Shown: piece by piece, positions 1 through 64,000 of the stretch | Numbering within the stretch: position 1 is the first letter of the stretch | Layout: each line of letters starts with the position of its first letter | Assembly (NCBI RefSeq): GCF_947500995.1 | Contig: NZ_CANMUA010000003.1 | Location: 124,001-188,000, forward strand | Direction of reading: 5' to 3' | Origin: an uncultured Serinicoccus sp. | Lineage (GTDB): Bacteria > Actinomycetota > Actinomycetes > Actinomycetales > Dermatophilaceae | Length of the DNA: 64,000 bases | The notes under the pieces: generated by a model | Told to the model about the DNA's origin: nothing | The model's database searches: none | The model's input: the letters and a program-made list of their open reading frames with translations, nothing else | Program-made: the position numbers and the translations under genes

Positions 1-2
1 AC

Positions 3-314
3 CCCCGCGTCCACCGGGGTCGGCCACCGGCCGAGGTCCTCGCCCGGGCCCGGGTCGAGCTGAGGCTGACCCGGCCGGTCTGGGTGCACCGGCTGCCCTG
101 GCAGCCGTGGCCGGACCAGGTGGACGTCCCCGACCCGTCCCGCGGCGCGTGGACGGAGGACCCGGCGAGCGGCGTGCAGGCCCGGGTCACCCGCGCCACC
201 GGCCTGACCCGGCTGCAGGGCGGGCGGCCGGGGCCCTGCTGGCTGGGCACCGACGCGGTGGAGACGGTCCCGCCGGACGTCGTGGTCGAGCACTGGCGGG
301 CCGCGCACCCCTGA
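3..314 (+). CDS. C-terminal part of an unknown protein (5' end outside window)
   Basis: The frame is open from the first bases of the window to a TGA at 312-314, so the true start lies upstream. About 103 residues are visible; they are rich in Pro, Arg and Trp (for example PVWVHRLPWQPWPDQ) and end in VVVEHWRAAHP. Third positions are almost all G or C, which supports coding. I recognise no domain and cannot assign a function. An internal GTG at 84 could start a shorter protein, but the upstream frame has the same codon character. Confidence 0.5.
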   Translation, partial: PRVHRGRPPAEVLARARVELRLTRPVWVHRLPWQPWPDQVDVPDPSRGAWTEDPASGVQARVTRATGLTRLQGGRPGPCWLGTDAVETVPPDVVVEHWRAAHP

Positions 315-356
315 CCGCTCGCGTGGCCGTGGGCTGCGGGCCCTCGCGGACGCCGG

Positions 357-1736
357 TCAGCCGGGGGTCGGGCGGTCCGCCTCCAGCTGGTGCATGACCC
401 GCAGCACGCCGAGGTCGTCGAAGGGGCGGCCGACGACCTGGACACCCACCGGCTTCCCCTCGGCGGTCCGGGCGGTGTCGACCGTCCCGGCAGGCTGGCC
501 GGTCATGTTCCACGGCATGGTGAAGTTGATGTGCCACATGCCGCGTCCGTCGTCGGGGTAGGGCATGGGCTGCTCCGCGGGGAAGGCCACCCCGGGGGCG
601 ACCGGCGACAGGAGCACGTCCGGGTCACCGGCCGCGGCCCACGCGGCGACCGTGCGGGCCTGCACCTCGGCGAAGCAGTGGTAGGCGTCCATGACCTCGG
701 TGCCGGTGAGGTCACGCGCCCCGGCGACCCACTCGGCGATGAAGGGCAGCACCCGGCCCTGCGCCTGCGGGTCCAGCCGGGAGAAGTCCGCCCAGGACCG
801 CGCCTGCCAGAAGAGGTTGACCCCGTCCAGCAGGTCCTGGGTCAGCCACGGCCCGACCCTGCTCACCTGCGCACCCGCGGCGGCCAACCGCCCGGCGGCG
901 CCCTCCACCGCGGCGACGACCTCGGGATCGGGCTCCACGCCATACCCCGCCTGCGTCCACACCGCGACGCGCAGCCCGGCGACGTCGACGTCGAGGTCCT
1001 CCCACGGCGTCCGTCGCTCCGGGAGCGAGGTCCAGTCGACCGGGTCCGGGCCGGCCAGCACCGACATGAGCAGGGCGCAGTCCCGGGCCGTGCGCGCCAT
1101 GGGCCCGGCGACCCGACCCAGGTAGGGCGCGTGCAGCGGGATCCGACCCGCGCTGGGCTTGAGGGTCGCCAGCCCCAGCCAGGTGCCGGGCAGCCGGATG
1201 GAGCCGCCGATGTCGGTGCCGACGTGCAGCGGGCCGTAGCCGCCGGCCGCCGCGGCGCCCGCGCCGGAGCTGGACCCGCCGGTCGTCCACGTCGGGTCCA
1301 GCGGTGAGCGGGTGATGCCGTGCCGGCTGGACACGCCGGAGGAGAGCATCCCCCAGTCCGGCATGACGGTGGAGCCGAGGACGACGAGCCCCGCCTCGCG
1401 GCAGCGGCGGGCGACCGGGGAGTCGGTCTCCGGGACGACCGGCGTGACGCCCGCGCAGCCCATGGTCATCGGCACGCCCGCGCGGGCGAGGTTCTCCTTG
1501 AGCGTGACCGGTATGCCGTCCAGCGGGCCGAGGGGACGGCCCTGCTCCCAGCGGCGTGCCGACGCCGCCGCCTGCTCCGAGACGGCATCGGCGTCGTCGC
1601 GGACGGCGAACGCGTTGAGCTGGTCCTCCCGCTCGTCGACGACCTGCTGCACCCGCGCGACGACGTCGGCAGGGGACAGCGAGCCGTCGGCGTACCCGGC
1701 GGCCAGGTCCGCCGCCGTGCGGGAGGGGTCGGTCAT
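357..1736 (-). CDS. Amidase signature (AS) family hydrolase
   Basis: A 459-residue enzyme of the GatA/FAAH-like amidase signature superfamily, which hydrolyses carboxamides with a Ser-cisSer-Lys triad. The triad is visible: Lys80 in PVTLKEN, the cis-serine in GGSSSGAG (about Ser155) and the nucleophile in GTDIGGSIR (about Ser179). Length fits stand-alone amidases. The start is the ATG at 1736; the frame stays open further upstream, but that part has low-complexity Arg/Gly content and overlaps the small gene at 1876. No GatC or GatB is adjacent, so a tRNA amidotransferase role is unlikely. The substrate cannot be predicted. It lies convergent to the gene ending at 314. Confidence 0.9.
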   Translation of the reverse strand: MTDPSRTAADLAAGYADGSLSPADVVARVQQVVDEREDQLNAFAVRDDADAVSEQAAASARRWEQGRPLGPLDGIPVTLKENLARAGVPMTMGCAGVTPVVPETDSPVARRCREAGLVVLGSTVMPDWGMLSSGVSSRHGITRSPLDPTWTTGGSSSGAGAAAAGGYGPLHVGTDIGGSIRLPGTWLGLATLKPSAGRIPLHAPYLGRVAGPMARTARDCALLMSVLAGPDPVDWTSLPERRTPWEDLDVDVAGLRVAVWTQAGYGVEPDPEVVAAVEGAAGRLAAAGAQVSRVGPWLTQDLLDGVNLFWQARSWADFSRLDPQAQGRVLPFIAEWVAGARDLTGTEVMDAYHCFAEVQARTVAAWAAAGDPDVLLSPVAPGVAFPAEQPMPYPDDGRGMWHINFTMPWNMTGQPAGTVDTARTAEGKPVGVQVVGRPFDDLGVLRVMHQLEADRPTPG

Positions 1737-1875
1737 GGGCCCGACGGTAGCCCGTCCTCGCGCCGGTCGCCCGGCGCGTCCCCTGCGGGAGGTGCCTCCA
1801 GCCCGCGCGCCCGCCGGTGCGGGAGTACGGTCGGAGGTGCTGGACCATCCACCACCCTTCCTCAGGGGAGCTGCC

Positions 1876-2052
1876 ATGAGCACCGAGCCGACCCGACCCG
1901 ACCGCCCGTCCGACCCCGCGCCGGACCCGGACGCCCCGAAGAGCCCGGGCCCGCCCCCGGCGTCGGACCCGGCGAGGCACGACGACGACCCCGCTCCGCA
2001 CCGTCCGGACGAGGCACCGAAGGGGCCGGGGCCGCACGACCCGCCGGCCTGA
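1876..2052 (+). CDS. Small Pro/Asp-rich protein, unknown function
   Basis: A 58-codon frame with ATG at 1876 and a well-placed purine-rich ribosome site (AGGGGAG, 1864-1870). The product is dominated by Pro, Asp, Ala and Gly, with no hydrophobic segment, and should be disordered and cytoplasmic. Third positions are nearly all G/C, so I call it coding although low-complexity composition makes false positives easier. It is divergent from the amidase. I know no family for it. Confidence 0.5.
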   Translation: MSTEPTRPDRPSDPAPDPDAPKSPGPPPASDPARHDDDPAPHRPDEAPKGPGPHDPPA

Positions 2053-2164
2053 TCCCGGCTGCGTCGGGACCTCCTGGCACGACGTCCCGCCGTCGTGGGA
2101 AAAAAACTTCGATCCGGTCCAATCCGCCCGGGTGTCCGGCACCGAATGCCGTGTGCAGCCCCTG

Positions 2165-2193
2165 TTGACGGGGGTGACCACCGCCTGTAGGCG
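2165..2193 (+). promoter_or_regulatory. Possible promoter of the CHRD-sortase-CopD operon
   Basis: TTGACG at 2165-2170 is followed after 17 bases by TAGGCG at 2188-2193. The -35 is a near-perfect vegetative hexamer and the spacing is ideal, but the -10 lacks the conserved final T. The gene start is at 2236, with ribosome site AAGGAA at 2223-2228. The gap 2053-2235 also holds an unusual run of seven A (near 2100) and otherwise nothing I recognise. Confidence 0.35.
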
Positions 2194-2235
2194 CGCACGA
2201 CGCCGTGCTGCGGGCCGAACAGAAGGAATGTCTCG

Positions 2236-3012
2236 ATGAACCTCTCCCGTAAGCTCCTCGCCGTCCCGGCCGCCGGTGCGGCCGTCCTCATGATGACCGC
2301 CGCCCCGGCCCTGGCCTCCTCGAGCGCCTGGGAGGGCATGGGCGACCTGCAGCCGGTCCCCGTCAACGACGCCCCGGGCTCGGGCTCGGCGATGATCACC
2401 CTCGACGGCACCACGCTGGACTTCACCCTGGCCTACCAGGGCCTGCTGGCGGACGCCCCGCACGCCGCCCACATCCACTACGCCGGCGACGCGCGCAACA
2501 TGTGCCCGACGGCCGAGGACGACGCGGACGGCGACGGCTTCCTCACCACCACCGAGGGTGGCCCCGCCTACGGCGGCATCAAGGTGTCGCTGACCACCGA
2601 GGGTGACACCAGCCCGGACTCGGGCCTGGCCGTCGACCGTTTCGGTGTCGGTGACGACGTGTCCTACTCCCGCGGCGGTGTCGAGGTCGACCAGGAGACC
2701 GCGGACGCGCTCGCCGACGGCGAGGCCGTCGTCGTCGTCCACGGTGTGGACCACGACGGCAGCGGCGCCTACGACGAGGGCGACCGCGGCATGTCCGACC
2801 TGGACCCCGCGCTGCCCGGTGAGGCCACCGACCCCGCCCTGTGCGGCGTGGTCGAGGTCTCCCAGATGGGTGGCGTCCCCGGTGGCGGTGTCGAGACCGG
2901 CCAGGCTCCCGTCGACGGTCAGAACCTCGGTCTGATCGCCGCCGGTGGTGTGGCCCTCGCCGCGGGTGGTGCGCTGCTCGTGTCGCGTCGCCGCAGCGCC
3001 GACCAGAGCTGA
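2236..3012 (+). CDS. Secreted CHRD-domain-like protein with C-terminal membrane anchor
   Basis: 258 residues. A signal peptide ends at Ala-Leu-Ala (25-27). The body resembles CHRD domains (chordin-type, also found in bacterial exported proteins), with a His cluster HAAHIH at 76-81 and acidic loops such as DDADGDGF that could bind metal. The C-terminus has a spacer with ETGQAP, a hydrophobic segment (about 231-250) and the basic tail SRRRSADQS, the layout of a sorted surface protein although a canonical LPxTG is absent. A class F sortase starts 14 bases downstream. I infer a wall- or membrane-anchored extracellular protein; its ligand is unknown. Confidence 0.75.
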   Translation: MNLSRKLLAVPAAGAAVLMMTAAPALASSSAWEGMGDLQPVPVNDAPGSGSAMITLDGTTLDFTLAYQGLLADAPHAAHIHYAGDARNMCPTAEDDADGDGFLTTTEGGPAYGGIKVSLTTEGDTSPDSGLAVDRFGVGDDVSYSRGGVEVDQETADALADGEAVVVVHGVDHDGSGAYDEGDRGMSDLDPALPGEATDPALCGVVEVSQMGGVPGGGVETGQAPVDGQNLGLIAAGGVALAAGGALLVSRRRSADQS

Positions 3013-3025
3013 CCAGGACCAGCTG

Positions 3026-3829
3026 ATGACTGACGACGTCGGGCGGCCGGGCGTGCACCGTGCTGCCCGGCGTCGCGGTCCGCTCCTGCCCACGGTGGCC
3101 GCCCTCGTGCTCATGCTCGGGGGCGGCACCGCCGTGGCGGTCGGGGTCTCCGGGCCGCCGCCCACGCCAGCCCCCCCGAGCCTGGCCGACACCCCCTCGG
3201 TCACGACCGACCCGGCGCCCCCGGCACCGGCCGACCCGCGCCAGGCACCCACCCAGGACCTCGACGACGACTCCGGCGCCACCCAGGGCCCCCGCGACGA
3301 CGTCGACGAGGGCGCGGACGCCGACGACGACGTTCCGGAGCCCTCGGCACCGGCCTCCGAGCCCACGGACGAGGTCGCCCCGGTCGCCGAGCCCGCCTCG
3401 GTGTCCATCCCCGCGATCGGCGTCACCTCCGACCTGCTGCACCTCGGCCTGGACGACCAGGGGGCGCTGGCCGTCCCCGAGGGCCAGGACTACGACTCCG
3501 CCGCCTGGTACGACGGATCCCCCCGCCCCGGCCAGGACGGCCCCGCCGTCATCCTCGGCCACGTCAGCGGCGCCGCCGGCCCCTCGGTCTTCTTCGACCT
3601 CGCCCGCCTCCAGGTCGGCGACACCGTCGAGGTCTCCCGCGCCGACGGCACCACCGCCACCTTCGAGATCTACGACCTGCGCCAGTTCCCCAAGGACACC
3701 TTCCCCACCGCCCAGGTCTACGGCAACACCACCGGACCCGAGCTGCGCGTCATCACCTGCGGCGGCACCTACTCCGACACCACCGGCCACTTCGACGACA
3801 ACATCATCGCCTTCGCCCGCGAGGTCTGA
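3026..3829 (+). CDS. Class F-type sortase
   Basis: 267 residues: short cytoplasmic N-terminus, one membrane segment (about 21-43), a long acidic/Pro-rich linker (about 45-130), then the sortase fold. The catalytic His is in ILGHVSG (His179) and the catalytic Cys in VITCGGTY (Cys245), 66 residues apart as in the second sortase of this window. An arginine before the final Asp-Asn-hydrophobic strand is not evident (it reads FDDNIIAFA). ATG at 3026 is chosen because it immediately follows the CHRD gene; upstream in-frame starts overlap that gene. It probably anchors the CHRD protein. Transpeptidation or hydrolysis cannot be told apart from sequence. Confidence 0.85.
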   Translation: MTDDVGRPGVHRAARRRGPLLPTVAALVLMLGGGTAVAVGVSGPPPTPAPPSLADTPSVTTDPAPPAPADPRQAPTQDLDDDSGATQGPRDDVDEGADADDDVPEPSAPASEPTDEVAPVAEPASVSIPAIGVTSDLLHLGLDDQGALAVPEGQDYDSAAWYDGSPRPGQDGPAVILGHVSGAAGPSVFFDLARLQVGDTVEVSRADGTTATFEIYDLRQFPKDTFPTAQVYGNTTGPELRVITCGGTYSDTTGHFDDNIIAFAREV

Positions 3830-3833
3830 TCCG

Positions 3834-5462
3834 GTGGCCCTGTCGCCGCTGGAGCGGCCCTCGCCCGCCCAGGTCGGAGGTCCGGTCGACGAGGGGACGC
3901 GCGAGGTCCTGCCGTCCCCCGCGGGGTCGGACGTCGGGGCGGCGCCTCGGCACCCGGGCGTCGGCACCCTGGTCACCGTCCTGGCCGCCGCCTCCGTCGT
4001 CGCCCTGGTCCTCGCCCTCCTCGTGGGGGGCGGGGCCCCGGCCCCACCCCCGGGTGACCTTCCCGACGCCGGTGCCCTGACCGGCTGGGGGCTCCCCGTG
4101 GCCGACCTCGCGGTCCGGCTGCTGGCCGTGCTCACCATCGGTCAGCTCCTCTTCTCCGCGGCGCTCGTGGTCCCGACCCCCCAGGGGCCCTCGCCAGGCT
4201 CACTCCGCTCGCTGTGTGGCGCCTCCTGGACGGCCTCGGGCTGGTTGGCCGCCGAGCTGGTGGCCCTGGTGCTGACCGTGAGCACCATCTACGGCGTGCC
4301 GGTCTGGCGGCTGTCCACCCAGTCCGTGCTGGCGGTCCTCACCGCCCTGCCGGTCGGACGGTCCACCCTGGGCGTCGTCGTCCTGCTCCTGCTGGTCGTG
4401 GTCGGCAGTGCGGCACTGCGCCGCCGCCCCGCGCGCCGGGACCGGGCAGCGGCCGGCGTGCTCCTGGTCGCTGCCTGCGGCGCGGTCATCGTGCCGGCGG
4501 TGCTCGCGGGCCATTCCGCGGCGGCCGGCAACCACGTGCCGGCCGTGCTCGCGCTGTCGGTCCACATCCTCGCCGCGAGCCTGTGGGTGGGTGGTCTGGC
4601 CGCGGTGCTCCTGCACGGGCGGGACCGGACCGGACGCGTCGACACGGTGCGCCGGTTCAGCGCCCTGGCCCTGGGCTGCGTCCTGCTGCTCCTGCTGTCC
4701 GGGGTGGCGTCCGCCCTGCTGGTGGCCGGGGCCCCCTCCTGGTCGTGGGCGGGGCAGGGGTGGGTGCACCTGCTGGTCGTCAAGAGCCTGCTGCTGGCCG
4801 TCCTGGCCCTCCTCGGAGCCCAGCACCGCCGAGCCACCATCCCGGCGCTGGCGGCAGGGAGGCCCGGGACGTTCGTGCGCCTGGGGGCCGTCGAGGTCGC
4901 CCTGATGGCACTGACGGTCGCGGTCTCGGTGGCGCTCAGCGCCTCGCCGGCCCCGGCCCCGTCGGCCAGCCCGGAGGGGGATCCCCTGCAGGACTCCGCA
5001 CCCCAGGACCCCGGGGCCCGCGCGGACGCGCCGGGCACGGCCGAGGGCGAGGACGCCCCGCAGGACGGGGGCGACCCCGGGACCGCCGACGACCCCGGAG
5101 CCCCGGACGGGGCTGGGACCGCCCAGCCCTCCGAGGAGCCGCTGGTCGAGGACATGAGCGGGCACGACCACGGCGACCTGTCCGTGACGGTGCTCGTCGA
5201 CGCCGAGCGCTTCCACGTCACCGCGGCCGTCCGACCCGGTCAGCGGGTGACCGTCTACAACAGCAGCGACGCCGACGCCACCATCACCGCGGACGGTCCC
5301 GACGGCGACGGCGGCGGCGCCTTCGACGTCGACGTCCCGGCCCGGACCTTCGTCACCTTCGAGGCACCCGACCGCGAGGGCGACTACGCCTTCGTGAGCC
5401 GGCCCGACGGGGCCGATGCCGTCGGCTTCGCCGACACCCTCCTCGTCCGCACGGATCCCTGA
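3834..5462 (+). CDS. CopD-family copper-transport membrane protein with C-terminal cupredoxin-like domain
   Basis: 542 residues from GTG at 3834, four bases after the sortase stop. It has about eight membrane helices with the CopD/YcnJ pattern: LAGHSAAAGNH followed by LSVHILAASLWVGGL, the His residues typical of copper-handling members. A long acidic Pro-rich linker then leads to MSGHDHGD and a roughly 100-residue beta-rich C-terminal domain that reads as a cupredoxin-like or extracellular immunoglobulin-like fold. I infer copper uptake or delivery to extracytoplasmic enzymes, working with the CHRD protein upstream. The start is uncertain because the ribosome site is weak. Confidence 0.75.
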   Translation: MALSPLERPSPAQVGGPVDEGTREVLPSPAGSDVGAAPRHPGVGTLVTVLAAASVVALVLALLVGGGAPAPPPGDLPDAGALTGWGLPVADLAVRLLAVLTIGQLLFSAALVVPTPQGPSPGSLRSLCGASWTASGWLAAELVALVLTVSTIYGVPVWRLSTQSVLAVLTALPVGRSTLGVVVLLLLVVVGSAALRRRPARRDRAAAGVLLVAACGAVIVPAVLAGHSAAAGNHVPAVLALSVHILAASLWVGGLAAVLLHGRDRTGRVDTVRRFSALALGCVLLLLLSGVASALLVAGAPSWSWAGQGWVHLLVVKSLLLAVLALLGAQHRRATIPALAAGRPGTFVRLGAVEVALMALTVAVSVALSASPAPAPSASPEGDPLQDSAPQDPGARADAPGTAEGEDAPQDGGDPGTADDPGAPDGAGTAQPSEEPLVEDMSGHDHGDLSVTVLVDAERFHVTAAVRPGQRVTVYNSSDADATITADGPDGDGGGAFDVDVPARTFVTFEAPDREGDYAFVSRPDGADAVGFADTLLVRTDP

Positions 5463-5529
5463 CGCCCCGGGCGCGGGTCGCCGGGGACACCCGGCGAGCA
5501 CCTCCCTGTATGTCGGGTCCGCCGAGTCC

Positions 5530-6381
5530 TCATGGGTGCAGCACCTGGCAGCCGGGGCACCAGTAGGCCGTCTGCAGCCCCATCCGCTCGGCCCGGACCG
5601 TCTCGCCGCAGCGTGGGCAGGGCCGGCCACGGCGCAGGTAGACGGCGTAGCGCCGGCGCCAGCGGGGCACCGGCTCCCCGCGCGTGAGCAGGTCGCGCGC
5701 ATCGCTGAGCTGTCGCGGGTCGGTGACGATCCAGCCCGCTCCGAGCCCGACCGTCATGAGGTCGATCGCGTCCTGCCACAGCGCCTCGAGCGCCTCGGGC
5801 GGGACCGCCCGGCCGGGCGAGTGCGGGTCGATCCGGGCCCGCCACAGCAGCTCGGCCCGGTAGACGTTGCCGATGCCGGAGACCACGCCCTGGTCGAGCA
5901 GCAGCACCCCGAGCGCCCGCCGTGAGCGACTCAGGCGGGCGACCGCCGCCTCGGGGTCGGCGTCGTCGCGCAGGGGGTCCGGCCCGAGCCGCTCGTGCAG
6001 CGCCGCCACCCCCTCGGCGTCCAGCACCTCGCAGATGGTCGGCCGGGTCACCTCGAGGAGGAAGGACGCCGTGAGGAACCTCCAGGCCAGACCCTCCGGC
6101 ACGGGCGGGTCGGTCCGGGGCAGACCGTCCGCGCCGAGGGCCCTCCGGTGGCGGCGCACCGAGACGCGACCGTGCATGCCGAGGTGGAGGTGCCCCGTCC
6201 AGGGGGAGCCGGCCACCGGGACGAGCAGGTGCTTGCCGTGCGCGTCGGCGCCACCGATCGCCAGGCCGTCGAGGACGGCCGGGTCGAAGGCCTCGCCCGG
6301 CGGCCCCGAGGACCGGCCGGGCTGACCGACCAGCCGGCGCACCCGCGCAGCCATCCCGTGGACGGCGTGACCCTCGGCCAT
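5530..6381 (-). CDS. Fpg/Nei-family DNA glycosylase, Nei type, with Ala in place of Pro2
   Basis: 283 residues with the family architecture: N-terminal catalytic domain, helix-two-turn-helix segment (LLDQGVVSGIGNVYRAE) and C-terminal zinc finger CPRC-x16-CPGC. It should excise oxidised bases and nick the abasic site. The N-terminus reads Met-Ala-Glu-Gly-His, whereas the family normally has Met-Pro-Glu; the proline becomes the N-terminal nucleophile after Met removal. Glu3 is kept. ATG at 6381 is the only sensible start because the EGH motif must be N-terminal. It is convergent with the CopD gene. A second, canonical Fpg lies at 48941. Confidence 0.88.
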   Translation of the reverse strand: MAEGHAVHGMAARVRRLVGQPGRSSGPPGEAFDPAVLDGLAIGGADAHGKHLLVPVAGSPWTGHLHLGMHGRVSVRRHRRALGADGLPRTDPPVPEGLAWRFLTASFLLEVTRPTICEVLDAEGVAALHERLGPDPLRDDADPEAAVARLSRSRRALGVLLLDQGVVSGIGNVYRAELLWRARIDPHSPGRAVPPEALEALWQDAIDLMTVGLGAGWIVTDPRQLSDARDLLTRGEPVPRWRRRYAVYLRRGRPCPRCGETVRAERMGLQTAYWCPGCQVLHP

Positions 6382-6419
6382 GGGCTGAGCCTAGGCGCGG
6401 CCTCCTCGGCCCGCCGCGG

Positions 6420-7214
6420 TCAGCCCGCGAGGGGCGTGACGTAGGCCGAGCTGATCCCGCCGTCGACGAGGAACTCGGAGGCTGTCATGAAGGAGCTGTC
6501 GTCGCTGGCGAGGAAAGCCACGGCCGCGGCCATCTCCTCGGGTCGACCGAAGCGACCCATCGGCACGTGCACCAGCCGCCGCTGCGCCCGCTCGGGGTCG
6601 GAGGCGAAGAGCTCGGTCAGCAGCGGGGTGTCGACCGGCCCGGGGCACAGCGCGTTGACCCGGATGCCCTCGCGGGCGAACTGCACCCCGAGCTCGCGGG
6701 TCATCGACAGCACCCCGCCCTTGGAGGCGGAGTAGGAGATCTGCGAGGTCGCCGCCCCCATGACCGCCACGAAGGAGGCCGTGTTGATGATCGACCCCCG
6801 TCCCTGCTCGAGCATGTGCGGGAGCACGGCCCGGCAGCACAGGTAGACGCTGGTGAGGTTGACCTCCTGGACCCGTCGCCAGGCCTCCAGGTCGGTGCTG
6901 AGGATGGAGTCGTCCTCCGGCGGCGAGATGCCCGCGTTGTTGAACGCGATGTCGATGCTGCCGTAGGTCTCCTTGGCCGTGGTGAACAGCCGCTCCACCT
7001 GCTCGGCGTCGGTGACGTCGGTGCGGACGAAGAGCCCGCCGAGCTCCTGCGCCAGCCCCTCGCCGACGGACTGCTCGCAGATGTCCGCCAGGACGACGCG
7101 GGCGCCCTCGGCGGCCAGGCGGCGGGCGGAGGCCAGGCCGATGCCGCTGGCGCCTCCGGTGACGACGGCGACCCGGCCGGCCAGGCGCTGGGTCAGGTCG
7201 ATGCTCGTGCTCAT
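6420..7214 (-). CDS. Short-chain dehydrogenase/reductase (SDR), last gene of the amine operon
   Basis: 264-residue classical SDR: cofactor motif TGGASGIG near residue 20, NNAG, a Ser in INTASF and the catalytic YSASKGG (Tyr-x3-Lys). The aspartate in VVLADI after the second strand suggests NAD rather than NADP. The ATG at 7214 lies 22 bases after the aldehyde dehydrogenase stop, so it belongs to the operon 12186 to 6420. In this context an alcohol to aldehyde oxidation on a gamma-glutamylated amino alcohol is a reasonable inference; the substrate itself is not visible in the sequence. Confidence 0.85.
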   Translation of the reverse strand: MSTSIDLTQRLAGRVAVVTGGASGIGLASARRLAAEGARVVLADICEQSVGEGLAQELGGLFVRTDVTDAEQVERLFTTAKETYGSIDIAFNNAGISPPEDDSILSTDLEAWRRVQEVNLTSVYLCCRAVLPHMLEQGRGSIINTASFVAVMGAATSQISYSASKGGVLSMTRELGVQFAREGIRVNALCPGPVDTPLLTELFASDPERAQRRLVHVPMGRFGRPEEMAAAVAFLASDDSSFMTASEFLVDGGISSAYVTPLAG

Positions 7215-7236
7215 GTCGTGCCTCGTTCCTGGTAGG

Positions 7237-8598
7237 TCAGTCGCCGGTGGCGATGAAGACGGTCTTGGTCTCGGTGAAGGACTCCAGCGCGTGCGGGCCC
7301 AGCTCGCGGCCGAGCCCCGACTGCCCGAAGCCCCCGAAGGGAGTGTTGTACCGGACGGATGCGTGGCTGTTGACGGCGAGGTTGCCCGCCTCCAGCCGCC
7401 GGGCGACCCGCAGCGCCCGTCCGACGTCACGCGTCCAGATCGAGCCGGCGAGCCCGTATGCCGTGTCGTTGGCGATCCGGAGCGCGTCCTGCTCGTCGCG
7501 GAACGGCAGCACGGAGATCACCGGCCCGAAGATCTCCTCGGTGAAGGCGGGGTCGTCCTCGGCCCGGGTCCGCAGGACCGTGGGCGGGTGCCAGAAGCCG
7601 GGGCCGTCCGGGGCGCTGCCCTGGATGAGCACCTCGGCGTCGCGGACGTAACCCGCGACCGTCTCCCGCTGGCCTGCGGAGATGAGCGGACCCATACCGC
7701 TCGCGTCCTCGCCCGGTGGTCCGCACACGAAGCCGCGCACCGCGGGCTCGAGCCGCTCCAGGAAGGCGTCGAGCACGTCCGCCTGCACGAGCAGCCGCGA
7801 GCGGGCGCAGCAGTCCTGGCCGGCGTTGTCGAAGGCCCCGCCGGGTGCGGCGGCGGCGGCCGCGTCGAGGTCGGCGTCGGCGAAGACGATGTTGGCGTTC
7901 TTGCCGCCGAGCTCGAGGGTCACCCGCTTGACCTGGTCGGCGCACCCGGCCATGACCCGCTTGCCGACGGCCGTGGACCCGGTGAAGACCACCTTGCGGA
8001 CGAGCGGGTGGGTGACGAAACGCTCGCCGACGACCGACCCGGCGCCGGGGAGCACCTGCAGCACGCCCTCGGGGATCCCCGCCTCCAGGGCCAGCTCGGC
8101 CAGCCGCATCGCGGTGAGCGGGGTCAGCTCGGCGGGCTTGAGGACCACGGTGTTGCCGGCGGCGAGCGCCGGCCCGATGGCCCACCCGGCGATGGGCATG
8201 GGGAAGTTCCAGGGCACGATGACCCCCACCACCCCGAGCGGCTCGGCGAAGGTCATGGCGACGCCGCCGTCCACCGGGATGGTCTCGCCGCCGGGCCGCT
8301 CCGGCGCGCCGGCGTAGTAGGCGAGCACGTCGCGGACGTTGCCCGCCTCCCAGCGCGCGTTGCCGATGGTGTGCCCGGCGTTCGCGACCTCGAGCCGGGC
8401 CAGCTCCTCGACGTGGTCGTCGACGACCGCGGCGAAGCGGCGCAGCAGCCGCGCCCGGTCGGCGGGGCTCACCTCGCGCCAGGTCTGGTAGGCCCGGTGG
8501 GCCGCCTCGACGGCGGCATCGGTCCGCTCCTCGTCGGCGAGCTCGAGGGTGGTGATGACCTCCTCGGTGGCCGGGTCGACGACGTCGGTGGTGCTCAT
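7237..8598 (-). CDS. NAD(P)-dependent aldehyde dehydrogenase
   Basis: 453 residues with the ALDH superfamily signatures: PWNFPM, FTGSTAVGKRV, the general-base region LELGGKN and the catalytic cysteine in NAGQDCCARSR. It is most like the PuuC/betaine-aldehyde group. Its ATG overlaps the TGA of the upstream hydrolase gene (ATGA at 8598-8595), indicating translational coupling. In this operon it should oxidise a gamma-glutamyl-amino-aldehyde to the acid. The length is slightly short for the family, with a compact N-terminus. Confidence 0.9.
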   Translation of the reverse strand: MSTTDVVDPATEEVITTLELADEERTDAAVEAAHRAYQTWREVSPADRARLLRRFAAVVDDHVEELARLEVANAGHTIGNARWEAGNVRDVLAYYAGAPERPGGETIPVDGGVAMTFAEPLGVVGVIVPWNFPMPIAGWAIGPALAAGNTVVLKPAELTPLTAMRLAELALEAGIPEGVLQVLPGAGSVVGERFVTHPLVRKVVFTGSTAVGKRVMAGCADQVKRVTLELGGKNANIVFADADLDAAAAAAPGGAFDNAGQDCCARSRLLVQADVLDAFLERLEPAVRGFVCGPPGEDASGMGPLISAGQRETVAGYVRDAEVLIQGSAPDGPGFWHPPTVLRTRAEDDPAFTEEIFGPVISVLPFRDEQDALRIANDTAYGLAGSIWTRDVGRALRVARRLEAGNLAVNSHASVRYNTPFGGFGQSGLGRELGPHALESFTETKTVFIATGD

Positions 8599-9395
8599 AC
8601 GGTCGATCTCTCCTCTTCTGCTGCGGATCTGGACATCGCTTCCTGGTGCCCGTCCCCCAGATGGCTCTGTCCACGTCGGGGGGTGGCGGTGCGGGGGCGG
8701 GTGGTGGCCTGGTGGACGAGCGCGTGGAAGAGGCGCCGGTCGGCGGGGTTCTCCTCCGGGTGGAACTGCACGCCGACCGCCCAGCCGGGGGAGTCCGCGG
8801 GCTCCAGGGCCTGGACGACCCCGTCGGCCGAGCGCGCGGTGACGACGAGCCCGTCGGCGACCCGGTCGACCCCCTGGTGGTGGTAGCACGGCGAGGCCGC
8901 CTCGGGCCCCAGGACCTCGGCGATCCGGGACCCGGGCTCGGTGCGGAAGGTCACCTCCCCGAAGACGCCCGGGCTCGGCTGGTATGCCGTGTGCCCCAGC
9001 CGGTCCGGCAGGTGCTGGTCGAGGGTGCCGCCGAGGGCGACGTTGAGCACCTGGACCCCGCGGCAGATCGCGAGCAGCGGCACCCCCCGCTCCAGGGCCG
9101 CGCGCGCCAGCGCCAGCTCGGGGGCGTCCCGCACCGGCTCGGGCGCGGTGCTCGCGTGGGGCGTGGCGGCGTACTGCGTCGCGTCCACGTCGGCCCCGCC
9201 GATGAGGACCAGCCCGTCGAGCACGTCGAGCACCGAGGTGTCGGACCCCACGGGCGGCAGCAGCAGCGGCATGCCACCGGCGGCGGCCACCCCCTCGACG
9301 TAGACGGCCGGCACGATCGCCGCGGGCCGTCGCCAGACTCCCCAGGCCGCCTCCTTGTAGTAGGTGGTCAGCCCGATGCGTGGGCGGTCCGTCAC
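8595..9395 (-). CDS. Class I glutamine amidotransferase-type gamma-glutamyl hydrolase (PuuD-like)
   Basis: 266 residues. It has the class I amidotransferase triad: nucleophile in LAICRGVQ, and a His-x-Glu in GVQFHPEE. IGGADVD and the YHHQGVDR segment match the PuuD family, which hydrolyses gamma-glutamyl-GABA to glutamate and the free acid. GTG at 9395 is used because it overlaps the TGA of the ligase gene (GTGA), the same coupling as its neighbours. The C-terminal 30 residues are Arg/Glu-rich and probably disordered. It would release glutamate from the oxidised gamma-glutamyl intermediate. Confidence 0.88.
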   Translation of the reverse strand: MTDRPRIGLTTYYKEAAWGVWRRPAAIVPAVYVEGVAAAGGMPLLLPPVGSDTSVLDVLDGLVLIGGADVDATQYAATPHASTAPEPVRDAPELALARAALERGVPLLAICRGVQVLNVALGGTLDQHLPDRLGHTAYQPSPGVFGEVTFRTEPGSRIAEVLGPEAASPCYHHQGVDRVADGLVVTARSADGVVQALEPADSPGWAVGVQFHPEENPADRRLFHALVHQATTRPRTATPRRGQSHLGDGHQEAMSRSAAEEERSTV

Positions 9396-10756
9396 AGGCG
9401 CTCGAACCCCCGCCGCAGCTCCCAGTCGGTGACCGCCGCGTCGAAGGCGGTGATCTCGATGTCCGCCATGTTGACGTAGTGGTCCACCACGTCCTGCCCG
9501 AAGGCCTCCCTGGCGACCTCGGAGGCGGCGAAGAGGTCGCGGGCCTCGCGCAGGGTGTGCGGCACGAGCGGCGCGTCGGACTCGTAGGCGTTGCCGGTCG
9601 TCATCGGCTCCAGCTCGAGCTCCTGCTCGATGCCGTGCAGCCCACCGGCCATCATCGCCGCCACCGCGAGGTAGGGGTTGCAGTCCCCGCCGGGCACGCG
9701 GTTCTCCATGCGGGCGCCGGAGCCCTCGCCGACGGTGCGCACCGAGCAGGTGCGGTTGTCCTGACCCCACGCCACGGCCGTGGGCGCGAAGGAGCCCTGG
9801 GCGAAGCGCTTGTAGGAGTTGATGTTGGGGGCGTAGAAGAGGGTGAACTCGCGCATCGTCGCGAGCACGCCGGCGATGAAGTGGTCGTAGAGCGGGGTGC
9901 GCCCGTCCTCGTCCCAGAAGATCGTCGACCCGTCCAGCCCGCGCAGCGAGAGGTGGATGTGGCAGGAGTTGCCCTCCCGCTCGTTGGGCTTGGCCATGAA
10001 CGTCAGGGACTGACCGAGCTGGGCCGCGATCATCTTGGCGCCGGTCTTGTAGACGCTGTGGTTGTCGCACGTGGTGACGACCTCGTCGAAGAGGAAGCCG
10101 ATCTCATGCTGGCCGAAGTTGCACTCGCCCTTGGCCGACTCCACGGTCATGCCGGCCTGGTACATGTCGCTGCGGATCCGGCGCAGCAGCGGCTCCACCC
10201 GACCGGAGCCGACGATCGAGTAGTCGACGTTGTACTGGTTCGCCGGGGTGAGGCCGGTATACCCCTTGGACCAGGCCTCCTCGTAGGAGTCGCGGTAGAC
10301 GACGAACTCGAGCTCGGTGCCGGCGACCGCCGACCACCCGTGCCCGGCCGCTCGCTCGACCTGCGAGGCCAGCATGGAGCGCGGGGACATGGGCACCGGG
10401 GAGCCGTCGGTGAGCGCGAGGTCGCACTGCACCATCACCGTGCGCTCGAGCCACGGCACCCGGCGGATGGTGTCGGTGTCGAGGGTGAACTCCATGTCGC
10501 CGTAGCCCGCCTCCCAGGAGGAGATGGCGTAGCCGTCGACGGTGTTCATCTCGGGGTCCACGGCCAGCAGGTAGTTGCAGCCCTCGACCCCGTGCCCCAG
10601 CGCGTGCTCGACGAAGTAGGGGGCGTGCAGGTACTTGCCCTGCAGCCGGCCCTGCATGTCGGTGAAGGCGACGATCACCGTCTCGATGCTCTCGTCGGCG
10701 ACCCCCGCCCGGAGCTGGTCCACGGTGAGCATGCGCTCGCTGCGGGGGTGGGTCAT
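9392..10756 (-). CDS. Glutamine-synthetase-like gamma-glutamyl-amine ligase
   Basis: 454 residues of the type I-beta-like GS family. The metal and substrate motifs are present: ELEFVVY, ESAKGECNFGQHE, GNSCHIHLS and ENRVPGGDCNPY. The N-terminal beta-grasp (VAFTDMQGRLQGK) is more divergent, as in PuuA and the Streptomyces GlnA3/GlnA4 enzymes, which glutamylate polyamines or ethanolamine rather than ammonia. The permease, hydrolase and dehydrogenases in the same overlapping operon argue against a housekeeping glutamine synthetase. No adenylylation Tyr motif was recognised. Its ATG overlaps the permease TGA. Confidence 0.88.
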   Translation of the reverse strand: MTHPRSERMLTVDQLRAGVADESIETVIVAFTDMQGRLQGKYLHAPYFVEHALGHGVEGCNYLLAVDPEMNTVDGYAISSWEAGYGDMEFTLDTDTIRRVPWLERTVMVQCDLALTDGSPVPMSPRSMLASQVERAAGHGWSAVAGTELEFVVYRDSYEEAWSKGYTGLTPANQYNVDYSIVGSGRVEPLLRRIRSDMYQAGMTVESAKGECNFGQHEIGFLFDEVVTTCDNHSVYKTGAKMIAAQLGQSLTFMAKPNEREGNSCHIHLSLRGLDGSTIFWDEDGRTPLYDHFIAGVLATMREFTLFYAPNINSYKRFAQGSFAPTAVAWGQDNRTCSVRTVGEGSGARMENRVPGGDCNPYLAVAAMMAGGLHGIEQELELEPMTTGNAYESDAPLVPHTLREARDLFAASEVAREAFGQDVVDHYVNMADIEITAFDAAVTDWELRRGFERL

Positions 10757-12186
10757 CGGAGGTCTCCTTCGGCTGAGCTGATCTGGTCGAACTCTTCCTC
10801 CGGGGCGGAGGAGACGAGGTGGTGGCGGCTGTAGAACCAGAAGTAGGCGAGGAACCCGGCGAAGACGGCCGCGGTGATGCCGGCGGCCAGGATGTCGACG
10901 ACGAAGGTGGCGATGACGGCGACGACGCTGAGGACGAGCGCGATGCCGGTCGTCACCGTACCGCCGGGGGTGCGGTAGCCGCGCTCGAGGTCGGGCTCGC
11001 GGCGGCGCAGCACGATGTGCGAGAGGTTGAGCAGCACGTAGGACACTGTGGCGCCGAAGACCGCGATGTTGATGAGCAGCGCGCCGTTCTGGGTGATCGC
11101 GGCGAGCAGGAAGCCGATCGTGCCGGGGACCAGGAGGCCGACCCACGGCGTCTTGCGGGAGCCGGTCAGCGACAGCACCCGGGGCAGGTAACCGGCCCGG
11201 GACAGGGCGAACAGCTGCCGGGAGTAGGCGTAGATGATGGAGAAGAAGCTCGCCACCAGCCCCGCGAGCCCGGCGTAGTTGACGAAGCCGGCGATCGCGG
11301 AGTCCTCGCCCAGGGCCGTGCGCAGCGCCAGCGGGAGCGGGTTGTCCGAGTCGCGCACCGTCTCCGCGCCCGCCGATCCCGGCACGAGCAGGAGCATGAA
11401 GGCGGCGAAGACGAGCAGGATGCTCATCGCCACGATGATCCCGCGCGGCATGTCGCGCTTGGGGTCGGAGGTCTCCTCCGCGGCCAGCGGCACCCCCTCG
11501 ACGGCGAGGAAGAACCAGATGCCGTAGACCAGGGCCGCGAGCGCGCCCGCGAAGCCGTAGGGCAGGAAGCTGCTGGCCCCGGCGGCGTCGGTCGCGGCGA
11601 TGTCGAAGAGGTTGTCGACCCGGAAGTGCGGCAGCAGGCCGACGACCGTGGCCACCAGGGCGACGACGGCGATGGCGGTGATGGCGAACATCACCTTGAG
11701 CGCCTCACCGACTCCCCATATGTGCAGCCCGATGAAGATGAGGTAGGCGACGAGGTAGATCGGCCAGCCGTTGGTCAACCCGAACAGCCCCAGGGCCTCG
11801 ACGTAGCCGCCGATGAACACGGCGATGGCGGCGGGCGCGACGGCATACTCGATGAGGACGGCGACGCCGGTCGCGTAGCCGCCGAGCGGGCCCAGGGCGC
11901 GCCGGGCGAAGCCGTAGCCGGCGCCCGCGGTGGGCAGCGTCGAGGACATCTCGGCCAGCCCGAGCACCATGCACGTGTACATCACCGCCATGAGCACGGT
12001 GGCGATGAGCAGGCCGCCCCAGCCCCCCTCGTCGATGCCGAAGTTCCAGCCCGCGAAGTCACCGGAGATGACGTAGCTGACCCCCAGGCCGGCGAGCAGC
12101 ACCCAGCCGGCCGCCCCCTTCTTGAGCTGCCGGTGCTGGTGGTAGTCGTCCGCGACGTTCTGGTAGTCGACCCTGCGCTTGGCCAT
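10753..12186 (-). CDS. APC-superfamily permease, ethanolamine permease-like
   Basis: 477 residues with about twelve membrane helices. The N-terminus (VLLAGLGVSYVISGDFAGWN, then LAEMSSTLPTAGAGYGFARR) is characteristic of the ethanolamine permease (Eat) branch of the amino acid-polyamine-organocation superfamily. It is the first gene of a five-gene minus-strand operon and lies just downstream of an inverted repeat at 12207-12230. The ribosome site AGGGAAGG precedes the ATG at 12186. The substrate assignment to ethanolamine or a related amine is by family resemblance and is the main clue to what the operon handles. Confidence 0.82.
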   Translation of the reverse strand: MAKRRVDYQNVADDYHQHRQLKKGAAGWVLLAGLGVSYVISGDFAGWNFGIDEGGWGGLLIATVLMAVMYTCMVLGLAEMSSTLPTAGAGYGFARRALGPLGGYATGVAVLIEYAVAPAAIAVFIGGYVEALGLFGLTNGWPIYLVAYLIFIGLHIWGVGEALKVMFAITAIAVVALVATVVGLLPHFRVDNLFDIAATDAAGASSFLPYGFAGALAALVYGIWFFLAVEGVPLAAEETSDPKRDMPRGIIVAMSILLVFAAFMLLLVPGSAGAETVRDSDNPLPLALRTALGEDSAIAGFVNYAGLAGLVASFFSIIYAYSRQLFALSRAGYLPRVLSLTGSRKTPWVGLLVPGTIGFLLAAITQNGALLINIAVFGATVSYVLLNLSHIVLRRREPDLERGYRTPGGTVTTGIALVLSVVAVIATFVVDILAAGITAAVFAGFLAYFWFYSRHHLVSSAPEEEFDQISSAEGDLR

Positions 12187-12206
12187 GGGGAAGCCTTCCC
12201 TGAGAT

Positions 12207-12230
12207 CAATGGATCAGGTGTGGTCCATTG
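12207..12230. promoter_or_regulatory. Probable operator of the FadR/GntR regulator
   Basis: CAATGGATCA, four bases, then TGGTCCATTG: ten-base arms with one mismatch. It sits in the 111-base divergent region between the permease and the regulator gene, close to the permease start. GntR/FadR-type repressors bind short inverted repeats of this kind upstream of their targets. I infer ligand-responsive repression of the amine operon and perhaps autoregulation. Confidence 0.6.
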
Positions 12231-12297
12231 GTGTGGGTCGAGTCTGGTCGGGTCCGGGCGACCCCGTCAAGGGGTGCGGGAGCCTAGATTTGGCCGT

Positions 12298-12999
12298 ATG
12301 TCCTCCTCAGAGCCACCGTGGGTACGCCCGGTGCGCAGCGGCAACGTCTTCGAGGAGACGACCGAGCACCTGCTCCGGCTGCTGCACCTGGGCACCTTCC
12401 CGCCCGGGGCCAAGCTGCCGGCCGAGCGGGAGCTGGCCGAGTCGCTGCGGGTGTCGCGGACCACCCTGCGGGAGGTCCTGGGCGAGCTGCAGAAGGCGGG
12501 CTACGTCACGGTGAGCCGCGGCCGGTACGGCGGGACCCACGTCGCCGCGACGCTGCCGCGCCGTCGCGGGGAGGGGGCCCTGGACCCGGCGGAGGTCGAC
12601 GACCTGCTGCTGCTGCGCGCCATCGTCGAGCCCGCGGCGGCCGGCCTGGCCGCCGCCCGGGACCTGACGGTCGAGGAGCGGCAGCGGGTGCAGGACGTGG
12701 CGGCGGACTGCGCCGCGGCCGGCGTGGAGCAGTACCGTCCCCTCGACGCCCGGCTGCACCTGACCCTGGCCGAGCTGAGCGGTTCGCCCAGCCTGGCCCG
12801 GGTGGTGGCCGACGTCCGGGACCGGGTCACCGGGATGCTCGACCGCATCCCGCTGCTGCCCCCCAACCTCGTCCACTCCACCGACCAGCACGAGGCGGTC
12901 GTGGCGGCGGTCCTGGACGGGCGGCCGGCGGACGCGACGGAGGCGATGCGCGAGCACCTGGAGGGCACGGCGTCCCTGCTGCGCGGCTTCCTGTCCTGA
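12298..12999 (+). CDS. FadR-subfamily GntR transcriptional regulator
   Basis: 233 residues: N-terminal winged helix (about 15-80) with the GntR signature GAKLPAERELAESLRVSRTT and the wing SRGRYGGTH, followed by an all-helical FCD-type ligand domain (about 95-230) with conserved Asp/His positions (DARLHLTLAEL, HEAVVAAVLDG) that usually bind metal and an organic acid. It is divergent from the amine operon, so it most likely represses or activates that operon. The ATG at 12298 is chosen because the DNA-binding domain starts right after it. Confidence 0.9.
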   Translation: MSSSEPPWVRPVRSGNVFEETTEHLLRLLHLGTFPPGAKLPAERELAESLRVSRTTLREVLGELQKAGYVTVSRGRYGGTHVAATLPRRRGEGALDPAEVDDLLLLRAIVEPAAAGLAAARDLTVEERQRVQDVAADCAAAGVEQYRPLDARLHLTLAELSGSPSLARVVADVRDRVTGMLDRIPLLPPNLVHSTDQHEAVVAAVLDGRPADATEAMREHLEGTASLLRGFLS

Positions 13000-13029
13000 G
13001 CCCGGCGCGGGCCCCGAGGTCTCCGCGGG

Positions 13030-13911
13030 TCAGCGCTCGTAGCGCTCCGGCCGCCGTTGGGGCCGCTGACGGCTGAACTCCCCGCCCTCCCGGCCGCCGT
13101 AGGGACGGCCGTGGTCGGCGAACTCCTCGCGGACGTAGACGAAGCGCTGCTCGCCGCACGTCACCGTGGCCCCGGTGCGCAGGACCACACCCTCTCCGAC
13201 GACCGCCCCGGCGACCGACACGTCCCCGTCCACGGCGTGCACGAGGTACTCGTCGTCGGTCGGGTTGCGCCGGACCTCGGCGTGGTGCGGCGCCAACCCG
13301 GGGACGACGACGTCGCTGCCCGGGTCCGAGCCGATGGTCGTCGTGCCCCGGAGCAGGTATGCCGTCTGCCGCGGGCTGCCCTGCTCGGGACCCGGGGGCA
13401 GGTAGTAGACGAGCCGCGGGTCACCCCGGCCGAGCGGGTCGTGGGTGGTCGTGACCCGGCGAGGTCGCCCCGTCGGCACGAGGGGGACGGGGGGCCACGG
13501 GGTGCTGGGGGGTGTGAGGTCGGCCAGCGAGGGACCCGCCTCGCCGGAGCGTCGCATCATGCGCAGCGCAGCCCTGCGGTCCCGCACCGCCACGTGCCGG
13601 GAGCCGGTGACGGCGCGGTCCAGGAGCCGGGAGCGGACGTCGCCGAGGGCGAGGACCGGCCCGTCCGGGCCGGACACGACCACGGTCAGGCCGGCCTCGG
13701 CCGCGAGGGTGCCGATGTCGGAGGCGAGGTCGGTGGCCTGCCGCCTCCCCATGCCGAGCGGCAGCCCGACCAGCCTGTCCATCATCACCTCGATCTGCGA
13801 CCCGGTGCCCCGGATGCGGGCCGTCAGCCCGTCGTCCTGGGCGCCGTCCTCGGACGGGGACGTGGAGACGGTGAGCGTGAGGTCGGCCTCGACGCGCAGC
13901 TGCTCAGCCAT
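13030..13911 (-). CDS. FHA-fold protein with degenerate phosphopeptide pocket
   Basis: 293 residues. Residues about 1-150 show no recognised domain. The C-terminal 110 residues follow FHA spacing (TTIGSDPGSDVVVPGLAPHH, then beta strands to RFVYVREE), but the usual Gly-Arg reads Gly-Ser and the Ser/Arg before the conserved His is Ala-Pro, so classical phosphothreonine binding is doubtful. The last 30 residues are Arg/Gly-rich. Start is ATG 13911; GTG at 13914 is equally placed. The gene follows a 77-residue gene by only a few bases. Function unknown. Confidence 0.65.
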   Translation of the reverse strand: MAEQLRVEADLTLTVSTSPSEDGAQDDGLTARIRGTGSQIEVMMDRLVGLPLGMGRRQATDLASDIGTLAAEAGLTVVVSGPDGPVLALGDVRSRLLDRAVTGSRHVAVRDRRAALRMMRRSGEAGPSLADLTPPSTPWPPVPLVPTGRPRRVTTTHDPLGRGDPRLVYYLPPGPEQGSPRQTAYLLRGTTTIGSDPGSDVVVPGLAPHHAEVRRNPTDDEYLVHAVDGDVSVAGAVVGEGVVLRTGATVTCGEQRFVYVREEFADHGRPYGGREGGEFSRQRPQRRPERYER

Positions 13912-13914
13912 CAC

Positions 13915-14148
13915 TCAGCCCTGGTGCTCGCGGTCCTCGGTGGTGATCCGCAGCGTGCCGTCCAGCTTCCAGGTGGCGCGCGGTGCGTCCGGGCCGGTGT
14001 CGCGGGGCACCTCGACCGACATGTCCTGGAACGTGTAGTTGATCGCCGCACCCTGACCGGTCAGGTAGTTCCACATCTCCTTGCCGAGGTCGGTCCACGA
14101 GACGGCCTCGCCGCTCGTCCCGGTCATCTGTCCGTGCTGCTCGCTCAT
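13915..14148 (-). CDS. Small conserved-looking protein upstream of the FHA gene
   Basis: 77 residues from ATG 14148, preceded by AAGGAGC at a good distance. The protein has no signal peptide or membrane segment; a Trp/aromatic-rich middle (WTDLGKEMWNYLTGQG) and a beta-like second half (INYTFQDMSVEVPRD, WKLDGTLRITT). Its stop is almost abutting the FHA gene, so the two form an operon. I do not recognise the family. A heterodimer or cofactor role with the FHA protein is only a guess from adjacency. Confidence 0.6.
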   Translation of the reverse strand: MSEQHGQMTGTSGEAVSWTDLGKEMWNYLTGQGAAINYTFQDMSVEVPRDTGPDAPRATWKLDGTLRITTEDREHQG

Positions 14149-14168
14149 GCTCAGCTCCTTGCATCGGG

Positions 14169-14189
14169 GAACACGTCCAATGTGTGTTC
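14169..14189. promoter_or_regulatory. Inverted repeat in divergent promoter region
   Basis: GAACAC, nine bases, GTGTTC: perfect six-base arms centred 30 bases upstream of the 77-residue gene. Position and symmetry suit an operator, but the regulator is unknown. Confidence 0.3.
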
Positions 14190-14268
14190 AACGTTTTTCC
14201 ACTATGGACCGCCCTCGGGGCCCTCGCAACCGCAGATCTCGGGCCTGATCCACAGCTTTCGCACAAAC

Positions 14269-14277
14269 TGTGGACAA
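14269..14277 (-). promoter_or_regulatory. Perfect actinobacterial DnaA box
   Basis: TGTGGACAA on the plus strand, i.e. TTGTCCACA on the minus strand, the actinobacterial DnaA-box consensus. A weaker copy with opposite orientation (TGATCCACA) ends about 14 bases upstream, so the two form an inverted pair around a short spacer. There is no dnaA, dnaN or replication gene nearby, so this is not an origin; it may be a titration or regulatory site in the promoter of the DUF4397 gene. Confidence 0.4.
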
Positions 14278-14364
14278 AGGCTGAATCCGCAGCCGGGGGT
14301 CCGGACGTAGTGGGGGGTGAGGGCAGAACAGGTCTGCCCCAGCTGCGATGAAGGAGCACCCCTC

Positions 14365-15183
14365 ATGCGGAAGATCACTGCGACCACCACGGCGGCCTTG
14401 CTGGCCGGAGCCGGTACGGCGGCCCTCGCCACCCCGGCCATGGCCATGGAGGACGGTGGGGAGGCGACCGTCTCCGTCCTGCACGCCGTCCCCGGGCTCA
14501 CCGTCGACGTCTACGTCAACGGTGAGGAGACCGTCCCCGACTTCGAGCCGGGGACGCTGACCGACCCCCTCATGCTGCCCGAGGGCACCTACGACGTGGC
14601 GGTCTACGCCGACGGCGACGACCCGGAGTCCGCCGAGCCGGCGATCTCCGCCGAGGGCCTGGAGGTACCGGGCGGCGCGAACCTCACCCTGGCCGCCCAC
14701 CTGGCCGAGGACGGCACCCCGATGCTGTCCGCCTTCGTCAACGACACCTCGACGCTGGACGCCGGCCAGTCCCGGCTCACCGTCCGGCACGCCGCCGCCG
14801 CCCCGGCGGTCGACGTCCGTGCGGGTGGCAGCCCGGTGATCGAGGGCCTGACCAACCCCAACGAGGAGGTCCTCGACCTGGACGCCGGCACCGTGTCGGC
14901 GGACGTGGTGCTCGCGGGCACCGAGGACGTCGTCATCGGTCCGGCCGACCTGGACCTCGCCGAGGGCACCAACACGATCGTCTACGCGTGGGGCTCCGCC
15001 GAGGAGGGCACCCTCGACCTGGCCGTGCAGACCATCGACGGCCTGCACGGCGACCCGGGTGGCGTGCCGTCCGGCCAGGGTGGCATCGCCACCTCGACCG
15101 GGGTGCTCACCGTGCTCCTCATGGCCGGCGCTGCGGGCGCGGTGCTCGCCGGCAGCCGCCTGGTCCGTCGCGAGGTCGCCTGA
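14365..15183 (+). CDS. Secreted DUF4397 protein with C-terminal membrane anchor
   Basis: 272 residues. Signal peptide ending at Ala-Met-Ala (25-27), then two DUF4397-type beta-sandwich repeats: VSVLHAVPGLTVDVYVNGE and LTVRHAAAAPAVDVRAGG, each with the RHA/LHA-x-P-x-VDV pattern. The C-terminus has GGVPSGQGG, a hydrophobic helix (about 243-262) and a basic end, fitting a sortase-handled protein without LPxTG. AAGGAG at 14351-14356 is ideally placed for the ATG. A class F sortase follows four bases later. The domain family is common on actinobacterial surfaces; its function is not established. Confidence 0.82.
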   Translation: MRKITATTTAALLAGAGTAALATPAMAMEDGGEATVSVLHAVPGLTVDVYVNGEETVPDFEPGTLTDPLMLPEGTYDVAVYADGDDPESAEPAISAEGLEVPGGANLTLAAHLAEDGTPMLSAFVNDTSTLDAGQSRLTVRHAAAAPAVDVRAGGSPVIEGLTNPNEEVLDLDAGTVSADVVLAGTEDVVIGPADLDLAEGTNTIVYAWGSAEEGTLDLAVQTIDGLHGDPGGVPSGQGGIATSTGVLTVLLMAGAAGAVLAGSRLVRREVA

Positions 15184-15186
15184 CCC

Positions 15187-15948
15187 TTGCCCCGGACCCA
15201 GCCCCGCCGCGGCCGGCTCTCGCCGGCCGCGGCGGCGGCCCTGCTCCTCAGTCTCGCGGTCGTCCTGGGGGCCCTGTGGGGCCTGCAGCGAGGGCCGCTC
15301 CCGGCCGCTGCCGACTTCGGGCCGCCCGCCCCGGCGCCCTCGACCGGTCCGGCAGCACCGGGCGCCGCGGTGGACCCTGTCCCCACCGCGGCGCCGCCGG
15401 GGGGCGGAGGGGACGACGCACCCGCGGGGCGTGACGCCCCGCGGGTCGTCGTGCCCGCCCCCGACGTCCGGGACGCCTCGGTGGAGGCCACCGCCGCGCA
15501 GCGACCCCCGGCCCCCACGCGGCTGCTGGCACCCACCCTCGGCCTGGACGTGCCCCTGGACGCCGTCGGCGTCACCGGCGACGGGCTCATGGAGATCCCC
15601 GAGGACGCCGACCGGGCCGGGTGGTACCGGCACGGGCCTGCCCCGGGGGAGGACGGCTCCGCGGTGATCGCCGGTCACGTCGACGACCTCGAGGGCCCCG
15701 GGGCCTTCCTCGCCCTCAACGGCGCCGAGAAGGGCACCCCGGTCACCATCGTCCGGGAGGACGGTTCCCGGCTCGACTACGTCGTCACCGCCCGACGGAC
15801 GACCGACAAGAAGGAGCTTCCCGTCGATGACCTCTTCGACCGTGAGGGAGAGCAGCGCCTGCAGCTCATCACCTGCACCGGCGAGTGGTCCGAGCGTGCC
15901 GGGAGCTACACCGACAACCTCGTCATCACCGCCACGCCGGCGCCCTGA
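15187..15948 (+). CDS. Class F-type sortase, second copy
   Basis: 253 residues from TTG at 15187, directly after the DUF4397 stop. One membrane segment (about 13-33), a Pro/Gly-rich linker and the sortase domain with His164 (VIAGHVDD) and Cys230 (LITCTGEW), again 66 residues apart. The C-terminal strand reads SYTDNLVITA, without an obvious catalytic Arg before Asp-Asn. It is paired with its own candidate substrate, as at 2236-3829. The TTG is the only in-frame start near the junction. Confidence 0.85.
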   Translation: MPRTQPRRGRLSPAAAAALLLSLAVVLGALWGLQRGPLPAAADFGPPAPAPSTGPAAPGAAVDPVPTAAPPGGGGDDAPAGRDAPRVVVPAPDVRDASVEATAAQRPPAPTRLLAPTLGLDVPLDAVGVTGDGLMEIPEDADRAGWYRHGPAPGEDGSAVIAGHVDDLEGPGAFLALNGAEKGTPVTIVREDGSRLDYVVTARRTTDKKELPVDDLFDREGEQRLQLITCTGEWSERAGSYTDNLVITATPAP

Positions 15949-15963
15949 GCCCGGCGGCCGGGC
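15949..15963. terminator. Short bidirectional hairpin between convergent genes
   Basis: GCCCGG, three bases, CCGGGC occupies the 16-base gap between the sortase stop and the stop of the minus-strand methyltransferase. The stem is short and no U-tract follows, so this is a weak call. Confidence 0.35.
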
Positions 15964-15964
15964 C

Positions 15965-17239
15965 TCAGCGCTCGGGCCGCCGCAGGAGCAGCTGGTCGAC
16001 GCCCATCCGGCCCGCCGCGAAGGTCCAGGCCGCGCCCGCGAGATAGAGCTCCCAGACCCGGGTGACCTCCTCGCCGACCAGGGCGACGACCTCGTCGCGG
16101 CGCCCGCGGAGCCGCTCCTCCCAGGAGCGGATGGTCCAGACGTAGTGCTCGCGCAGCGCCTCGACCCCGCGCAGCTCCAGCCCCGCCCGCTCCAGCAGCT
16201 GCACCGTCGCGCCGACCGGGCGCATCGACATGTCCGGGGCGATGAACGACTCGATGAACGGCCCCCCGCCGGGGTTGCGGCCCGGTCGGCTCATCTGCTG
16301 CACGAGCACGGGGGCGCCCGGGGCGGCCAGCCGGTGCAGCGTCGCGGCGTACGTCGCGTAGTTGCGGTCGCCCACGTGCTCGCCCATCTCGATCGACGCC
16401 ACGGCGTCGAAGCCGGACTCCGGCACCTCCCGGTAGTCCTGCAGCCGCACGTCGACCCGGTCGCTCACGCCCTGCTCGTCGGCGCGGGCCTGCACGAAGG
16501 CCTGCTGCTCTCGGCTGATGGTCACCGCCGTCACCCGGGCGCCGTGCTCCCGGGCGGCGTGCAGGGTGAGCGACCCCCAGCCGCACCCGACGTCGGCCAG
16601 CCGCTGCTCCGGGCGCGTGTGCAGCCCGAGCTTGCGGCAGACCAGCTCCAGCTTGTCGGACTGCGCCTGCTCGAGGGTGTATGCCGCGTCCTCCCGGCCA
16701 CGGAGCAGGTCCGCCCCGTCCGCGGTCACGTAGGCGCACGAGTAGGCCATCCGCGCGTCCAGGACGAGCTCGTAGAAGTCGTTGGACAGGTCGTAGTGGT
16801 GGCTGATCGCCGCCCGGTCGCGGGTCAGGCTGTGCAGGCGTCCCCGGACGACCGCCTGGGAGGCCGGTGGCGCGGGCGGTCGCCCGATGAGGCCGAGGTC
16901 CTTGGCCAGCAGCCCCAGCCCGGCGAGCGCGCTGGCCCGCTCGGCCGGGGTCGGCCGGGGGGCGCGGCGCGCGAGCTCGTCCCTGACCTCGGTCAGGGCC
17001 GGTCCGAGCTCACCCTCCACGACGACCTCGCCGGTGACGAAGGCCTGGGCGGCGCCGAGCTCGCCGGGTGCCCAGAGCAGACGCCGCAGCGCCTGGGGGC
17101 TGGTGAGCCGCACGGTCGGGTGGGAGCGCGGGTCGGCGCCCGCCGTCGACCCGTCCCAGGCGACGACGTGCACCGGCAGCGGCCCGCCGGCCAGCGGCTC
17201 GAGCAGGGTGGTCAGACGGGGGGCGACGGGGGAGGGCAT
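15965..17239 (-). CDS. Cyclopropane-fatty-acid synthase family SAM methyltransferase (copy 1)
   Basis: 424 residues. The SAM-binding loop is VGCGWGSLTLHAA; ISHHYDLSNDFYELVLD and the MAYSCAYV stretch are the CFA-synthase hallmarks, and SIEMGEHVG carries the conserved active-site Glu. Such enzymes methylate the double bond of acyl chains in phospholipids to make cyclopropane, 10-methylene or related lipids. It is divergent from the ECF sigma gene, with a 58-base shared promoter region holding a palindrome. Its partner copy is at 22120; the two are clearly divergent from each other. Confidence 0.88.
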   Translation of the reverse strand: MPSPVAPRLTTLLEPLAGGPLPVHVVAWDGSTAGADPRSHPTVRLTSPQALRRLLWAPGELGAAQAFVTGEVVVEGELGPALTEVRDELARRAPRPTPAERASALAGLGLLAKDLGLIGRPPAPPASQAVVRGRLHSLTRDRAAISHHYDLSNDFYELVLDARMAYSCAYVTADGADLLRGREDAAYTLEQAQSDKLELVCRKLGLHTRPEQRLADVGCGWGSLTLHAAREHGARVTAVTISREQQAFVQARADEQGVSDRVDVRLQDYREVPESGFDAVASIEMGEHVGDRNYATYAATLHRLAAPGAPVLVQQMSRPGRNPGGGPFIESFIAPDMSMRPVGATVQLLERAGLELRGVEALREHYVWTIRSWEERLRGRRDEVVALVGEEVTRVWELYLAGAAWTFAAGRMGVDQLLLRRPER

Positions 17240-17251
17240 ACCGTCGACCTA

Positions 17252-17264
17252 AGCACACTGTGCT
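17252..17264. promoter_or_regulatory. Perfect palindrome between methyltransferase and sigma gene
   Basis: AGCACA-C-TGTGCT lies in the 58-base region from which the methyltransferase (minus) and the ECF sigma operon (plus) diverge. It is a candidate operator controlling both. No match to a known regulator consensus was recognised. Confidence 0.4.
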
Positions 17265-17297
17265 GGCGGCGCGCGCCGGGTCGCCTAGGGTTGCGTC

Positions 17298-17843
17298 ATG
17301 AGCGTGGAGGACGGCGATGACGACGCGATCGCCGTGGCGTGGGAGAACGCCGAGCCGGACGCGCTCGAGCGTGCCTACCGCCGGTGGGGCGGGCTCGTCC
17401 ACGGCCTCGCCCGGCGTGCTGTGGGCCCGGACGACGCCGACGACGTCACCCAGGCGGTCTTCGTGTCGGCCTGGCGCGGGCGCGCCACCTACGACCGTGC
17501 CTCGGCCCCGCTGGGCGCCTGGCTCGTCGGCATCACCCGGCGCCGCATCGCCGACCAGCTGCGCACCCGCCAGCGCCAGGTCCCTGTCGCCGTCGCCCGC
17601 GAGCAGCAGGACGTCCCGGACGGCGGCGCCTGGACGGCGGCCGACAGCACCGACCTGCTCACCATCTACGAGGAGCTGGAGCGGATCGGCGACCCGCAGC
17701 GCCGCATCATCCTGCTCGCCTACGTGGAGGACCTCACGCAACGGGAGATCGCCGAACGGCTCGACCTGCCGCTGGGCACGGTCAAGACCCATACGAACCG
17801 AACCCTGGCACGGCTCCGAACCCTTCTCGGAGGTGCGCGATGA
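17298..17843 (+). CDS. ECF sigma factor, SigK-like
   Basis: 181 residues. Region 2 (about 25-95) contains DDADDVTQAVFVSAWRGRATY and LGAWLVGITRRRIAD; region 4 (about 120-175) contains RRIILLAYVEDLTQREIAE followed by the recognition helix LPLGTVKTHTNR. The stop overlaps the start of an RskA-like anti-sigma gene (ATGA). The downstream FAD oxidoreductase, DUF1365 and CFA-family genes are the same set that accompanies sigK/rskA in Mycobacterium tuberculosis, so I call it SigK-like by context and sequence; the signal is unknown. Confidence 0.88.
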   Translation: MSVEDGDDDAIAVAWENAEPDALERAYRRWGGLVHGLARRAVGPDDADDVTQAVFVSAWRGRATYDRASAPLGAWLVGITRRRIADQLRTRQRQVPVAVAREQQDVPDGGAWTAADSTDLLTIYEELERIGDPQRRIILLAYVEDLTQREIAERLDLPLGTVKTHTNRTLARLRTLLGGAR

Positions 17844-18571
17844 ACCACGATGAGCGGTATGCCGGACGGCCCGCCGACGACGTCCCGCCGGACCGCACGC
17901 AGGAGCTGCTGGCGCGCGGCGGCGATCTCGCCGAGGCGCCGGGCGACGCGGTGTGGGAGCGCATCCGCGCCGAGATCGAGGGCGAGGACCAGCTGGCCGG
18001 GCGTCGCCGCGCGGCGGGCCGGGACGTGGGCGCGCGCCGTCGGCCCGGGCGCTGGCCCCTGCTCGCGGCGGCCGCCGCCGGTGCCCTCGTCGCCTGGGTC
18101 GGCACGCAGGTGGTCGGCGCGGGCCAGCAGGACGAGGAGATCGTGGTCGCCGACGCGACGCTGGAGGACCTCCCCGACGCCGGAGGGGCCGTCGACGGCA
18201 GCGCGGAGGTCGTCAGCGTCGACGGGGAGCGGCGCCTGCGGGTGCAGCTCGACGAGCTGCCGGACACCGGGTCGGGATACCTCGAGGTGTGGCTGCTGCG
18301 CCCGGACGTCAGCGGGCTGGTGACCGTCGGCGTCATCTCGGGCACCACCGCGGAGTTCAGCCTCCCGGCGACCGTCGACCTCGAGGAGTACCCCGTCGTC
18401 GACATCTCGCGGGAGCAGCTGGACGGCGACCCCTCGCACGGCGGCGAGAGCATCGTCCGTGGCGAGCTGCACACCGCCGGCGCCAGCGCTCTGCCCGGCG
18501 ACCCACCTGCCGTGGCCATCGACCTTCCGCCCGACACCACATCACGCACCGACCGAGAGGCCTCCCCATGA
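17840..18571 (+). CDS. RskA-like membrane anti-sigma factor
   Basis: 243 residues, single membrane helix (about 70-92) between a basic cytoplasmic N-terminal domain and an extracytoplasmic RskA-type C-terminal domain (YLEVWLLRPD, GVISGTTAEFSLP). The zinc-binding His-x3-Cys-x2-Cys of classic ZAS anti-sigmas is absent, as expected for RskA types, which are released by regulated proteolysis. The ATG overlaps the sigma stop and its own TGA overlaps the next ATG. It should hold the upstream sigma factor inactive. Confidence 0.85.
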   Translation: MNHDERYAGRPADDVPPDRTQELLARGGDLAEAPGDAVWERIRAEIEGEDQLAGRRRAAGRDVGARRRPGRWPLLAAAAAGALVAWVGTQVVGAGQQDEEIVVADATLEDLPDAGGAVDGSAEVVSVDGERRLRVQLDELPDTGSGYLEVWLLRPDVSGLVTVGVISGTTAEFSLPATVDLEEYPVVDISREQLDGDPSHGGESIVRGELHTAGASALPGDPPAVAIDLPPDTTSRTDREASP

Positions 18572-19104
18572 CCGAGCAGCACGACTCCAGCCCGTCCGAC
18601 CCGGTGACCGTCACCTCCGACCCCCAGGCGGTGAAGGAGGCCCACGAGGTGATGTCCACCATGGACGTCGCCATGCTCACCACCGTCGACGCCAGCTCCG
18701 ACGACGGCCGGCTCACCAGCCGGCCGCTGTCGACCCAGGTGCACGAGGAGGACGGTGACGTCCTCTTCCTCGTGCGCGCCAGCAGCGCCGTGGTGACCGA
18801 CGTGCGGGCCCACCCCAACGTCAACGTCGCCTACTCCTCGGCCAAGGCCTGGGTCTCCCTCGCCGGGAGCGCCACCGTCATCGAGGACCGCGAGCTGGTG
18901 GAGCAGCTGTGGTCCCGGGGCGCCGACGCCTTCATGGAGGGCGGCCCGGACAACCCGGACAACGTCGTGCTGAAGGTCAACGGCGACACCGTCATGTACT
19001 GGGGCGGGAGCTCGCTGGTCGGGACGGCCATCGACACCCTCAAGATGATCACCGGCAGGGGTGACCAGGAGGACGCCGGCCCGACCGTCGTCGACCTGCC
19101 GTGA
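18568..19104 (+). CDS. Pyridoxamine-5'-phosphate-oxidase-fold general stress protein (GSP26-like)
   Basis: 178 residues with the split-barrel flavin-binding fold: MDVAMLTTVDA, LTSRPLSTQ, DVLFLVRASSAVVTDVRAHP and VNVAYSSAKAWVSLAGSATV match the general stress protein 26 family, which binds FMN or F420. Coupled by four-base overlaps to the anti-sigma gene before it and the TspO-like gene after it. A role in oxidative stress within the sigma regulon is inferred; the enzymatic reaction is not known. Confidence 0.82.
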   Translation: MTEQHDSSPSDPVTVTSDPQAVKEAHEVMSTMDVAMLTTVDASSDDGRLTSRPLSTQVHEEDGDVLFLVRASSAVVTDVRAHPNVNVAYSSAKAWVSLAGSATVIEDRELVEQLWSRGADAFMEGGPDNPDNVVLKVNGDTVMYWGGSSLVGTAIDTLKMITGRGDQEDAGPTVVDLP

Positions 19105-19907
19105 GCACCCGTGCCCGGCAGGTCCTCGTGACCCTCGCCGCCGTGGTGTGGCTCGGCGGCACGCTGCTCGGCACCGGGCTCGTGGCCGGCGGCGGCGTGG
19201 AGACGCAGGGTGGCGGCCTGTTCTCCGACAGTGCGACGCTCATCGCCCCGCAGGGCCCGGCCTTCTCCATCTGGTCGGTGATCTACCTGGGTCTGGCCGG
19301 CTACGTCGTGTGGCAGTGGCTGCCGGCCGTCGCCGGCTCGCGCTGGGCCGAGGTCACCCGGGTGCCGGCCGCCGCGGCCATCGCGCTCAACGGGATCTGG
19401 CTGCTCGTCGTCTTCGCCGGCTGGGTCCTGGTCTCGGTGCTCGTGATGCTGGGCATCGTCGTCTCGCTCGGCCTGGTGCTGCGCGCGACCTCCGGGGTGC
19501 CTCGGCAGGGCGTGGGGGCGGACGTCTGGGTGGCGGCCACCTTCGGGCTCTACCTCGGCTGGATCTGCGTCGCGACGTGCGCCAACATCGCCTCCTGGCT
19601 GGTCGGCCTGGGCGTGGCGACGCAGAGCGGACCGTCCACCTGGATCACCGTCGCGGTGCTGGCCGCGGTCGTCGTCATCGTGACCCTCCTGCTGCGGCGC
19701 ACCGACCAGCGGATCTTCCAGCTCGGCCTGGCCGCGGCGGTCGTCTGGGGGACCGCCTGGGTGGCCTCGGGCCGGTTGACCGGTGAGCTGCGCTCCGAGG
19801 TCGTCGGCATCGCCGCGGCGCTCACGGCCCTGCTCGTCGCCGCCATGGGGGTGTGGGCGGTGGCCCGTTCCCGACCGGGCGTCGAGGGTCGGGGCCGGAC
19901 CGCCTAG
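19101..19907 (+). CDS. TspO/MBR-related membrane protein
   Basis: 268 residues with about seven to eight hydrophobic segments, longer than five-helix TspO. The segment APQGPAFSIWSVIYLGLAGY resembles the P-x-F-x-W-x-x-Y core of TspO/tryptophan-rich sensory proteins. GTG at 19101 overlaps the previous TGA (GTGA). TspO proteins bind porphyrins and are linked to oxidative or light stress, which fits the operon; ligand binding here is an inference. Confidence 0.7.
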   Translation: MSTRARQVLVTLAAVVWLGGTLLGTGLVAGGGVETQGGGLFSDSATLIAPQGPAFSIWSVIYLGLAGYVVWQWLPAVAGSRWAEVTRVPAAAAIALNGIWLLVVFAGWVLVSVLVMLGIVVSLGLVLRATSGVPRQGVGADVWVAATFGLYLGWICVATCANIASWLVGLGVATQSGPSTWITVAVLAAVVVIVTLLLRRTDQRIFQLGLAAAVVWGTAWVASGRLTGELRSEVVGIAAALTALLVAAMGVWAVARSRPGVEGRGRTA

Positions 19908-20006
19908 ACCCCCCGGGGCCCGCTCCGTCGGTGGGGAGCGCAGGTCAGCCCGGGTTCCCGGCGCCGGTGAGCAATCCGATCGGTGCCGACAGCACGAACA
20001 CCCGGC

Positions 20007-21371
20007 ATGACCAGTGCCCCGACGACGACCTCCCCCGCCCCCGGCCGCGCCGCCGCCGACGACCGACCCACCGTCGTCGTCGTCGGTGCGGGGGTCGCGG
20101 GCCTCAGCGCGGCATACCACCTGCGGCACAGCCACCGGGTGCTGCTGCTCGAGGCCGACGGACGGCTGGGCGGGCACGCCGACACCCACGACGTGCTCAC
20201 CGACCGGGGGGAACGGCTGGCCGTCGACTCGGGGTTCATCGTGCACAACGACCGGACCTACCCGGTGCTGCGCCGCATCTTCGACGAGCTCGACATCCCC
20301 ACGCAGGAGACGGAGATGTCGATGTCGATCACCTGCGACGGGTGCGGGTTGTCCTTCGCCGGCGCCAAGGGTCTCAGCGGGCTGCTGGCCCAGCCGGCCC
20401 GGGTGCTGGACCGTCGCTACCGGCGGCTGCTGCGCGAGGTGCCCCGCTTCCACCGGGCGGCGCTCGCCGAGCTGGCGGCGTCCCGGCGCGGCGAGGCCGC
20501 ACCGATCACCTGGGGCGGGTTCCTCGAGCGCGGACGCTTCAACCCCTACTTCGTCCAGCACTACGCCATCCCGCTCATCTCCTGCGTGTGGTCCTCCGGA
20601 CACGAGGACGCCGCGGCCTACCCCGCCCACCACCTCTTCGAGTTCCTCGACCACCACGGCCTGCTCACCGTGGGTGGGTCGCCGACGTGGCGCACGGTCG
20701 TCGGGGGGAGCCGGGTCTACGTCGAGCGCATCCGGGAGGCCCTGGTCGCGGCCGGCGCGACGGTGCGCACCGACGCGCCCGTGACGGCGGTGCGCCGCCA
20801 CGCCGACCGGGTCGAGGTGAGCACCGGCGGCGCCGCGCCGGCCACCGAGACCGCCGACCGGGTGGTCCTCGCGACGCACGCGGACGTCGCCCTGCGGGTG
20901 CTCGCCGACGCGACCGACGCCGAGCGCGCCGACCTCGGGTCCATCCGCTACTCGCTCAACCCGACCGTCCTGCACACCGGCCCGGGGGTGCTGCCGACGG
21001 CCCGCCGGGCCAGGGCGGCGTGGAACTACCGGCTCACGGGGTGCGCGGCCCGTGAGGACCGGGTGCTCGTGAGCTACTGGATGAACACCCTGCACCGGTT
21101 GGGCCCCGAGGTCACCGACGACTACGTCGTCACCCTGAACCACGTCGGGCGGGTCGACCCGGACCGGGTGCTGGTGGAGCGGGAGTACGCTCATCCGGTG
21201 TTCACGCACGAGGCCATCGAGGCCGCGGCGCGACTGCGCGAGGCGGGCGGGCCGCGGGTGGCCTTCGCCGGTGCGCACCTGGGCTGGGGCTTCCACGAGG
21301 ACGGCGCGCGCTCGGGTCTGCGGGCTGCGCGACGACTGGAGGGTGAGCTGGCCCTCGGCGGGGTGGCATGA
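20007..21371 (+). CDS. FAD-dependent oxidoreductase (amine-oxidase fold) of the lipid-modification cluster
   Basis: 454 residues. The N-terminal dinucleotide motif VVVVGAGVAGLSAAYHL followed by LLLEADGRLGGHADTH is typical of flavin amine-oxidase/desaturase-like proteins, and AFAGAHLGWGFHEDGARSGL is the C-terminal FAD site. This family sits beside DUF1365 and CFA-type methyltransferases in many bacteria, where flavin enzymes reduce or oxidise methylated acyl chains (10-methyl or furan fatty acids). Its TGA overlaps the DUF1365 ATG. Substrate inferred from neighbours. Confidence 0.85.
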   Translation: MTSAPTTTSPAPGRAAADDRPTVVVVGAGVAGLSAAYHLRHSHRVLLLEADGRLGGHADTHDVLTDRGERLAVDSGFIVHNDRTYPVLRRIFDELDIPTQETEMSMSITCDGCGLSFAGAKGLSGLLAQPARVLDRRYRRLLREVPRFHRAALAELAASRRGEAAPITWGGFLERGRFNPYFVQHYAIPLISCVWSSGHEDAAAYPAHHLFEFLDHHGLLTVGGSPTWRTVVGGSRVYVERIREALVAAGATVRTDAPVTAVRRHADRVEVSTGGAAPATETADRVVLATHADVALRVLADATDAERADLGSIRYSLNPTVLHTGPGVLPTARRARAAWNYRLTGCAAREDRVLVSYWMNTLHRLGPEVTDDYVVTLNHVGRVDPDRVLVEREYAHPVFTHEAIEAAARLREAGGPRVAFAGAHLGWGFHEDGARSGLRAARRLEGELALGGVA

Positions 21372-22123
21372 GCACCGCCGTCCTGGATCCGCCGCCGGTG
21401 CCCGCCCTGGTCGTCGGCACCGTGGCGCACACGCGGCACCGGCCGGTGCACCACGCCTTCCGCTACCGCGCGTACCAGTGGCTGGTCGACATCGACGACC
21501 TCCCCGCGCACCGCGGGTGGCGGCGTCTGGTCAGCGCGTTCTCCGCGGCCGACCACCTCGACGGAGGACGGCTCGGCGGCGGGCTGCGCGGCGACCTCGA
21601 GCGCTTCTGCGCCCGCCGCGGAGTGCCGCTGGCGCCCGACGACCAGGTGCTCATGCTCGCCAACGCCCGGGTGCTGGGCTACGTCTTCGACCCCCTCACC
21701 GTGTTCTGGGTCCGCACCGCCGACGGTCGCCTCCGGACCGTCGTCCTCGAGGTGCACAACACCTACGGCGAGCGGCACGGCTACCTGCTCGACCTCGACG
21801 GGGCCGGCCGCGGCAGCATGGACAAGGAGTTCTACGTCTCGCCCTTCAACGACACCCGCGGACGGTATGCCGTGTCACTGCGCCTGACCCCGGACCGGGT
21901 CCTCGTGGGCATCGGCCTCGAGCGCGAGGGCGAGCGGGTCATCACCGCGGTGACCGACGGCACCCCCCGGCCGGCGACGCCCGGGGCGGTGGCCCGGGTG
22001 GTCCGTCGCCACCTGCTCATGCCGCAGGTCGTCACCCTCCTCATCCGGCTGCACGGGCTGCGCCTGTGGCGCCGGCTGCCGATCCACGACCGTCCCACCC
22101 ACCCGAAGGAGGCCGTCCGATGA
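21368..22123 (+). CDS. DUF1365 protein
   Basis: 251 residues of the DUF1365 family: VVGTVAHTRHRPVHHAFRYR at the N-terminus, GYVFDPLTVFWV, VHNTYGERHGYLL and MDKEFYVSPFND are its conserved blocks. No transmembrane segment. The gene is coupled by four-base overlaps to the FAD oxidoreductase and the methyltransferase, and this trio recurs widely. Biochemical function is not established; an auxiliary role in acyl-chain modification is the usual proposal. Confidence 0.88.
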   Translation: MSTAVLDPPPVPALVVGTVAHTRHRPVHHAFRYRAYQWLVDIDDLPAHRGWRRLVSAFSAADHLDGGRLGGGLRGDLERFCARRGVPLAPDDQVLMLANARVLGYVFDPLTVFWVRTADGRLRTVVLEVHNTYGERHGYLLDLDGAGRGSMDKEFYVSPFNDTRGRYAVSLRLTPDRVLVGIGLEREGERVITAVTDGTPRPATPGAVARVVRRHLLMPQVVTLLIRLHGLRLWRRLPIHDRPTHPKEAVR

Positions 22124-23397
22124 CCGGCCCAGCCCCCATCCCCGTCCGCACCGACCCCGTGGCCCGGGCCCGCGCGGCCGCCGCCCGGCGGGTCATGGAG
22201 CAGGTGCTCCGCCGGGTCGAGGTCGATCTGCGCAGCGAGGAGGAGCAGCACCGTCACGCCTCCGGCGGGACGGACGGAGCCGCGGCGCCGGTGGGGCGGC
22301 CGGCCGTCGTCCTGCACGAGCCGGAGCGCTTCTACGCCCGCCTCGGCGCCTCGCACAAGGTGGCGGTGGGGGAGGGCTACACCGAGGGCGACTGGAGCCC
22401 GGCGCCGGGGCACGACCTCGCCGCGGTGCTGCTCCCCTTCGCGCAGCGGCTGGGCGACGGCCTGCCCCGCCCGCTGCGGGCCCTCCGGCACCTGGCCGAC
22501 CAGGCGCTGCCGCGCTCCACCCGCAACACCCTGGACGGGTCGCGCCGCAACATCGAGGCGCACTACGACCTCTCCAACGAGATGTTCGCGGCCTTCCTGG
22601 ACGCGTCGATGACCTACTCGTGCGCGCTGTTCGACGAGGACGCCCCCTGGCACGACCAGACGCTCGAGGACGCGCAGCTGCGCAAGGTCGACGCGGTGCT
22701 GGACCGGGCGGGGGTCCAGGAGGGGAGCCGGCTGCTGGAGATCGGGACGGGGTGGGGCACCCTGGCCGTCCGGGCGGCGGAGCGGGGGGCGCAGGTGCGC
22801 ACGATCACCCTCTCGGGCGAGCAGGCGGCCTGGGCCGAGAAGCGGGTGGCCGAGGCCGGCCTGGCGGACCGGGTCGAGGTGCGGGTCCAGGACTACCGCG
22901 AGGTGGAGGGCGAGTTCGACGCCGTGGTGTCCGTGGAGATGGTCGAGGCGGTGGGGGAGGAGTTCTGGCCGACCTACTTCGGGACCATCGACGCCCGGCT
23001 CGCGCCGGGAGGGACGGCGGTGGTGCAGGCGATCACCCTCCCGCACGACCGCTACCTGTCGACCCGCAACACCTACGGCTGGATCCAGAAGTACGTCTTC
23101 CCCGGCGGTGCGCTGCCCAGCCTCGACGCGATGGAGCGGACCTGCACCGCCCACACCTCCCTCGGGCTGCGCGAGGTCCACGTCTTCGGGCAGCACTACG
23201 CGGAGACGCTGCGCCGCTGGCGCACCAGCTTCGGCGAGGCCTGGCCACGGATCGCCGGGCTCGGCTTCGACGAGCGCTTCCGGCGCATCTGGGAGTTCTA
23301 CCTCGCCTACTGCCAGGCAGGGTTCACGGCCGGCACGATCGACGTGGGTCAGGTGGTCCTCCGGCGCCCGGTTCGGGGTCCCGTGGCGGCGGGCTGA
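22120..23397 (+). CDS. Cyclopropane-fatty-acid synthase family SAM methyltransferase (copy 2)
   Basis: 425 residues. IEAHYDLSNEMFAAFLDASM, TYSCALF and the SAM loop EIGTGWGTLAVRAA identify the CFA family; VVSVEMVEAVG supplies the conserved acid and QKYVFPGGALPS is a further signature. It ends the operon that starts with the sigma factor or at 20007. In mycobacteria the equivalent gene beside sigK is ufaA1. Product (cyclopropane, 10-methylene or another methylated lipid) cannot be read from sequence. A long hairpin follows 40 bases after the stop. Confidence 0.88.
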   Translation: MTGPAPIPVRTDPVARARAAAARRVMEQVLRRVEVDLRSEEEQHRHASGGTDGAAAPVGRPAVVLHEPERFYARLGASHKVAVGEGYTEGDWSPAPGHDLAAVLLPFAQRLGDGLPRPLRALRHLADQALPRSTRNTLDGSRRNIEAHYDLSNEMFAAFLDASMTYSCALFDEDAPWHDQTLEDAQLRKVDAVLDRAGVQEGSRLLEIGTGWGTLAVRAAERGAQVRTITLSGEQAAWAEKRVAEAGLADRVEVRVQDYREVEGEFDAVVSVEMVEAVGEEFWPTYFGTIDARLAPGGTAVVQAITLPHDRYLSTRNTYGWIQKYVFPGGALPSLDAMERTCTAHTSLGLREVHVFGQHYAETLRRWRTSFGEAWPRIAGLGFDERFRRIWEFYLAYCQAGFTAGTIDVGQVVLRRPVRGPVAAG

Positions 23398-23437
23398 CCA
23401 TCCGCCTCCGCACCTGACGCGAGGAACGCGGCGGACG

Positions 23438-23513
23438 CGGGCTGTGCACGCGACGCCGGACGGTACGAGTGTTTCCCGCCACCCGTACCGGCCGCTGTCC
23501 CGTGCACAGCCCG
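23438..23513. repeat. Long imperfect hairpin element A
   Basis: Thirty-base arms (23438-23467 and 23484-23513) match at 26 of 30 positions, with the outer 13 pairs and inner 7 pairs perfect, around a 16-base loop. There is no T-run after it, so it is not a textbook terminator. It resembles hairpin B at 49822-49885 in size and in several short blocks. It may be a terminator, RNA-processing structure or member of a dispersed palindromic family. Confidence 0.65.
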
Positions 23514-23754
23514 GAGTGTGCAGACACGCCCGCTCAGGAGGAGACGGTCACGGCGTCGACTATTCCCAGCATGACGCTGCCGGCACCGGGCTGTCAAGGG
23601 TTTGTCGAAGGCGATATCCCGTCGTTCCGCCGGTATGCTGGGCTGACAGTGACCGTGGGTCCGGCCGCCGGGCACGGCTGCACCATGTTTGTCCCATGCG
23701 GGACGACCAGCTTCGAGAGGCGGTCCGGTGCCAGGTACGGAAAGGTGGGCAAGC
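23514..23754. other. Non-coding stretch before the CPBP protease gene
   Basis: No convincing gene. Base composition is less GC-rich than its surroundings (TTTGTCGAAGGCGATATCCC near 23601). It contains a GGTATGCTG word at about 23631 and a short perfect hairpin GTCCC-ATGC-GGGAC at 23691-23704, 50 bases before the GTG start at 23755. This is presumably the 5' leader of the protease gene; no known riboswitch was recognised. Confidence 0.4.
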
Positions 23755-24477
23755 GTGAACCCCGTCACCGAGCTGAGCGCCTTCCTCCGTGCAGCCCTGG
23801 TGACCAAGGTGCCCCGGGACCACCGTGACCCGCCGGCCGTCCGGGTGCGTCGTCAGGTGGTGACCGGGGTGACGCTGCTGGTCGGCACGGCCCTGCTGTG
23901 GTGGTCCCTGCGGCTGGAGCCCGGCAACCCGCTCTTCTACCTGGGGAGCACCGCCCTCGCGGCCACGTGGGTCGTGGGCGCGTTCGCCTCGGGGCGTCTC
24001 TACCTCGGGCGCGGCAACACCCGTCGGGGCGAGTCCTACGCCCGCCCGGTGGTGCAGTCCCTCGCCCTCGGCGTGCTGCTGCTCGCCGTCTTCACCGCCG
24101 GTGCGCTCCTCATCGCCCAGGTGCCGTTCCTGCTCGGCCCGGTCAACGAGCTGCTGGACCACGTCCGCTTCGCCTCGGTCCCGCTCGTGCTCGTCATCAC
24201 GGTCATGAACGGCATCGCCGAGGAGATCTTCTTCCGCGGGGCGCTCTACGCCGCCATCCCCGAACGCTGGACCGTCATCGCGACGACGGCGATCTACGCC
24301 CTGACGACGGTGGTGGCCGGCGTGCCGCTGCTCGTCTTCGCCGCCGTGTGCCTCGGGCTGGTCTGCGGGCTGCAGCGCCGGGTCACCGGTGGGATCCTCG
24401 GCCCGGCCATCACGCACATCACCTGGTCCTCCGGCATGCTCCTCATCCTGCCCCCCCTCCTGTCGATCGTGAGCTGA
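23755..24477 (+). CDS. CPBP-family intramembrane glutamic endopeptidase
   Basis: 240 residues with six to seven membrane helices. The catalytic motif Glu156-Glu157-x3-Arg161 is in AEEIFFRG, and a later conserved His lies in ITHITWSS, as in CAAX-protease/bacteriocin-processing (Abi) proteins. GTG 23755 is preferred to upstream starts because coding character and the hydrophobic pattern begin there. It overlaps no neighbour; the next gene starts five bases after its stop, suggesting an operon. Substrate unknown. Confidence 0.82.
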   Translation: MNPVTELSAFLRAALVTKVPRDHRDPPAVRVRRQVVTGVTLLVGTALLWWSLRLEPGNPLFYLGSTALAATWVVGAFASGRLYLGRGNTRRGESYARPVVQSLALGVLLLAVFTAGALLIAQVPFLLGPVNELLDHVRFASVPLVLVITVMNGIAEEIFFRGALYAAIPERWTVIATTAIYALTTVVAGVPLLVFAAVCLGLVCGLQRRVTGGILGPAITHITWSSGMLLILPPLLSIVS

Positions 24478-24481
24478 CACC

Positions 24482-25426
24482 ATGACCTCCTCCCCCTCCC
24501 ACACCCCCACCCCCGGCGGCGACGCCCGCGTGGCGCTGGTCACCGGCGCCACCGGATACGTCGGTGGGCTCCTCGTCCCGCGCCTGCTCGACGCCGGGTA
24601 CACCGTCCGCGCCCTCACCCGGTCGGCCGACAAGCTGCCCCAGGAGTGGGCCGACCGCGTCGAGGTGGCCGAGGGGGACGCCAACGAGCCGGCGGACCTC
24701 GCGCGGGCGCTGGCCGGTGCCGACCTCGCCTACTACTTCATCCACTCCATGGACGGCTCGGGGGACTTCGTCGAGCGGGACCGGCGCCTGGCCCGGGAGT
24801 TCGGCCGCGCGGCCCGCGAGGCCGGGGTGGCCCGCATCGTCTACCTCTCCGGTCTGCACCCGCAGGGCAAGCTGTCCAAGCACCTGGCCTCCCGGGTGGA
24901 GGTCGGCGAGATCCTCATGGCCTGCGGGGTGCCGACCGCGGTGCTGCAGGCCGCGACGGTCATCGGCTCGGGCTCGGCCAGCTTCGAGATGCTGCGCCAC
25001 CTCACCAAGCGGCTCCCGGTCATGGTGGCGCCGAAGTGGTTGAAGAACCGGATCCAGCCGGTCGGCATCGACGACGTGCTGCACTACCTCGTCGCGGCCG
25101 CGGACCTGCCCCCGGAGGTCAACCGGACCTTCGACATCGGTGGTCCGGACGTGCTGACCTACAAGGCGATGATGCAGGGCTTCGCCGAGGAGACCGGGCT
25201 GCGGCACCGGATGATCGTCACCCTGCCCGTGCTCACCCCGTGGCTCGCCGGCCACTGGGTCGGTCTGGTGACCCCCGTCGACGCGGGGGTGGCCAAGCCG
25301 CTCGTCGGCTCGCTGGTCCACGAGGTCGTCTGCCAGGAGGACGACCTCAAGGAGCTGGTCGGCGCGCCGCCCGGGGGGCCGACGCCGTACCGCGACGCCG
25401 TGCGGTCCGCCGTCGGCACCCGCTAG
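24482..25426 (+). CDS. NAD(P)-binding NmrA/atypical-SDR family protein
   Basis: 314 residues. The Rossmann motif LVTGATGYVGGLLVPRLL is followed by YYFIHSMDGSGDF and IVYLSGLHPQGKLSKHL, which match the extended/atypical SDR group often annotated as NAD(P)H-binding proteins. The catalytic Tyr-x3-Lys is missing, so it may be a sensor or non-classical reductase. The TAG stop interlocks with the TAG of the convergent BCCT gene (GCTAGC at 25422-25427). Confidence 0.78.
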   Translation: MTSSPSHTPTPGGDARVALVTGATGYVGGLLVPRLLDAGYTVRALTRSADKLPQEWADRVEVAEGDANEPADLARALAGADLAYYFIHSMDGSGDFVERDRRLAREFGRAAREAGVARIVYLSGLHPQGKLSKHLASRVEVGEILMACGVPTAVLQAATVIGSGSASFEMLRHLTKRLPVMVAPKWLKNRIQPVGIDDVLHYLVAAADLPPEVNRTFDIGGPDVLTYKAMMQGFAEETGLRHRMIVTLPVLTPWLAGHWVGLVTPVDAGVAKPLVGSLVHEVVCQEDDLKELVGAPPGGPTPYRDAVRSAVGTR

Positions 25427-27062
25427 CCCGTCGGAACCTGGTCCTCGGCGTCGCCGGACGGGCCTGCGTGCGCCCGCCGGGCGGCGCGACGGTCGGCCCC
25501 GGGCAGGTGGGGACGCAGACCGGGGAAGGAGTCGTCCACGACGGACTTGTAGAGCGAGACCGCCATCCCGATGAGCAGGATGGTGAACGGCACGCCGGTG
25601 ATGATGGCCACCTGCTGCACCGCCTGCAGCCCACCGGCGAGCAGCAGGACGAAGGCGAAGACGGCGATGAGCACGCCCCAGAGCACCTTCATCCGGGCGG
25701 TCGGGTTCTGGTCCCCGTTGGTGGAGAGCATGGCCAGCACGAAGGCCGCCGAGTCCGCGGAGGTGATGAGGAAGGAGGCGATGAGCAGGATCGCCACCAG
25801 GGAGATGAACGCCGCCCCGGGGAACTGGTCGAAGGTGACGAACAGCGCGGTGTCCAGGCTCTCGGCCACCGCCTCGGAGATCCCGCCACCGCCGAAGAGC
25901 TCTTCGTTGATCGCGGTCCCACCGAGCACCGAGAACCACAGGAAGCTCAGGACGCTGGGGACGAGGAGGACCCCGGCGACGAACTCGCGGATGGTCCGAC
26001 CCCGGGACACCCGGGCGATGAAGGTGCCGACCCACATCACCCACATCATCCACCACGCCCAGTAGTAGAGGGTCCAGCCCTCCAGCCAGGCCGACCCCTC
26101 CTCACCGACGAAGGCGCCCGACGTGAAGCTCATCGCCAGGAAGTTCTGCAGGTAGTTGCCGATGGAGGCGACGAAGGTGTCGAGCACGAAGAGCCGGGGC
26201 CCGACCGCGAGCACGAAGAGCATGACCGCGCCCATGAGGATCATGTTGAGGTTGCTGAGGTACTTGATGCCCTTGTCCAGGCCGGAGAGCGCAGACGTGA
26301 GGAAGAGGCACATCACCACGACGATGATGACGACCTGCATGGCCAGTCCCTCGGGCAGACCGAAGACGTAGTTCAGCCCGCTGTTCATCTGGGTGGCGCT
26401 GATCCCGAACGAGGTCGCCACGCCGAGCGCGGTGACGAAGATGGCCAGGACGTCGATGGTCCAGCCGATCGGGCCGTGGACCCGGTCACCCAGCAGGGGG
26501 TAGAACGCCGAGCTGATGAGCCCGGAGGCGCCCTTGCGGAACTGGAAGTAGGCCAGGGCCAGGCCCACCAGCCCGTAGATCGCCCAGGCATGCAGGCCCC
26601 AGTGGAAGAAGGTGTACTGCATCGCGCGCTGACCGGCCTCGATCGTCATCGGCTCGCCGATGCCGAGCGGGGGCGAGGCGAGGTGGCTCATCGGCTCGGC
26701 GACGCCGTAGAACACCAGGCCGACACCCATGCCGGCGCTGAAGAGCATGGCCAGCCAGGACACGGTGGTGAACTCCGGCCGCTCGTGGTCCTTCCCCAGC
26801 CGGATGTGCCCGAACCGGCTGAGGGCCAGGAAGAGCAGGAACGCGATGAACAGCGTCGTCGCGAGGATGTAGACCCACCCGAAGGGACTACCAGGCCCAT
26901 GGCTGCCGTGTTGAACCTCGCGAGGCTCTCGGTGAAGAACACGCCCCACAGGATGAACACCAACGCCACCACCAGTGAGGCGTAGAAGACCGGCCCCACC
27001 TTCCCGTGCCCCTGCGGGGTGCGCGACGTCCGCGTCACCTGGGGGGATTCTGCTCGGGCCAC
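25423..27062 (-). pseudogene. BCCT-family betaine/choline transporter with apparent frameshift
   Basis: A BCCT carrier split between two frames. The first frame (GTG 27062, with AAGGAGGG just upstream) encodes the N-terminus and first helix up to FNTAAMG; the second resumes at PFGWVYILATT and continues to the stop at 25423. The junction is the GGG run at 26884-26886 (CCC on the coding strand); one added C would give LVVPFGWVY and restore a full-length protein of about 546 residues. The rest is intact, with the BCCT signature helices (WWMMWVMWVGTFIARVSRGR). Either a real one-base deletion or a homopolymer sequencing error. Confidence 0.8.
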
Positions 27063-27222
27063 GACGCCCTCCTTCGTGCCGCCCGCCCCCACCCGGCGGG
27101 AGATGTGCTTAACGTAGCGTCAACCCGGCAGTGGTGGTACTGGAACGTCTGATGGCCGCCAGGACGCGTCCTGGGGCCCGCTTGGGGTGCCGGTGTCGGG
27201 CCCACCCCGTAGGGTCTGGGTG

Positions 27223-28302
27223 ATGATCCGCTTCGAGAGCGTGACCAAGAGGTATCCCGACGGCACCACGGCCGTGGACGACCTCAGTCTGGAGGTCCCC
27301 CGGGGCGGTATCACCGTCTTCGTCGGGCCCTCGGGCTGCGGCAAGACGACGAGCCTGCGGATGATCAACCGCATGGTGGAGCCCACCGAGGGGCGGATCC
27401 TCATCAACGACGAGGACGTCGCCGACCGCAAGCCCGCCCGGCTGCGCCGGTCCATCGGCTACGTCATCCAGCACGCCGGGCTCTTCCCGCACCGGACCGT
27501 GCTCGCCAACGTCATGACGGTGCCCACCCTCATCGGGTGGGACAAGGGCCGCGCCCGCACGGCCGCGATGGAGGCCATCGAGAAGGTCGGGCTCACCGCC
27601 GACCAGGCCTCGCGCTACCCCGCCCAGCTCTCCGGCGGTCAGCAGCAGCGGGTCGGCGTGGCCAGGGCGCTCGCCAGCGACCCGGAGGTGGTGCTCATGG
27701 ACGAGCCCTTCAGCGCGGTCGACCCGTTGGTGCGCACCGACCTCCAGAACGAGGTGCGGCGCCTGCAGCGCGAGCTCGGCATCACCGTCGTGCTCGTCAC
27801 CCACGACATCGACGAGGCCATCAGCCTGGGCGACCACGTCGCGGTCATGCGCCAGGGCGGCCACCTGGCCCAGCTGGCCAGCCCGGGGGAGCTGCTCACC
27901 GAGCCCGCCGACGACTTCGTGGCCAGCTTCGTCGGCAAGGACCGCGGCTACCGCAAGCTGGGGTTCACCACCACGCAGGTCGAGTCCGACCCGGAGGAGA
28001 CCGTCGCGCTGGGCGAGGACGTGCCGGCCGGGCGCGGCTGGGTCCTCGCCGTCGACGAGGACGGGCAGCCGCTCGGCTGGGTCGACCGCCAGGGCGGTTC
28101 GGGCGGGCCGGTGCGCGAGGAGGAGCTGCACCGCATGGGCTCGCTCGCCGAGGTGGGCGACTCCGCCCGGGTCTTCCTCGACGCCGCGCTCTCGGCGCCC
28201 TCCGGTCGGGGGGTCGTGGTGGAGGACGGCCGGGTGGTCGGGACCGTCGTGCCCGAGCGTGTGCTGGAGGCGATCAGGGCGCGGGGCGGGAGCGCGGCGT
28301 GA
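27223..28302 (+). CDS. OpuC-type osmolyte ABC transporter, ATP-binding protein
   Basis: 359 residues. Walker A GPSGCGKTT (35-43), signature LSGGQQQR (136-143), Walker B VVLMDEPF (156-163) and the switch His in VTHDIDEA. The ATPase domain is of the glycine betaine/carnitine/choline (OpuCA/ProV) type; the C-terminal 110 residues read as CBS-like regulatory segments. ATG 27223 is chosen; a GTG lies one codon upstream. It is the first of four genes forming a complete importer and is divergent from the broken BCCT transporter. Confidence 0.9.
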   Translation: MIRFESVTKRYPDGTTAVDDLSLEVPRGGITVFVGPSGCGKTTSLRMINRMVEPTEGRILINDEDVADRKPARLRRSIGYVIQHAGLFPHRTVLANVMTVPTLIGWDKGRARTAAMEAIEKVGLTADQASRYPAQLSGGQQQRVGVARALASDPEVVLMDEPFSAVDPLVRTDLQNEVRRLQRELGITVVLVTHDIDEAISLGDHVAVMRQGGHLAQLASPGELLTEPADDFVASFVGKDRGYRKLGFTTTQVESDPEETVALGEDVPAGRGWVLAVDEDGQPLGWVDRQGGSGGPVREEELHRMGSLAEVGDSARVFLDAALSAPSGRGVVVEDGRVVGTVVPERVLEAIRARGGSAA

Positions 28303-28940
28303 TCGGGGGTGTCGCCTGGTCCACCGTCGGTGACCTCCTCCTGCGCCACCTCTACCTCGCGGGGGTGCCGCTGCTGGTCGGCCTGCTCATCAGCCTGCCC
28401 CTCGGGTGGCTGGCGACGCGCTACCGCTGGCTCGCGCCGCCGATGATCGCCGGCACCGGGCTGCTCTACACCATCCCCTCGCTGGCGCTGTTCATCCTGC
28501 TGCCGCTGCTGCTGGGCACCCGCGTCCTGGACGACGCCAACGTCCTCGTGGCGATGACGCTCTACTCGGTCGCGCTGCTCACCCGCACGGTGGCCGACGG
28601 CCTGGGCTCGGTGCCCGGGGCGACCCGGCAGGCGGCCACGGCCATGGGCTACGGCGAGCTGCGCCGCACCCTCGTCGTGGACCTGCCGCTGGCCGTGCCG
28701 GTCATCACCGCCGGCCTGCGCGTCGCCGCCGTGAGCAACGTCTCCATCGTCTCGGTGGCCGCGCTCATCGGGGTGAGCCAGCTCGGGCAGCTGTTCACCG
28801 AGGGCTTCAACCGCAACGACATGGGGCCGATCGTCGTCGGCATCGTCGCGTGCGTCGCGCTCGCGCTCGTGCTGGACGCGGGCATCGCGCTGCTCTCCCG
28901 GGTGCTCACGCCGTGGCTGCGGGCGGGGGTGGCCCGATGA
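28299..28940 (+). CDS. OpuC-type ABC permease 1
   Basis: 213 residues, about five to six helices, with the binding-protein-dependent transport signature around RQAATAMGYGELRRTLVVDLPLA (EAA loop). GTG 28299 overlaps the ATPase TGA, and its TGA overlaps the next ATG. It forms the channel with the product of 28937. Confidence 0.88.
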   Translation: MIGGVAWSTVGDLLLRHLYLAGVPLLVGLLISLPLGWLATRYRWLAPPMIAGTGLLYTIPSLALFILLPLLLGTRVLDDANVLVAMTLYSVALLTRTVADGLGSVPGATRQAATAMGYGELRRTLVVDLPLAVPVITAGLRVAAVSNVSIVSVAALIGVSQLGQLFTEGFNRNDMGPIVVGIVACVALALVLDAGIALLSRVLTPWLRAGVAR

Positions 28941-29626
28941 TCTCCCTCACCTGGCAGTGGCTCATCGACCCGGCCACCTGGACGGGCCCCGGCGGGATCA
29001 TCGCCCAGAGCATCACGCATCTGCGGATCTCCGTCGTCGCGCTGGTGCTCGCGGCCCTCGTCGCCGTGCCCGTGGGGCTGTTCATCGGCCACACCGGCCG
29101 CGGCCGCTGGCTGGCGATCAACCTGGCCGGTGCCTTCCGCGCCATCCCCTCGCTCGGTGTCCTCTTCGTGGCCACCCTGCTGCTCCTGCCGCGGCTCAGC
29201 GGCGACCTCGCCTTCGAGCTGCCGGTCGTCCTGGTGCTCGTGCTCCTCGCCGTCCCGCCGGTGCTGTCCGGGACGTATGCCGGGGTCGAGGCCGTCGACC
29301 CCGCCGCCCGGGACGCCGCCCGCGGCGTCGGGATGACCGAGACCCAGATCCTGTGGCAGGTGGAGTTCCCGGCCGCCCTGCCCCTGCTCATCTCCGGGCT
29401 GCGCTCGGCCATGCTGCAGATCATCGCCACGGCCACCATCGCGGCCATCGTGGGCATCGGCGGGCTGGGGCGCTACCTCATCGACGGTCAGGCCTCCCGC
29501 CAGTACGAGGTGATGGCCGGCGGCGCCATCGTCGTCGCCCTGCTCGCCCTGCTCGTCGACCTGGTGATGGCCGGCGTCCAGCGGATCGTGGTCTCGCCCG
29601 GGCTCGTCGTCGCCAAGGAGCACTGA
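28937..29626 (+). CDS. OpuC-type ABC permease 2
   Basis: 229 residues with about six helices and the EAA-type loop DAARGVGMTETQILWQVEFP, typical of OpuCB/OpuCD-like permeases. It is the heterodimer partner of the preceding permease; the four-base overlap argues for equal synthesis. A 99-base gap with its own ribosome site separates it from the binding-protein gene. Confidence 0.88.
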   Translation: MISLTWQWLIDPATWTGPGGIIAQSITHLRISVVALVLAALVAVPVGLFIGHTGRGRWLAINLAGAFRAIPSLGVLFVATLLLLPRLSGDLAFELPVVLVLVLLAVPPVLSGTYAGVEAVDPAARDAARGVGMTETQILWQVEFPAALPLLISGLRSAMLQIIATATIAAIVGIGGLGRYLIDGQASRQYEVMAGGAIVVALLALLVDLVMAGVQRIVVSPGLVVAKEH

Positions 29627-29725
29627 GACCGATCTCGTGACCACATCGTGACCCAGCGCACGGCATACCCCACCCAGACCCGACGTTCGACCAGACAACC
29701 CAACCCGACCGGGAGGACACCCCTC

Positions 29726-30649
29726 ATGCGACGCACCGCAGTCATCACCCTTGCCCTGAGCGCGACCCTCGGCCTGGCCGCCTGCGGCGGCGGCAGCGAC
29801 CCCATGGACACCGGTGGCGACTCCGACGCCGGTGGCAGCGAGGACGCCGGCGCCGGCAGCATCACCATCGGCTCGGCGAACTTCCCGGAGAACGAGCTGC
29901 TCGCGGAGATCTACGCGGCCGCGCTCTCCGACGCCGGGGTGGACGTCGACACCCAGCTCAACATCGGCAGCCGCGAGGCCTACATCGCCGGCATCCAGGA
30001 CGGCTCGATCGACGCGCTGCCGGAGTACACCGGCGGCCTGGCCACCTACCTCAACCCCGAGATCACGGCCACCTCCTCCGAGGACGTCCTGGCCGACCTG
30101 CAGGAGAACCTGCCGGACGACCTGCAGGTCCTGGAGATCAGCGAGGCGGAGGACAAGGACTCGCTGGTCGTCACCGGCGAGACGGCCGAGGAGCTGGGCC
30201 TCACCACGATCGGCGACCTGTCCGACCACGCCGCCGACATGACCCTCGGGGGACCGCCGGAGTTCGAGACCCGACCGAACGGCGTGGACGGGCTGCAGGA
30301 GGTCTACGGCCTGGAGTTCGGCAGCTTCCGCTCGCTGGCGGCCGGTGCCAACCTCACCGTCCAGTCCCTGGCCAACGGCCAGGTGGACGTGGCCAACATC
30401 TTCACCACCAACCCCGCCATCGAGGAGAACGACTTCGTCGTCCTCGAGGACCCGGAGTCGCTGTTCGCGGCCCAGAACGTCGTGCCCCTCATCCGCGCCG
30501 ACGCGGTCAACCCGACCATCGAGGAGACCCTCGACGAGGTCTCGGCCGCGCTGAACACCGAGAACCTCACCTCGATGATGGTGCAGGTGCAGACCGAGGG
30601 TCAGGACCCCGCCGAGGTCGCCCGGGAGTTCGTGGACGAGAACCTCTGA
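29726..30649 (+). CDS. OpuC-type glycine betaine/choline-binding lipoprotein
   Basis: 307 residues. Lipobox LGLAAC with Cys20, a Gly/Asp/Ser-rich tether, then the OpuAC-like ligand domain (ITIGSANFPENELLAEIYA, GSREAYIAGIQDGSIDALPE). It would deliver quaternary amines to the permease pair. Ribosome site GGGAGGA at 29711-29717. Substrate choice among betaine, choline and carnitine cannot be settled by eye. Confidence 0.88.
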   Translation: MRRTAVITLALSATLGLAACGGGSDPMDTGGDSDAGGSEDAGAGSITIGSANFPENELLAEIYAAALSDAGVDVDTQLNIGSREAYIAGIQDGSIDALPEYTGGLATYLNPEITATSSEDVLADLQENLPDDLQVLEISEAEDKDSLVVTGETAEELGLTTIGDLSDHAADMTLGGPPEFETRPNGVDGLQEVYGLEFGSFRSLAAGANLTVQSLANGQVDVANIFTTNPAIEENDFVVLEDPESLFAAQNVVPLIRADAVNPTIEETLDEVSAALNTENLTSMMVQVQTEGQDPAEVAREFVDENL

Positions 30650-30658
30650 GCGTTCCCG

Positions 30659-31537
30659 TCACCGCCGCAGGAGGTCGCGCGACACGGCGCGCGCGGCCTC
30701 CACGGCCGAGGGCGGCAGCGTCCGCCCGAGGGGGTGGGTCGAGCTGCCGTGGCCGCCGACCCAGACCGGGACGGACGGGTATGCCTGGGACAGCTGCTCG
30801 ATGAGCTCGCCCGCCGGCTCCGCGTCCTGCGGCATTGGCACCGAGACGACGACACCCGCCGGGCCGAGGGTGCGCACCGAGTGGTCCCAGCTGGCGACCG
30901 GCACGTCGGCGCCGAGGAACCGCACGTCGACCCCTTGACGGCGCAGGCAGACGGCGAAGGCCAGCGCGCCGAGCTGGTGCAGCGCCCCGGGGGGCAGCCC
31001 CACCAGCACCACCGGGGCGCCCTCGTTGAGACCGGCCGCGTCGAAGGCGGACGAGAGCCGTCGGTGGACCGCTGCCGAGACGAAGTGCTCGCTGGCGACG
31101 TCGACCTCGCCGCGCTCCCAGGCCCGGCCCAGCTCGGTGAGGGCCGGCATGAGCCATCCCTCGAGCGCGTGCTCGAAGGACGTCCGCGCCAGGGCCCGGT
31201 CGAGCACGGCGGTCAGCAGGGTCTGGTCGTAGCGCTGCGCGGCGAGGATGAGGTCCGCGACGGGCGGGCCCTCACCGGTGCGGAACTCGCCGGTGACGGT
31301 CGGCTCCGAGGTCTCCTCCCGTACCTGCGTCGCGGCCAGCGAGGCCGGGCTGCCCCCGCGCACCAGCTCGGCCATGCGGCTCAGCCGTCGGATGTCGGTG
31401 TCGTCGTAGAGCCGGTAGCGCGAGCTGCTGCGCTGCGGCTCGACCACGGCGTACCGGCGCTCCCAGGCGCGGAGGGTGGCGGGGGCGACCCCCGTGAGAT
31501 CGGCTACCTGCTTGACCGTGTAGCGCGCCTGCCCCAT
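30659..31537 (-). CDS. MerR-type regulator with B12-binding domain (CarH/LitR-like photoreceptor)
   Basis: 292 residues. N-terminal MerR winged helix (about 5-70: YTVKQVADLTGVAPATLRAW, then RRYAVVEPQRSSSRYRLYDD), then a helical and Rossmann cobalamin-binding half. The CarH signature Trp-x9-Glu-His is exact (Trp140, Glu150, His151). The lower-ligand motif Asp-x-His-x-x-Gly survives as ALHQLG with His187, the Asp being Ala. CarH/LitR proteins bind adenosylcobalamin in the dark and release DNA on illumination. It may govern light-stress genes such as those at 15965-23397. It is convergent with the osmolyte transporter. Confidence 0.85.
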   Translation of the reverse strand: MGQARYTVKQVADLTGVAPATLRAWERRYAVVEPQRSSSRYRLYDDTDIRRLSRMAELVRGGSPASLAATQVREETSEPTVTGEFRTGEGPPVADLILAAQRYDQTLLTAVLDRALARTSFEHALEGWLMPALTELGRAWERGEVDVASEHFVSAAVHRRLSSAFDAAGLNEGAPVVLVGLPPGALHQLGALAFAVCLRRQGVDVRFLGADVPVASWDHSVRTLGPAGVVVSVPMPQDAEPAGELIEQLSQAYPSVPVWVGGHGSSTHPLGRTLPPSAVEAARAVSRDLLRR

Positions 31538-31555
31538 GGCCGCGGCCGCCTCTCC

Positions 31556-31585
31556 ATCTAGGACAAAAGTGTGACGATCGTTGAA
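31556..31585 (-). promoter_or_regulatory. Possible promoter of the CarH/LitR-like gene
   Basis: Read on the minus strand, TTCAAC (31585-31580), 18 bases, then CTAGAT (31561-31556), placed 19 bases before the ATG at 31537 with GGAGAGG between. The spacer contains CGATCG and TCACAC, which could form part of an operator. Autoregulation is typical of this family. Confidence 0.35.
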
Positions 31586-31623
31586 CAGCGTAGGCCGACT
31601 GTACCGCGTGGGAGGCGCCGCGG

Positions 31624-33621
31624 TCAGGACGTCGTGCGCGACCCGTCGTCGCCCAGCGCGAGCTCCTCGCCCGTGACCTGCACCCCGCGCAGGCTCCACC
31701 CCCGCGGCAGGGACGGGGAGGGGTCGCAGGAGACGACGCCGGCCGGCACGTCGACCCGGAGGCCGACCGCGGCGGTCATGAGCACCGCGGCGGTGGCGGC
31801 CGACCAGGCCTGCGGGCGGCAGGACGCCGGGTAGGGCACGGCGGTCGATCCCAGCGGCTCGCCCGAGGTGAGCTCGGGGAACCGGCCGTCCACGGACTGC
31901 GCGAGGTGCAGCAGGGCCTCGATGACCGTGTCCGCCTCGGCCCGGTGACCGGTGGCCGTGAGCCCGCGCAGCGCGATGGCGGTGTCGTGGGTCCAGACGG
32001 ACCCCGTGTGGTAGCCGAGGGGGTTGTACGCCGGGTTGCCGGACGAGAGGGTGGCGATGCCGAAGGGGGTGAGCAGGTCCGGGCGCAGGAGCCGGCGGAC
32101 CACGTGGTCGGACTCCTCCGGGGTCAGCAGGCCTGTCTCCAGGACGTGGCCCATGTTGGACCCGACGCCGTCGACCGGTCGTCCCTGCCCGTCCAGCGCC
32201 ATCGCCAGGTAGGCGTCGTCGCCGGACCCCACCCAGAAGCGGTCGCGGACGCGGGCGGACAGTGCATCGGCCCAGTCCCGCCACGACCCGGCCCCGGGCT
32301 CGCCGAGGGCCTCCAGCAGGCGGGCGGCCCCCCGGGCGGCCTCCACCGCATACCCCTGGGCCTCGAGCAGGGCGATCGGCGCCGGGGCGACGGTGCCGTC
32401 GGCGCGCCGCATGGCGTCGCCGGAGTCTTTCCACCCCTGGTTGGTCAGGCCGTGACCGGAAGAGTCGAGGTAGCTCAGGAGGCCGTCGGCCCGCGCGGCG
32501 CTGCGCTCCATCCAGCCCAGCGCGGCGCGCAGGGTCGGCAGGAAGGGGCGGACGTCCTCGGTGGGCAGTCCGAAGCGCCAGGTGTCGTGCAGGAGGCAGA
32601 CCCACAGCGGCGTGGCGTCGACGGTGCCGTAGTAGGTCGGCGGGAGGGTGATCTCCCCCTCGCCGAAGGTGCCGCGGCGCACCTCGTGGAGGATCTTGCC
32701 GGGCTCGGCACCGGTGGCGGGATCCTCCGTGGTGGCCTGGCGGCGGGCCAGGGTCCGCAGGGTGCCGAGCGCCAGCCCGGGGGCGAAGGGCAGCAGGAAG
32801 CGAGCCGACCACAAGGCGTCGCGGCCGAAGAGCGTGAGGTACCACGGTGTGCCCGCCGCCAGGAAGACGTCGTCCGGGGCGGCCGGGTCCGTCTGCGCGA
32901 GGTGGGCCACGTCGGCCAGGTTGGTCCGGGTGGCGAGGTCCCAGCGCGGGTCCGCCTGCAGCCGCACCGACGCCAGGTCCAGCCGGCCGGGTCGGGTGTC
33001 GAAGGCGCTGGCCGCACCCCGGTGCGCGGTGACGGTGACCTCCAGCGTCGTGGCCGAGTGCGGCGCCAGGCGCACCGGCCAGCTCAGCAGGGCCCCCTCG
33101 GTGCCGTGGTCGAGGTCGGTCGGGGCGGGTGCGGCGGTGACGGTGGTCCGGTGGTGCTCGTCGTCCCAGCCGACGTCGTCCCCGTCGACGTGGACCGGGA
33201 GCGGCGGGAGGTCGTCCGCGAGCCCGCCCTTGACCGCAGCGAGGGCGGCGCCGTCGCCGCCGCAGGCGAGGGTGAGCGTCGCCGAGACCGGCTCGGCCGA
33301 GCGGGAGACCACGGTGATGGTCTCGGTGAGCACGGCGTCCTCGAGCCGGCGCTCGCGGTGGACCTGCACGACGGGGTCAGGGGTGGGGCCGGACAGCTGA
33401 CGGGCCACCGCCCACACGTCGGTGCGCGGGCCGGCGGAGTCCGCCGCGACGGCGGTGAGGGGCTCGCCGTCCAGCCGGAGGTCGAGTCGGGAGAGGAGCC
33501 GGCGGTCGTCGAGGAACCAGCCGGTGCCGGGCGCACCCATCTGGCCGTCGTGGGCGCTCAGCGCGGTCGAGGGGCCGTCCACGGCGATCTCGAACTCGTG
33601 CAGCCAGGGCTGCTGGGCCAT
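31624..33621 (-). CDS. Amylo-alpha-1,6-glucosidase/glycogen-debranching family protein
   Basis: 665 residues. An N-terminal beta domain (WFLDDRRLLSRLDLRLDGEP) precedes an (alpha/alpha)6-barrel resembling glycogen debranching and trehalase/glucoamylase-like families; FGRDALWSARFLLPFAPGL, NQGWKDSGDAMRRADG and YHTGSVWTHDTAIALRGL hold the conserved Asp/Glu/Trp residues. It probably hydrolyses alpha-glucosides or related oligosaccharides in the cytoplasm, as there is no signal peptide. It is divergent from a LacI regulator and a sugar ABC importer, so it likely processes the imported sugar. Confidence 0.85.
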   Translation of the reverse strand: MAQQPWLHEFEIAVDGPSTALSAHDGQMGAPGTGWFLDDRRLLSRLDLRLDGEPLTAVAADSAGPRTDVWAVARQLSGPTPDPVVQVHRERRLEDAVLTETITVVSRSAEPVSATLTLACGGDGAALAAVKGGLADDLPPLPVHVDGDDVGWDDEHHRTTVTAAPAPTDLDHGTEGALLSWPVRLAPHSATTLEVTVTAHRGAASAFDTRPGRLDLASVRLQADPRWDLATRTNLADVAHLAQTDPAAPDDVFLAAGTPWYLTLFGRDALWSARFLLPFAPGLALGTLRTLARRQATTEDPATGAEPGKILHEVRRGTFGEGEITLPPTYYGTVDATPLWVCLLHDTWRFGLPTEDVRPFLPTLRAALGWMERSAARADGLLSYLDSSGHGLTNQGWKDSGDAMRRADGTVAPAPIALLEAQGYAVEAARGAARLLEALGEPGAGSWRDWADALSARVRDRFWVGSGDDAYLAMALDGQGRPVDGVGSNMGHVLETGLLTPEESDHVVRRLLRPDLLTPFGIATLSSGNPAYNPLGYHTGSVWTHDTAIALRGLTATGHRAEADTVIEALLHLAQSVDGRFPELTSGEPLGSTAVPYPASCRPQAWSAATAAVLMTAAVGLRVDVPAGVVSCDPSPSLPRGWSLRGVQVTGEELALGDDGSRTTS

Positions 33622-33659
33622 CGGGGTGCTCCCTCTCCTCGGGCCGGACCGGTGCACTC

Positions 33660-33688
33660 TTGACAGGCCCGGGGTGGTGGTCCATGCT
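33660..33688 (+). promoter_or_regulatory. Possible promoter of the lacI-type gene and sugar importer
   Basis: A perfect -35 TTGACA at 33660-33665 is followed after 17 bases by CATGCT at 33683-33688. The operator palindrome begins 17 bases further on, a position where a bound LacI protein would block transcription. Confidence 0.4.
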
Positions 33689-33704
33689 CGCAGCAACGAG
33701 TTTT

Positions 33705-33724
33705 GAACGTTCATATGAACGATC
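33705..33724. promoter_or_regulatory. LacI-family operator
   Basis: CGTTCATATGAACG (33708-33721) is a perfect 14-base palindrome; outward, after one mismatch, two more bases pair on each side. It lies in the divergent region between the glucosidase gene and the lacI-type gene. The length, symmetry and position are what LacI-family repressors bind, so both transcription units are probably regulated from it. Confidence 0.65.
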
Positions 33725-33768
33725 TAAGCCAACACTGCCGACCGACCGGCCGTCAAGGGAGACGAGAG

Positions 33769-34845
33769 TTGAGCCACCGGAGCAGCGCCACCCGCGCGAC
33801 GATCAACGATGTCGCACGAGCCGCCGAGGTCTCGCGGCAGACGGTGTCCAACGCGCTCAACAAGCCGCACCTGGTGCGGCCCGCGACCCTGGAGCGGGTG
33901 CGCGCGCAGATCGACCGCCTCGGCTACCTCCCCAGCCAGGCGGCGCAGGGCATGCGCAGCCAGCGCGCCGGGGCCATCGGCATCGAGATCAACGCGGTGC
34001 ACCGCGGGGCGTCGGACGTCGCCCAGCCCTTCCTCACCGACCTCACCGTCGCCGCTCCGCGGCACGACGTCCACCTCGTGCCCTTCGCCCACGGCTCCCG
34101 GTTCCCGGCTGTCGACGGCTACCGCGACATGGTCCGCCGGCGGCTGGTGGACGCCTTCGTGCTCGCCGACACGCACACCGGCGACCCGCGGCCGGAGTGG
34201 CTCCTCGGGGCCGGTATCCCGTTCGCCGCCTTCGGCCGCATCTACGACCACCCCGAGCTCGGGTGGTGGGCCGACGTCGACGGAGCCGCGGGGACCGCGC
34301 AGGCCGTCGAGCACCTGCACGACCGCGGGTACCGCACCGCCGCCTACCTCGGCTGGCCGTTGCACAAGGACGACTCCGAGGTCGCCGACACACGTCGCGA
34401 GGGCTGGCTGGTCCGGGCCCGGGAGCTGGGGACGGCGGGACCGGAGCTGACCTGCGAGCAGGACCTCGCGGACGCCACCCTGGCCGCCCGCACCCTCCTC
34501 GACCAGCTGGACCCGGGCGACGCCGTCGTCTGCGCCTCCGACCTCATCGCCCTCGGCGTGATGTACGCCGCGGCCGCGCGGGGGTGGCGCATCGGCCCCG
34601 ACCTCGGCGTCGTGGGCTTCGACGGCTCGTTGACCGCCGCCCGCCACGGCCTCACCTCGGTCTCGCAGCCGCTCCCGGACATCGCCGACACCCTGCTCGG
34701 ACTGCTCACCGACCAGCTGGCCGGGACGGCCGACGACCCCGGCGGCCGACTGCTGACCCCGACGCTGACCCCCGGCCCGTCCACGGACCGGACCACCGAG
34801 GCGACGGCATACACCCCCCTCCCCGCACCGGGGAACCGCCGGTGA
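33769..34845 (+). CDS. LacI-family transcriptional regulator
   Basis: 358 residues from TTG 33769, preceded by AGGGAGA. The helix-turn-helix is TINDVARAAEVSRQTVSNAL, with the hinge LGYLPSQAAQGM, followed by a periplasmic-binding-protein-like sugar domain (about 70-340, ending VVGFDGSLTAARHGLTSVSQ). In-frame ATGs further upstream would place the operator inside the coding region. It should regulate the flanking carbohydrate genes in response to their sugar. Confidence 0.9.
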   Translation: MSHRSSATRATINDVARAAEVSRQTVSNALNKPHLVRPATLERVRAQIDRLGYLPSQAAQGMRSQRAGAIGIEINAVHRGASDVAQPFLTDLTVAAPRHDVHLVPFAHGSRFPAVDGYRDMVRRRLVDAFVLADTHTGDPRPEWLLGAGIPFAAFGRIYDHPELGWWADVDGAAGTAQAVEHLHDRGYRTAAYLGWPLHKDDSEVADTRREGWLVRARELGTAGPELTCEQDLADATLAARTLLDQLDPGDAVVCASDLIALGVMYAAAARGWRIGPDLGVVGFDGSLTAARHGLTSVSQPLPDIADTLLGLLTDQLAGTADDPGGRLLTPTLTPGPSTDRTTEATAYTPLPAPGNRR

Positions 34846-34876
34846 CCACCGGCGCTCGAGAAGGAAGGCACCTGTC

Positions 34877-36130
34877 ATGAAGCGCACCACCCGTCTGTTC
34901 GCGATCGCCGCCATCGGTCCCCTCGCCCTGACCGCCTGCGGCGGCGACGGGTTCGAGGACTCGGCCGGCGGTGAGGCCGGCGAGTCGCAGGCCCCGGCGT
35001 CCGCCGAGGGGCCCGTCGAGCTCTCCATGCTCATCGCCTCCTCCGGCGACGCCGAGACCGACGCGGTCGAGGAGGCCGCCGCGGCCTGGGCCGAGGAGAG
35101 CGGCAACAGCGTCGAGGTGACGGTCGCCTCCGACATGAACCAGGAGCTGGCCCAGGGCTTCGCCGGTGGCAGCCCCGCCGACGTGTTCTACCTCGACGCC
35201 GGCGCCTTCGCCACCAACGCCGAGGCCGGCAACCTCTACGCCTACGAGGCGGAGGACAACGGCGACTTCTACGAGCCGCTGCGCGAGGCGTTCACCTACG
35301 AGGGCCAGCAGTACTGCGCGCCCAAGGACTTCTCGACCCTCGGCCTGGTCATCAACCAGACCATGTGGGAGGAGGCCGGCCTGGGCGAGGACGACGTGCC
35401 CACCACCTACGACGAGCTGATGCAGGTGGCCGACACCCTCACCACCGACGACGTCACCGGGCTGGTGCTCTCCCCGGGCATCGACCGGCTCGGCGCGTTC
35501 GTCGTCGGATCCGGCGGGTGGTGGATGAACGAGGACAACACCGAGCCCACCGCCGACACCCCCGAGGTGCTGCAGGGTCTGCAGGTGGCCCAGGACCTCG
35601 TGAGCTCGGGCTCGGGCGCCCTGTCCAGCCAGGTCGACACCGGCTGGGGCGGCGAGGCCTTCGGCACGGGCCGGGCGGCGATGACGATCGAGGGCAACTG
35701 GATCAAGGGCGCCATGCAGAACGACTACCCGGACGTCGACTACACGGTCGCCGAGCTCCCCGAGGGGCCGGCCGGACCGGGCACCCTGCTGTTCACGCAG
35801 TGCTGGGGCGTCGCGGCGCAGTCCGACGCCCAGGCCCAGGCAGTCGACCTCGTCAACCACCTGACGTCCGCCGAGCAGCAGATGGCCTTCGCCGACGCCT
35901 TCGGCGTCATGCCCTCACGCGAGTCGGTCTCCGAGGAGTACACCGAGGCCTACCCCGAGGACGCGGCCTTCATCGCGGGCGGTGACTACGGCCACGGGCC
36001 GATCAACGTGCCCGGGATCGCCGACGTCGTCGCGGACCTCAACTCCCAGCTGGAGAACATCGGCAACGCCGACCTGCAGTCCGTCGTCGAGTCCTTCGAC
36101 AGCAACGCCGAGGCGGTGCTGGGGCAGTGA
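34877..36130 (+). CDS. Carbohydrate ABC transporter substrate-binding lipoprotein
   Basis: 417 residues of the solute-binding family 1 (CUT1) type. Lipobox LALTAC with Cys21, an acidic linker, then WAEESGNSVEVTVASDMNQE and GGSPADVFYLDAGAFA, typical of maltose/oligosaccharide-binding proteins. It starts 31 bases after the lacI-type gene. Trp-rich WWMNEDN and GNWIKG are likely sugar-stacking sites. Ligand unidentified; an alpha-glucoside is inferred from the neighbouring glucosidase. Confidence 0.9.
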   Translation: MKRTTRLFAIAAIGPLALTACGGDGFEDSAGGEAGESQAPASAEGPVELSMLIASSGDAETDAVEEAAAAWAEESGNSVEVTVASDMNQELAQGFAGGSPADVFYLDAGAFATNAEAGNLYAYEAEDNGDFYEPLREAFTYEGQQYCAPKDFSTLGLVINQTMWEEAGLGEDDVPTTYDELMQVADTLTTDDVTGLVLSPGIDRLGAFVVGSGGWWMNEDNTEPTADTPEVLQGLQVAQDLVSSGSGALSSQVDTGWGGEAFGTGRAAMTIEGNWIKGAMQNDYPDVDYTVAELPEGPAGPGTLLFTQCWGVAAQSDAQAQAVDLVNHLTSAEQQMAFADAFGVMPSRESVSEEYTEAYPEDAAFIAGGDYGHGPINVPGIADVVADLNSQLENIGNADLQSVVESFDSNAEAVLGQ

Positions 36131-37221
36131 GGACCCGGGACCCGCAGCGCCAGCCGGTCGCCGGGTGGCTGTTCATCACACCGATGCTGGTCATCCTGGG
36201 GCTCTTCCTGGCGGCGCCGATCGTGATGGCGCTGTGGGTCTCGGTCTCGGACTGGACCGGACGCGGCAGCCCGTTCTCCGGCGAGGTGAGCTTCGTCGGC
36301 GCGCAGAACTACCGCGACCTGCTGGGCGCCGACGGGCTGGCCCGGCAGGACTTCATGACCTCCATGCGCAACACCTTCTACTACGTGCTGGGCGTCGTCC
36401 CGGTCCAGACGGTGCTGGCCCTGCTGCTGGCGGTGATCGTCAACCAGAAGTTCCTGCGCGGCAGGACCTTCTTCCGCACCGCCTTCTACTTCCCGTCGGT
36501 GGTCAGCTCGGTGGCCATCTCGCTGGTGTTCCTCTTCCTCTTCACCGGCACCGGCGCCGTCAACCAGTTCCTCGCCCTCTTCGGCATCTCCGGTCCGAAC
36601 TGGTTCGCCGACCCCCGCGGGGTGCTCCACGTCACCGGTGACGCGCTGGGCCTCTGGGAGGTCGGGTCACCCCCTCAGGCCCTGACCGGGACCGAGGTGC
36701 TCAGCCTGTCGTTGTGGGAGTGGATCTCCGGACCGTCGGTGGCGCTCTCGGCCATCATGCTGCAGGTCGTCTGGACCACGGCCGGCACCTTCATGCTCAT
36801 GTTCCTCGCGGCGTTGCAGGACCTGCCCGCCGAGGTCGACGAGGCCGCGATGGTCGACGGGGCCAACACGTGGCAGCGCTTCATGAACGTCACCGTGCCC
36901 CACCTGCGGCCGACGATCCTGCTCGTCCTGACCCTCGGCGTCATCGGGACCTGGCAGGTCTTCGACCAGGTCTACGTCATGACCGACGGCGGCCCGGCCA
37001 AGACCACCCTGACCCCCGCCTACCTGAGCTTCCAGACGGCCTTCACCAACCTCGACTTCCCCCGCGGCGCGGCCATCGCGTTCCTGCTCTTCGCGCTGAT
37101 CTTCCTGCTCACGCAGGCCCAGCGCTTCCTGCTGCGGGACAAGGACGAGGCGGCCCAGCGCCGCGCCGAGCGACGGCAGCGGCGCCAGCACCCGCGCACC
37201 CGGACGGAGACCCCCGCATGA
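36127..37221 (+). CDS. Carbohydrate ABC permease, MalF-like
   Basis: 364 residues from GTG 36127 (GTGA overlap with the binding-protein gene). About six helices, with the EAA loop VDEAAMVDGANTWQRFMNVTVP. A roughly 50-residue extracytoplasmic insertion (about 155-200) separates helices as in MalF-type subunits. The C-terminus is Arg-rich. It overlaps the next gene by four bases. Confidence 0.9.
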   Translation: MRTRDPQRQPVAGWLFITPMLVILGLFLAAPIVMALWVSVSDWTGRGSPFSGEVSFVGAQNYRDLLGADGLARQDFMTSMRNTFYYVLGVVPVQTVLALLLAVIVNQKFLRGRTFFRTAFYFPSVVSSVAISLVFLFLFTGTGAVNQFLALFGISGPNWFADPRGVLHVTGDALGLWEVGSPPQALTGTEVLSLSLWEWISGPSVALSAIMLQVVWTTAGTFMLMFLAALQDLPAEVDEAAMVDGANTWQRFMNVTVPHLRPTILLVLTLGVIGTWQVFDQVYVMTDGGPAKTTLTPAYLSFQTAFTNLDFPRGAAIAFLLFALIFLLTQAQRFLLRDKDEAAQRRAERRQRRQHPRTRTETPA

Positions 37222-38117
37222 GCACACCCACCCGGAGGCGTGACGCCACGGCGACGGCGGCCACAACCGGCACCGCCGCGGTCGGGGAGCGCGACTCGAG
37301 CATCAAGAAGGCGCTCGTCTACGCCGCGCTCCTGGCGTTCGCCATCATCTACATCTACCCCTTCGTCATCCAGCTGGTGACCGCGTTCAAGACGGACGCC
37401 GACGCGGTGGAGCACCCGCTGTCGCTGGTGCCCGACCCGTTCACCCTGGACGCGTGGTACCGGCTCCTGGAGACGCAGTTCCCGCTGTGGTTCACCAACT
37501 CGGTCGTCGTCACCCTGTTCGTCACGGTGATGCGGGTGCTCTTCTGCTCGATGGCGGGGTATGCCCTCGCCCGGCTGAAGTTCTACGGCCGGGACGCCGT
37601 CTTCACGGCGCTGCTGGCCCTGCTGTCGGTCCCCGGGATCGTCCTGCTCATCCCGAAGTTCCTCGTCATCAACTCGCTGGGCATCTACAACTCCTACGCG
37701 GCGCTCATCCTGCCCCTGGCGGTGGACGCCGCGGGGGTCTTCATCATGAAGCAGTTCTTCGAGCAGATCCCGCCCTCCATCGAGGAGGCCGCGCGGATCG
37801 ACGGGGCCGGGCCGTTCCGGACCTTCTGGTCCGTGGTGCTGCCGATGGCACGGCCCGCGCTCATCACGCTGACCATCCTCTCCTTCCAGGGCTCGTGGAA
37901 CGAGCTGGGGCACTTCATCATCGCCACCAACGACTCCAGCCTCTACACCCTGACGCGAGGCCTGGCGAGCCTCACCAGCGGTGGTCTGGGATCCGGCAAC
38001 CAGTTCCCCATCACGATGATGGCGGGGCTGCTCATGACGATCCCCACCGCCATCGTCTTCGTGGTCTTCCAGCGCTACTTCACCCAGGGCGCGAACGCCG
38101 GCGCCGAGAAGGGCTGA
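37218..38117 (+). CDS. Carbohydrate ABC permease, MalG-like
   Basis: 299 residues; six helices after a basic N-terminus, with the EAA loop IEEAARIDGAGPFRTFWSVV. It closes the importer operon. No ATP-binding gene is present next to it, so the transporter probably uses a shared MsmK/MsiK-type ATPase encoded elsewhere, as is common in actinomycetes. Strong terminators follow. Confidence 0.9.
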   Translation: MSTPTRRRDATATAATTGTAAVGERDSSIKKALVYAALLAFAIIYIYPFVIQLVTAFKTDADAVEHPLSLVPDPFTLDAWYRLLETQFPLWFTNSVVVTLFVTVMRVLFCSMAGYALARLKFYGRDAVFTALLALLSVPGIVLLIPKFLVINSLGIYNSYAALILPLAVDAAGVFIMKQFFEQIPPSIEEAARIDGAGPFRTFWSVVLPMARPALITLTILSFQGSWNELGHFIIATNDSSLYTLTRGLASLTSGGLGSGNQFPITMMAGLLMTIPTAIVFVVFQRYFTQGANAGAEKG

Positions 38118-38136
38118 AGTCCCTCTCGCGAGACGG

Positions 38137-38172
38137 CGAAGGGCCGCCACCCGGCAGGGTGGCGGCCCTTCG
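38137..38172. terminator. Strong bidirectional terminator hairpin 1
   Basis: CGAAGGGCCGCCACCC, four-base loop GGCA, and its perfect complement: a 16-pair stem ending CCCTTCG, twenty bases after the permease stop. It lies between convergent genes and can serve both. Confidence 0.85.
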
Positions 38173-38174
38173 TG

Positions 38175-38203
38175 GGTCCCGCGGCGCCCGGCGCCGCGGG
38201 ACC
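38175..38203. terminator. Terminator hairpin 2
   Basis: Two 14-base arms (38175-38188 and 38190-38203) form a perfect inverted repeat around a single base, starting three bases after hairpin 1 and ending just before the stop of the convergent nucleotidase gene. It is well placed as that gene's own terminator. Confidence 0.65.
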
Positions 38204-38210
38204 GTGCGGC

Positions 38211-40913
38211 TCAGAGGCCGTCGACGCGGCTCTCCGGGGCGGTGAGACCCGGGTTGTCCTGGAGGTAGTCCACCAGGTTGGCCAGGTCCTCCGGGCCCCC
38301 GACGACGTTGGTGCCCTCGGTGAAGGCGGTGAAGCTGTCACCACCCTCCTGGAGGAAGTTCAGGGTCGAGACGCGGTAGGTCTCACCCATCTCCAGCGGG
38401 ACGCCGTCCAGCGCCATGTCGCTCACCTTGCTGCCCTCGGGCTGGCTGTCGTCCCAGGTGTAGGTGAAGCCCTCCGAGACGCCCAGCGCGAGGTACTGGC
38501 GGCCGCGGTCGGGGACGTACTGCTGCTCGAGCACGGCCTTGACCTGCTCACCGGTCATGTCGATCGACACGATGATGTTGCCGAACGGCATGACGTTGTA
38601 GGCCTCCTGGTAGGTGACCTCGCCCGCCTCCTCGTCGTTGCTGATCTGGTCGACGAGCAGGCTCGCGCGCACCCCGCCGACGTTCATGAACGAGATCTGG
38701 GCCCCGCCCTCGTCGTCGCCGTCGGTGCCGGCGAGGATCGAGTCGGCGACCAGGTCGGCCATGGGGGTCTCGATGCCGCGGTCACCACCGGCGTCACCGG
38801 TGATGTCCTCGGCGACGGTGCCGACGACCTCGCCCGCGAGGACCTCGGCCCGGGCGACCCAGGTGTCGACGACCTCGGCCATCTCCGGGTCGTCCGCGAT
38901 GGACTGCAGCACCAGGTGGTTGTCGGCGTAGGCCCGGTCGCGGGTCACGTCACCGGAGGTGCGGGAGATGGTCAGCGCGGTCTCGGTGACCACACGGCCG
39001 TACTGGTTGGCGCTGGTCACCAGGCGGTCGGCACCGGCCGGGTCCGGGATCGAGCAGACGTAGGGCTGGTGGGTGTGGCCGGTGACCACGGCGTCGATGG
39101 CCGGGTCGAGGTTCTCGGCGATCTCGACGACCGGACCGGAGATGCCCTCGCACTGGTCGTAGGTGCCGGTCTGGTAGCCACCCTCGTGCAGCAGCACGAC
39201 GATCGACTCGACGCCCTGCTCCCGCAGCGCGGCGGCCTGGGCGTTGGCGGTCTCGACCTCGTCGAGGAAGTCGACGCTCGCGACCCCGCCGGGGCTGACG
39301 AGCGTCGGGGTCTCCTCCAGGGTCATGCCGATGAAACCGACGTCCACGCCGTCGACGGTGCGGACCTCGGTCGCGGGCAGGATGGACTCGCCGGTCTCCT
39401 TGTCCACGACGTTGGCTGCGAGCCACTGGAAGTCGGCCCCGTCGTAGGGCTCGTCACCGAAGCACCCGCGCTCGGGGTGGCAGCCGCCCTCCTGCATGCG
39501 CAGGAGCTCGTCCACACCCTCGTCGAACTCGTGGTTGCCGACGCCGGAGATGTCCAGGCCGGCGACCTCGAGGGTCTCCACCGAGGGCTCGTCCTGGAAG
39601 AGGCCGGACACGAAGGTCGACCCGCCGATGAGGTCACCCGCGGCCACCGTCAGCGTCTGGTCCTCGAAGGACCGGGTCCGCAGCGCGTCCAGGGTCGAGC
39701 TGAGGTTGACCGCGCCACCGACGAGGTTCTGGTCGGGGTCCTGCTCCTCGTCGAGCGTCCCGTCCTCCTCCTCGATGTGGCCGTGGTAGTCGTTGAACGA
39801 GAGCATCTGCACGACGAGCTCGTCGACCCAGACGGGCAGCCAGGTCTCCAGGGGCGTGGCCACGCCCTCGTCGGAGAGGGCTCCCTCGCCGCCGAAGAGC
39901 ACCAGGCCCTGGGGGGAGAGGCGGTCGAGCGCGCCGACCGTGGGTGCGGGCACCTCCGTGGCGCGGCTCAGCACGAGCGGGCCGCCGTGGTAGGCGGCCA
40001 GCGCCCCGCCGGTGAGCGCGTCCGGGTAGTCCTGGCCGCTGGCGAGGTAGGACACCGAGTCGAACTCGTAGGAGGAGGCCAGCGCCACGGCGGTCTCGTA
40101 GCGGTTGGCGCCGAACACGCGGGTGGTGTCGGGCACCAGGCCGGTGACGGCCTCCACGACGTCGTCGGAGACGGCGCCGGACCCACCGAGGACGACGACC
40201 GACTGCGGCTGCAGCGCAGCGATCGCCTCGGCCGTGCTGGGGCGCAGCTCGTCCGGGTCGGTGAGCAGCATGGGCGCGCCGTCACGCCCGGCGCGGGCAC
40301 CACCGGTGAGCGCGTCCGGGAAGTCGGTCCCGGTGGCGAGGTAGAGCACGGGGAGGCCGGTGGGGAAGAGCCCGGCGATCTCGGCGGAGGTGTCGTAGCG
40401 GTTCTCGCCCGAGACCCGCACCACCTCGGCCCCGAAGCCCTCGAGCTCGGTCTCCACCTCGGCGGAGACGGCCACGGTCCCGCCGACGACGATGATCTGG
40501 CTCGGTGCGAGGTCGGCCAGCGCCTCGGCGGTGGCGCTGGGCAGGGCGTCCTGCTTGGTCAGCAGCATCGGCACCGGGAGCCCGGCGGCCTCGGCGTTGT
40601 CCGGGCGGGACACCCCGCCGGCGGCACCGGCGGAGCCGGAGGGCATCTGCGCGCTGAGCGCGTCAGGGAAGGCCTGTCCGGAGGCGATGACCACGGTGCC
40701 CGTCGCCTCCTCGGGGAAGGCCCGGGCGATCTCGGCGGCGGTCTCGTAGCGGTCGGTGCCCGCGATGCGGTGCACCTGGGTGGGGTCCTCGATCTCGGGT
40801 GCCGTGGGCAGGCTGGGCGCGCTCGTCGCGGCGGCTGCACCGCCACCGACGAGGGCGACCGCTGCGCCGACGGCCACGAGGCCACGACGTGCGGAAGGGG
40901 TTCGGGGGGACAT
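38211..40913 (-). CDS. Exported 5'-nucleotidase/cyclic phosphodiesterase with N-terminal cell-wall-binding repeats
   Basis: 900 residues. Signal peptide (1-30), three CWB2-type cell-wall-binding repeats (about 47-340; each with a R(I/V)xGxxRYxTA start and VVVLGG-like end), then a metallophosphatase domain (MLSFNDYHGHIE, GVGNHEFDEG, TGHTHQPYV metal ligands) and the C-terminal 5'-nucleotidase domain (IETPMADLVADSI, MPFGNIIVSIDMTG). It should hydrolyse nucleotides at the cell surface for phosphate or nucleoside scavenging. ATG 40913 has GAGGAG about ten bases upstream; ATG 40931 is an alternative. Confidence 0.92.
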   Translation of the reverse strand: MSPRTPSARRGLVAVGAAVALVGGGAAAATSAPSLPTAPEIEDPTQVHRIAGTDRYETAAEIARAFPEEATGTVVIASGQAFPDALSAQMPSGSAGAAGGVSRPDNAEAAGLPVPMLLTKQDALPSATAEALADLAPSQIIVVGGTVAVSAEVETELEGFGAEVVRVSGENRYDTSAEIAGLFPTGLPVLYLATGTDFPDALTGGARAGRDGAPMLLTDPDELRPSTAEAIAALQPQSVVVLGGSGAVSDDVVEAVTGLVPDTTRVFGANRYETAVALASSYEFDSVSYLASGQDYPDALTGGALAAYHGGPLVLSRATEVPAPTVGALDRLSPQGLVLFGGEGALSDEGVATPLETWLPVWVDELVVQMLSFNDYHGHIEEEDGTLDEEQDPDQNLVGGAVNLSSTLDALRTRSFEDQTLTVAAGDLIGGSTFVSGLFQDEPSVETLEVAGLDISGVGNHEFDEGVDELLRMQEGGCHPERGCFGDEPYDGADFQWLAANVVDKETGESILPATEVRTVDGVDVGFIGMTLEETPTLVSPGGVASVDFLDEVETANAQAAALREQGVESIVVLLHEGGYQTGTYDQCEGISGPVVEIAENLDPAIDAVVTGHTHQPYVCSIPDPAGADRLVTSANQYGRVVTETALTISRTSGDVTRDRAYADNHLVLQSIADDPEMAEVVDTWVARAEVLAGEVVGTVAEDITGDAGGDRGIETPMADLVADSILAGTDGDDEGGAQISFMNVGGVRASLLVDQISNDEEAGEVTYQEAYNVMPFGNIIVSIDMTGEQVKAVLEQQYVPDRGRQYLALGVSEGFTYTWDDSQPEGSKVSDMALDGVPLEMGETYRVSTLNFLQEGGDSFTAFTEGTNVVGGPEDLANLVDYLQDNPGLTAPESRVDGL

Positions 40914-41268
40914 GCGTGGTGTTCTCCTCATGAGGGTGTCCGTCGCAGGTTCCTCGGCGAACCCGCCGGAAGCAACGTAGCCCATCGTCGGCCGCCCGCA
41001 CCTGACGAGAAGGTCACGGTCTGGTGAACCCGCGGAGGCACTCCCGTCTGACAGATGGTGCGTGAGGGGAGCATGTGGTCGATGGGGCAGCTGGGGTGAG
41101 ACGGATGACGACTTGGTAAAGAAGCGCTGGTGAGGGGTATCGCCGACGGCGAGGGCGACGTACGCTGAGCGCAGCGCCGGGCCGCCCCACCGAGGTGGTG
41201 GTCGGCGCTCGTCATGCACACGTCAGGTCGCCGCGGCGCCCACGAGACAGGTCAGGGGTCAGGAGTCG
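40914..41268. other. Divergent promoter region with hairpin
   Basis: A 355-base region between two exported-protein genes reading outward. I see no gene in it. It contains a TTGGTA at 41113-41118 with GGTATC 17 bases later that may be a plus-strand promoter, and a structured element at 41173-41209: outer arms AGCGCCG/CGGCGCT and an inner palindrome CCACC-GA-GGTGG (41187-41198). The hairpin could be a leader structure of the gene at 41269. Confidence 0.4.
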
Positions 41269-43134
41269 ATGGCAGGCACAGGGGGACGACGTCGGGGTGG
41301 GGTTCGCCTGCTCGCGACGTCGATGTTGACCGGGGCGCTCGCGCTCTCCTCGTCGATGGCGATCGCCGACGAGGAGCCGACGACCGATCCCGCCGCTCCG
41401 GTCGCCGCCGGCACCGGGGGCACGGCCGGGGCGGACGACGGTCAGGGTCAGACCGGCCCCACGGGTGATGCGCCCGCCGACGGCACCCAGCCGGACGGCA
41501 CCCAGAGCGCCGGCGCGCCGGTCGCCCCCGCCCCGGGAGGCGGCGGTTACTCGCACAGCGGGTCGCCCGCCGGGCCGGCGAGCTTCGTCCAGCTGCCGGA
41601 GGACCCCGCCTACCCCGTCCCCGCGCCCCCGCAGAACGACGACCTGCCGGTCGAGCTCGACGAGGACACGGCATACCAGAACCAGCTGTCCTGCGACCCC
41701 GAGGACCGCCCGGGGGTCATCGCCTTCGCCCTGCTGCTCACCGAGCACTACGGCCGCCCGGGGTGGACCGGTGCGCGCCCCTGCATCGACTACATGAGCC
41801 AGCACCACGACGGCCGTGCCCTGGACTGGCAGCTCGACGCCTCCGACCCGTACGACCGGCGCATCGGGGACGCCGCCGTGGCCTGGCTGACCGAGGACGA
41901 CGGCGAGATGATGCGCCGCTTCGGCATCGAGTACATCATCTGGAACGGCCTCGTCTTCATGAAGGACGACAACGAGTGGCGGCACTACGTCGGGCCCAGC
42001 CCGCACACCGACCACGTGCACCTGTCCTTCACCTGGGACGGCGCGATGATGCGGACCTCCTGGTGGACCGGCGTCGCGGTGACCCGGCCCGACCTCGGGC
42101 CCTGCGACACCGTCGCCCGCGAGTATGCCGCGCTGCACACCTTCCCCCGGTTCGAGCCGTGCGCCGACCCGGCCGTGGCCGCCCCCTCGACCGACCTCGC
42201 GCGGGTGCGCCCCGGCGAGTCGGGCCCGGGGGTGTCGATGCTCCAGTCCGTCCTCGGGATCGAGCCCACCGGGGTCCTGGACGCGCCCACCCGCACCGCC
42301 CTCGTCGAGTGGCAGGCCGAGCACGAGCTGCCGACCTCCGGCGTCGCGGACGCCCTGACCTACGCCGCCGCCCAGGGATCGGACCTGGAGGAGGTCCCGG
42401 CCTCGGCGTTCGCGGTCACCCCCGAGGACTGGCAGGTCTCGCAGTTCACCCCCTACAAGCGCACGACCCTGACGCAGGGCGAGCAGGGCAAGGCCGTGAC
42501 GGTGCTCCAGGAGGCCCTGGGCACCGAGCCCGACGGGGACTTCGGGCCGAAGACCGCCGAGGCGCTGGCCGAGTGGGAGCAGACCGTCCCGGTGCTCACC
42601 GAGCAGGCCGAGCGGCGCGGTGACGAGCCGGCCGTGGTCACCCCGCTCACCTGGGTCTACCTCGAGCGGGCGGCGCACCCGACCATGGTGCTGCGGGACG
42701 TCGAGCTCACCGAGGGCAGCCGCGACATCGGTGCCGACCCCGACGGCGAGCTCGCGGCCCGGGCCGCCCTCGAGGGCAGCGAGGACAGCCCCTACGCCGG
42801 CGGCGCGGTGGCCGTCCTCCAGGAGCTGCTCGGCGTCGAGGCGGACGGCAGCTACGGCCCGCTGACCGCGCAGGCCGTCCGCGAGATCCAGGAGAAGGCC
42901 GGGCTCGAGCCGACCGGTGAGGTCGACGGCCCGACCTGGGTCGCGGTCGAGGCGGCCGCGATCGACGCCGAGCGCGTCGCCGGTGCTCCCGGTCTGGAGG
43001 CCCAGCGGGCCCGCGAGGAGGCGGCGCGGGAGAAGGAGCGTCAGCAGCAGGAGGAGCAGGAGCGCGAGGCCGAGCTGGAGCGTCAGCGCGCCCTGGAGCA
43101 GCACGAGGCGGCCGTCGAGGGCGCCGGTCGCTGA
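41269..43134 (+). CDS. Exported VanY/M15-like peptidase-fold protein with peptidoglycan-binding repeats
   Basis: 621 residues. Signal peptide (about 1-33), Pro/Gly-rich linker, then a VanY-like domain (about 130-260): SQHHDGRALDW and SPHTDHVHLSF give the His/Asp/His zinc ligands of D,D-carboxypeptidase-like folds. Three peptidoglycan-binding type 1 repeats follow (about 310-365, 400-450, 500-565: GVLDAPTRTALVEWQ, GDFGPKTAEALAEWE, GSYGPLTAQAVREIQ), then a Glu/Arg/Gln-rich coiled coil to the end. Probable cell-wall remodelling enzyme. ATG 41269 is close behind AGGAG (three bases), so the start is somewhat uncertain. Confidence 0.85.
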   Translation: MAGTGGRRRGGVRLLATSMLTGALALSSSMAIADEEPTTDPAAPVAAGTGGTAGADDGQGQTGPTGDAPADGTQPDGTQSAGAPVAPAPGGGGYSHSGSPAGPASFVQLPEDPAYPVPAPPQNDDLPVELDEDTAYQNQLSCDPEDRPGVIAFALLLTEHYGRPGWTGARPCIDYMSQHHDGRALDWQLDASDPYDRRIGDAAVAWLTEDDGEMMRRFGIEYIIWNGLVFMKDDNEWRHYVGPSPHTDHVHLSFTWDGAMMRTSWWTGVAVTRPDLGPCDTVAREYAALHTFPRFEPCADPAVAAPSTDLARVRPGESGPGVSMLQSVLGIEPTGVLDAPTRTALVEWQAEHELPTSGVADALTYAAAQGSDLEEVPASAFAVTPEDWQVSQFTPYKRTTLTQGEQGKAVTVLQEALGTEPDGDFGPKTAEALAEWEQTVPVLTEQAERRGDEPAVVTPLTWVYLERAAHPTMVLRDVELTEGSRDIGADPDGELAARAALEGSEDSPYAGGAVAVLQELLGVEADGSYGPLTAQAVREIQEKAGLEPTGEVDGPTWVAVEAAAIDAERVAGAPGLEAQRAREEAAREKERQQQEEQEREAELERQRALEQHEAAVEGAGR

Positions 43135-43148
43135 TCGGCCCGTCCCGG

Positions 43149-44678
43149 ATGAGCCTCCTACGTCGACGTCGCGGGACCACCGTCCTGGCGTCCGCGCTTC
43201 TCGTGGGCGTCCTCGGCGCCGGGGGCGTGGGCGTGGTGGCGACCTCGGCCGCCGATCCGGGCGCCGAGGGGGAGCCCGGCTGGGCGGAGACGCAGGCGGC
43301 GACGCCGGGTGCGGTCGGGTGGTCCGGGTTGGGGCAGGCCCCCTGCCCCGAGGGCATGACACGGCGGGTGAGCGTGGGCGGCTGGAGCATGGACTCGGGT
43401 GTCCCGCAGGCGAGGTTCAACGACGGCTGGGGTGCGGTGTCCTCCCGGGACGGCGGGGCCGCCCGGGCCGTGGTGTCCGCCGCCGACCCGAGCGACCACT
43501 TCTTCCTGCCCTACGTCAAGGTCTCCGTCGACCGCCGCACCATGCTCGCCCTGTCCACCCGCGGCACCCAGGGCAACTCCGCGCACACCCGCGTCCAGAT
43601 GAACTCCGTGGACCTCCGGGTCTACGCCGGGTCGTCCTGGGACGGGCGGGTCTACGACGTCACCGCCGCCACCGACGACGAGAACGGCCACCTCGGGACG
43701 TGGTTCGAGCACACCAGCCGGGCCGGGGCCAGCACCCGCTGGGACGTCGACAACGTCCAGGTCTACACCTGCCGCGACGCGCCGGTCTCCCGGATCTCCG
43801 GCTCGGACCGGTATGCCTCGGCCGCCCGCATCGCGGCGACGTACCCGGCCGGGGTGCCGGTCGCCTACCTCGCGACGGGCGAGAACTTCCCGGACGCCAT
43901 CGGCGCCTCGGCCCTGGCGGCCCAGCGGGACGCGCCCGTGCTGCTCACCCGCTCGGACCGCCTGCCCGGCGCGACCGCGGCCCAGCTGGACCGGCTCGCG
44001 CCGCAGCGCCTCGTGGTGCTCGGCGGCACCGGCGCGGTCAGCTCGACGGTCGCCCGGGAGGCCGGGGCCTACGCCGGCACGACGAGCCGGGTGACCGGCG
44101 CCACCCGCTACGACGTCTCGGCGGCGCTGGCCGAGACCTACTCCCCGGGTCGGCCGGTCCTCTACGTCGCCAGCGGGGCCAACTTCCCCGACGCCCTGGC
44201 CATCGGTGCCCTCGCGGGCGACCAGGGGGCCCCGGTCCTCCTCACCCCGACCGGTGGGCTCCACCCCGCGGTCGAGGAGCAGATCGCCCGGCTCGACCCA
44301 GGACGGATCGTCGTGGTCGGCGGCCCGGTCGCGGTGTCCGACACCGTGGTCGGCCAGCTGCGCCGGCACACCTCGGGCTCGGTGACCCGCCTCACCGGCA
44401 GCAACCGGTATGCCGTGGCGGCGGCCGTCGCCCGCCAGTTCGACGAGGAGCCGGCCCGCGTCTACGTCGCCACCGGCACCGCGTTCCCGGACGCCCTCGT
44501 GGGTGCCGCGCGCGCGGGCAGCCAGGGGGTGCCCGTCGTCCTCACCCGGCAGGACCAGCTCGTCAGCGACGCGCGCTCGGCGTTGCAGGCGCTGGACCCG
44601 CTGCGGGGGGTCCTGCTCGGCGGACAGGTCGCGCTGAGTTCGGTCGTCATGGACCAGGTCGGCGCGCAGGTCGGCTGA
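43149..44678 (+). CDS. Exported protein with three C-terminal cell-wall-binding (CWB2) repeats
   Basis: 509 residues. Signal segment (about 8-33), an N-terminal domain of unknown fold (about 55-205) with few cysteines, then three CWB2 repeats (about 213-310, 311-405, 406-505), each beginning like RISGSDRYASAARIA and containing AYLATGENFPDAIGA and VVLGGTGAVS. These repeats attach proteins non-covalently to wall polymers. The gene starts 14 bases after the VanY-like gene, so the two are probably co-transcribed. Function of the N-terminal domain unknown. Confidence 0.85.
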   Translation: MSLLRRRRGTTVLASALLVGVLGAGGVGVVATSAADPGAEGEPGWAETQAATPGAVGWSGLGQAPCPEGMTRRVSVGGWSMDSGVPQARFNDGWGAVSSRDGGAARAVVSAADPSDHFFLPYVKVSVDRRTMLALSTRGTQGNSAHTRVQMNSVDLRVYAGSSWDGRVYDVTAATDDENGHLGTWFEHTSRAGASTRWDVDNVQVYTCRDAPVSRISGSDRYASAARIAATYPAGVPVAYLATGENFPDAIGASALAAQRDAPVLLTRSDRLPGATAAQLDRLAPQRLVVLGGTGAVSSTVAREAGAYAGTTSRVTGATRYDVSAALAETYSPGRPVLYVASGANFPDALAIGALAGDQGAPVLLTPTGGLHPAVEEQIARLDPGRIVVVGGPVAVSDTVVGQLRRHTSGSVTRLTGSNRYAVAAAVARQFDEEPARVYVATGTAFPDALVGAARAGSQGVPVVLTRQDQLVSDARSALQALDPLRGVLLGGQVALSSVVMDQVGAQVG

Positions 44679-44687
44679 GGAGGACGC

Positions 44688-45404
44688 ATGCAGACCGAGC
44701 ACCGACTGCTCTCCGGTGAGGGCGTGCGCGTCGACGTCCCGGACGCCACCGCCCTGCCGGGGGGCACGGCGCTGGCGGTCCTGGCCCTGGAGGGCGCCGG
44801 CCAGCTGGAGGTCACCTCCGGCGCCGAGGCCGACCTCGGCTTCTACCTCGAGGTGACCGGGACCTCCCTGCAGCGGGAGGTCGCGCTGCGCGACGGCCGG
44901 TCGTTGCGCTACGGCCGGCTCGGTGGCGACCCGCAGCAGGGTCTGGGCTGGTCGGTCGCGGTCGGGGACCACCACGTCTACGGCTCGACCGTGCCGGCCA
45001 TGGACGTCGAGGCCCTCAGCGGCTACCTCGCCGACGTGGACCTCCGGGAGGACCGGCTGGGCCCGGTGCTCACCCCCGCCGGCCGGACGAGCTGGTCGCC
45101 CTACCGCACGCAGACCCTCGCCCAGGTGGTCGAGCTGGGCGGGACGGTCGGGTCCGACGACGGGGGGACCCCGGGCTACCTCCTCGACATCCGGCGGGCC
45201 CGCACCGGTCAGCTGCAGAGCGGCCGCTCCTCCGGGGCGCCCGTGCGGGGCGGGCTGCTGTCCCGGTCCTCGGGCGAGGAGCGTCACCCGTACGCCGTCC
45301 TCGAGGGCGCCGACTTTGTGACCTACGGCATGCCGGGCAGCGAGGGGGTCGTCGACGCGGTCATCGCCTCGATGGCCGAGGTCGCCGTGGAGCTGGTCCG
45401 GTGA
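44688..45404 (+). CDS. Unknown protein, first gene of the Mau-like cluster
   Basis: 238 residues, no signal peptide, membrane helix or cysteine. It looks like an alpha/beta or beta-rich cytoplasmic protein (LGFYLEVTGTSLQREVALRD, GWSVAVGDHHVYGSTVPAM, DIRRARTGQLQSGRSSGAPV). I recognise no family. Its TGA overlaps the GTG of the MauE-like gene (GTGA at 45401), and all following genes overlap in the same way, so it is an integral part of the cluster. It is too short and lacks the propeller features of MauB heavy chains. Confidence 0.75.
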   Translation: MQTEHRLLSGEGVRVDVPDATALPGGTALAVLALEGAGQLEVTSGAEADLGFYLEVTGTSLQREVALRDGRSLRYGRLGGDPQQGLGWSVAVGDHHVYGSTVPAMDVEALSGYLADVDLREDRLGPVLTPAGRTSWSPYRTQTLAQVVELGGTVGSDDGGTPGYLLDIRRARTGQLQSGRSSGAPVRGGLLSRSSGEERHPYAVLEGADFVTYGMPGSEGVVDAVIASMAEVAVELVR

Positions 45405-45973
45405 GCGTCCTCGCGGTGGCGAGCGCCTGGGCCGTCGGCCTCGTGCTGCTCGTCTCCGGGCTGTCCCACGTCCGGGCGCCCCGGTCGACGCAGGCCGCGC
45501 TCTCGGCCCACGACCTGCTGCCCTCCTCCACCCACCGGTGGCTGGCCCTCGTGCTGGGCCCCGTCGAGCTGGTGCTGGCCGTGGCCCTGCTCGCGGGCGG
45601 GCTCGGCGTGCTCGGCGGTCCGGTGGCGCGGGTCCTCGGGCTGGGTGCCGCCCTGCTCTGCCTGGGCTTCGCGGCCTACCTCCGGGTGGTCCTGCGGCGC
45701 ACCGCCGGGCAGGAGGTGCCCTGCGGCTGCGGGCTCGGCGCCACCCCGGTCACCGGCTGGAGCGTGGTGCGGGCCGGGCTGCTGGGCGCCCTCGCGCTCG
45801 CCGCCGTGACGCTCCCGACCGGTCCGTGGACCGCCCTCCCCGGCGCACCGGTCTGGGCCCAGGCCGTCGTGGCCGCAGCCGGGGGGCTGGCGCTCGCCGT
45901 GGGCACGGCTGCCCTGCCCGCCGCCCGGGCCGTCCCCGCCGGGCTCACCACCCTCACCGGGGCCGCGCGATGA
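45401..45973 (+). CDS. MauE/DoxX-like redox-associated membrane protein
   Basis: 190 residues with about five to six helices. The pattern GLVLLVSGLSHVRAPRSTQA, LGPVELVLAVALLAGG and the cysteine pair in VPCGCGLGATPV matches the MauE family, needed in methylamine-utilising bacteria for disulfide formation in the small subunit of methylamine dehydrogenase. GTG start overlaps the upstream TGA and its own TGA overlaps the MauD-like ATG. It acts in the membrane, probably relaying electrons or disulfides with the MauD-like protein. Confidence 0.82.
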   Translation: MSVLAVASAWAVGLVLLVSGLSHVRAPRSTQAALSAHDLLPSSTHRWLALVLGPVELVLAVALLAGGLGVLGGPVARVLGLGAALLCLGFAAYLRVVLRRTAGQEVPCGCGLGATPVTGWSVVRAGLLGALALAAVTLPTGPWTALPGAPVWAQAVVAAAGGLALAVGTAALPAARAVPAGLTTLTGAAR

Positions 45974-46563
45974 GCTTCACCGCGTCCGCCCTCGTGCTCG
46001 CCTTCGTCGCCATCGCGCTGCTGGCCCTGGGGCTGGCCGGTCTGCTGCGGCAGGTCAGCCTGCTCACCCAGCAGCTGGACGGCGGGGTGGCGGCACCGCA
46101 CCCGGGCGCCGGGGCGCGGACCACCCGCGAGCTGGTGGGGTTCCGGGTGCCCGGGGACCTGGCGGCCGAGCTCGTCGACCCGGCCGCACCGCATACCCTC
46201 CTGGCCTTCGTCTCACCCGGGTGCAGCTCGTGCTCGCTGACCCTGAGGGCGCTCGCCGCGGACCCGCAGGTCGCGGACGGGTCGGTGGCGCTGACCCTCG
46301 TCTCGGCGGGCTCCTGCGAGCCCGGCCTGCGGGACGCCGAGGGGTCCCTGCGGCTGCGCTGCCTGCCGCAGGGCCGGACGGTGATGGACCGGCTGGCCGT
46401 CCCGGCCACCCCCTACCTGGCGCTGCTGGACGCCTCCGGCACCCTCCGGGCGGCCCTGCTGCCCGAGGAGGACACCGACCTGGGCGGCTGGCTCCGCCAG
46501 GTGGGCACCACGCTCCAGCAGGCCGCGGCACGACCGTCGACGAGGGAGGACCGCCCGTCATGA
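45970..46563 (+). CDS. MauD-like membrane-anchored thioredoxin-fold protein
   Basis: 197 residues: one N-terminal helix (about 5-30) then a thioredoxin-like domain with the active-site motif FVSPGCSSCSLT (Cys-Ser-Ser-Cys) and the cis-Pro segment VPATPYLALLD. This is the MauD arrangement, a thiol-disulfide oxidoreductase used to fold a multi-disulfide exported subunit. Two extra cysteines (SCEP and LRCLP) occur between. It overlaps the Tat-substrate gene by four bases, pointing to that protein as its client. Confidence 0.85.
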   Translation: MSFTASALVLAFVAIALLALGLAGLLRQVSLLTQQLDGGVAAPHPGAGARTTRELVGFRVPGDLAAELVDPAAPHTLLAFVSPGCSSCSLTLRALAADPQVADGSVALTLVSAGSCEPGLRDAEGSLRLRCLPQGRTVMDRLAVPATPYLALLDASGTLRAALLPEEDTDLGGWLRQVGTTLQQAAARPSTREDRPS

Positions 46564-47072
46564 TGCGCTTCGAGGACCTGCCGGTGGCCGACACCGGCCG
46601 GCTACGGGACCGGCTGCGGGAGCGGCCCAGCCGTCGCGGCTTCCTGGCCCGCGTGCTGGGTGCGGGGACGGCGGTCGGTGTCGGGTCGCTGGCGCTGGTC
46701 AACCGCGGCGGCAGCCAGGTGCGAGCCCAGGCCGCCTACTTCCTGGACTACACCGACACCTCGACCGGGCCGTGCGCCACCTACGCCCGCGACCACACCG
46801 AGAACGGCATCCAGTGCGGTCCCTCACCCATGTGCCGTGACGGGTCCTGCTGCTGGAAGTACCGCTCGGGTGCCGGCAACGTCGTCGCGTGGCACAAGAA
46901 CGGGCCGGGCGTCGACCGCTACTACACCCACCGGCCGGACGACTGCTGGGGCGGCGTCTACGACTCCTGGCACTGGAAGTTCAGCGACGGCCGGACCTAC
47001 CGCTGCTCCGACGGCTGGACCTGCTCCGGCTCCGGCTCCTGCGTCGCGACGATCTGCCCGTGGGCGATCTAG
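46560..47072 (+). CDS. Tat-exported Cys- and Trp-rich protein, MauA-like in layout
   Basis: 170 residues. A twin-arginine signal (PSRRGFLARVLGAG, residues about 23-50, cleavage near VRAQA) is followed by about 113 mature residues with 10 Cys and 7 Trp, including CCWKY, DDCWGG, SWHWKF, DGWTCSGSGSC and CPW at the end. Export folded or in complex via Tat, many cysteines and adjacent MauE/MauD-like genes mirror the methylamine dehydrogenase light chain, whose tryptophans form TTQ. Sequence similarity to MauA is not convincing by eye, and no heavy chain is present. It may be a new disulfide-rich redox or structural protein. Confidence 0.75.
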   Translation: MMRFEDLPVADTGRLRDRLRERPSRRGFLARVLGAGTAVGVGSLALVNRGGSQVRAQAAYFLDYTDTSTGPCATYARDHTENGIQCGPSPMCRDGSCCWKYRSGAGNVVAWHKNGPGVDRYYTHRPDDCWGGVYDSWHWKFSDGRTYRCSDGWTCSGSGSCVATICPWAI

Positions 47073-47866
47073 AGGACCCGGACCTGCCGGTCGTGGCGGA
47101 CGCCGCGACCGGGGTCTCCGCGCGCCGCCGCTGGGCGGCCGACCCGTTGCCGCTGCTCCTGCTCCTCGGGGCCGGCGGGCTGGTCTGCCTGGTGCTGCTC
47201 CCGGTGTCCGGTCCGGCGTGGGTCGTCCCGGCCCTCTTCGGGGTGACGGTCGCCGGGGTGGCGCTCTCCGGCTCCACCTGAGGCGTCAACAGCGCGTGGG
47301 CGCTGGTGGCCTCGGTCCGGGGCCGACAACGACAGCTCTCCCTCTGGGGAGCCTTCGCCGCCGGGACGACCCTGGGCGGCGCTGCCACCGGCCTGGGTCT
47401 CGGTGTCCTGTCCGGGCTGGTCAGCCCGGTGCCCGAGCAGGTCCGCCTGGTGCTGCTGGCCGGACTCGTCCTGGCCCTGGTGCTGCTCGACGTGCGCACG
47501 CCCCGGCTGCCGCTGCCGCAGCGCTCGATCCTCATCCCGCAGGAGGTCTTCGCCCGGGGCATGGCCCGCGGGGGGCTGCGCTTCGGCCTGGAGTACGGCT
47601 GCGGGTGGCGGACCCTCGTGCCGTCAGCCGCGGCATACCTCGCCGCGCTGTTCGTCCTGCTCGTCGTGCCGCCGTGGTGGGTCGCCGTCCTCCTGGGCGC
47701 GGCCTTCGGGCTCTCCCGGTCCTGGGCGGTGCTGCTCTGGATCGGCCTGGGTTCACCGGGGTGGCAGACCTTCCTGGCCGGGCACTCGCGCGTCCTCGAG
47801 CGGACCGGCAGCGTGCTCGCCGGGCTGCTGCTGCTCGCGGCGGCCTGGTCGCGGTGGGGCGGATAG
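47060..47866 (+). pseudogene. Multi-helix membrane protein interrupted by an in-frame TGA
   Basis: From GTG 47060 (13-base overlap with the Tat protein gene) a frame codes 73 residues with two helices, ends at TGA 47279-47281, and the same frame continues as GVNSAWALVASVRGR into a 186-residue membrane protein (usable GTG at 47306) ending at 47866. Reading TGA as Trp (one-base change from TGG) gives a continuous 268-residue protein with about six to seven helices, in the position where mau clusters carry MauF, a membrane maturation protein. Either a nonsense mutation, a sequencing error, or two separately started proteins; there is no clear ribosome site before 47306. Confidence 0.6.
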
Positions 47867-47876
47867 GGTGGACGGT

Positions 47877-48941
47877 ATGGCGCGTCCCCACATCGCCGCC
47901 CAGCTCGAGGACTCCGTCCGACGGCGCATGAGCTCCAGCCTGCGTCGACGCGGCTGGCACGAGCGGTTGTTCGGCTACACCGGCTACGGCACGCCCGACC
48001 GGGTGCGGGTCTTCGCGCGGGTGCTGCTGTCCCGGCACGAGCCGGAGGAGTCGCGCACCGCCCTCACCCACGCGCAGGACTCGCTGCTCGACATCGCCCA
48101 GCGCGGCTGGCGGCTGTTCCTCACCGCGCCCGCGGTGGGCGTGACCGTGCACGTCCGGCTCGGCGACGCGCAGGCGAGCGCCCGCACCGACCGCGGCGGC
48201 TACGTCGACGTCGAGCTGGACGGCCACGGCCTCGGCCCGGGCTGGCAGGAGGCCCACCTCGACCTCGGCAACGGCGACTCGCTCACGGTGTCGGTGCTGG
48301 TCGTGGACCCCGCCGTCGGCGTCGGGCTGGTCAGCGACATCGACGACACGGTGATGGTGACCCACCTGCCCCGCATGTTCATCGCGGGGTGGAACACCTT
48401 CGTCCGGTCCGAGCAGGTGCGCCAGGCCGTCCCCGGGATGAGCGCGATGTACCGCGCCCTGCTGGCCGAGGACCCCCTCATGCCGGTCTTCTACCTCTCG
48501 ACCGGGGCGTGGAACACCGCGCCCGCCCTCACCCGCTTCCTGCGGCGCCACGACTTCCCGGTCGGCCCGATGCTCCTCACCGACTGGGGGCCTACCAACA
48601 CCGGCTGGTTCCGGTCGGGGCAGGAGCACAAGGAGGCCGAGCTGCGGCGGCTGCGGGAGGACTTCCCGCAGATGCGGTGGATCCTCGTCGGTGACGACGG
48701 TCAGCACGACCCGGTGATCTACGGCCAGTTCGCCCAGGAGCACCCGGACGCCGTCGAGGCGATCTGCCTGCGCGAGCTGACCCCCGCCGAGCAGGTCCTC
48801 TCCAGCGGTCTGCCGGTGGCGACCGACGAGCTGCTGGGCAAGCGCGTGCAGGTGCCGATGCTCAAGGCGTCCAACGGCTTCGGGCTGCACCAGCTCCTCG
48901 CCGGCGCCCGGAAGCGGGCCCGACCGGGGGAGAAGGCCTGA
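47877..48941 (+). CDS. DUF2183/App1-like phosphatase
   Basis: 354 residues. The HAD-like motif SDIDDTVMVTH and later FYLSTGAWNTAPAL, LTDWGPTNTGWFRSG and ILVGDDGQHDP define the App1 (DUF2183) phosphatidate phosphatase-like family. No membrane segment; the N-terminal 140 residues form a beta-rich module. ATG 47877 is 10 bases after the membrane gene. Its TGA overlaps the Fpg start by one base (TGATG). Actual substrate in bacteria is unknown. Confidence 0.85.
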   Translation: MARPHIAAQLEDSVRRRMSSSLRRRGWHERLFGYTGYGTPDRVRVFARVLLSRHEPEESRTALTHAQDSLLDIAQRGWRLFLTAPAVGVTVHVRLGDAQASARTDRGGYVDVELDGHGLGPGWQEAHLDLGNGDSLTVSVLVVDPAVGVGLVSDIDDTVMVTHLPRMFIAGWNTFVRSEQVRQAVPGMSAMYRALLAEDPLMPVFYLSTGAWNTAPALTRFLRRHDFPVGPMLLTDWGPTNTGWFRSGQEHKEAELRRLREDFPQMRWILVGDDGQHDPVIYGQFAQEHPDAVEAICLRELTPAEQVLSSGLPVATDELLGKRVQVPMLKASNGFGLHQLLAGARKRARPGEKA

Positions 48942-49801
48942 TGCCCGAGCTGCCGGAGGTCCAGGCGCTCACGGACTTCCTGTCCGAACGGGTCACCGGG
49001 CGGGTCGTCACCGACACCGAGCTCGGGTCCATCGCGGTGCTCAAGACCTTCGACCCCCCGCCCTCCGCCCTCGTCGGGGCGCCCGTGGACGCGGTCCGCC
49101 GGCACGGCAAGTTCGTCGACCTCGACGTCGACGGCACCCACCTGGTCTTCCACCTGGCCCGGGCGGGGTGGCTGCGCTGGTACGACGAGGTGCCCCGGAC
49201 CCAGGTCCGGCCCGGCCGCAGCCCCATCGCCCTGCGGGTGCGGCTGGACGACGGGGCCGGCTTCGACCTCACCGAGGCGGGGACCAAGAAGGGCCTCGCG
49301 GCCTACGTCGTCACCGACCCGGCCAAGGTGCCGGGGGTGGCCTCGCTGGGTCCGGACCCCCTGGCCGACGACTTCGACGAGGCGGCCTTCACCGCGCTGC
49401 TGCAGGGACGTCGGACCCAGATCAAGGGGGTGCTGCGCGACCAGTCCGTCCTCGCCGGGGTCGGCAACGCCTACTCCGACGAGATCCTGCACGCCGCCCG
49501 GCTCTCGCCCTTCGCGCTGGCGGCCGGCCTGACCGAGGAACAGGTCGGCGAGCTCTACCGGGCGCTGCGCACCACGCTGCAGGCGGCGGTGATGGCGGCC
49601 GAGGGGAAGCCGGCGGCCGCCCTTAAGGACGCCAAGCGCGCCGGCATGAACGTCCACGGCCGCACCGGCGAGGCCTGCCCGGTGTGCGGCGACACCGTCC
49701 GCGAGGTCTCCTTCGCCGACTCCTCCCTGCAGTACTGCCCCACCTGCCAGACCGGCGGCAAGCCCCTCGCCGACCGCCGCATGTCCCGCCTCCTGCGCTG
49801 A
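48941..49801 (+). CDS. Formamidopyrimidine-DNA glycosylase family protein
   Basis: 286 residues starting MPELPEV, so Pro2 and Glu3 are present. H2TH region LRDQSVLAGVGNAYSDEIL, the DNA-intercalating and Lys segments (RRHGKFVDL) and the zinc finger CPVCG...CPTCQ are intact. It belongs to the Fpg-like clade common in actinobacteria; it repairs oxidised purines. It is coupled to the App1-like gene. Together with the Nei-type gene at 5530 the window carries two members of the family. Confidence 0.9.
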   Translation: MPELPEVQALTDFLSERVTGRVVTDTELGSIAVLKTFDPPPSALVGAPVDAVRRHGKFVDLDVDGTHLVFHLARAGWLRWYDEVPRTQVRPGRSPIALRVRLDDGAGFDLTEAGTKKGLAAYVVTDPAKVPGVASLGPDPLADDFDEAAFTALLQGRRTQIKGVLRDQSVLAGVGNAYSDEILHAARLSPFALAAGLTEEQVGELYRALRTTLQAAVMAAEGKPAAALKDAKRAGMNVHGRTGEACPVCGDTVREVSFADSSLQYCPTCQTGGKPLADRRMSRLLR

Positions 49802-49821
49802 CCGGCTCCCGCCCGGAAGGC

Positions 49822-49885
49822 GCGCGACTGCACCGGGTATGTCGTTTCATTGCCCTGCTGAGCGACCTATCCGCTGCAGTCGCGC
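49822..49885. repeat. Long imperfect hairpin element B
   Basis: Arms 49822-49846 and 49861-49885 match at 21 of 25 positions, with the outer 11 pairs perfect (GCGCGACTGCA), around a 14-base loop. It lies between two convergent genes, so a bidirectional terminator role is possible, although no T-run follows. It resembles element A (23438-23513) in architecture and in blocks such as CAGCGG and GAAAC. Confidence 0.65.
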
Positions 49886-49938
49886 ACCACCGGACGCGGG
49901 ATCGGGCCCCCACCGGACGTGCCGTCCTGCGGAGGGGG

Positions 49939-50532
49939 TCAGCGGGGGAGGGTGAACACCTGGCCGCGCCAGCCGAAGGCACGGGCGGCCTCGACGTGGT
50001 CGGCGCGGTCGTCGGTGAAGGCGACCTCCGCCGTCGCCACGCGGCGCCCGAGGCGACGCTCGATCTCCGCGTGCGCCGCGGCATACGCCTCCGTCTCGGG
50101 CTTGGCGGCGCCCAGGTCGTGCGTGTCGAGCAGCATCGGTATGCAGCGCGCCAGGCCGATCTCCTCGAGCTCGGCCGCCACGCGGTCGGTGTCGTCGGAG
50201 AGCAGGACGACCGGTGTGCCGTCCGTCGCCAGGGCCCCCAGCAGCGACTCGACGCGGGCGTGCAGCAGCACCCCGTCGAGGTCGAGCACGGCCACGCCGG
50301 CGCGGCGCAGGAACGCGGCGACCCGCCAGGGCCGGTCGGGGACCGGCTTGGCGGCGACGACGTCCGAGCGCCGGATGCGCACGTCCCCGTGGCGGCCTCC
50401 CACGAGCAGCTCGTCCTCGGTGGCACCGAGCAGCTCGCCGACGGTGTCGGTCGCCCGCTCCCCGTCCTCGATGAGGTGCCGGACCACCACCCGGGACCCG
50501 ACCGGCAGAGGCCGATCTCCAGGCTCAGCCAC
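49939..50532 (-). CDS. HAD-like hydrolase fused to an Rv0428c-type N-terminal domain
   Basis: 197 residues from GTG 50532. Residues about 10-65 (GSRVVVRHLIEDGERATDTV, LVGGRHGDVRIRRSDVVAAK) look like the SH3-type module at the N-terminus of Rv0428c-like acetyltransferases. Residues about 80-197 form a small HAD domain: VLDLDGVLL (Asp84, Asp86), VVLLSDD, KPETEAY and AFTDDRADHVEAA. All four HAD motifs are present, without a cap. Probable phosphatase of unknown substrate. Confidence 0.75.
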   Translation of the reverse strand: MAEPGDRPLPVGSRVVVRHLIEDGERATDTVGELLGATEDELLVGGRHGDVRIRRSDVVAAKPVPDRPWRVAAFLRRAGVAVLDLDGVLLHARVESLLGALATDGTPVVLLSDDTDRVAAELEEIGLARCIPMLLDTHDLGAAKPETEAYAAAHAEIERRLGRRVATAEVAFTDDRADHVEAARAFGWRGQVFTLPR

Positions 50533-50613
50533 GGGCGTCCCCTCCGGGTCGCGAGCGGTGTATGCCTGAATCTCGCCTCACGCGAAGAAAGCCCTAGATC
50601 GTGGCAGAGGCGG

Positions 50614-50946
50614 TCAGACGACCGTCGGCTCCTGCCCGTCCGTCCCGCCGACCATGCTCTTGCCCGCCCGGCTCCACGCCTGCATGCCGCCGTCGACGTT
50701 GACGACGTCGAAGCCCTGTTGGACGAGCCACTCCACGGCCCGCCCGGACCGCCCACCGCTGCGGCAGACCACCGGCAGCGAGGCGGACGTCTCGGGCAGC
50801 TCGTCGATGCGGGCGGGGATGTCGCCCAGGGGGAGGTGGATGGCGCCGGGTGCGTGACCGGCCGCCCACTCCTCGGGCTCACGCACGTCGACGACGACCG
50901 CGTCGTCCGCGAGCTCGGTGACGGCAATGCTGGGGATGTCGCTCAT
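50614..50946 (-). CDS. Single-domain rhodanese-like sulfurtransferase
   Basis: 110 residues with the rhodanese fold: VVDVREPEEWAAGHAPGAIHLPLG and the active-site loop VCRSGGRSG with catalytic Cys61. It would move sulfane sulfur between thiols or act in sulfide/cyanide handling. ATG 50946 starts the fold with no extra leader. It is divergent from the Tad operon. The preceding minus-strand gene at 49939 is 81 bases downstream and may be co-transcribed. Confidence 0.88.
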   Translation of the reverse strand: MSDIPSIAVTELADDAVVVDVREPEEWAAGHAPGAIHLPLGDIPARIDELPETSASLPVVCRSGGRSGRAVEWLVQQGFDVVNVDGGMQAWSRAGKSMVGGTDGQEPTVV

Positions 50947-51095
50947 GCCCTCACTATGGCACCGCCGCCGGTCGCGTGCCGCTAGGGGGAAGTCGGCGGC
51001 AGGGTTAGCATGGTCGGCGGCTGAGCACCGCACAGGGGTGATCGCCGCACCACCGACTCGATGTTCCGGTCTGTGCCGGGAGGGGACGACACCGT

Positions 51096-51773
51096 ATGAC
51101 CACCGCCACCTCTGGCGCGAACGCGTCACGCCTGCCCGCGCGCAGCCGTGACAAGCGTCCCGCCCTCGCGCTGCTGGCGCTCCTGCTCGTCCTCGTGGGG
51201 GCGCTCGGCAGCGCGCTGCTCGTCTACCGCACCGGCAACCGCGTGCAGGTCCTCGTCGCCTCCCAGACGATCCAGCAGGGCGCGCAGGTGACCGAGGACG
51301 ACTTCACCGTGACCGAGATCGCCTTCGAGGAGGGTGCCCAGGTGGTGAGCGCCGAGTCGCTGCCGCAGTTCGTCGGCTCCCAGGCGGTGAGCACCATCCC
51401 CCAGGGCAGCCTCGTCTCGGGCCAGATGTTCACCCCGTCCGAGCTGGCCGAGCCGGGCGTGCAGCAGGTCGGCGTGGTGGTGGCCTCCCCCGGGCGGCCG
51501 GCCGACGCGATGCGGGCCGGTGACATCGTGCGCGTCTTCGCGACGGCCCCCGAGTCGGCGGTGGCCGCCGCCGAGGACGCCGAGCAGCTGGTCGAGGCCG
51601 CCAAGGTGGTCGCGGTCGGCCCGGTCGTCGACACCAGCGACACCATCCACGTCACCCTGCTCCTGCCCGAGGACGCCGCACCCGCCGTCGTCGCCGCGAG
51701 CGCGACCGGCACGGTGGCGCTGTCGCTGCTGCCGGCCGACACCACGCCGGTGGTCGACTGGCGCACGGAGTGA
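51096..51773 (+). CDS. SAF-domain protein, CpaB/RcpC-like, first gene of the Tad operon
   Basis: 225 residues. One N-terminal helix (about 22-43) followed by a SAF domain (VQVLVASQTIQQGAQVTEDDF) and an extracytoplasmic remainder typical of the CpaB/RcpC pilus assembly family. In Gram-positives it probably acts on the outer membrane face at the wall. GGGAGGGG precedes the ATG by about nine bases. A TAGCAT (51006-51011) upstream is a possible -10 element, without a convincing -35. Confidence 0.85.
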   Translation: MTTATSGANASRLPARSRDKRPALALLALLLVLVGALGSALLVYRTGNRVQVLVASQTIQQGAQVTEDDFTVTEIAFEEGAQVVSAESLPQFVGSQAVSTIPQGSLVSGQMFTPSELAEPGVQQVGVVVASPGRPADAMRAGDIVRVFATAPESAVAAAEDAEQLVEAAKVVAVGPVVDTSDTIHVTLLLPEDAAPAVVAASATGTVALSLLPADTTPVVDWRTE

Positions 51774-51780
51774 GCGCGCC

Positions 51781-52773
51781 GTGGCTCTGATCTCCTTCTT
51801 CAGCGCCAAGGGCGCGCCCGGCGTCACGAGCACCTCGATGCTGGTGGCCGCCCTCTGGCCGCGTCCCACGCTGCTCGTCGACGCCGACGGCAACGGCGGT
51901 GACCTGCTCATGCGGCTTCCCTCCGCGTCGGGTCTGGCCCTGACCCAGCACCCGGGGCTGCTGACCCTGCTGCCGCTCGCCCGGCACGGACTGTCCTCCG
52001 GTGTCGTCCTGGACCACTCGCAGGTGGCCCTCGGCGGCCAGCAGGTGCTCGTGGGGCTGGAGACCTCGGAGCAGGCCGAGGCCTCGGCCGCGCTGTGGCC
52101 GACGCTGGCCCGCGCCTTCCGGGAGGTGCCGGGCACCGACGTGGTCGTCGACGCCGGCCAGCTCGCCGCGCGCTCCGGCCAGCTCTCGCTGGTGCAGCGC
52201 AGCGACCTCGTCGTCGGGGTCGTGCGGGCCGAGCCGGCCAGCGTCATGCACATGCGCGAGCGGCTGACGGTGCTGACGCAGACCTTCGCCGCCCTGGGGG
52301 CCGACGCCCCGCGGATCGGGCTGGTGGCGCTCTCCGGCGTGCAGCGTCAGGACGAGGCGTCCTCGGCGGTCGCCACGGTGCGAGCCGACTTCCCCGACGT
52401 GCTGGACCTCGGCCAGGTCGCCCTCGACCCCCGCCCGGAGCGGATGTTCCACGGCGACCCGGTGTCGCGCCCGGAGCGCACCATGCTCGTGCGCTCGGGT
52501 CGCTCCCTCGTCGAACGGCTCGTCGCGGCCCTGGGGCCTGCCGTGGTCCTCGACACCGGCACCGACGAGCACGAGACCACGGACCCGACGACGGAAGACC
52601 CGCCCTCCGCCCCCGGCGCCGCGACGGGGCAGGAGGAGCCTGCCGACGGCATACCCGAGGGTGGGCCCGCCGGCCCGGCGCCTGACGCCGGCGCCGGCGA
52701 GCAGGACGCGGCCCAGGGCGAGCGGCGCCGCCGCCGCGAGCGACCCGGCAAGAAGAGGTGGACCCTGCGATGA
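51781..52773 (+). CDS. TadZ/CpaE-like ParA-superfamily protein with altered P-loop
   Basis: 330 residues from GTG 51781. The MinD/ParA-type fold begins at once: LISFFSAKGAPGVTSTSM, DADGNGGDLL and VVVDAGQLAAR. The P-loop keeps the signature Lys (AKG) but has Val where the phosphate-binding Lys is expected (GAPGVTS), as in other atypical TadZ proteins, so nucleotide hydrolysis is doubtful. The C-terminal 80 residues are acidic/Pro-rich then strongly basic (RRRRERPGKKR). It probably places the pilus machine. ATGA overlap with tadA. Confidence 0.85.
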   Translation: MALISFFSAKGAPGVTSTSMLVAALWPRPTLLVDADGNGGDLLMRLPSASGLALTQHPGLLTLLPLARHGLSSGVVLDHSQVALGGQQVLVGLETSEQAEASAALWPTLARAFREVPGTDVVVDAGQLAARSGQLSLVQRSDLVVGVVRAEPASVMHMRERLTVLTQTFAALGADAPRIGLVALSGVQRQDEASSAVATVRADFPDVLDLGQVALDPRPERMFHGDPVSRPERTMLVRSGRSLVERLVAALGPAVVLDTGTDEHETTDPTTEDPPSAPGAATGQEEPADGIPEGGPAGPAPDAGAGEQDAAQGERRRRRERPGKKRWTLR

Positions 52774-54128
52774 CCACGTCCTCGACCCCCCTGCTGGCGG
52801 GCGCGAGCCCCGAGCAGCAGGCGGAGATGAACCAGCTGGTGCGCACCCTGCGGTCGCAGGTCGCCGACCGGCTCAACCAGCAGCGCCGCCGCGACGAGGT
52901 CGCCGGCCGCTCGCCCATGAGCAGCGAGGACGAGCGGCACTTCGCCCGCTCCCTCATCGTCCAGGTCCTCGAGGACCACGCGACGCTCATGATCACCGAG
53001 GGGCGCGTGCCGCCGACCGCGGAGGAGGAGGAGCGGGTCGCGGCGGCCATCCACGCGGCCCTCTTCGGGGTCGGCCGGCTGCAGCCGCTGCTCGAGGACC
53101 GCGAGGTCGAGAACATCGACATCAACGGCTGCGACCGGGTCTTCGTGGGGTATGCCGACGGGCACGAGGAGACCGCGGCCCCGGTCGCGGACAGCGACGA
53201 GGAGCTCATCGAGCTCATCCAGATCCTCGCGGCCAACGTCGGTCTGACCTCCCGGCCCTTCGACTCCGCCAACCCCCAGCTGGACCTGCGGCTGCCGGAC
53301 GGTTCCCGGCTCTCGGCCGTCATGGGGGTCTGCCAGCGGCCCTCGCTGTCGATCCGGCGCGCGCGCCTCGGTCAGGTCAGCCTCGAGGACCTCGTGGCCA
53401 CCGGGACCTTCAGCGAGGACGTCATGCGCTTCCTCAAGGCGGCGGTCGCGGCCCGCAAGAACATCATGATCGCGGGGGCCACCAACTCGGGCAAGACCAC
53501 GATGCTGCGCGCGATGGCCGCCGAGATCCCGGCCGAGGAGCGGCTCATCACCGTGGAGCGGGCCCTGGAGCTGGGTCTGGACAAGTTCGAGGACCAGCAC
53601 CCCAACGTCGTCGCCTTCGAGGAGCGGCTGCCCAACTCCGAGGGTGTCGGCATGGTGACGATGGCCGAGCTGGTGCGCCGGAGCCTGCGCATGAACCCCT
53701 CGCGGGTCATCGTCGGCGAGGTCCTGGGTGACGAGATCGTCACCATGCTCAACGCGATGAGCCAGGGCAACGACGGGTCCCTGTCGACGATCCACGCCAA
53801 CTCCTCGATGGAGGTCTTCAACCGCATCGCGACGTATGCCCTGCAGGCCGAGGAGAACCTCCCCGTCGAGGCCACGCACATGCTCATCGCCGGGTCCGTC
53901 AACTTCGTCGTGTTCCTGCGCAAGAAGAACGAGCACGCCACGGGCGGTGGACTCCTGCGCGGCGTGCAGTCGATCCGGGAGGTCACCGGCGTGGACGGCC
54001 GGGTGCTCTCCTCCGAGGTCTTCGCGGCCGGTCCGGACGGGGTGGCCCGGGCCAAGGCGCCCATCGAGTGCATCGACGACCTGGTGCCCTTCGGCTACAC
54101 GCCGACACCGGTCACCCGGTGGGACTGA
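52770..54128 (+). CDS. tadA: TadA/CpaF-type pilus assembly ATPase
   Basis: 452 residues of the secretion ATPase (VirB11-like) superfamily. The N-terminal domain (about 50-160) includes FGVGRLQPLLEDREVENIDING; Walker A is GATNSGKTT, Walker B region NPSRVIVGEVLGDE, and the His box GSLSTIHANSS. It powers Flp pilus assembly at the inner face of the membrane with TadB/TadC. Its position directly after the TadZ-like gene and before tadB is canonical. Confidence 0.93.
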   Translation: MTTSSTPLLAGASPEQQAEMNQLVRTLRSQVADRLNQQRRRDEVAGRSPMSSEDERHFARSLIVQVLEDHATLMITEGRVPPTAEEEERVAAAIHAALFGVGRLQPLLEDREVENIDINGCDRVFVGYADGHEETAAPVADSDEELIELIQILAANVGLTSRPFDSANPQLDLRLPDGSRLSAVMGVCQRPSLSIRRARLGQVSLEDLVATGTFSEDVMRFLKAAVAARKNIMIAGATNSGKTTMLRAMAAEIPAEERLITVERALELGLDKFEDQHPNVVAFEERLPNSEGVGMVTMAELVRRSLRMNPSRVIVGEVLGDEIVTMLNAMSQGNDGSLSTIHANSSMEVFNRIATYALQAEENLPVEATHMLIAGSVNFVVFLRKKNEHATGGGLLRGVQSIREVTGVDGRVLSSEVFAAGPDGVARAKAPIECIDDLVPFGYTPTPVTRWD

Positions 54129-55069
54129 TGGGCCAGCTCTACACCCTGCTCATGCCCATGGCGACCGGTGCGGTCGTCGGCCTCGGGCTCTACGTCGCCG
54201 TCCTCGCGGTGGTCGGCCTGCCCGAGCGCGACCCGTCCACGCCCCGGCGCTTCGAGAACGTCACGCTGGGCGGGGTCAGCCGCCGCCTCGTCGCCGGCAT
54301 CGTGGTCGGGCTTCTCGTGCTCCTGCTCACCCGGTGGGTGGTGGCCGCGATCGGGATCGGGCTGCTCGCCGGGCTCTGGGACCAGCTCACCGGCGACTCC
54401 CGCGCCGAGACCGCCGGGATCAACAAGCTCGAGGCGCTGGCGACGTGGACCGAGTCGTTGCGCGACACCATCGCCGGGGCCGTCGGGCTGGAGCAGGCCA
54501 TCCCCGCCACGGCCGTCAACGCCGGCCCCTCGATCCGGTCCTCGCTCAACCTCCTCGTCGACCGGCTGCGCATCCGCGAGCCGCTCTCGGAGGCCCTCAT
54601 CGACTTCGCCGAGGACCTGGACGACCCCTCCGCCGACGTCATCTGCTCGGCGCTCGTGCTCAACGCCCGGCTGCGCGGGCCAGGTCTGCGGGACGTCCTG
54701 GGCGCGCTCGCGGTCTCCACCCGCGAGGAGCTGGACATGCGGCGGCGCATCTCCGCCAGCCGGCGCTCCATCCGGCGCTCGGTAAAGATCATCGTCGTCA
54801 TCGTGCTGTCCGTCATGGGTGGTCTGGCGCTGTTCAACCGCGTCTACGTCGAGCCCTACGCCAGCCTGGCCGGCCAGGGCGTCCTGCTCGTCGTGGCCGG
54901 CCTGTTCGCCGGCGGGCTGCTGTGGATGCGCCGGCTGTCCGAGCCGCAGAAGCTCAGCAGGTTCCTCGTGGTCAACCGGGAGGCCCGGGCGCGGGACATG
55001 GAGCAGCTGCTCGACGACGTGCGCGAGGGCGCGCAGACGGGCCGGGCCGACCGGGGAGGCCGACGGTGA
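54128..55069 (+). CDS. tadB: TadB-like membrane platform protein
   Basis: 313 residues with about four helices and the type II secretion F domain between (LRDTIAGAVGLEQAIPATAV, DDPSADVICSALVLNARLRG). It begins inside the TGATG junction with tadA and ends in a GTGA overlap with tadC. Together with TadC it forms the membrane base on which pilin is assembled. Confidence 0.88.
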   Translation: MGQLYTLLMPMATGAVVGLGLYVAVLAVVGLPERDPSTPRRFENVTLGGVSRRLVAGIVVGLLVLLLTRWVVAAIGIGLLAGLWDQLTGDSRAETAGINKLEALATWTESLRDTIAGAVGLEQAIPATAVNAGPSIRSSLNLLVDRLRIREPLSEALIDFAEDLDDPSADVICSALVLNARLRGPGLRDVLGALAVSTREELDMRRRISASRRSIRRSVKIIVVIVLSVMGGLALFNRVYVEPYASLAGQGVLLVVAGLFAGGLLWMRRLSEPQKLSRFLVVNREARARDMEQLLDDVREGAQTGRADRGGRR

Positions 55070-56010
55070 GCTCGATGGTCTGGCCCATGCTGGCCGGAGG
55101 TCTCGTCGGCCTCGGTGTCTACCTCTTCGTCCGCACGCTGCTGCGGCCGCGGCCCGGCGTGGCCACCCTCGTGGCCCGCATCGACGCCGGCTCGCGCTCG
55201 ATGCAGACCCACACGCTGTCGGAGTACGACACGTCGTTCGCCGACATGAGCAGCCGCGGCCGCTCGGTGATGACCGGCCTCGCGGACCGCTTCGAGGTGC
55301 TGGCCGCCCAGCGTGGCTGGCAGATGAGCCGCCACCGCGCTGACCTCACCATCCTCAACCGCAGCGTCGGCGCCATGCTGGCCCTCAAGGTCGTGAGCGG
55401 CACGATGCTGCTCCTCGTGGGGCCCCTGGTGTGGGGGGCGCTGCGCCTCGGCGGCCTCGACATCGGCCCGTCCATGCCCCTCGGCCTGGGGCTCCTGCTC
55501 GGCCTGCTCGGCTTCTTCCTGCCCGACCTGTCGCTGCGGGCCGAGGCCGAGCAGCGGCGAAGGGAGTTCCGCAGGACGGTGGGGATCTTCCTGGACCTGG
55601 TGGCCATGAACCTCGCGGGTGGCCGCGGTCTGCCCGAGGCGCTCCTCGCGGCCTCCTCGGTGAGCGACCACTGGTCCGTGGTCCGCATCCGGCAGACCCT
55701 GGCCAACGCCCGGCTCTTCGGCACCACCCCCTGGGAGGCGCTGGGGCGGCTCGGCAAGGACATCGGCCTGGAGGAGCTGGAGAGCCTGTCCGGCGCGCTG
55801 GTCCTGGCCGCCGACGACGGGGCGAAGATCCGGCAGTCGCTCACCGCCCGGGCCACCACCATGCGCCGCAAGGCGCTGTCCGAGGCCGAGGGGGACGAGG
55901 GCGAGCGGTCCCAGTCCATGCTTATCGCCCAGATGCTGCTCGTCGTGGCGTTCCTGGTCTACCTCGCCTACCCGGCGCTGGTCGCGCTCATGACCGAGCA
56001 GGCCATCTGA
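55066..56010 (+). CDS. tadC: TadC-like membrane platform protein
   Basis: 314 residues from GTG 55066. Helices at about 5-25, 110-135, 140-160 and 285-310 flank a T2SF domain (FRRTVGIFLDLVAMNLAGGR, LGRLGKDIGLEELESLSGAL). Partner of TadB. A 101-base gap with a palindrome separates it from the pilin gene, which may therefore have its own promoter. Confidence 0.88.
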   Translation: MSSMVWPMLAGGLVGLGVYLFVRTLLRPRPGVATLVARIDAGSRSMQTHTLSEYDTSFADMSSRGRSVMTGLADRFEVLAAQRGWQMSRHRADLTILNRSVGAMLALKVVSGTMLLLVGPLVWGALRLGGLDIGPSMPLGLGLLLGLLGFFLPDLSLRAEAEQRRREFRRTVGIFLDLVAMNLAGGRGLPEALLAASSVSDHWSVVRIRQTLANARLFGTTPWEALGRLGKDIGLEELESLSGALVLAADDGAKIRQSLTARATTMRRKALSEAEGDEGERSQSMLIAQMLLVVAFLVYLAYPALVALMTEQAI

Positions 56011-56036
56011 GGGAACCGTGGACCGAGTGGCGTCGT

Positions 56037-56060
56037 CAGGGTAGTTGTGCAACTATCCTG
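56037..56060. promoter_or_regulatory. Palindrome upstream of the Flp pilin gene
   Basis: CAGGGTAGTTG, TG, CAACTATCCTG: eleven-base arms with one G-T mismatch, 52 bases before the pilin ATG. It may be an operator, a transcription-attenuating hairpin or a 5' mRNA stem that raises pilin expression relative to the assembly genes. Confidence 0.45.
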
Positions 56061-56111
56061 AGTTGCGACCCTGGTTCTTCCCGGGGGCATGACCATGACC
56101 GAGGGGTGTCC

Positions 56112-56321
56112 ATGAAATCGATGAGAGCGTATGCGCTGCGTGTCCGGCGCGACCTGATCGCCCAGAAGGACCGCGGGGCCTCCGCGCTGGAGTGGGCGCT
56201 CATCGCTGCGGTGGTCGTCGTCGCGGCAGCCCTCATCGGGGCCGCCGTCTACAACGTCATCGCCACGCGGGCCGCGCAGGTCGAGTCCTGCGGCAACGTG
56301 GGGCCGGGCGGCACCTGCTGA
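56112..56321 (+). CDS. Flp-type pilin
   Basis: 69 residues. A basic leader (MKSMRAYALRVRRDLIAQKD) precedes RGASALEWALIAAVVVVAAA, matching the Flp prepilin pattern: cleavage after Gly, Glu at position +5 and a hydrophobic assembly helix. A cysteine pair near the C-terminus (ESCGNVGPGGTC) may close a loop. It is the major pilin candidate. The prepilin peptidase is not in the window. Confidence 0.88.
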   Translation: MKSMRAYALRVRRDLIAQKDRGASALEWALIAAVVVVAAALIGAAVYNVIATRAAQVESCGNVGPGGTC

Positions 56322-56785
56322 TGCCCTTCCGCCGTCGCCCGCAGGTGCGGACGCGGCGGGAGGCCCGGCGGGGAGTCGACCGGGGCACCTCGGCGCTGGA
56401 GCTGGCGATCGTGGCGCCGGTCCTGCTCTCGTTGATCTTCTTCAGCCTGCAGGCGGCGTTCTTCTTCTACGGCCGGGCCGCCGCCACGCACGCGGCCCGG
56501 GAAGGGGTGTCCATGCTCCGCCTCGCCGAGGACCGGTCCGCCTACGCCGCGCTGGAGCCCGATGCGATCGCCCGCACCGAGCGCTTCGCCGCCAACGTCG
56601 GCGGCCCGGGCCTCACGGACCCCGAGGTGGGGAGCACCTACGTCGAGGAGGGCGACGGCACCGCCCGGGTGACGGTGACGGTGAGCGGCCGCGTCATCAC
56701 CCTCGTGCCGGGGCTGCGGCTCACGGCCACGGCCGACGCCTCCGGGTCCGTGGAGCGTTTCCTCGAGCCCGAGCTCGCCCCCTGA
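56321..56785 (+). CDS. TadE-like pseudopilin
   Basis: 154 residues. Arg-rich leader, then RGTSALELAIVAPVLLSLIF (TadE-type helix with Glu at +5 after Gly) and an extracytoplasmic domain with FYGRAAATHAAREGV, the TadE signature. It starts in a TGATG overlap with the pilin gene. A minor pilin or pilus-tip component. Confidence 0.85.
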   Translation: MPFRRRPQVRTRREARRGVDRGTSALELAIVAPVLLSLIFFSLQAAFFFYGRAAATHAAREGVSMLRLAEDRSAYAALEPDAIARTERFAANVGGPGLTDPEVGSTYVEEGDGTARVTVTVSGRVITLVPGLRLTATADASGSVERFLEPELAP

Positions 56786-56835
56786 CCCACCCCCCTCCAG
56801 AACCACCGACAGCAGAGCACCGAGACGAGGACGAC

Positions 56836-57258
56836 ATGGGACGGCATACCGCCACCCGGGAGCGCGGGTCCATCGCGCTCGAGTTCGCCTTCGCCGCGCC
56901 CATCGTGCTCCTCATGCTCGCCCTGGCCTGGACCTTCGGCCGGGTCGCCTGGGCGAACGGCCACCTCGAGGCCGGCACCCGGGACGCCGCGCGGGTGGCC
57001 ACCCAGGCGCGGTCGATGCCCGAGGCGCGCAGCAGCGCGATGGCGGTGCTCCAGGAGAACACCCGGGCGATCGAGGGGTGTCCGGCGAGCCTCACGGTGC
57101 AGATCACCGGCGACTTCGAGCCCGGCTCGACCCTCATGGTCCAGGCCAGCTGCAGCTACGCCCTGTCCGACATCGGTATGCCCGGTGCCCCGGGGCGCGT
57201 CTCACCCTCCTCCTCCTTCGCCTCCGTCGTGGACCAGTACCGCGGGGTGGACCCGTGA
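56836..57258 (+). CDS. TadE/TadF-like pseudopilin
   Basis: 140 residues: RERGSIALEFAFAAPIVLLM is a class III prepilin-like segment (Gly, then Glu at +5), followed by GHLEAGTRDAARVATQAR, common to TadE/F. Two cysteines are in the C-terminal half. Its TGA overlaps the next GTG. Confidence 0.83.
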   Translation: MGRHTATRERGSIALEFAFAAPIVLLMLALAWTFGRVAWANGHLEAGTRDAARVATQARSMPEARSSAMAVLQENTRAIEGCPASLTVQITGDFEPGSTLMVQASCSYALSDIGMPGAPGRVSPSSSFASVVDQYRGVDP

Positions 57259-57821
57259 GCCGGCTCGTCCAGGTGCTGCGCGCCGGCCGGGAGCGCGGGT
57301 CGATCCTCCCGGTGATCCCGGTGGTGGCGCTGTCCCTGCTGCTCATCGCCGGGCTCGTCATCGACGCCTCGCGCCAGCTCAACGCCCGCAGCCAGGCGGT
57401 CGCCTATGCCGAGGAGGCCGCGAGGGCCGGCGCCCAGGCCGTCGAGCCCGAGCCGCCGGCCACGCTGGACCCCCAGCAGGCCCGGCGCAACGTCGGGGAC
57501 TACTGCGCCCAGGTGCTGCAGCGCAGCGCGGTGACCAGCTGCGGCGTCACCGACATCGAGCCGGCCGACGACAGCCCCCGGCCCTACACCATGGTCGTGC
57601 GGGTGGAGACGCAGATCCCGACGACCCTGCTGGGCATGGTGGGGGTGCGCAGCCTCAGCGCCTCCGGCGTCGGGCGCGCCGAGCCGGTGGCCGGGGAGCT
57701 GCTGCCGCCCGCGCCGGATCCCGAGCCGGAACCGGACCCGGATCCCGGTCCGGACCCCGGGCCCGAGCCCGGGCCGCCCGACCCTGACCCTGACCCCGAG
57801 CCCGGCCCCCCCGCCCCCTGA
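57255..57821 (+). CDS. TadG-like pseudopilin with Pro-Asp/Glu/Gly tail
   Basis: 188 residues from GTG 57255. RERGSILPVIPVVALSLLLI is the membrane segment of a Tad-associated pilus-assembly (TadG N-terminal) protein, with ARSQAVAYAEEAARAGAQAV after it. The last 35 residues alternate Pro with Asp, Glu or Gly and are probably an extended, wall-crossing rod. Confidence 0.8.
   Translation: MSRLVQVLRAGRERGSILPVIPVVALSLLLIAGLVIDASRQLNARSQAVAYAEEAARAGAQAVEPEPPATLDPQQARRNVGDYCAQVLQRSAVTSCGVTDIEPADDSPRPYTMVVRVETQIPTTLLGMVGVRSLSASGVGRAEPVAGELLPPAPDPEPEPDPDPGPDPGPEPGPPDPDPDPEPGPPAP
57714..57818 (+). repeat. Coding low-complexity repeat (Pro-acidic tail)
   Basis: Thirty-five codons alternating CCG/CCC with GAC, GAG, GGT or GGG, including tandem CCTGAC units near 57783. 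It encodes the C-terminal tail of the TadG-like protein. Such repeats can vary in length by slippage. Confidence 0.7.
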
Positions 57822-57829
57822 GGACCACG

Positions 57830-58591
57830 ATGACGACGACGACCTCCCCGTGGAGGACCGCCCCCGCCCGCGCCCGGCTGCTGGCCTGCTGCGCGCTGCC
57901 GCTCGTGCTGGGAGCCTGCGGCGGCTCGAGCGGGGTGCCGGAGAGCTCTCCGACGGCCCTGTCCTCCGACGACGCGGTCGCGGCGACGGACGAGCCGACC
58001 ACCGAGGAGGCCGCACCGACCTCCGCGGAGACCGCGCCGGAGGAGCAGGCCACGGACGAGGCCTCCGAGGACGAGGGTGACGGTGAGGACGAGGGGGCCG
58101 AGGACCTGCCGGACACCTGGGCGACCTTCACCGCCGAGCCACCGCCGCTCGTCGTCGAGGAGGGCGAGCTCGACGACGACCCCCGGGTCCGGGCGGTCGG
58201 GCGCTTCAACGAGGCGTTCGCCCGCGCGGCGACGGCCGACGACCCCCGGGACGAGGGATGGCTCGCGACCCTGGACGAGGACGGCCACGACGGCCTCGTC
58301 GAGGTCTTCGCGGAGGAGTTCGGCCGGGCCTACCCCGGGCCGCTGCCCTTCACGCCCCTGCAGGTCACCGAGCTGGAGGACGGGACATGGTCGGTCCAAG
58401 GATGTATGGTGACGGACGGGTTCTCGGCCGATCCCTCGCGCTCGGACGACGGCATGACGGGTCTGGAGGTGTCGTCGATCGAGTACTCGCTCGTGGACGA
58501 CCCGGGCGCGGAGGGGGACTATCTCGTCGAGGCGCTGTACTCCGGGACCATCAACTGCTCGACCACCGAGGTGGAGACACGATCATGGTAA
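57830..58591 (+). CDS. Lipoprotein of unknown function in the Tad operon
   Basis: 253 residues. Lipobox LVLGAC with Cys30, then a roughly 70-residue Thr/Glu/Asp-rich linker, then a compact domain (about 100-253) with VGRFNEAFARAATADDPRD and two or three cysteines (QGCMV, INCST). I recognise no family. It starts nine bases after the TadG-like gene and overlaps the next gene by seven bases, so it belongs to the pilus operon. Possibly a pilus-associated surface component. Confidence 0.72.
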   Translation: MTTTTSPWRTAPARARLLACCALPLVLGACGGSSGVPESSPTALSSDDAVAATDEPTTEEAAPTSAETAPEEQATDEASEDEGDGEDEGAEDLPDTWATFTAEPPPLVVEEGELDDDPRVRAVGRFNEAFARAATADDPRDEGWLATLDEDGHDGLVEVFAEEFGRAYPGPLPFTPLQVTELEDGTWSVQGCMVTDGFSADPSRSDDGMTGLEVSSIEYSLVDDPGAEGDYLVEALYSGTINCSTTEVETRSW

Positions 58592-59547
58592 GCACGCCCG
58601 CCCTGCGTTCGCGCGGAGCCGCGGCCGCACTGGCCGGCGCGCTGCTGCTGGCGACCCTCCCCCCGGCCGCGCAGGCCGGGGTCAACACCGAGCCGCGTGA
58701 GGGCCAGCCGGTGGTGTGGCCCGCCGAGAACCGCACCCGCATCAAGACGTACCAGACCGGTGGGGGCGCCTGCTCGCTCATCGCCTCGCCGAACTCGGTG
58801 GGCGGTGTGTGCGTGTCGGCCAACGCCTCCGACGGGCCCAGCATCCGCGACGTGCTCCAGGGGGACGACCTGCCGGACTGCTGGCACGAGCGGCTCACCG
58901 CGGAGGAGCTCAGCGACATCGAGCTGCAGGCGCCGCCGGAGGGCACGGACTACTACTGGCGCCGGTGCCTGCGCGGCATCGACCGCAAGTCCCTGGACAT
59001 CGAGCCCGGAGGCATCTTCTTCGCCGTCGGCATCTGGATCTACGAGCCCGACGACCCCGAGCTCACCGAGCTCACGCCCAACCAGCAGGCCTTCATCGAC
59101 CGTTTCGTGCGGCGCGGCAACGTGCCCGACCCGGTCATGCTCTCCTCGCCCAGCGCCGTGCCGTGGGTCAACGACGACGTGGCCTTCTACAACGCGGGCG
59201 AGGACGACCTGCACGTCGACCTGTCCATCCCGGGCGTGGAGATGCGGGGCCGCATCACCGAGCTGCTCGTCTATCCCGAGGGTCGCGGGGGGCCGGTCGT
59301 GCGCTGCCCCGGCGGTGGTCGCGAGGTCACTGCGGACGACACCCCGCGGACCGTGCCCGAGGCCTGCTGGCACGCCTACGAGCAGGCCAGCCAGACCCAG
59401 CCGGACGACACCTACCAGGGTGAGATCCACGCCCAGTGGCAGATCGACGCGCGCATCCAGGGCGAGTGGCAGCCCTTCCACTCCTTCGTCAAGAGCGGCG
59501 AGGGACTCATGCAGGTCAACGAGGTCCAGGCCCTGGTCCGCCCGTGA
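58585..59547 (+). CDS. Secreted protein of unknown function in the Tad operon
   Basis: 320 residues with a signal peptide (about 1-32, ending AAQAG). The mature part is acidic, with about six cysteines and many Trp/Tyr (DDLPDCWHERLT, YYWRRCLRGIDRK, GGIFFAVGIWIYEPDD, EACWHAYEQASQ). No membrane anchor at the C-terminus. No family recognised. Location suggests an extracellular pilus accessory protein, adhesin or tip subunit, but this is only context. Confidence 0.75.
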   Translation: MVSTPALRSRGAAAALAGALLLATLPPAAQAGVNTEPREGQPVVWPAENRTRIKTYQTGGGACSLIASPNSVGGVCVSANASDGPSIRDVLQGDDLPDCWHERLTAEELSDIELQAPPEGTDYYWRRCLRGIDRKSLDIEPGGIFFAVGIWIYEPDDPELTELTPNQQAFIDRFVRRGNVPDPVMLSSPSAVPWVNDDVAFYNAGEDDLHVDLSIPGVEMRGRITELLVYPEGRGGPVVRCPGGGREVTADDTPRTVPEACWHAYEQASQTQPDDTYQGEIHAQWQIDARIQGEWQPFHSFVKSGEGLMQVNEVQALVRP

Positions 59548-59580
59548 CCTGAGCCGACAGCGATCCGGGGAGGATCACCG

Positions 59581-62490
59581 ATGAGCACCACCACACCCAG
59601 GCGCCCCAGGTCCGGGCGCACCCCGTCGCCGGGCTTCCGGCCGCGGACCGCGGCCGACCACCTGCCCCGCCCGGAGCGGACCGAGCGGTCCGTCCCCCGA
59701 GGGCTGGCCGCCCTGCTCGGGCTGCTGGTGCTCGTCGTCGGGGTGCCGGTGGGCCTCGTGCTCCTCGTCGGCAACCCCCTCCCGACAGCAGCGCCCAGCC
59801 TCGACTGGCTGACCGCCCCGGTGACCGCCGAGGCGCTCATCAACATCGTGGCGGTGCTGGTGTGGCTCGTGTGGGCCCACTTCGTCGTCTGCCTCCTCGC
59901 CGAGTGGCGGGCCGTGCGCGCCGGGCGGCTGCCCGGCATGGTGCCGGCGGGGGCCGGGTCCCAGCTCGTCGCCCGCCGTCTCATCGCCGGCGTCCTCCTC
60001 CTGGCGGGGTCGGCGACCATGACGGGCCAGGCGCCCGGACAGTCCGGGGCCCCGGCGGCCTCCGTCGTGAGCACCGCGCAGGCCGGCGCCGCCGCCGAGC
60101 AGGGAGCGACGGGTGGGGTCGGCGTCGGGGAGGCCGGGGCGCGGGAGGACTCCGCCCCCACCGCGTCCGGCGCCGTGGCCGAGGCCAGGTCCGAGGTCGC
60201 CTCCTCCACCGTCACCAAGTTCTACGAGGTCAAGCCGCCGTCCGGCCGCCACCACGACACCCTCTGGGACATCGCGGACCGGACGCTGGGGGACCCCTAC
60301 CGCTACAAGGAGCTCTACCAGCTCAACCAGGGCCGGACGCAGCCCGACGGACGCAAGCTGCAGGAGGCCGACCTCATCCAGCCGGGCTGGCAGCTGGTCA
60401 TGCCGGCCGATGCGACCGGCCCCGACATCACCTCGGTGCGGACCCAGGCGCCGGCCGCGGCGCCCACGCCCGCCCCGGAGGCCAGCCAGGCGGTCCTCGA
60501 CGAGCTGGGTGGACGCACGGCGGACGTCACCGCGCAGGCCGCGGGAGAGGCAGGCTCCGGCGCGGTCGGCCGGGCGGCCGACCTGGCCGTCCCCGCCGGC
60601 GGCGGGGTCTCGGCGGACACCGCACCCGCCGGTGCGACCGAGGGTGGCGAGGCCGAGCAGGTCCCGTTGGGCGACCTGGCCCTCGGTGGCGGCATGGTGC
60701 TGGCCGGCCTCGCCCTGGCGCTCTCCACCCGCCGCGGCGCCTACGGCGACCCCGGTGCCCCCGAGCAGGCCCTCCGGCTCGCGGCTGACGGGGGACGGGC
60801 CGAGCTGCTCGACCGGGGCCTGCGGGTGCTGGTGGCCGGCCGCCGCGACCAAGGGCTGGACCTGCCGGACGCGGCCGCGGTCTACGTCGGGGACGAGCAG
60901 CTCGTCGTCCACCTGGCGGGGGGCGCCGACCACCCCGCACCCCCGTCGCCCTGGCAGCAGACCGAGGAGGGTGGCGTCTGGGTCCTGCGCGCGGGCGACC
61001 TGGAGGGTCACCCCGTGACCGGGCCGGCCCCCTGGCCGGCCCTCGTCAACGTGGCCCGGTCCCACGGCTTCGACCTGCTCGTCGACCTGGAGTACGCCCC
61101 CGGCCTGGTGAGCATCGGCGGCGACCCGCAGGTCGCCCGCGAGGTCGCCCTGTCGACCGTCGTCGACCTCGTGACCCACGCGTGGTCCGACGGGGCCCGG
61201 GCCACGCTGGTCGGCTTCGCCGGGAGCGGCACCGAGGCGCTGGCCGACCTCGCCCCCGGCCGCATCCACCAGGTCCGCTCGATCGAGGAGGCGCTGGAGG
61301 TCGGGAGGCGTGACGTGGAGGCCCACCGTTCCCGGCTGCGCGGGCTCGGGGTCGACGGCGTGCTCGCGGGGCGCTCGGCCGGTGCGGGACCGGACCTGCG
61401 GCCGCACGTCATCGTCCTGTCCGGCAGCCCGGGACCCCAGGAGGCGCAGCAGCTGACCGAGCTGCTCGCCGCGGGCCGCACCGGGCTGGCGGTCCTCTGC
61501 GTGGGCCAGACCCTGTCCGCGCGCTGGCGGTTCGTCGTCGACGCCTCGGGTCAGCTCGACCTGGGCGTGCTCGGGCTGTCGGGCACGGCCCGTCGACTGC
61601 GCCACGGCGACCTGGACCGGATCGCCGGGTGGGTGCGCGAGGCCGCCGAGAGCGGTGCCGAGGCAGCCGCCCGCACGGCCGCGCTGGGCCCCCTGGACGC
61701 CGTCGCGACGCTGCCCGCGCAGCGTCGCCCCGTCGCGGAGGCCGCCCCGATGTGGGACCGGCAGTCGGCCCTCGCCCACGTCGGGCTCCTCGGCCCGGTG
61801 CTCGTCCAGGCCCCTGGCCAGGTCACCCCCGGCCGGGAGGAGCTGCTCACCGAGCTGGTCACCCTGGTGGCCCTGCACCCGGAAGGGGTGCACGACGCGG
61901 TGCTGCGCATCTCCCTGTGGCCCCGCGGGGTCGAGGACGACGTGGTGGAGGCGACCTTGGCCTCGGCCACGCAGTGGCTCGGCACGGGCAGCGACGGCAG
62001 CCCGGTGCTGGACCGCGACGACGCAGGTCGCTGGCGCCTGGGCCCGGAGGTCCACGTCGACTGGCTGGAGCTGACGGCCCTGGCCGGGCGGCGCCACACA
62101 CCGCCGCGCGAGCTCGCGGAGGTCCTCGACCAGGCCCGCGGACCAGCCTTCTCCGGCACCCCCGGCACCCGCTACGGCTGGCTGGCCTTCCACCAGGCGG
62201 CCCGGGACGCCCGCGTCGTCATCACCGCCGTGGCCCGGCACACCGCCTCGGCGCTCGCCGGCTCCGGCGACCGTCCGGCCGCCGAGCGGGCCCTGCGGGA
62301 CGGCCTGACCCTCGTGCCGCAGGCCCAGGCCCTGTGGCGCGACCTGCTGCGTCTCCTCGGCGGGTCGGACCCCGACCACGCGGCCGGGGTGACCAGGGAG
62401 ATGACGGCCGCGCTGGGCGACGCCGCCCTGGAGCCGGAGACCGTGTCCCTCGTTCAGCACCTCAGCCCGGACCTGCGCGAGCTCGGGTGA
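59581..62490 (+). CDS. Membrane LysM protein with C-terminal BTAD-like region
   Basis: 969 residues. Two N-terminal helices (about 40-63 and 80-105), a third near 135-155, a LysM-like peptidoglycan-binding module (about 213-280: YEVKPPSGRHHDTLWDIADR, LIQPGWQLVMP), another helix (about 360-380), a large middle domain, and a C-terminal winged-helix plus BTAD-like helical region (about 755-965: LVTLVALHPEGVHDAVLRIS, LALHPEG-like motif, then AERALRDGLTLVPQAQALWR). This layout recurs in actinobacterial Tad loci. It may couple wall state to regulation; the mechanism is unknown. Confidence 0.78.
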   Translation: MSTTTPRRPRSGRTPSPGFRPRTAADHLPRPERTERSVPRGLAALLGLLVLVVGVPVGLVLLVGNPLPTAAPSLDWLTAPVTAEALINIVAVLVWLVWAHFVVCLLAEWRAVRAGRLPGMVPAGAGSQLVARRLIAGVLLLAGSATMTGQAPGQSGAPAASVVSTAQAGAAAEQGATGGVGVGEAGAREDSAPTASGAVAEARSEVASSTVTKFYEVKPPSGRHHDTLWDIADRTLGDPYRYKELYQLNQGRTQPDGRKLQEADLIQPGWQLVMPADATGPDITSVRTQAPAAAPTPAPEASQAVLDELGGRTADVTAQAAGEAGSGAVGRAADLAVPAGGGVSADTAPAGATEGGEAEQVPLGDLALGGGMVLAGLALALSTRRGAYGDPGAPEQALRLAADGGRAELLDRGLRVLVAGRRDQGLDLPDAAAVYVGDEQLVVHLAGGADHPAPPSPWQQTEEGGVWVLRAGDLEGHPVTGPAPWPALVNVARSHGFDLLVDLEYAPGLVSIGGDPQVAREVALSTVVDLVTHAWSDGARATLVGFAGSGTEALADLAPGRIHQVRSIEEALEVGRRDVEAHRSRLRGLGVDGVLAGRSAGAGPDLRPHVIVLSGSPGPQEAQQLTELLAAGRTGLAVLCVGQTLSARWRFVVDASGQLDLGVLGLSGTARRLRHGDLDRIAGWVREAAESGAEAAARTAALGPLDAVATLPAQRRPVAEAAPMWDRQSALAHVGLLGPVLVQAPGQVTPGREELLTELVTLVALHPEGVHDAVLRISLWPRGVEDDVVEATLASATQWLGTGSDGSPVLDRDDAGRWRLGPEVHVDWLELTALAGRRHTPPRELAEVLDQARGPAFSGTPGTRYGWLAFHQAARDARVVITAVARHTASALAGSGDRPAAERALRDGLTLVPQAQALWRDLLRLLGGSDPDHAAGVTREMTAALGDAALEPETVSLVQHLSPDLRELG

Positions 62491-62494
62491 GCCG

Positions 62495-64000
62495 GTGCGG
62501 CTGCTGATCACGGCGATCGCCGCGGCCGAGGGCCCCTCGGACCCGCTGGACCTCGTCGTCGACACCGAGGACGACGCCACCGTCGGCGACCTCGCCCTCG
62601 CCCTGGCCCGCCGGGTGTCCGACGCCACCGCACGCCGGCGCCCGCTCGCCGCCATGGGGGCGGGCGGGGGTGCCGAGGCCCAGGTCCCGCAGCTGCGCGT
62701 CGTGCGGAGCGAGGACGGACCCTCCTCGGCCCCGGTCGCGGTCGCCGACCGGGAGCGCGAGGCCGTGACCCCGCCCCCGCTCTACGTGGGTGACCGGCGG
62801 CTCGACCCGGGTATGCCGCTGGCCGCGAGCCCGGTCCGCCACGGCTCCGTGGTCGGCGTCGGCGGGTCGGTGGGCGACCTGCTGGCCGAGCCGCGGGGGG
62901 TGGTGGAGGTCCGGATCTCCTCCGGTCCCGGGGCGGGCACGGTGGCCCGGCTCAGCACCGGGGAGCACGTGGTCGGCAGCACGGTGCACGCCGCGGTGGC
63001 CATGCCCCCGGTGGGTCTGCCCGAGGTCTGCCTCACCGTGCAGGTGCGGCCCGACGGCACCGTCGTCCTCGACCCGGACCCGGACCTGCTGGGGGTGCTG
63101 CAGCAGCCGGTGTGGCGCAGCCGCCCGTTGCCGGGCCCGATCGTGCTCGACGCCGAGGCCGAGATCCAGCAGCGCCGTGCCGGCGAGAGCACCTACAGCG
63201 AGCTGCCGCCGGGGACCCGGGTCATCGGCGCCGACGCGCCCACGCCCCTGCTGCACATCGACCGCGAGGAGGTGGCGCCGGGCCAGGTGTGGGAGCCGGG
63301 GCAGGCCCTCGTGGTGGGTCCCTGCCTGCTCGAGCTCACCGTGCCGACGGCGCCCGACGCCTCGCTGTCGCTCAGCCCGCAGGGCGCCACCCTGGACTAC
63401 AACCGGCCGCCACGGCTGCTGCCCGCGGCCCGGCAGACCGAGTTCACCCTGCCCAACGAGCCGCGGCGGCCGCTGGGGCAGCAGATCCCCTGGGCCTTCA
63501 TCTTCCTGCCGGCCTTCGCGGGCCTGGCGATGTACCTCATCACCGGACGCCTCTACACGCTCATCTTCATCGCGCTGACGCCGCTCATGGCCATCTCCAA
63601 CTGGGTGAGTGGTCGGTCGCAGGAGCGCAAGCGCTACCGCAACGACTTCGCCGAGTACACCGCCCGGATGCGGAAGGTGCAGCAGAGCGCCCTCGCCGGC
63701 CTCTCCGACGAGCGGTCCGCCCGGCGACGTGACTTCGCCGACCCCGGTGAGGTGCTCATGACCGCCATCGGGCCCCGGCGACGCCTGTGGGAGCGGCGCC
63801 GCAGCGACCCGGACTGGCTGGTCGCCCGCTTCGGCACGGCCGACCAGGTGTCCTCGGTGACGGTGAAGTCCAACGCCCGGGAGGAGCACGAGGGGGACCT
63901 CGCGTGGACCGCCCCCGACGTGCCGGTCACGGTCAGCCTGCTGGAGGCCGGCGTGACCGGCCTGGCCGGTCCGGCCCGGCGCGCGGTGGGCCGGTGGGTC
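62495..64000 (+). CDS. Type VII secretion EccC/EssC-like ATPase, N-terminal part (runs off window)
   Basis: The frame is open from GTG 62495 to the end of the window (502 codons). An N-terminal ubiquitin-like/FHA-like region (about 1-310) precedes two helices (IPWAFIFLPAFAGLAMYLIT and YTLIFIALTPLMAISNW, about 330-370) and then RSQERKRYRNDFAEYTARM and RRRLWERRRSDPDWLVARFG, the juxtamembrane signature of EccC/EssC proteins before their FtsK-like ATPase domains. The ATPase modules should lie downstream. The start is four bases after the LysM-BTAD gene, so the type VII component is in the same transcription unit as the Tad genes. Confidence 0.82.
   Translation, partial: MRLLITAIAAAEGPSDPLDLVVDTEDDATVGDLALALARRVSDATARRRPLAAMGAGGGAEAQVPQLRVVRSEDGPSSAPVAVADREREAVTPPPLYVGDRRLDPGMPLAASPVRHGSVVGVGGSVGDLLAEPRGVVEVRISSGPGAGTVARLSTGEHVVGSTVHAAVAMPPVGLPEVCLTVQVRPDGTVVLDPDPDLLGVLQQPVWRSRPLPGPIVLDAEAEIQQRRAGESTYSELPPGTRVIGADAPTPLLHIDREEVAPGQVWEPGQALVVGPCLLELTVPTAPDASLSLSPQGATLDYNRPPRLLPAARQTEFTLPNEPRRPLGQQIPWAFIFLPAFAGLAMYLITGRLYTLIFIALTPLMAISNWVSGRSQERKRYRNDFAEYTARMRKVQQSALAGLSDERSARRRDFADPGEVLMTAIGPRRRLWERRRSDPDWLVARFGTADQVSSVTVKSNAREEHEGDLAWTAPDVPVTVSLLEAGVTGLAGPARRAVGRWV

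Follow-up and report, generated by a model that had tools for sequence, protein, structure and literature searches.

A Mau-type gene cluster of Serinicoccus with a probable selenocysteine-containing MauF homologue and a cysteine-rich exported protein

Genes of the cluster

The window, which is the whole 64,000-nucleotide stretch of DNA analysed here, comes from an uncultured Serinicoccus sp. (contig NZ_CANMUA010000003.1, positions 124,001 to 188,000). On its forward strand lies a compact cluster in which adjacent ORFs share overlaps of a few bases. The first gene (44688–45404) encodes a protein of 238 aa without any Pfam or NCBIfam match. The second (45401–45973) encodes a MauE-type membrane protein (PF07291, 75.9 bits against a cut-off of 27, E 4.6e-21) whose CxC motif, here CGCG, is kept in all 61 aligned rows. 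The third (45970–46563) encodes a MauD-like thioredoxin with a CSSC motif. Its match to the MauD model is weak (TIGR02661, 16.1 bits, E 0.006) and lies below the cut-off of 188.6, so that, judged by its sequence, the protein is thioredoxin-like with a CxxC only; this motif is present in 66 of 70 rows, the remaining four being gapped.

The fourth gene (46560–47072, starting at ATG 46560 or 46563) encodes a cysteine-rich protein with a Tat signal (TIGR01409, 17.1 bits against a cut-off of 16.7). The mature part contains 10 Cys and 7 Trp by count. Relatives of this protein are found in eight loci, and the 10 Cys are invariant across the seven aligned rows. A first-pass annotation of this DNA had described the second, third and fourth genes in the same terms, and these descriptions hold. 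Its claim of five overlapping genes needs one amendment: all five are present with their short overlaps, but the fifth ORF, placed at 47306–47866, covers only the 3' portion of a gene that extends over about 47060–47866.

The cluster probably extends upstream, on the same strand, to a CWB2 gene (43149–44678) with three cell-wall-binding repeats (PF04122, E 1.1e-50), since 10 of the 14 loci tested (L005-L012, L133 and L135) have a gene of this type immediately before gene 1. Among 62 loci with the in-frame TGA described below, MauE is found in 56, MauD in 59 and a Cys-rich exported protein in 59, the last encoded within 5.5 kb of the mauF-like gene. Gene 1 is present in 12 of 73 MauF loci.

An in-frame TGA in the mauF-like gene

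The frame of the ORF at 47306 runs upstream through a TGA (47279–47281) to about GTG 47060, which is the inferred start. Third-position bias lies in a single frame on either side of the TGA, and in the genome contigs searched the upstream and downstream halves are conserved together in eight loci. When TGA is read as selenocysteine (Sec, U), the surrounding sequence is ...SGST-U-GVNSAWALVASVR.

The kinship with MauF that had been noted for the downstream part is well supported, although the earlier description missed the in-frame TGA and began the gene too late. Alignment of 71 family members with three annotated MauF proteins by hhalign gave a probability of 99.7 and an E of 2.3e-26 over 189 columns; the sub-clade of the window alone gave E 0.0011 and a probability of 20%. 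For the 23 family members compared with NCBIfam, no match fell below E 0.0057. The Sec position aligns over the Cys of STWSPCGYSS, which is invariant in all three true MauF proteins. A profile search, with the Sec column masked and TGA translated as X, gave 68 loci covering the column, in which the position of the WSPCG Cys is retained as TGA in 62 and as Cys in six; a further five matches did not cover it. The search was repeated with TAA, TAG and TGA all translated as X. It matched 72 of 74 loci, with 62 TGA, five TGC and five not covering the column; with every stop thus read through, neither TAA nor TAG occurred at the Sec column. This is the only invariant Cys/Sec column of the family. 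The form with TGA at this column, here called Sec-MauF, occurs in 38 of the 396 genomes sampled from the phylum.

The host genome encodes selC-selA-selB-selD. Its tRNA-Sec scores 68.1 bits, and SelA, SelB and SelD exceed their cut-offs, SelB doing so as a whole protein while falling below in the genome scan. Across the sample, tRNA-Sec is found in 37 of 38 TGA genomes, in one of the six genomes with Cys at this position and in 167 of 352 others (Fisher p 2e-10 and 3e-5).

A SECIS-like hairpin (47279–47314) begins at the TGA itself. Its outer stem pairs 47279–47284 with 47309–47314, its inner stem pairs 47290–47295 with 47300–47305, and the loop is GUGG. The fold z is -3.3 for a 40-nt stretch, and -1.6 and -1.3 for longer ones. 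All six inner pairs are formed in 31 of 48 distinct sequences compared, against a mean of 4.9 and a maximum of 10 under a synonymous-codon null (200 draws), and in none of the six Cys genes. Eight of the 48 are weak in the standard register, and the hairpin has no match in Rfam.

These observations bear on what the TGA does. Were it a true stop, there would be two genes, one for a short membrane peptide and another for a protein made by re-initiation at GTG 47306, and a mechanical ORF list does show an ORF from that codon. This is extremely improbable. In 62 loci the TGA occupies the same homologous residue, even where identity falls to 25% (three relatives of 25–32% identity share it), and it is never exchanged for TAA or TAG. 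It is replaced by Cys only, and five of the six genomes with this replacement have no strong tRNA-Sec. The residues directly after the TGA and before GTG 47306 are strongly conserved, and true MauF is a single chain across this point. Decoding as some other residue, Trp or Cys by suppression, is also very improbable: selenium cannot be shown by sequence alone, but gene 1 and the mauE gene of this cluster end in TGA, and the co-occurrence with tRNA-Sec and the conservation of the hairpin speak for the Sec pathway. Gene 5 would then be an intact MauF homologue with Sec at its sole invariant redox residue, which we hold with good confidence as part of the Sec-dependent reading of the cluster given below.

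Proposed function and comparison with known systems

A close known counterpart occurs in Paracoccus denitrificans, whose mau operon (mauFBEDA, amicyanin, mauJ and mauG; NC_008688) shares with the Serinicoccus cluster homologues of MauE, MauD and MauF and a Cys-rich exported protein. In Serinicoccus, Sec replaces Cys in MauF, and the exported protein is not demonstrably MauA. The whole host genome has no match to PF06433 (MauB), PF02975 (MauA) or PF03150 (MauG), in keeping with the earlier remark that heavy chain and MauG are absent. All three models recognise the proteins of the P. denitrificans plasmid, where the same search matches PF06433, and 14 control genomes gave no match to PF06433 or PF02975. 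The first-pass view of a maturation kit with a client of its own, here Cys-rich and exported, is upheld; no methylamine dehydrogenase was found in the genome.

It is quite probable that the cluster encodes a thiol redox module that depends on Sec and serves a disulfide-rich exported protein, and the clients of such modules are probably exported proteins of the cell surface. The exported protein, with up to five disulfides, would cross the membrane via Tat and be bridged outside. MauD would exchange disulfides with it through its CxxC, and the membrane proteins MauE and MauF would pass electrons to or from MauD. A transient Se-S bond would join the Sec of MauF to a Cys of either MauE or MauD. 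The finished protein would act at the cell wall.

That the exported protein might instead be a MauA-like subunit, forming TTQ or a similar Trp cross-link with the help of the cluster, is suggested by its seven Trp, by the mau-like gene set and by stretches in some client classes that read like MauA (CPpGt...W...C). It has no Pfam match, that to MauA included, and hhalign to MauA gave E 0.36 for the class of the window and, with the larger class, E 0.039 and 0.048, at probabilities of 0.2 to 1.3%; the AlphaFold model (pLDDT 43.9) is unusable. The similarity to MauA is not significant. The first-pass hint at Trp-derived chemistry is not supported: the client classes vary in Trp number and placement and no common pair of conserved Trp was seen in the exported-protein classes near Sec-MauF. 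Together with the lack of MauB, MauA and MauG matches in the host genome, this makes such a cofactor decidedly unlikely, and homology to MauA is not supported by the sequences. As for the direction of electron flow within the thiol redox module, we lean slightly towards a mostly reductive one, in which disulfides would be proof-read much as by DsbD/DsbC. The ground for this is that DsbD transmembrane models match relatives of MauF, and known systems of that type are reductive. DsbD_TM and DsbD_2 match four and five of 23 family members, respectively (E up to 0.01), though not the window protein, and in the comparison with the DsbD/CcdA models PF02683 and PF13386 locus L036 reaches 24.1 bits against a cut-off of 24.9. 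The weak likeness is that of a membrane protein with a redox residue; the DsbD/CcdA membrane domain requires two redox Cys, whereas Sec-MauF has one invariant redox residue. These matches argue against an oxidative version, in which MauE and MauF-Sec would reoxidise MauD and MauD would make disulfides as in DsbA/DsbB or VKOR. That version is favoured by the many Cys of the clients and by the role in disulfide formation speculated for MauE in the searched text of PMC7794033, and it may be entertained as a somewhat less probable course.

The same searched text describes decRiPPter candidate RiPP clusters of Streptomyces that resemble the present one in having mauE homologues, and in one family also mauD, beside a predicted precursor peptide; MauF is mentioned there zero times.

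Implications for selenoproteins and MauF

Table 1 of a 2026 survey (PMC13188914) holds 119 families or subfamilies of prokaryotic selenoproteins. Sec-MauF shares with known members an in-frame UGA at a conserved Cys position, Cys-containing homologues and a downstream hairpin, and the table has no entry for MauF, Mau proteins or the SPUG motif. Sec-MauF looks like a widespread selenoprotein family that has so far gone unlisted; selenoprotein genes hidden by UGA are easily missed in annotation.

MauF has no assigned activity in the literature searched. Here one residue is singled out as its chemical centre, and the function of MauE, MauD and MauF therefore becomes directly testable. The findings also suggest that selenium is connected with the formation of disulfides in exported proteins bound to the cell wall, a link not met in the literature searched. 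It is tempting to go further, with the chances a little short of even, and to propose for the Actinomycetota a separate folding pathway that depends on selenium. In this, MauE, MauD and Sec-MauF would form a general system for cell-wall-bound, Cys-rich Tat substrates, serving several unrelated client families, and would be among the main reasons for which these bacteria retain the Sec machinery.

The fifth gene and its probable selenocysteine column

All five open reading frames described in a first-pass annotation are present in the window. The last had been called MauF-like with a start at GTG 47306; the kinship stands, while the start falls, since the frame extends upstream through an in-frame TGA (47279-47281) to about GTG 47060, where the 5' end of the gene (about 47060-47866) overlaps the end of the exported-protein gene. 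In eight relatives from genome contigs (genome_contigs), a TGA breaks the frame at the same spot, GST-TGA-G[VL]NSAWAL[VL]ASV. Third positions account for 91 of the 131 differences 5' of the TGA, and for 56 of the 91 differences 3' of it, in 13 chosen pairs of relatives; the sequences indicate coding evolution in one frame on both sides of the codon.

A search in which TGA counted as a residue covered 396 genomes from the phylum and 119 from the family, and the profile matched (E up to 0.01) in 53 and 17 of them, respectively. The codon was then read from fetched regions, with the column masked in the model and TGA translated as X. Of 73 matched loci, 68 cover the column, 62 with TGA and six with a Cys codon, TGC in every case. 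When all three stops were translated as X, 72 of 74 loci matched (62 TGA, five TGC, five not covering), and neither TAA nor TAG occurred at the column in these 72.

For comparison, three annotated MauF proteins were taken from real mau operons. A 71-member profile matches them at E 2.3e-26 and places selenocysteine (Sec) over the Cys of STWSPCGYSS, their sole invariant Cys; an alignment of 23 members likewise has no other invariant redox column. The window's sub-clade alone reaches E 0.0011 and a probability of only 20%. Because of the profile match and the placement of Sec over the sole invariant Cys, gene 5 is identified, on sequence grounds, as a MauF homologue in which a predicted Sec replaces Cys. 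The AlphaFold model of this protein (pLDDT 66.5) gave no telling structural relatives.

NCBIfam (June 2026) offers nothing better than E 0.0057 for any of 23 MauF-family members. Table 1 of PMC13188914, where 119 selenoprotein families or subfamilies are counted, lists no MauF-like or SPUG-motif family (SPUG being the motif around Sec, U). In open-licence full text, no relevant report joins selenoproteins to MauF, or selenocysteine to methylamine utilization or to novel families; since 2024, the best 10 of 708 matches for either selenium term alongside MauE or MauF name neither Mau protein. The part of PMC7794033 that describes decRiPPter's Streptomyces candidates includes families with mauE and mauD, which may be relatives of the Sec-MauF module and not RiPP clusters.

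Selenocysteine supply and the hairpin at the TGA

The genome carries a tRNA-Sec gene (68.1 bits, gathering threshold 47) followed by selA, selB and selD, whose proteins all score above NCBIfam cut-offs. The best tRNA-Sec values are bimodal across the 396 genomes, and the presence threshold was placed in the gap. By this measure, tRNA-Sec is present in 37 of 38 TGA genomes, one of six Cys genomes and 167 of the 352 remaining genomes (Fisher p = 2e-10 for TGA versus remaining, 3e-5 for TGA versus Cys). The exceptions are one TGA genome in which none was found (G157) and one Cys genome that has it (G100).

The window's TGA lies inside the outer stem of a SECIS-like fold, and a six-pair inner hairpin with a GUGG loop starts 8 bases 3' of it. 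Over 40 nt, the fold z is -3.3 here, -4.0 at locus L008 and -3.3 at L011, and weaker at L012 (-1.3), L037 (-1.2), L038 (-0.2) and L036 (0.1); longer stretches of the window give -1.6 and -1.3. In 48 distinct windows the mean number of inner pairs is 5.27 of 6, falling to 1.56-3.44 when the partner is slid by 1 to 3 bases, and all six pairs form in 31. When the same peptides are recoded synonymously (200 draws), the mean is 3.61 pairs and never exceeds 4.0, with 4.9 full stems on average and at most 10. The Cys genes, which encode similar peptides, have 5, 2, 4, 4, 4 and 3 inner pairs. Pairs vary on both sides of the stem, as with G-C and C-G in positions four and five. Two features speak against a SECIS element: eight of the 48 windows have fewer than five inner pairs, and the loop G that has been described for many bacterial SECIS elements is found in only 29 of the 48. 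An Rfam search gave no SECIS match.

Neighbouring genes and exported clients

The exported protein's best three loci are Serinicoccus records (96-100% identity), and by sequence the window's genome is close to this genus. The MauE-like call (45401-45973) is borne out by a clear PF07291 match. The neighbouring MauD-like thioredoxin (45970-46563) has its CSSC, and matches the MauD model only weakly. The CxC of MauE is kept in 61 of 61 aligned rows, and the CxxC of MauD in 66 of 70, the other four being gapped. Three more MauE-like matches occur in the genome, at L001, L002 and L004 (98.6, 81.6 and 23.3 bits); L001 has a thioredoxin-like protein with CPFC, DsbA-like by eye.

Within 5.5 kb of the 62 TGA loci there are 56 with MauE, 59 with MauD and 59 with a Cys-rich exported protein; each is found at four of the six Cys loci. 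The TGA loci lacking the exported protein are L089 (a short contig), L115 and L134. The last (G439:C20:258247-268900) belongs to a same-genus genome and is its second copy of MauF with TGA; the region fetched around it has MauD, and neither MauE nor any of the known exported classes.

The window's own exported protein (46560/46563-47072) was rightly described as a Tat candidate with 10 Cys and 7 Trp, its signal being barely above the cut-off. It alone passed the Tat model among those scanned, and a twin-arginine stretch is seen by eye in most exported proteins examined. Sequence comparison did not join these proteins into one group; they form several classes, namely that of the window (16 loci), one with CPPGS-VAGWWK and FRYGQCN (34 loci), one with GHTYTTGSCPHP and GGWSRCC (11 loci), and smaller ones. 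At L127 (G040), the gene directly 5' of a TGA-MauF encodes an exported protein that packs 22 Cys into a 90-residue span.

Of two CPPGS-VAGWWK proteins scanned, both have LGFP repeats and one has CWB2 cell-wall repeats. A CWB2 gene (43149-44678) lies immediately 5' of gene 1 (44688-45404), and both are there in 10 of 14 loci tested. The repeats in the clients and the adjoining CWB2 gene point to the cell surface as the destination of the exported clients. In L107 (G258), the Cys-rich domain, LGFP and CWB2 repeats are joined in one exported protein, whereas in the window the Cys-rich and CWB2 proteins are encoded by separate neighbouring genes. A long exported-looking frame on the minus strand (38211-41219) also has CWB2-like repeats by eye, and it looks like a possible 5'-nucleotidase.

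A possible thiol redox relay

The first-pass annotation had hinted at Trp-derived chemistry. It was correct in finding no dehydrogenase heavy chain or MauG: the models for these and the light chain have zero matches in the whole genome. The built-in control genomes were positive for MauG only; with added controls, the heavy-chain search was positive in a Paracoccus plasmid, and all three models recognise Paracoccus proteins. Profile comparison of the exported proteins with MauA is non-significant, in keeping with the first-pass failure to align the window's protein to it. No conserved Trp pair common to the exported classes is visible. Therefore, neither the hint nor a TTQ-type cofactor is supported. 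One exported protein, at L124 (G287), has a MauA-like look (C.C.GG...CP.G...W...RDC), but its match to the light chain 3c75_L of the PDB falls short of significance (E 0.61).

The gene set fits a thiol redox relay in which MauE (CxC), MauD (CxxC) and MauF (one Sec) would make or edit the disulfides of the 10-Cys client outside the membrane. Such a relay could oxidise, making the disulfides, or reduce, proof-reading them. DsbD_TM and DsbD_2 match four and five of 23 MauF-family members (E up to 0.01), which counts against oxidation; the window protein itself is not matched. Because of these family matches, reductive proof-reading of client disulfides is slightly favoured over oxidation.
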